Positions 1 through 14,870 of a stretch of 14,870 bases of DNA are shown in pieces. Within the stretch, counting starts at the first letter, position 1, and each line of letters starts with the position of its first letter. The position numbers and the translations under genes are program-made. The notes under the pieces were generated by a model. The model searched no databases and was not told the origin of the DNA. It worked only from the letters and a program-made list of their open reading frames with translations. This DNA comes from Acidithiobacillus sp. (GTDB lineage Bacteria; Pseudomonadota; Gammaproteobacteria; Acidithiobacillales; Acidithiobacillaceae): contig DAIAVG010000014.1 in NCBI GenBank assembly GCA_027445725.1, positions 1 to 14,870 on the forward strand, in the 5' to 3' direction.

Positions 1-2
1 TG

Positions 3-1031
3 TTTCCTGATGAGGTCTATGTGTTTACCCCCAAGGGCAAGATTCTCAGCTTGCCGCGTGGTGCGACGGCGGTGGATTTTGCCTATGCCGTGCATACGGA
101 TATTGGTGACCAGGCGGTGGCCGCTAAGGTCAATGATATGTACGTGCCTTTGCGCAGCCCTCTGAATAACGGGGATAAGGTAGAAATCGTCACGGCAGCT
201 TCGGCGCATCCGCAGCCCGGCTGGCTGGATGTGGTGGTGACCGCCAAAGCGCGCAGCAGCGTGCGTGCTTATCTGAAGACCATTCAGCGCGGCGATGCCG
301 AAGTGTTGGGCCGCAACTTGCTGGAAAAGGCGATGCGTAGTCTGGGCGCCAACCTCCAACAAGTTGAAGCGGCTGATTTTCGGCGGGTACTGACGACGTT
401 CAATGTTCAGGATGAGGGGCAACTGCTCGCAGCCATCGGCATGGGCGAGGTCTTCCCGTTGGTGGTGGCCCACAAATTGTTACCTGAGGAAGAAGATCGC
501 GGGAAACTGGCGCAGACCGCGCGCCGTCTGGGGCAGGCGGTAAGTCAATTGTTACCGAGCCGCCTCAACCGTGAGGAGGCCACGAAAAAGCCGCTGTTGA
601 TTCGGGGGACAGAGGGGATGCCGGTGACGCTGGCGCGTTGCTGCCGACCTATCCCCGGCGATCCTATTTTGGGTTTTATCAGTGCTGGCAAAGGCGTGGT
701 GGTGCACACCCACGATTGTCACAATATCCGCGAGTGGCGCAAACGCCGCGACCGTTGGGTGGATGTGCAGTGGGACCCCGAAGCTCAGGGTGAATTTCCG
801 GTGACGATCCGGGTGGTGGCGGAGAGCGCGCGTGGCGTGCTGGCCCGCGTTGCCACCCTGATTTCCGATGAAGATTCCAATATTGATCATGTGGACATCG
901 AGCCCCAGGATGGACTCTATACGGGCATCACCTTTACCATACAGGCACACGATCGTGATCACCTGGCCAAAATCATGCGGAGTTTGCGTAGTCTGCCGAT
1001 GGTATCCCGGGTACAGCGGGTCAAAGGCTAA
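3..1031 (+). CDS. spoT: Bifunctional (p)ppGpp synthetase/hydrolase SpoT/Rsh, C-terminal part (5' end outside window)
   Basis: This is the regulatory half of a long RelA/SpoT homologue, which controls the alarmone (p)ppGpp. The frame is open from base 3 and begins with FPDEVYVFTPKGK, the start of the TGS domain, so the hydrolase and synthetase domains lie upstream of the window. In the 342 visible residues the TGS domain covers about 1-65 (PRGATAVDFAYAVHTDIG), followed by a helical domain to about 190. A zinc-finger/RIS domain with ARCCRPIPGDP (Cys213, Cys214) and HTHDC (Cys239) comes next, and a C-terminal ACT domain spans about 262-342. The Cys pair and GDPI motif are well kept, so the protein looks functional. 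It is the first gene seen in a run spoT-ridA-DUF1858-recG. SpoT and RelA cannot be fully separated without the N-terminus. SpoT/Rsh is favoured because proteobacterial spoT commonly neighbours recG. Confidence 0.93.
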   Translation, partial: FPDEVYVFTPKGKILSLPRGATAVDFAYAVHTDIGDQAVAAKVNDMYVPLRSPLNNGDKVEIVTAASAHPQPGWLDVVVTAKARSSVRAYLKTIQRGDAEVLGRNLLEKAMRSLGANLQQVEAADFRRVLTTFNVQDEGQLLAAIGMGEVFPLVVAHKLLPEEEDRGKLAQTARRLGQAVSQLLPSRLNREEATKKPLLIRGTEGMPVTLARCCRPIPGDPILGFISAGKGVVVHTHDCHNIREWRKRRDRWVDVQWDPEAQGEFPVTIRVVAESARGVLARVATLISDEDSNIDHVDIEPQDGLYTGITFTIQAHDRDHLAKIMRSLRSLPMVSRVQRVKG

Positions 1032-1046
1032 CAAGGAGTTTAATCT

Positions 1047-1436
1047 ATGCCAGTTCCAGTTCAGAGTAATTCGGCACCTCAGGCCATCGGGGCCTACAGT
1101 CAGGGTATGGTGCATGACGGCCTGCTCTACCTTTCGGGTCAGATCCCCCTGGACCCCAGTACCGGGCAGATGGTAGAAGGCGGCGTCGCTCTGCAGATCC
1201 GGCGGGTGCTGGATAACCTGCAGGCAGTCTGCGAGGCAGCAGGCGGGCGTCTACAGGATGCGATCAAATTGCAGGTCTATTTGGTGGATCTCGGCCATTT
1301 CGCGCAGGTGAATCAGGCCATGGAGGTGGCGTTCACGCCACCTTATCCGGCGCGTGCGGTGGTACAGGTGGCTGCTCTGCCGCGTGGTGCGCAGGTAGAA
1401 ATAGACGGCATTGTTGCCTTGGGCAAGGCGCGCTGA
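1047..1436 (+). CDS. ridA: RidA family reactive intermediate deaminase
   Basis: A 129-residue YjgF/YER057c/UK114 protein. RidA enzymes hydrolyse reactive enamine/imine intermediates made by PLP enzymes to 2-oxoacids and ammonia, limiting metabolite damage in the cytoplasm as a homotrimer. The family signatures are seen in order: PQAIGAYSQG (11-20), LYLSGQIPLDP (27-37) and PPYPARAVVQVAALPRGAQVEIDGIV. The substrate-binding arginine is Arg103 and the conserved acid is Glu118. Length is typical of the family. The ATG has a clear AAGGAG at 1033-1038, 15 bases after the spoT stop, and the stop is followed one base later by the next ATG, so the gene is cotranscribed with its neighbours. The link to spoT and recG is genomic and does not prove a shared pathway. 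Confidence 0.95.
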   Translation: MPVPVQSNSAPQAIGAYSQGMVHDGLLYLSGQIPLDPSTGQMVEGGVALQIRRVLDNLQAVCEAAGGRLQDAIKLQVYLVDLGHFAQVNQAMEVAFTPPYPARAVVQVAALPRGAQVEIDGIVALGKAR

Positions 1437-1437
1437 G

Positions 1438-1653
1438 ATGGAGCGTGCGGAAGCGCTTGCCCAGCCCATGCGCGAGCTGCTGCAGACACATCCGGTATTG
1501 GTTTCGTTGCTGGAAGAGCGCGGTATTCATTGTGGAGAATGCTTTATTGCTGATCGTGAAACGCTGGCGGAGGTAGCCACCATGCATCATGTCGATCTCG
1601 ACGAGCTTCTCGCGGAATGGGCACGTCGCGAGGCCCTGCCGCGCGCCTACTAG
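1438..1653 (+). CDS. Small DUF1858-type CxxC protein
   Basis: A 71-residue protein starting MERAEALAQPM and containing LLQTHPVLVSLLEERGIHCGECFIADRETLAEVATMHHVDLDELL. The pattern of a helix, GIHCxxC and then a second helix ending in a D-x-DELL stretch matches the DUF1858 family, sometimes described as a redox-disulfide domain associated with hybrid-cluster proteins. The CxxC is Cys28/Cys31 and could be a redox or metal site. Its biochemical role is unknown. The ATG at 1438 sits one base after the ridA stop and was preferred over an in-frame TTG at 1411 because that would overlap ridA. The stop is one base before the recG ATG, so translation of all three genes is likely coupled. There is no strong Shine-Dalgarno, only a weak AAGGCG. 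Confidence 0.85.
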   Translation: MERAEALAQPMRELLQTHPVLVSLLEERGIHCGECFIADRETLAEVATMHHVDLDELLAEWARREALPRAY

Positions 1654-1654
1654 C

Positions 1655-3709
1655 ATGGCGGTTGCGAAGACGGGACTGTATCTACAGAGTTCTGTCTCGG
1701 CATTGCGCGGGGTCGGTCCCGCTCTGGTCCAGCGCTTGCAGCGCATGGACCTGTGGCGGGTGCAGGATATCCTGTTTCATCTGCCCAGTCGTTATCAGGA
1801 TCGCCGCCACATATCCCCTATGGCGGCCTTGCAGCCCGGCCAGGAGCGCGCCGTACTGGGTGAAATTGTCAGTGTCGATCACCAGCGTGGGCGACGGGAA
1901 CAATGGTTGGTGACTTTGAGTGATGGCAGTGGACGTCTGCTCATACGGCTCTTTCACATGGTAGCGGCCCTGCGTGGGCAATGGCAGGTCGGGCGGCAGC
2001 TCTGGTGTTTCGGAGAGTTGCGCGGCGGCTTTCACGGCCTCGAAATGGTGCATCCAGAATGGCAGATGGCGGATGTCCCGCAGTTTCAGGCTCCGCGTCA
2101 CCTCACCCCCTTTTATCCCAGCAGTGAAGGTGTTACCCAAGCGCAATGGCGGCGCTGGGTAGCGCAAGCCCTGACCCTCCTCGACCAGCTTCCGGACTAC
2201 CTTGAAAATCGACTGCCTCCGCAGTGGCCCAGTCTGCGCGAAGGGCTGCGTCTGCTGCATGAAAGTGCGGACGAGATGCCCTCGCCGCAGCATCCCGCCT
2301 GGCAGCGGCTGGCGCTGGAGGAGTTGCTGGCGAATCATTTGGCGGTGCGTCAGACGCGGCAATCGGGGATGATGCAGAATGCCCCTTGTCTGCACAGTAA
2401 CGGGCGGTTGTGGCAGCGTTTCCTGGCGCATTTGCCTTTCGTGCCGACGGGAGCACAGGAACGGGTGATTGCGGAGATCAACGCCGATCTGGCGCGTCAT
2501 CGGCCCATGCGTCGCTTATTGCAAGGGGATGTGGGCTCCGGCAAAACCCTGGTCGCGGCGGCAGCGGCGCTGGCCACACTGGAGGCCGGGTATCAGGTAG
2601 CCATGATGGCGCCGACCGAGATTCTCGCAGAACAGTTATATACGCGCTTTCGGCAGTGGCTGGAACCGCTGGACCAGGACGTGGGTTATCTGGTGGGCAG
2701 CCGCTCGTCGCGCGCCCGTCGCGAGACACTGGAAGCCCTCGTCAGTGGCAGGCTTGGGCTGGTGACGGGGACGCAGGCGCTGTTTCAGGAGGGGGTGGAG
2801 TTCGCTCGTCTTGGGCTGGTCATCATCGATGAGCAGCACCGCTTTGGCGTGGAGCAGCGCCGTCAATTGTTGGAGAAAGGCACCATGCCCCACCTGCTGG
2901 TGATGACCGCTACGCCTATTCCGCGGACCTTGGCGATGACGGTGCATGCGGATCTGGAGGTGTCGGTTATTGATGCGCTGCCGCCGGGGCGCACCCCCGT
3001 GGAAACCCTGGTGATGCCTGATAGTCGTCGGCCCGAACTGATCGGACGGATGCAACACATGCTGGAGGAGGGGCGGCAAATCTATTGGGTTTGTCCGCTG
3101 ATTGAGGAATCGGAAATCCTCGAATTGCAGGCGGCGGAGGCGAGTTTTGCAGAACTGCAAATGGCCTTGCCCGGCGTGGCCATCGGGCTGATCCACGGGC
3201 GGATGCGCGCCGCAGAAAAGGCGGAGGTGATGGCAGCCTTTCAGTCAGGCGTTGTCTGCATTCTGGTGGCGACGACGGTGATCGAAGTGGGGGTGGATGT
3301 CCCCAACGCCAGTCTCATGGTTATCGAACATGCGGAGCGTCTGGGCCTGGCGCAACTGCATCAGTTGCGGGGGCGGGTGGGGCGGGGGGCGCAGCAGAGC
3401 AGTTGTATCCTGCTCTATCATCCACCCCTGAGTGACAGGGCACGAGAGCGTTTGCGGGTGGTGCGCGAAACCCATGACGGCTTTGTCATCGCGCGCAAGG
3501 ACCTGGAACTGCGCGGACCGGGCGAGTATCTCGGCACGCGGCAGACGGGCCTCCTGCAGATGCGTGTCGCAGATATCCTGCGTGACGAAGCCCTGCTGGC
3601 CCTCGTGCCAGCATTGGCGGATCAACTGCTGCAGGAAGATCCTGATGCGGTGCAGGCTATAGTGCAACGCTGGCTGGGGAACCGGCTGGAGTATGGGCAG
3701 GTGGGTTAG
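1655..3709 (+). CDS. recG: ATP-dependent DNA helicase RecG
   Basis: RecG is a monomeric superfamily 2 translocase that regresses stalled replication forks and processes recombination branch points and R-loops. The product is 684 residues, close to the 693 of the E. coli protein. An N-terminal wedge/OB region is seen at about 1-180 (helix-hairpin-helix-like ALRGVGPALVQRLQRM, then LPSRYQDRR). Helicase motifs follow: Walker A GDVGSGKT at 291-298, DEQH box 392-395 in IIDEQHRFGVEQRRQL, and MTATPIPRTLAMT. The C-terminal part has TTVIEVGVDVPNASLMVIEHAERLGLAQLHQLRGRVGRG, the RecG-specific motif V-VI block. The ATG at 1655 was chosen because it follows the DUF1858 stop by one base. A further 22 in-frame upstream codons overlap that gene and are not RecG-like. 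It is the last gene of the operon. Confidence 0.97.
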   Translation: MAVAKTGLYLQSSVSALRGVGPALVQRLQRMDLWRVQDILFHLPSRYQDRRHISPMAALQPGQERAVLGEIVSVDHQRGRREQWLVTLSDGSGRLLIRLFHMVAALRGQWQVGRQLWCFGELRGGFHGLEMVHPEWQMADVPQFQAPRHLTPFYPSSEGVTQAQWRRWVAQALTLLDQLPDYLENRLPPQWPSLREGLRLLHESADEMPSPQHPAWQRLALEELLANHLAVRQTRQSGMMQNAPCLHSNGRLWQRFLAHLPFVPTGAQERVIAEINADLARHRPMRRLLQGDVGSGKTLVAAAAALATLEAGYQVAMMAPTEILAEQLYTRFRQWLEPLDQDVGYLVGSRSSRARRETLEALVSGRLGLVTGTQALFQEGVEFARLGLVIIDEQHRFGVEQRRQLLEKGTMPHLLVMTATPIPRTLAMTVHADLEVSVIDALPPGRTPVETLVMPDSRRPELIGRMQHMLEEGRQIYWVCPLIEESEILELQAAEASFAELQMALPGVAIGLIHGRMRAAEKAEVMAAFQSGVVCILVATTVIEVGVDVPNASLMVIEHAERLGLAQLHQLRGRVGRGAQQSSCILLYHPPLSDRARERLRVVRETHDGFVIARKDLELRGPGEYLGTRQTGLLQMRVADILRDEALLALVPALADQLLQEDPDAVQAIVQRWLGNRLEYGQVG

Positions 3710-3730
3710 CGAAAATCCGCCGGAAGATCA

Positions 3731-3760
3731 TGGACCTTGCGCTCAGACTTCCGGTATATT
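3731..3760 (+). promoter_or_regulatory. Candidate sigma70 promoter of the L,D-transpeptidase gene
   Basis: TGGACC at 3731-3736 (four of six matches to TTGACA) and TATATT at 3755-3760 (five of six to TATAAT) are separated by 18 bases, in the gap after recG. Transcription would start near 3767, about 32 bases before the chosen GTG start. This is a match by eye only. Confidence 0.45.
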
Positions 3761-3798
3761 ATGAGACTGTGTGAGTGGAGACCATCGGGGGATGTGGA

Positions 3799-4647
3799 GT
3801 GATACGCAAATTCAAGGGATGGAAGCTGTTGGGGGTGGTGTCGGGTGCTCTGGGATTAGCGGGTTGCGCGACGACACATCTGCCCTCTGCGCCAGTGCAT
3901 TCGGTGGCCTACTATGCCGCACAGATTCCCCCGCCAGTTGTCCAGCCGGTGGCGCCCGTGGTCTCTCCGGCAAGCGCTGCGCCAGTCACCCAATCGGTGC
4001 ATATCATCATTTCGACTACCACGCACTTCCTGACGGTCTACAAGGGTAATACCGTGTTGGCGACCTACCCGGTAGCCATCGGCTTCAATGGCGCCGCTCC
4101 CAAACGGACACGAGGGGATGACGTCACGCCGATGGGGCGTTATCACATCGGATGGGTCAGCCGGGGCACACGCTATGGCCCCTTCATGGGTTTGACCTAC
4201 CCTAACCGGGAAAATGCGGCGTGGGGGTTGCGTGAAGGCGTTATCAATAAGGCGCAATATCGCGCCATTGTTGACGCAGTCGACGCAGGGCAGACGCCAC
4301 CACAAAATACCCCGCTGGGCGGCGAAATAGGCATTCACGGCATGGGTCCGCAATTTGCAGATGACCCTCAGAGCAAGGTGTTCCCTGGGCGCTGGACGGC
4401 CGGCTGCGTGGCCTTGTCAAACTGGGATGCACAGCAAATCGCCGCGATGGTGCAGGTGGGGACGCCCGTGGAGATCGTGGGGAACGTACCCGGATTTCGG
4501 CGCAAATTGGAATCGGTGAGTGCTAACGCCCAGTATAAGTCCGCTGCCGTGCTCAATAGCACGGCGACGCCAAGGGCTGTTGCGAAGCCCCAGGATACGG
4601 CGATGGATACCCTGGTTGCGGCGCTCGCCCCAACCCCAGCACACTGA
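3799..4647 (+). CDS. L,D-transpeptidase (YkuD domain) lipoprotein
   Basis: A 282-residue periplasmic enzyme of the YkuD family, which makes 3-3 peptidoglycan cross-links or attaches proteins to peptidoglycan. The N-terminus MIRKFKGWKLLGVVSGALGLAGC is a lipoprotein signal with lipobox L-A-G-C and lipidated Cys23, so it should be membrane anchored. A Pro/Val-rich linker follows to about residue 75. The YkuD fold then runs from VHIIISTTTHFLTVYKG to GTPVEIVG. The catalytic signature is present: IHGMG with His180, and RWTAGCVALSN with the nucleophile Cys203. About 45 residues of low-complexity tail follow. The GTG at 3799, after GGGGGAT, was preferred to an in-frame GTG at 3775 because it gives a compact signal peptide. 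Which cross-linking activity it has cannot be read from the sequence. It is convergent with hemG. Confidence 0.88.
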   Translation: MIRKFKGWKLLGVVSGALGLAGCATTHLPSAPVHSVAYYAAQIPPPVVQPVAPVVSPASAAPVTQSVHIIISTTTHFLTVYKGNTVLATYPVAIGFNGAAPKRTRGDDVTPMGRYHIGWVSRGTRYGPFMGLTYPNRENAAWGLREGVINKAQYRAIVDAVDAGQTPPQNTPLGGEIGIHGMGPQFADDPQSKVFPGRWTAGCVALSNWDAQQIAAMVQVGTPVEIVGNVPGFRRKLESVSANAQYKSAAVLNSTATPRAVAKPQDTAMDTLVAALAPTPAH

Positions 4648-4659
4648 TTTCAGTGTGCT
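4638..4659. terminator. Hairpin between convergent genes, likely bidirectional terminator
   Basis: AGCACACTG (4638-4646), loop ATTT (4647-4650) and CAGTGTGCT (4651-4659) form a perfect 9-bp stem. It overlaps the L,D-transpeptidase stop codon and ends two bases before the hemG stop. The T run after it is short on either strand, so a weak or bidirectional terminator is the best reading. Confidence 0.5.
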
Positions 4660-4660
4660 T

Positions 4661-6001
4661 TCAGTGCTGCCAGTCGGCGTCCTGACTGAACCGGTAAGCC
4701 GCTTCCATACAGTCGCCCAGCGCGACGCCCTCTCGCCAGTTGGCCCGGAAGTACAGCCCAGGGTGCCGGGCGCTTAGGGCGTCGATCCGCCTTATCCCAT
4801 CCAGGTGCCCGATTTCATATTGCGGGATGGCTTTTGGCCAGGTCTGGCAGTGGGTGAAAATGGGCTTGCCGCTGATGCCCAGCAGTGGGTTGATCTCGTG
4901 TAACGCAGTCGCCAGCAGATCATCATCGCTACGTCCGGAAAGGTCATTCTGACTGCCGCCGATAAAGGCGGTCAGCAATACCTTGTCCGCAGGCGCGCGC
5001 CCGGGGAAGAGGGTGGATGAGAAGAGCACCCCCAGTGTTTCCAGGCCCATGACCCGCGGAATCAGCATGCCGAAACCATCCAGCGGATGTTGTACCTGTA
5101 TGCGCTGAAAACCAATGGATAGGGTGCCGACTGCGGGATACAGGATGGCATCCAGTTCACGGGCAAGTGCGGCATCCGTTGGCGCGAGCAGCCTGGCCGC
5201 GGCGCCCGCGGGCAGGGCGAGAATGAGCCGTTTGCTTTGCCAGGCTTGGTTGCCGCTGCTGACCTGCCAAATGCCATCGCTATTACCCAATTGATCGACT
5301 GGGGTATTGCAACGCAGCGCATCGCCGAGTGTGCTGGCGACCCTTAGCGGGAGGGTCTGTAGGCCTTCGCGAAAAGAAATAAGACGGGTTTTCGGGGTGC
5401 CGGGCGATTTCTTGTTCCGGGCGCGCAGTGCGCCGCGGAGGAGTGAGCCACCGTCTTGCTCCAGCGCCACCAGGCGAGGAAGAGTAGCTTGTACCGAAAG
5501 ACGTGCGGGATTGCCGGCAAAGACACCGGAGACGAAGGGGTCGACCAGCCAGGTGAGTGCTTCATCCCCGAGTCGCCGCCGCACAAAGTCAGCAACGCTT
5601 TCCTCATCATCCTGCATCCGACGCGGTGACCGGAAAGGCTCGCCAAGGAGACGCAGGCGGCCGCGCAAACTCAGCAGGCGGCCGCCGAAAAGCACACCCG
5701 GTCCCAGTGCGACGGGTTGCCGATGGCGATTAAGGATATAGCGGCGCTTGGCGAGTGGGTTGGCTTCGACGATGTCTTCTTCTAACTGCAGTTCGCGAAG
5801 CCATTCCGGGACGATCTGGCCTTTGAGCATGAGCGAGTTGGGTCCCATGTCCCGCTGAAAGCCTTCTTCCCGTCGGCTCTGAAGTTTGCCGCCCGGCTTA
5901 GCGCCCGCTTCCAGCAGCAAGGGTTTCCAACCGCGCTTACGGAGAAAATAAGCGGTTGCCAGACCGGAAATGCCGGCGCCGATGATGATGACGTCTTCCA
6001 T
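4661..6001 (-). CDS. hemG: Protoporphyrinogen oxidase (oxygen-dependent, HemY/HemG FAD type)
   Basis: A 446-residue flavoprotein of the PPOX family, which oxidises protoporphyrinogen IX to protoporphyrin IX near the end of haem synthesis, peripherally on the inner membrane. The N-terminal dinucleotide-binding motif is VIIIGAGISGLATAYFLRKRG (GxGxxG at 8-13), with the ribose-binding acid Glu31 followed by GAKPGGKL. GPNSLML is the typical substrate-region motif. The C-terminal FAD motif is GLYFRANWREGVALGDCMEAA, close to the family GN-x-R-x-GV-x-x-x-DC pattern. Length is as expected. The symbol follows the usual database name; older literature calls this soluble FAD type HemY. Coproporphyrinogen oxidase activity cannot be excluded. 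The ATG at 6001 has AAGGAG about 8 bases upstream and lies three bases after the stop of the permease gene, so the two are cotranscribed. Confidence 0.9.
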   Translation of the reverse strand: MEDVIIIGAGISGLATAYFLRKRGWKPLLLEAGAKPGGKLQSRREEGFQRDMGPNSLMLKGQIVPEWLRELQLEEDIVEANPLAKRRYILNRHRQPVALGPGVLFGGRLLSLRGRLRLLGEPFRSPRRMQDDEESVADFVRRRLGDEALTWLVDPFVSGVFAGNPARLSVQATLPRLVALEQDGGSLLRGALRARNKKSPGTPKTRLISFREGLQTLPLRVASTLGDALRCNTPVDQLGNSDGIWQVSSGNQAWQSKRLILALPAGAAARLLAPTDAALARELDAILYPAVGTLSIGFQRIQVQHPLDGFGMLIPRVMGLETLGVLFSSTLFPGRAPADKVLLTAFIGGSQNDLSGRSDDDLLATALHEINPLLGISGKPIFTHCQTWPKAIPQYEIGHLDGIRRIDALSARHPGLYFRANWREGVALGDCMEAAYRFSQDADWQH

Positions 6002-6004
6002 AAG

Positions 6005-7048
6005 TTATGACTCCTTACCCAGGTAGTAAGGGCTTTGCAAATACCAGCCGTGCAGGTGGCGTAGCAGGGCGATGAGGACGGCGGTGACGGGTAGTGCGAG
6101 CAGTAGGCCGACAAAGCCGAAGAGTTCGCCGCCCGCGAGCACGGCAAAAATGACAGCGACCGGGTGCAGGCCGATGCGATCCCCCACCAGATAAGGGGTG
6201 AATACCATGCTTTCCAGTAGTTGGCCGATGCCAAAGACGATGAGTACCCAGAGGATGGGCAAAAAAGCACCGGTCTGTACGTACATGGCGAGGCTGGCCA
6301 TGGTTATCCCGCTTACGACGCCAAGATAGGGCACAAAACTGAGCAGTCCCGCCACCAGGCCGACGAGGATGGCGGTTTGCAGGCCGACCATACTGAGGCC
6401 AATCGCGTAACTGGTGCCCAGGGCCAGCATCACCAGAAGCTGTCCGCGCAAAAAGGCCATGAGCATGGTGTCCGCATCGCTGGCCAGACGCTGGGAAAGT
6501 GGCAGATGGTGCGGCGGGATGAGTGCGGCCATACGGGCAATGAGACGTGGCCAGTCGCGCAGCAGATAGAATCCCAGAACCGGTACCAAAATGATACTGA
6601 GTATACTACTGATCAGGCCGGAGCCGGAGCTCAGCGCTAATTGGAGACTGCGTCCCAGCCACCCCGCCAGTTTCTGAGCGTTGGCAGTGGCGTAATGGGT
6701 AATACTTTGGCTGTCGAGGTGGATGCCGATCCGCGCGGAGAACTGCGGGATGAGTTGAGTTTGCAGGAGTTCGACATATTTTTGCAGGTATTCGATGAAC
6801 AGCGAGGACTGGTGACGGATGGCGGGGAGCAGGGCCATGATGATCCCCGCCATGATCACAATGACGAGGACGAAAACCAGTGTGGTGCCCCAGGTGCGAC
6901 TGATTCGGTGTCGTTGCAAGCGGGTCACCAGCGGATTGCCGAGATAAGCAAGGATGCCGGCCACCAGAAAGGGGCTGAGAATGGGAGAGAGACGATACGT
7001 CAGCCAGCCCAGCAGGATAAGGACGGCCAGCACAAAAAATCTTTGCAT
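6005..7048 (-). CDS. AI-2E family transporter / PerM-like permease
   Basis: A 347-residue inner-membrane protein of the UPF0118/AI-2E exporter superfamily, whose members include E. coli PerM and TqsA and some Na+/H+ antiporters. The N-terminus has two hydrophobic segments (FFVLAVLILLGWLTYRLSP, PFLVAGILAYLGNPLV with the typical ILAY-x-x-x-P pattern). A third segment is followed by an amphipathic domain of about 70-150. The C-terminal half has several membrane segments with family motifs FLRGQLLVMLALG, PYLGVVSGI and HPVAVIFAVLAGGELFGFVGLLLALPVTAVL. The substrate is not predictable. There is no clear Shine-Dalgarno before the ATG at 7048. It is upstream of hemG with a three-base gap. Whether the pairing means a porphyrin-related role is speculation. 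Confidence 0.85.
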   Translation of the reverse strand: MQRFFVLAVLILLGWLTYRLSPILSPFLVAGILAYLGNPLVTRLQRHRISRTWGTTLVFVLVIVIMAGIIMALLPAIRHQSSLFIEYLQKYVELLQTQLIPQFSARIGIHLDSQSITHYATANAQKLAGWLGRSLQLALSSGSGLISSILSIILVPVLGFYLLRDWPRLIARMAALIPPHHLPLSQRLASDADTMLMAFLRGQLLVMLALGTSYAIGLSMVGLQTAILVGLVAGLLSFVPYLGVVSGITMASLAMYVQTGAFLPILWVLIVFGIGQLLESMVFTPYLVGDRIGLHPVAVIFAVLAGGELFGFVGLLLALPVTAVLIALLRHLHGWYLQSPYYLGKES

Positions 7049-7084
7049 TGTTCGTGGGGCCCCCAGTCAAGTATCCAACAATTA

Positions 7085-7162
7085 TGCGGTCAGGATAACC
7101 CAGTCCGCTAGGGCTTCGCTATGGGCACGGTAAATTTGTTCTCAAACCTCCTGCGGTCAGGA
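7085..7162 (+). repeat. 11-base direct repeat in the permease-rhodanese gap
   Basis: TGCGGTCAGGA occurs at 7085-7095 and again, exactly, at 7152-7162. The second copy forms the loop and the 3' arm of the hairpin at 7147-7164. The rest of the 7049-7262 gap shows no gene I can support. Confidence 0.6.
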
Positions 7163-7174
7163 GGCTGAGTTTTT
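7141..7174. terminator. Strong hairpin with T run after the rhodanese operon
   Basis: CCTCCTG (7147-7153), loop CGGT and CAGGAGG (7158-7164) form a perfect 7-bp stem, extended by CTCA (7141-7144) with TGAG (7166-7169). TTTTT at 7170-7174 follows on the plus strand, giving a textbook intrinsic terminator in that direction, although no plus-strand gene precedes it. On the minus strand it lies 90-120 bases beyond the rhodanese stop without a proper T run, so it may serve as the operon end only weakly. Confidence 0.6.
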
Positions 7175-7243
7175 AGTCATCCGCAGATAGCAGAAGAAGA
7201 GGCGGTTGCGGAAGCAGAGGCCGCGCATCATCGAAGAGCTACC

Positions 7244-7947
7244 AATTAATCAGCTGGTAGTGTTAATGTGCCTGCGGATTGTCGTAGCTGAATTGTCTCC
7301 AGCACTGTTGCCATGGGTGACATGCCTGCGAGATGGTTCCTGGAGCATCGCCGATAGCGATAGGATACCCATTCTTCTTCCAACCATTGACACCGCCGCG
7401 CAGCGCGTAAGATTTATATCCTAACATGCGAAACACGCCCGCAACCTGATTAGAAAGCTGACCCGTCGGGCACATAAATATTACCGTTTTATTTTTTGGG
7501 ATCTTGTTTTCCTTGACGGCATCAGCCAGGGTAAGATATGGAATATTTAATGCCCCTGGCACGTGGCCTTGCTGATACCCATAGATACGTTGCCATCCCC
7601 TTCCTGTACATACATGTTTATCAGAATTGGCCCCGCAAAAAAACTTATTATAGGATGGCGTTCTCACGTCCACGAGATAATATTTTTCCGGGGATTTATT
7701 TATTGCGAGAAGCAGTTCTCTATCGGTGTACTGGTAAGTTCCATAGGGATGCGGTTTCTGATCAGAGATAAAACTGTTCAAACGGTCCTGCAAAATGGCA
7801 TCGACATTTCCAGTGGAGGACGCGGTATCCCCCGCAAATGCGGGTAGACTGACCGATGCCCCTATGATTATGGAAACCATAACGGCTATTGCAAATTTGT
7901 TGGCCATATAAAACCTCTTTTGAGTAAGTGAATTAACCAGCTGGTTG
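7244..7947 (+). repeat. Imperfect 17-base direct repeats flanking the rhodanese gene
   Basis: AATTAATCAGCTGGTAG at 7244-7260 and AATTAACCAGCTGGTTG at 7931-7947 differ at two of 17 bases. They lie just outside the stop and start of the rhodanese gene. The first copy sits in a short hairpin (CTACCA/TGGTAG) and the second is one arm of the 12-bp inverted repeat at 7931-7962. Confidence 0.7.
7263..7907 (-). CDS. Periplasmic rhodanese-like sulfurtransferase (P21 type)
   Basis: A 214-residue exported single-domain rhodanese; such proteins move sulfane sulfur through a persulfide on an active-site cysteine. The signal peptide is MANKFAIAVMVSIIIGASVSLPAFA, probably cut before Gly26. The domain shows YYLVDVRTP (77-84), GHVPGALNIPY (114-124) and the active loop CPTGQLSNQ with Cys146. 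The loop's sixth residue is Leu151, where classic rhodaneses have Arg or Lys. Four more cysteines (91, 100, 196, 202) are present. The start at 7907 is fixed by AAGAGG at 7914-7919 and the signal peptide. An upstream in-frame extension translates only the inverted repeat. It is the last gene of the DoxDA cluster and resembles the P21 rhodanese I know from A. ferrooxidans. By eye it is richer in A and T than its neighbours. Confidence 0.88.
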   Translation of the reverse strand: MANKFAIAVMVSIIIGASVSLPAFAGDTASSTGNVDAILQDRLNSFISDQKPHPYGTYQYTDRELLLAINKSPEKYYLVDVRTPSYNKFFCGANSDKHVCTGRGWQRIYGYQQGHVPGALNIPYLTLADAVKENKIPKNKTVIFMCPTGQLSNQVAGVFRMLGYKSYALRGGVNGWKKNGYPIAIGDAPGTISQACHPWQQCWRQFSYDNPQAH

Positions 7948-7962
7948 ATAAGCTGGTTAATT
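7931..7962. repeat. Perfect 12-bp inverted repeat between doxDA and rhodanese gene
   Basis: AATTAACCAGCT (7931-7942) and AGCTGGTTAATT (7951-7962) are exact inverse complements around an 8-base spacer. In the transcript they give a strong stem just after the doxDA stop and 23 bases before the start of the rhodanese gene. An mRNA-stabilising or partial termination element, or a protein-binding dyad, would fit. No T run follows, so full termination is unlikely. Confidence 0.75.
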
Positions 7963-7966
7963 AAAG

Positions 7967-9049
7967 TTACGGGTAGGTTACGGACTGCTTCCAAACGTGA
8001 TTGTTAACCGAGGTGATCTCCAGCAGATAACTTCCCGGAGTCAGTGTTACACCAGAGTTTATCGATCCCGGCAGGCTGATGGTAGCCGAAGCGCCCACCG
8101 GCCCTACGATGCCGAATTTCCCCGCATGCAGTTGTTGATAGGGAAAGTCGTTGTGGAATGCGCTTTTCGGAAGCTGGGCGAGATCTTTACCCAACCATTG
8201 TTCGACCACCTTTCCGCTCTTCGCCTCCAGTAGACGTATCACCAGCGCATTGGAAGGCTCGGCAGCGACACCGGCATCCACATAGGCATGGAAGCGCACA
8301 CCACCATCGGCGCTCAATTGAGCATCTTTGATTTGCCAGTGGTGCTTGGCCGGACTGACCGGCCCCCCGTGGAAGGGCGTGATGACCGAACCGCGATAAT
8401 AGCTATAGCTTCCAACAACGAAGGCCAGCACGATCAGAAACAGGCCCAAAGCCAGCTTTTTGAAGGCCTCATCGCTCAAGGGTAGAGGCAGGCTACCGCC
8501 AAACCAGCGAAAAAGCGTGCTGTTGGCGCGACTCGGCTTGCGGGCGAGTAACCAGTTATCCATGGAATAGGCGCCGCTGCCGGCCAGAAAGAGTGCAACG
8601 CCCATACCAAAGTTAGATGCGGCCATCGTCCACTCATCAATACAAGTGGCGCCCTGCCATCCGAAGAGCAGCATGAGCACCGTAGAAAGTCCGATGGTGG
8701 CCACGGCGGCCAGGCGGGTCCAGAGACCGGCGATGAGCATGAAGCCCGCGATCATTTCGACGGCACTGAAAATGATCACCCCGGCGTAGAGCAGAGTGAA
8801 GTGATTCAACAAAAAGGCTACCAGATGGTTAGTACCCAGCAAGGCACCAGGCATCGCTGTCTGAAATTTATAGGCCATCCAGTGGCCATGGACGTCCAGT
8901 TTCTGCGGTCCATAGATGAAGCGACGGGTTCCGCCGCCCCAATAAATCCAACCCTGAACAAAGCGGATCGCCAACAGGGCGAGAGCGGCTATGCGCCATC
9001 CGCGATCAGCCCCTAAAACGGGGCTTTTATCAGATAAGGTTGTCGACAT
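7967..9049 (-). CDS. doxDA: Thiosulfate:quinone oxidoreductase, fused DoxD-DoxA
   Basis: A 360-residue membrane protein joining the two TQO subunits of Acidianus in one chain. TQO oxidises thiosulfate to tetrathionate and passes electrons to the quinone pool. The N-terminal DoxD part (about 1-170) has the expected membrane segments and motifs: LAIRFVQGWIYWGGGTRRF, then LFGWQGATCIDEWTMAASNFGMGVALFL. A further membrane segment, LALGLFLIVLAFVVGSYSYYRG, starts the DoxA part, and a periplasmic beta-rich domain ends TPGSYLLEITSVNNHVWKQSVTYP. The ATG at 9049 was chosen over one at 9055 because AGGAGG at 9059-9064 is 9 bases away from it but only 3 from the other. It lies 22 bases after the binding-protein gene and before the rhodanese gene. 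Activity is inferred from family. Confidence 0.9.
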   Translation of the reverse strand: MSTTLSDKSPVLGADRGWRIAALALLAIRFVQGWIYWGGGTRRFIYGPQKLDVHGHWMAYKFQTAMPGALLGTNHLVAFLLNHFTLLYAGVIIFSAVEMIAGFMLIAGLWTRLAAVATIGLSTVLMLLFGWQGATCIDEWTMAASNFGMGVALFLAGSGAYSMDNWLLARKPSRANSTLFRWFGGSLPLPLSDEAFKKLALGLFLIVLAFVVGSYSYYRGSVITPFHGGPVSPAKHHWQIKDAQLSADGGVRFHAYVDAGVAAEPSNALVIRLLEAKSGKVVEQWLGKDLAQLPKSAFHNDFPYQQLHAGKFGIVGPVGASATISLPGSINSGVTLTPGSYLLEITSVNNHVWKQSVTYP

Positions 9050-9058
9050 GAGCATGCT

Positions 9059-9064
9059 CCTCCT
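9059..9064 (-). promoter_or_regulatory. Ribosome binding site that decides the doxDA start
   Basis: AGGAGG on the minus strand is 9 bases before the ATG at 9049 and 3 before the ATG at 9055. This favours the shorter protein starting MSTTLSDK. Confidence 0.75.
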
Positions 9065-9071
9065 AAAGGAC

Positions 9072-10082
9072 TTACTTCGCCTGATAAGGCTTGAACCCGT
9101 AGTGTTCAAAGATTTCAAGCGCTTTCGGTGACTTCAGGAAATTCACCCAGGCCTGCGCCCACTTGGGGTGCGGCGCACCTTTCACGACGGCCGACGCGTA
9201 AATGGCGGTGGTGTTGTCCTTGGCCGGTATGGAGATATGGCTGATGGGGTGCCCTGCCTGCTCTTGGAAAATGGCCTCGGATTTCCAGGTTACACCCGCA
9301 TCCGCCAGTCCCTGCATGAGGAAAAGCGGCGTTTGCCGATGATGGATATGAGTCAGGATGGTTTCGCCATTTTTGACTTTGGTGTTATAGACCATGTTGG
9401 CCAATTGTGGCCCACCCGCTTTGGTGAGCGACATTTTGATCTGCCGTGCCACGCCTTCCCAAGCCGGATTAGGCATGGACAAGCGCACGCCGGGCTTGCC
9501 CAGATCTTGCAGATTTTCGATGTGAGCCGGATTTCCCTTGGGGATCATGATGGTCAGGTCGTTAGTCACGTAGGGCACTGCAGGACCTTGCAACAATCCT
9601 TTTTGAATATAGTAGTTCACTTTCTTGAGGCCGGCCGCATAGACGTCGGGTTTAACCGTCCAGGTCATGTTGCCGATGGTGATGGTGTTGCCATGCTCCA
9701 TCTGCTTGATCAGGATGCCGGGGGGGAGTGTCTCGTAGTAGATTTTGCCTTTCAGTGCGGGGTATTGCTTCTCGAAGGCATGGACCAGGGGCGCCATGGC
9801 GAAGTAGTAATTTCCGCCGACGAAAATGGTCAGTTGCGGGTTGTCGATGCTGCCGTGGAAGTCAGGCAGGTCATCAATTTCGGGGACGGTGAAATCGAGG
9901 CCCTTGTCTACGGCCGGGTTATTTTCACCGTGCTGCCAAGGCGGAAACACATCCGATTGGTAACGTGGGGCTTCAGCCTTACCACCCCATCCGATGTCGG
10001 AGGCCTGGGCAAGGCCCATTCCGGCGAAGGCGGATGCCATGGATGCTGCGAGAATCGTCCTCATAATGACATGATTTTTCAT
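9072..10082 (-). CDS. Orphan periplasmic solute-binding protein (type II fold)
   Basis: A 336-residue exported protein resembling the substrate-binding components of molybdate/sulfate-type ABC importers. The signal peptide is MKNHVIMRTILAASMASAFAGMGLAQA, probably cut before Ser28. The first lobe begins with NPQLTIFVGGNYYFAMAPLVHAFEKQYP and contains TLPPGILIKQM. The hinge region and second lobe include NDLTIMIPKGNPAHIENLQDLGKPGVRLSMPNP and DAGVTWKSEAIFQEQ. The C-terminal helix region is GAPHPKWAQAWVNFLKSPKALEIFEHYGF, which is typical of ModA-like proteins. There is no permease or ATPase gene nearby, so it may act as a periplasmic anion carrier or sensor and not in uptake. Its place between the DsrE-like gene and doxDA (22-base gaps on both sides) suggests a sulfur oxyanion ligand, which is inference. 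AGGAG precedes the ATG by about 7 bases. Confidence 0.82.
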   Translation of the reverse strand: MKNHVIMRTILAASMASAFAGMGLAQASDIGWGGKAEAPRYQSDVFPPWQHGENNPAVDKGLDFTVPEIDDLPDFHGSIDNPQLTIFVGGNYYFAMAPLVHAFEKQYPALKGKIYYETLPPGILIKQMEHGNTITIGNMTWTVKPDVYAAGLKKVNYYIQKGLLQGPAVPYVTNDLTIMIPKGNPAHIENLQDLGKPGVRLSMPNPAWEGVARQIKMSLTKAGGPQLANMVYNTKVKNGETILTHIHHRQTPLFLMQGLADAGVTWKSEAIFQEQAGHPISHISIPAKDNTTAIYASAVVKGAPHPKWAQAWVNFLKSPKALEIFEHYGFKPYQAK

Positions 10083-10104
10083 AACATACTCCTGATGTGC
10101 GGTG

Positions 10105-10920
10105 TTATTTGGCGTAATGGAAGCCGGCTTGCTCTAACTCCGGCAAAGTACCCACGATTCCCGGCGTGAGTACCACACCAGGGATGAGGTGATTGGTGAA
10201 CTCGGCCGCCATTTCTTCGTGGCTGAGCTTGTCCGGGTTGATACCTTTGTTGTGCAAGGCCATGGTGAGCTCCCAGACCTCGTTGTGGCAGGCGAGGAAA
10301 ACGGCTCCGCGCCGTTGCAGGACGATGATGCTGTTGTCGTGTGGTGAGTAGACGCCTTCTACATCATTGAAATCGGCCGGATTGGCGGTGGATGCCGGTG
10401 GCTGTTTCAGCCAGATGTTGCTCGCCCATTTCCCTTTGGTGAAGGTCGATAGATACTTGTTCCAGATATAGTTGTCATACAAGGCCAAATGGGCTGTGCC
10501 ATGGGTGGCCGATACGGTAAGAAAATCCGGGTGCTTGAAGGACCATATCTGAGCGTTCATTGCGTTGCGCATCAGGTTGAGCCACGGGCTTTCTAACGCG
10601 GTGTTATCCCAGACCTGCTTCGATTTTGGTGCGTAACGAAGGATCTCGGTAAGGGCTGCGTCATCCCACTGATCAGGGCTCGTCAGTATCATGGGCACCG
10701 TCTTGAAATCCCGCCGCCGCGGCGCTTTGGCCAGGCGGTCGCTCAAGTCCTGCAGGGTGCCGGCTCCGCTGGGTAGCAGGTTGGCGGGATCTCCACTCAT
10801 CCCGGCAGCCATGGCGCTGGTGTTGTGGCCGACGGAGGCTACTGCTACGGCACCTGCGCCGATGAGGGCACGCTTCATGGCATCGCGCCGGGTGATGGTA
10901 TTGTTTGTGCGTTTGATCAT
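10105..10920 (-). CDS. Tat-exported DsrE-like protein of the doxDA cluster
   Basis: A 271-residue protein with a twin-arginine signal: TRRDAMKR (Arg11, Arg12) followed by the hydrophobic ALIGAGAVAVASVG, with likely cleavage after SAMA (residue 38). The mature part has no transmembrane segment. Its C-terminal region, IIVLQRRGAVFLACHNEVWELTMALHNKGI, then NHLIPGVVLTPGIVGTLPELEQAGFHYAK, is DsrE/DsrF-like, with the single cysteine Cys211 at the position often used for sulfur binding. Tat export implies folding, possibly with a cofactor, before transport. DsrE family members carry sulfane sulfur, so a periplasmic sulfur carrier is a reasonable but unproved role. AAGGAGAG lies about 9 bases before the ATG at 10920. 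It follows the transporter gene by 75 bases and precedes the binding-protein gene by 22. Confidence 0.8.
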   Translation of the reverse strand: MIKRTNNTITRRDAMKRALIGAGAVAVASVGHNTSAMAAGMSGDPANLLPSGAGTLQDLSDRLAKAPRRRDFKTVPMILTSPDQWDDAALTEILRYAPKSKQVWDNTALESPWLNLMRNAMNAQIWSFKHPDFLTVSATHGTAHLALYDNYIWNKYLSTFTKGKWASNIWLKQPPASTANPADFNDVEGVYSPHDNSIIVLQRRGAVFLACHNEVWELTMALHNKGINPDKLSHEEMAAEFTNHLIPGVVLTPGIVGTLPELEQAGFHYAK

Positions 10921-10975
10921 TGCATGACTCTCCTTGTGGGTGATTGGTACTTCTTCTGAACGGGACTTCCAGTCA

Positions 10976-10998
10976 TAGCCTGCTGTAGGCAGCGGCTA
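10976..10998. repeat. Intercistronic hairpin after the TDT transporter gene
   Basis: On the minus strand TAGCCGCTG, loop CCTA and CAGCAGGCTA form a 9-bp stem with one bulged A, starting at the transporter stop codon. No T run follows, so it may trim or stabilise mRNA more than terminate it, and it may set different levels for the transporter and the downstream sulfur genes. Confidence 0.5.
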
Positions 10999-12141
10999 TA
11001 TGCGGTCTTCTTTAGAAATCATCATTCCTGTCTCTATAGAGAGGGAGGGGTCACGGAACAATCTGGCTGTCCACATGCCTGAGAGGCTGCGTTTGGTGAC
11101 GATCACCCAGAAAACAGCGAGCAGGACGGTGAAAGCCGTCCCCAAATACAGGAAGGGAGAAAATTGTGTTTCTTTGGCGAGAAGGTAGGTGGCACTGTCA
11201 AAAACGCCCAAGGGGAAGGTGAAACCCCACCAGCCCATGTTGAACGGCAACCCTTCGCGCAGATACCGTAAAGTGAAAACTATCGCCATGATCATCCACC
11301 ACAGACCAAATCCCCAAAGCACTAAAGCCACCATAACCCCAGCATCCTGCCAGAGCAGCGCCATCGGGGCGAGGTCGGTTAAAGAGAAAATATGGCGACT
11401 TGCGGCCCCCAAGGTGATCATAGCCATGGCGCCCGTACCCAATGGCCCGAGAGGCAGCCAGGCAGAAACCGCCATATCCACATGGGGCAGCTTATGCAGT
11501 GTGAGGCGCAGGAAGAGTATGGTGAGTATTCCCATGGACAACGGCACTGAAATCGCCCAGAGCACATAACTGACGAAGATCACACTGGTTCCGAGTATTG
11601 GCGCCAAATGTTGCGCGACCAAGCCACCACTGGCGGCAGCAACCTCCGGCGGAACGATGGGCAGGAGCCAGGCCGCTGTCATACGCTCCATACGGTGCTC
11701 TTGGGCCGTGAACATATAAAACGGGACCACCAGCACGGAGATGACAGACAAGGCAACATCGATCCACCACATCGCATTAGTCCAGACCATGGACGCCGCA
11801 CTGATCGGCCAAAGAGTGATCATCCCGTTGACAATGGTGGCAAAGCCCATAGGAATGCAACCGATGAACAACGGCTGCACCGGATGGTGGAAAAGACGCC
11901 GAAAGCTCTCTGGGAAGAACACGGCGCGCGACAAAAACATCAATGAAAACAATGCAAAAAATAAGACGTTGACACACCAGAGCGCCTGCGCCACCACCGT
12001 CAGTGCCGGGTGGCCATAGGGGAAGTCTCCCAGCATGAGCGCAAGAACACCGGTGCCCATGGTCGCGGCAAACCAGTTAGGCGTGAAATGACGAAGAATC
12101 TCTTTGGGATCGTTCCCGGGAGCTGCTGAAAAAAAAGACAT
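10996..12141 (-). CDS. TDT (TehA/Mae1/SSU1) family transporter
   Basis: A 381-residue integral membrane protein of the tellurite-resistance/dicarboxylate transporter family. Members include TehA, the malate permease Mae1, the sulfite exporter SSU1 and plant SLAC1 anion channels. The signature start is FTPNWFAATMGTGVLALMLGDFPYG, and roughly ten hydrophobic segments follow. Later motifs include LPLGPLGTGAMAMITLG and NMGWWGFTFPLGVFDSATYLLA, both typical of the family. The substrate is unknown; in front of a thiosulfate-oxidation cluster a sulfur oxyanion such as sulfite is the tempting guess. The ATG at 12141 follows GGGGT; an alternative in-frame ATG at 12174 would add 11 residues. It heads the minus-strand set and is divergent from the LysR gene. 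Confidence 0.88.
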   Translation of the reverse strand: MSFFSAAPGNDPKEILRHFTPNWFAATMGTGVLALMLGDFPYGHPALTVVAQALWCVNVLFFALFSLMFLSRAVFFPESFRRLFHHPVQPLFIGCIPMGFATIVNGMITLWPISAASMVWTNAMWWIDVALSVISVLVVPFYMFTAQEHRMERMTAAWLLPIVPPEVAAASGGLVAQHLAPILGTSVIFVSYVLWAISVPLSMGILTILFLRLTLHKLPHVDMAVSAWLPLGPLGTGAMAMITLGAASRHIFSLTDLAPMALLWQDAGVMVALVLWGFGLWWMIMAIVFTLRYLREGLPFNMGWWGFTFPLGVFDSATYLLAKETQFSPFLYLGTAFTVLLAVFWVIVTKRSLSGMWTARLFRDPSLSIETGMMISKEDRI

Positions 12142-12195
12142 TTTGACCCCATCGTTGTATGCTTTTGCGCACATAACTTACGGCAATTCTAAAAT

Positions 12196-12201
12196 ATTGT
12201 A
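12196..12201 (-). promoter_or_regulatory. Candidate -10 box of the transporter-doxDA operon
   Basis: TACAAT on the minus strand matches the -10 consensus at five of six positions and is part of the palindrome ATTGTACAAT (12196-12205). No good -35 box is seen upstream, as would fit an activator-dependent promoter. Start of transcription would be near 12188. Confidence 0.4.
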
Positions 12202-12204
12202 CAA

Positions 12205-12223
12205 TCGTGTTTTTGCATCACGA
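12205..12223. promoter_or_regulatory. Candidate LysR-type operator (T-N11-A dyad)
   Basis: TCGTG (12205-12209) and CACGA (12219-12223) are perfect 5-bp inverse complements around a 9-base spacer, which gives the T-N11-A layout of LysR boxes. It sits in the 118-base gap between the transporter and LysR starts, immediately upstream of the candidate TACAAT box, a normal place for an activator site. Confidence 0.55.
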
Positions 12224-12259
12224 AAAATAAGGCATGCTTATTTCTTGACGAGGGGCATC

Positions 12260-13177
12260 ATGTCAACTAAAAAAATCGATCCAGAACTACTGTTGGTGTG
12301 GGCCCAAGCTGCACGTAAAGGTAACCTGCACGAGGCAGCTGATGCCTTGTTCATGAGCCAGCCTGCAGTATCCCAGCGACTCAAGCAGCTGCAGGATCGT
12401 ATTGGACACACATTGTACCTACGCAATCATCGCGGGATAACCCCCACGCCAGCGGGGCTGTCCTTACTGCATATCGCTGAGCAGGTAGAGTCGGCACTAG
12501 AAGCCATAAAGTATTTAGGTGATAACGAACCCGGCCGTCTTTACGGTAGTTTGGCTCTGATAGCCAGCCATAGTAATGCTGAAACACTTATTCCTAAAGC
12601 CGTTGCTGATTTTCGGAAAATGCATCCAGATGTCAGCTTTCGCCTCACGACAACAAACAGTCGGCAGGCCAAGCGCAATCGCAATCAGGCAGACCTTATT
12701 TTTGTGGAGGATGACAAGGCATTAGGTGATACCGGGGGATGGATTCAGGAAACGCTTATAGAGACTGATATCAGAATTTTAGTACCAGAGAAACATCACT
12801 GGATTGAGTATGGAAAAGCAATTCCGATAAGCTGGTTGAGTGAAGAAGCATTAATTTGGAGAGAAGAAGGTTCAGGCATCCGTGAGCATGTCATTGATGC
12901 TATTTCAAAACATGGCGTACGCCCAGAAATCCGCTATGAGTTTAATGGTCTTGCAGCCATTCGTAATGCGGTAAGCTGTGGTTTGGGAGTTAGTTTTGTG
13001 TCTGGATTAAATGGGATTGATTCCAAATCAGGGGACTGTACACTCCCCATAGATCCGCCAATAAAACATGTATTATCAGTTATTTATAGCGGCGCAAAAA
13101 ACCATGTTGCTTTGTCTTTTTTATCCCTGCTTAAAAACCAGTTGGTCAACCGTGGGCCGGACCCGATTCTCTCTTGA
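12260..13177 (+). CDS. LysR family transcriptional regulator
   Basis: A 305-residue LysR-type regulator. The N-terminal winged helix-turn-helix is clear: LLVWAQAARKGNLHEAADALFMSQPAVSQRLKQLQDRIGHTLYLRNHRGITPTPAG (about 9-65). A linker helix leads to the substrate-binding domain from GSLALIASHSNAETLIPKAVADFRKMHPDVSF, with the usual late motif GLAAIRNAVSCGLGVSFVSGL. The ATG at 12260 follows GAGGGG; longer in-frame starts reach into the transporter gene. It is divergent from the transporter-doxDA set with a dyad between, so it probably controls that set and itself. The effector is unknown. By eye the gene is more A/T rich than its neighbours, a hint of separate origin. The last few residues (GPDPILS) overlap the transposase relic, so the original C-terminus may have been changed. 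Confidence 0.9.
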   Translation: MSTKKIDPELLLVWAQAARKGNLHEAADALFMSQPAVSQRLKQLQDRIGHTLYLRNHRGITPTPAGLSLLHIAEQVESALEAIKYLGDNEPGRLYGSLALIASHSNAETLIPKAVADFRKMHPDVSFRLTTTNSRQAKRNRNQADLIFVEDDKALGDTGGWIQETLIETDIRILVPEKHHWIEYGKAIPISWLSEEALIWREEGSGIREHVIDAISKHGVRPEIRYEFNGLAAIRNAVSCGLGVSFVSGLNGIDSKSGDCTLPIDPPIKHVLSVIYSGAKNHVALSFLSLLKNQLVNRGPDPILS

Positions 13178-13390
13178 TGAGGTCGATGCCTTGCTTGTGT
13201 AGGGTGTCCAAATAAGATCGAATCGTGCAGCCAAGGGATAACTGGCGCCCAGGTTCAGGCGTTCCCGAATCCCCGGAAATTTCCGCCTTGTGGAATACTT
13301 TGGCGCGGCAGGGCGTCGGCCAAAACATGAGGTGCTCGTTATCAAGGGTTGAGTGGATGCCCCCGGAGAACCCATTACTGAGATGCATTG
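13160..13390 (-). pseudogene. Probable IS66-family transposase C-terminal relic
   Basis: On the minus strand one frame reads KAEISG, then CTIRSYLDTLHKQGIDLIKRE. This resembles the end of IS66 transposases, where KQKISG is followed by an FC-x-IRSYL-x-T-x-x-KQG stretch. The part between is degenerate and no complete transposase, terminal repeat or target duplication is seen. It fills most of the gap between the LysR gene and the mgtA fragment. The assignment rests on a short match from memory. Confidence 0.42.
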
Positions 13391-13406
13391 GAGCTCATCC
13401 AGGACG

Positions 13407-13799
13407 CTATGCCAAGCGTCGGTAAAACCATCTCTTCACCCCTTCCACCGCCATCAGATACACGATGACCATGGCCATAAGTATCGAGAAGAAATCCAAC
13501 GGCAGTGCCACAAATCCCAGCGCGGCGCCTATTGGGGTCAAAGGCAGTAGGGCTGCCACCGCAACCACGGCTAATGAAGTTCCCGCCAACAAGGGGTGCG
13601 GACGGCTGGTCAAGGGATTAAAGCGGGTACGAATGACGAATATTACCAGAACCTGGGTGGCGATGGATTCGATGAACCAGCCGGTGTGAAACATCTCCTC
13701 GCCGGCATGGAAAACATGCAACATGATATAAAAAGTGAGGAAGTCGAAGAGCGAACTGATCGGGCCGATCACCATCATGAAGTTGCAGAAGTAGCGCAG
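13407..13799 (-). pseudogene. 3' fragment of an mgtA-type Mg2+-transporting P-type ATPase
   Basis: The minus-strand frame reads LRYFCNFMMVIGPISSLFDFLTFYIMLHVF, then FHTGWFIESIATQVLVIFVIRT, RPHPLLAGTSLAVVAVAALLPL, and ends in VEGVKRWFYRRLA with a proper stop. This is the last membrane region (about 130 residues) of MgtA/MgtB type ATPases, which normally have about 900. The frame meets a TGA at 13800-13802, and the phosphorylation (DKTGT), nucleotide-binding and earlier membrane domains are absent, replaced by unrelated sequence. It is a non-functional remnant left by a rearrangement. The similarity covers essentially the whole fragment, so the family call is firm though the exact member is not. 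Confidence 0.82.
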
Positions 13800-13802
13800 T
13801 CA

Positions 13803-14870
13803 AAGCGGGTGCTGCTCCGACCCCTCCAGCATCATGCTAACACGGTCGGAGCCATCCTAGGACGAGCCCGCACCGGCAACCCAGTCTCCGAAGGTGAGGT
13901 GGTGCGTGCAGCACGCGACGCGCTGACTTATCTGGAGCACGTGAGAGCCCGCGACGGCGATGAGTTCTATGCGGTCCACCTGGTCGACGCAGCCGCACCA
14001 GTGCTGGGGCGAGCGCTCGTGCAGGCTGCAGCGCTGTGTGGAGAGACTGAATTTACGAGGGTGGTCATTGAATTTGATCATTCATTCGAAGAACCGGACG
14101 GCAAGAATAGGAAGCGTATCAACCTTCGCCGGGAAGTTGTTGCCGAGATATACCGGACCAACGGCGACGTCGAGGGGGCCTGCCGGCGGCTAGAACCATT
14201 GGTGTCTGAATTTCGCGAGGACACGCCAGAGTTGCAGGTTGAGGAAATGGCCACACTCGCCGCCACTTTCGCGAGCGTCGGCAACGAGGCCCGCGCCCGG
14301 GAGCTATTGCGTCGTCTACACGACGAGTCGCTTGGCTACGCCCTCGCGCCCAAGAAGGATCCACGATACGCGCTTTGGCTTGATCTGTTTGAGCGCGCTA
14401 ACGCCGCGAATCCAGAAGGGCGCCCGGAACGTGTCGATTTGATGATGCGACAACTCGATGGCATGATGGAAACAGAGGGCCGATCTTCAGCCTACAGGAT
14501 GGCAGCCACAGTGCTGACCGAAGCGGCAATGGTTGATGCCGCCACGGGCTTCGCGGCGGCACGCGTGATGGCCGCGCGGGGGATGCTGGGTTGGGATGGG
14601 ATCGTGAATGCGCTTCTCCTTGGTGTTGTCCGGAGTCGTCAGGATCTTGCTGGTCTCTGCGCGGTGACATGGACTTCACTCTCCTTACCTTACTACAGCG
14701 AGCCCCACTACCGACCGAACAACATTGGAGAATTTATTACGTTAGCTATCGCTGCAGCAAGTGAAAGGGATCTGGCTACTGTGGTCGAAACTTTACGCGC
14801 CGCCATTGAGGCGGAGAGTAAAACTCAAACGCGAGCGACGTTGCTTGAACGACTTGCCAACTCCGCTGAC
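13803..14870 (+). CDS. Partial open frame, unidentified helical-repeat-like protein (start missing, runs off window)
   Basis: A frame of 356 codons without a stop runs from about 13803 to the last base of the window. I read it codon by codon. It has no Shine-Dalgarno and no convincing start; a GTG at 13809 is possible, and the same frame stays open further left only through the antisense of the mgtA fragment. The product is rich in Ala, Arg, Glu and Leu, and long stretches look helical with repeat-like spacing, for example NGDVEGACRRLEPLVSEF, then LAATFASVGNEARARELLRR and ATVLTEAAMVDAATGFAAAR. This suggests TPR-like or similar alpha-solenoid repeats. No catalytic motif, signal peptide or membrane segment is seen. 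I do not recognise the family. The C-terminal half of a large repeat protein, such as the sensor part of a STAND-type ATPase, is one possibility, but nothing visible proves it. Codon use is strongly coding-like. Confidence 0.7.

What the first reader, a model, noticed from the sequence alone, without database searches (positions are those of the whole stretch)
7263..12141. Five-gene sulfur module around DoxDA with three exported partners and a transporter
TDT transporter, Tat/DsrE-like protein, solute-binding protein, DoxDA and rhodanese lie in one direction with short gaps (75, 22, 22 and 59 bases). Seen: three of the five carry export signals (Sec, Tat, Sec) and two are membrane proteins. 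Known: DoxDA oxidises thiosulfate to tetrathionate, and rhodanese and DsrE families carry sulfane sulfur. Inferred: a periplasmic relay in which the binding protein presents a sulfur anion to DoxDA and the carriers take up sulfane sulfur, with the transporter moving an anion product.
Basis: partly seen in the sequence, partly recalled or inferred. Interest (0 to 1): 0.7.

Follow-up and report, generated by a model that had tools for sequence, protein, structure and literature searches.

The report
Known thiosulfate-oxidation operon around DoxDA
This five-gene stretch is the Acidithiobacillus operon already known for turning thiosulfate into tetrathionate, but its exported "thiosulfate dehydrogenase" is predicted to have the fold of DsrE sulfur-carrier proteins and travels, with a binding protein, next to different oxidising enzymes in other bacteria.

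The parts
10996..12141 (-). TDT/SLAC1-family transporter, orthologue of AFE_0041 by gene order
   Evidence: PF03595 310.1 bits; TIGR00816 below cut-off; same place in L023, L024, L096
10105..10920 (-). Tsd: Tat-exported thiosulfate dehydrogenase of the AFE_0042 type, predicted DsrE fold, invariant Cys211-His212
9072..10082 (-). Orphan solute-binding protein (SBP), ModA/sulfate-binding fold with its own conserved N-terminal segment
7967..9049 (-). DoxDA, fused DoxD and DoxA, thiosulfate:quinone oxidoreductase relative; single cysteine Cys136
   Evidence: PF04173 83.2 and PF07680 45.6 bits; Cys136 invariant in 30 rows, many of them close relatives
7263..7907 (-). Exported rhodanese-like protein, orthologue of P21/AFE_0045 by gene order
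   Evidence: PF00581 52.6 bits; 67% identical in L024 and L096
12260..13177 (+). Divergent LysR-type regulator, possible regulator of the set
   Evidence: PF03466 and PF00126; same divergent place in L023, 59% identical; not next to TDT in L024 or L096
7931..7962 (.). Perfect 12-bp inverted repeat with 8-nt loop between doxDA and the rhodanese gene
   Evidence: RNA fold -16.9 kcal/mol, z -5.0, no T-run after it

Best explanation
The genes are the dox operon of an Acidithiobacillus: a system on the periplasmic side of the inner membrane that oxidises thiosulfate to tetrathionate and feeds the electrons to quinone. Shown: gene identities, order, orthology to AFE_0041-0045, the predicted DsrE fold of Tsd with an invariant cysteine, and a Tsd-SBP pair kept across phyla. 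Inferred: SBP binds thiosulfate (or tetrathionate) and works as a partner of Tsd, not of an ABC transporter. Cys211 of Tsd holds a Cys-S-S-SO3 (thiosulfonate) intermediate that a second thiosulfate attacks to release tetrathionate. Tsd has no recognised cofactor motif and only one invariant cysteine, so DoxDA takes the two electrons in this genome, and TsdA cytochromes do so in others. TDT moves an anion and the rhodanese-like P21 handles sulfane sulfur, both as lineage-specific additions.
For: Orthology and sulfur induction of AFE_0041-0046 (PMC2754497); duplicated cluster (PMC2621215). AFE_0042 reported as thiosulfate dehydrogenase that reduces neither ubiquinone nor horse cytochrome c (review PMC6335251); a 2024 review's Figure 1 legend still lists '?, electron acceptor' (PMC10859504). 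SBP directly downstream of tsd in 22 of 38 contigs (4 of the other 16 end within 410 bp of tsd), DoxDA in 8 (all with SBP), TsdA-like in 9. Tsd and SBP co-occur: both in 5, Tsd only 1, SBP only 4, neither 388 of 398 genomes; Fisher p 9e-9 (3e-7 without the window's nearest genome), not corrected for relatedness. In the genus all 9 SBP genomes are among the 10 Tsd genomes of 17. DsrE fold and cysteine register. Short exported DsrE protein directly before SBP in L089, L130, L131, each with a TsdA-like cytochrome on the stretch. TDT, Tat protein, SBP and doxDA co-vary in Sulfobacillus acidophilus (PMC5114278, passages).
Against: No direct evidence of complex, ligand or electron transfer. DoxD occurs without Tsd in 6 of 17 Acidithiobacillus genomes (15 with DoxD, 10 with Tsd), so DoxDA does not need Tsd everywhere. 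Two further Tsd-DoxDA clusters of G001 show no SBP between the genes (L078, L079). SBP and DoxDA stay together where only a tsd remnant is left (L083). Against Acidithiobacillus DsrE and YchN profiles hhalign gave probabilities of only 0.1-0.5%, and Foldseek alone found no match with E <= 0.001.
Confidence: 0.5

Rival explanations
1. Parallel enzymes: Tsd and DoxDA are two independent thiosulfate oxidases that share an operon because they share regulation, Tsd giving electrons to a soluble periplasmic carrier and DoxDA to quinone; SBP is a buffer or sensor.
For: Reviews name TQO or TSD as alternatives (PMC10859504; PMC6335251). DoxD occurs without Tsd in 6 of 17 genomes; no DoxDA was seen on the fetched stretch in 30 of 38 tsd contigs. 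In G001 two Tsd-DoxDA clusters have no SBP between.
Against: Among the 38 contigs, where DoxDA follows Tsd, SBP is between them in 8 of 8. Tsd reduces neither ubiquinone nor cytochrome c by itself (review) and has no recognised cofactor motif.
Confidence: 0.25
2. Carrier pair: Tsd-SBP is not the oxidase but a periplasmic thiosulfonate/sulfane carrier pair that receives or delivers sulfur for whichever oxidoreductase is present (DoxDA, TsdA) or for TetH.
For: TsdA is by itself a complete thiosulfate dehydrogenase (review), yet Tsd-SBP sits on the same stretch in 7 of 38 contigs and in 4 of the 8 plasmid regions opened. The one TetH-like partner that I aligned (L025) has an Asp at the residue that differs between 6l8a and 7cqy, which I take to be Asp325. 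DsrE proteins carry sulfur; a short DsrE stands in Tsd's place in L089, L130, L131.
Against: AFE_0042 is reported to be the ferricyanide-linked, tetrathionate-forming enzyme (review, for the gene and acceptors; ferricyanide recalled; the original paper was not held).
Confidence: 0.2
3. Assimilatory uptake: SBP serves an ABC transporter elsewhere and TDT is a dicarboxylate carrier; the cluster imports sulfur sources.
For: SBP is of the ModA/sulfate-binding fold; sulfate-binding models match weakly.
Against: No ABC permease or ATPase among the 15 window proteins scanned with Pfam; SBP misses the cut-off of all seven NCBIfam models that it matches; SBP follows Tsd across phyla.
Confidence: 0.05

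Closest known systems
Thiosulfate-quinone oxidoreductase complex operon (doxII, AFE_0041-0046) of A. ferrooxidans
   Same: Same five genes in the same order (TDT, Tat/Tsd, SBP, DoxDA, P21 rhodanese)
   Different: In A. ferrooxidans the cluster is doubled and divergent (AFE_0047-0050) with a further conserved gene after P21; L096 shows a second rhodanese and a ResA-like gene there; the window has one set and a divergent LysR gene beside TDT
TPY_2169-2172 operon of Sulfobacillus acidophilus
   Same: doxDA, SBP, Tat protein and TDT transporter in one operon that co-varies (PMC5114278, passages)
   Different: No rhodanese listed in it; higher on FeSO4 than on sulfur, opposite to A. ferrooxidans; I did not look at its sequence
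TsdA/TsdBA cytochrome thiosulfate dehydrogenase
   Same: Same reported reaction; found beside Tsd-SBP in other bacteria
   Different: Haem protein; window Tsd has one cysteine, so no CXXCH
DsrE/YchN sulfur-carrier fold
   Same: Predicted fold; cysteine at the end of a strand before a helix; profile match to exported DsrE, whose profile in turn finds 2pd2 and 1l1s
   Different: Exported by Tat, an insertion of roughly 50 residues and an N-terminal extension; no Pfam DsrE match

Membership tests
AFE_0042-type thiosulfate dehydrogenase (NF052225) | score over the curated cut-off of 300 | tested here: met
   413.8 bits over 1-259 of 259
AFE_0042-type thiosulfate dehydrogenase (NF052225) | tetrathionate-forming activity | not testable with these tools
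   reported for AFE_0042 in a review; original not held
DsrE fold/superfamily | DsrE fold | tested here: met
DsrE fold/superfamily | conserved cysteine after strand 3, in register | tested here: met
   C211 38 of 38, aligned with C152 of exported DsrE (29 of 29) at hhalign probability 51% (78% with the insertion left out)
Pfam DsrE (PF02635) | match to the Pfam model | tested here: not met
   no PF02635 match up to E 10; profiles of Acidithiobacillus DsrE and YchN also failed, probability 0.1-0.5%
DoxDA / TQO | DoxD and DoxA domains | tested here: met
   PF04173 83.2 and PF07680 45.6 bits, over cut-offs
DoxDA / TQO | NF041179 TQO_large_DoxD curated cut-off | tested here: not met
   74.5 against 300 bits
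ABC-transporter solute-binding protein | cognate permease and ATPase nearby | tested here: not met
   none among 15 window proteins scanned; the genome outside the window was not searched for one
TDT tellurite-resistance/dicarboxylate transporter (TIGR00816) | curated cut-off | tested here: not met
   183.6 against 237.25 bits; SLAC1 superfamily PF03595 met
TsdA cytochrome thiosulfate dehydrogenase | haem-binding CXXCH motifs | tested here: not met
   window Tsd has a single cysteine
Rhodanese | rhodanese domain | tested here: met
   PF00581 52.6 bits; activity not testable, orthologue P21 inactive per review

The most novel reading that the evidence does not exclude
A periplasmic two-protein cassette, an exported DsrE-fold cysteine protein plus a dedicated oxyanion-binding protein that has left ABC transport, is the common front end of chemically unrelated thiosulfate/tetrathionate systems. 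The same pair, or a short DsrE in place of Tsd, is plugged into DoxDA (quinone) or TsdA (cytochrome c), and the binding protein can give way to a TetH-like propeller. AFE_0042 'thiosulfate dehydrogenase' is then the sulfur-holding subunit that needs such a partner as electron acceptor, which would explain why its acceptor has not been found.
Probability: 0.35. Interest if true: 0.65.

Novelty: already known. Interest (0 to 1): 0.42.

Why it matters
The operon itself has been in the Acidithiobacillus literature since 2008-2009. What may matter is that the catalytic mechanism of DoxDA/TQO is called unclear (PMC6335251, passages) and the electron acceptor of AFE_0042-type thiosulfate dehydrogenase is still marked '?' (PMC10859504). 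A single invariant cysteine in a DsrE fold, an orphan binding protein tied to it, and exchangeable oxidoreductase partners turn both questions into simple tests: mutate Cys211, bind thiosulfate to SBP, and ask whether DoxDA or TsdA is the acceptor.

Tried and rejected
Tsd as a member of Pfam DsrE: no match; profile comparison with DsrE and YchN proteins of Acidithiobacillus negative, also with the insertion left out (those two groups match each other at 87%); only the exported DsrE family gave a match. BLASTP of one short DsrE against Tsd: nothing. Foldseek alone: best 3pnx (dsrE) E 0.26, then 3mc3 (DsrE/F) E 0.46. PDB by sequence: no relative of Tsd or DoxDA. Conserved operator between LysR and TDT: the window/L023 alignment shows no clear shared site by eye. 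Promoter and terminator scan: 2 and 6 hits against 4.5 and 5.7 in shuffles. Exclusion of DoxDA by TsdA: 0 of 38 contigs have both, but p is 0.09, so not claimed. Exclusion of SBP by the TetH-like propeller: 0.003 over 38 contigs, 0.01 over the 34 that run on past tsd; near-copies make both too small. More cases of SBP with short DsrE in the order of G141: SBP in only 2 of 78 genomes. SBP without Tsd in G021 and G076 stands near a branched-chain-type ABC gene set (by eye), so the pairing is not absolute; G352 has Tsd without SBP.

Limits: the 38 contigs come from patterns made from the window's own Tsd, so nearer relatives are favoured, and some are near-copies (L041/L042, L028/L029, L049/L050, L054/L058). 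Gene calls in fetched loci are my own script's, with recalled amino-acid frequencies. Many records are MAGs. The E <= 1e-40 cut for SBP was my choice. I opened 8 of the 21 plasmid records. The tree was a quick one with long branches. A1 left out two of the 40 sequences first tried (L057, L020).

Full report
What is there. On the minus strand the window encodes, in order of transcription, a SLAC1/TDT transporter (10996-12141), a Tat-exported 271-residue protein (10105-10920), a solute-binding protein (9072-10082), DoxDA (7967-9049) and an exported rhodanese-like protein (7263-7907). A LysR gene (12260-13177, plus strand) diverges from the transporter. The window's own assembly is not held; the nearest genome, G001, shares 94% of sampled words and carries the same five genes at 100% protein identity on one contig (L077).

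It is a published operon. Quatrini et al. 2009 (PMC2754497; passages) list AFE_0041 (C4-dicarboxylate transporter), 0042 (Tat protein), 0043 (periplasmic solute-binding protein), 0044 (doxDA), 0045 (sulfur-induced protein; P21 by the cited reference) and 0046 as the thiosulfate-quinone oxidoreductase complex operon, all with ratios towards sulfur. Valdes et al. 2008 (PMC2621215; passages) describe the divergent duplicate and a similar order in Gluconobacter. A promoter region for AFE_0041 is printed in PMC5506826 (passage). Sulfobacillus acidophilus has TDT, Tat protein, SBP and doxDA in one co-varying operon, there higher on FeSO4 (PMC5114278; passages). L096 and L024 reproduce the five-gene order plus the duplicate.

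The core is Tsd plus SBP. Of 38 genome contigs found with tsd, SBP is directly downstream in 22; 4 of the other 16 end within 410 bp of tsd. DoxDA is seen in 8 (all 8 with SBP), a TsdA-like dihaem cytochrome in 9 (7 with SBP), a TetH-like propeller next to tsd in 6, TDT in 4 and the P21-type rhodanese in 1. The propeller lies in SBP's place, directly downstream of tsd, in L044, L047 and L055, and upstream of tsd in L025, L026 and L027; no SBP was seen on these six, but L025 and L026 end soon after tsd (for L025, if it is G005 as contig length suggests, the only SBP found lies on another contig beside DoxDA). Over the 34 contigs that run on past tsd the chance of no overlap is 0.01, without correction for near-copies. 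The TsdA label rests on TsdA structures for the L043 protein (4wqc, E 7e-50), used as query for the rest; the L052 copy is only 34% identical. The TetH label rests on 6l8a (E 7e-44) for the L025 protein, with an Asp aligned to the residue that differs between 6l8a and 7cqy, which I take to be Asp325 of the TTH review. On a quick tree of 48 Tsd rows the SBP/TetH-like exchange takes at least 4 changes and the DoxDA/TsdA exchange at least 3. L044 and L046 show the exchange between flanking genes that look the same by length and order. In 398 genomes of the phylum Tsd and SBP occur together in 5, Tsd alone in 1, SBP alone in 4, neither in 388 (Fisher 9e-9, 3e-7 without G001, not corrected for relatedness). 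In 17 genomes of the genus, 10 have Tsd and 9 have SBP, all 9 inside the 10. By record titles the Tsd-SBP pair occurs in Pseudomonadota, a Hydrogenobaculum MAG and two Planctomycetota MAGs (L051, L054, L058).

A DsrE protein in Tsd's place. SBP also occurs on plasmids: 21 records, of which I opened 8. In 6 of these 8 a Tsd precedes SBP: Gluconobacter oxydans pGOX1 (a partial, unannotated tsd) and G. thailandicus with DoxDA; Bradyrhizobium betae, Methylobacterium radiotolerans, Bosea and one Paraburkholderia fungorum plasmid with a TsdA-like cytochrome. In the other 2 (another P. fungorum plasmid and Hymenobacter) a short protein annotated DsrE family stands there instead (PF02635 33.7 and 28.7 bits, cut-off 22.7); both stretches hold a TsdA-like cytochrome, that of Hymenobacter only 36% identical. 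Genome G141 shows DsrE (37.1 bits), SBP, TsdA-like and rhodanese in a row (L089). This is independent support for the DsrE nature of Tsd and for a DsrE-plus-SBP unit.

How it likely works. SBP holds thiosulfate, Tsd-Cys211 forms a thiosulfonate, and a second thiosulfate releases tetrathionate. Because Tsd has a single invariant cysteine and no recognised cofactor motif, a partner must take the electrons: DoxDA here, TsdA elsewhere. The steps after gene identity are inference. The main rivals are two parallel enzymes, and a carrier pair that does not oxidise. Facts that do not fit neatly: DoxD without Tsd in 6 of 17 Acidithiobacillus genomes, Tsd-DoxDA without SBP in two G001 clusters, SBP without Tsd in G021 and G076, and SBP-DoxDA beside a tsd remnant in L083.

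Is it in print? Searches of the held library found the operon and the dehydrogenase. In their listings and in the passages I opened I found no paper that calls AFE_0042 a DsrE-fold protein or reports the exchange of partners; I read no paper whole. One source name, 'intracellular sulfur oxidation DsrE/DsrF family protein' on the homologue P0112, shows that automatic annotation has touched on it. The library lacks most subscription papers, Kikumoto 2013 among them.

Verdict. The finding is real and already known as an operon; the proposed relay is partly supported. The DsrE identity of Tsd and the exchangeable partners are the parts worth following.

Noticed in passing
window 7931-7962: Perfect 12-bp inverted repeat with an 8-nt loop between doxDA and the rhodanese gene (RNA fold -16.9 kcal/mol, z -5.0), without a T-run; not seen by eye in the A. 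ferrooxidans-type L096 spacer.
   Followed up: partly
window 7001-8000: G+C falls to 0.48 over the rhodanese gene against 0.54-0.58 in the neighbouring windows on the 3' side and 0.50-0.57 on the other, and the gene is seen in only 1 of 38 related contigs; it may be a later addition.
   Followed up: no
window 13407-13778: 123-residue piece matching only the C-terminal end (738-864 of 867) of a magnesium-translocating P-type ATPase, probably a gene remnant.
   Followed up: no
L078 2539-4558; L079 2479-4444: Two further Tsd-DoxDA clusters of G001 with no SBP between the genes (gaps of about 146 and 95 bases); the L079 gap holds a GC-rich hairpin by eye. G001 is 81% complete with 5% contamination.
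   Followed up: partly
L083 8302-8446: Remnant of a tsd gene just upstream of an intact SBP-DoxDA pair in G006, which has an intact tsd on another contig, G006 C39.
   Followed up: partly
L090 5958-6485; L060 8079-8849; L130 6163-7024: YeeE/sulfur-transport or TauE genes near Tsd/DsrE-SBP pairs, possible sulfur carriers across the membrane.
   Followed up: no
window 7967-9049: The single cysteine of DoxDA (Cys136, motif WQGATCIDEWT) is invariant in 30 fetched rows and may be a functional residue of TQO.
   Followed up: no
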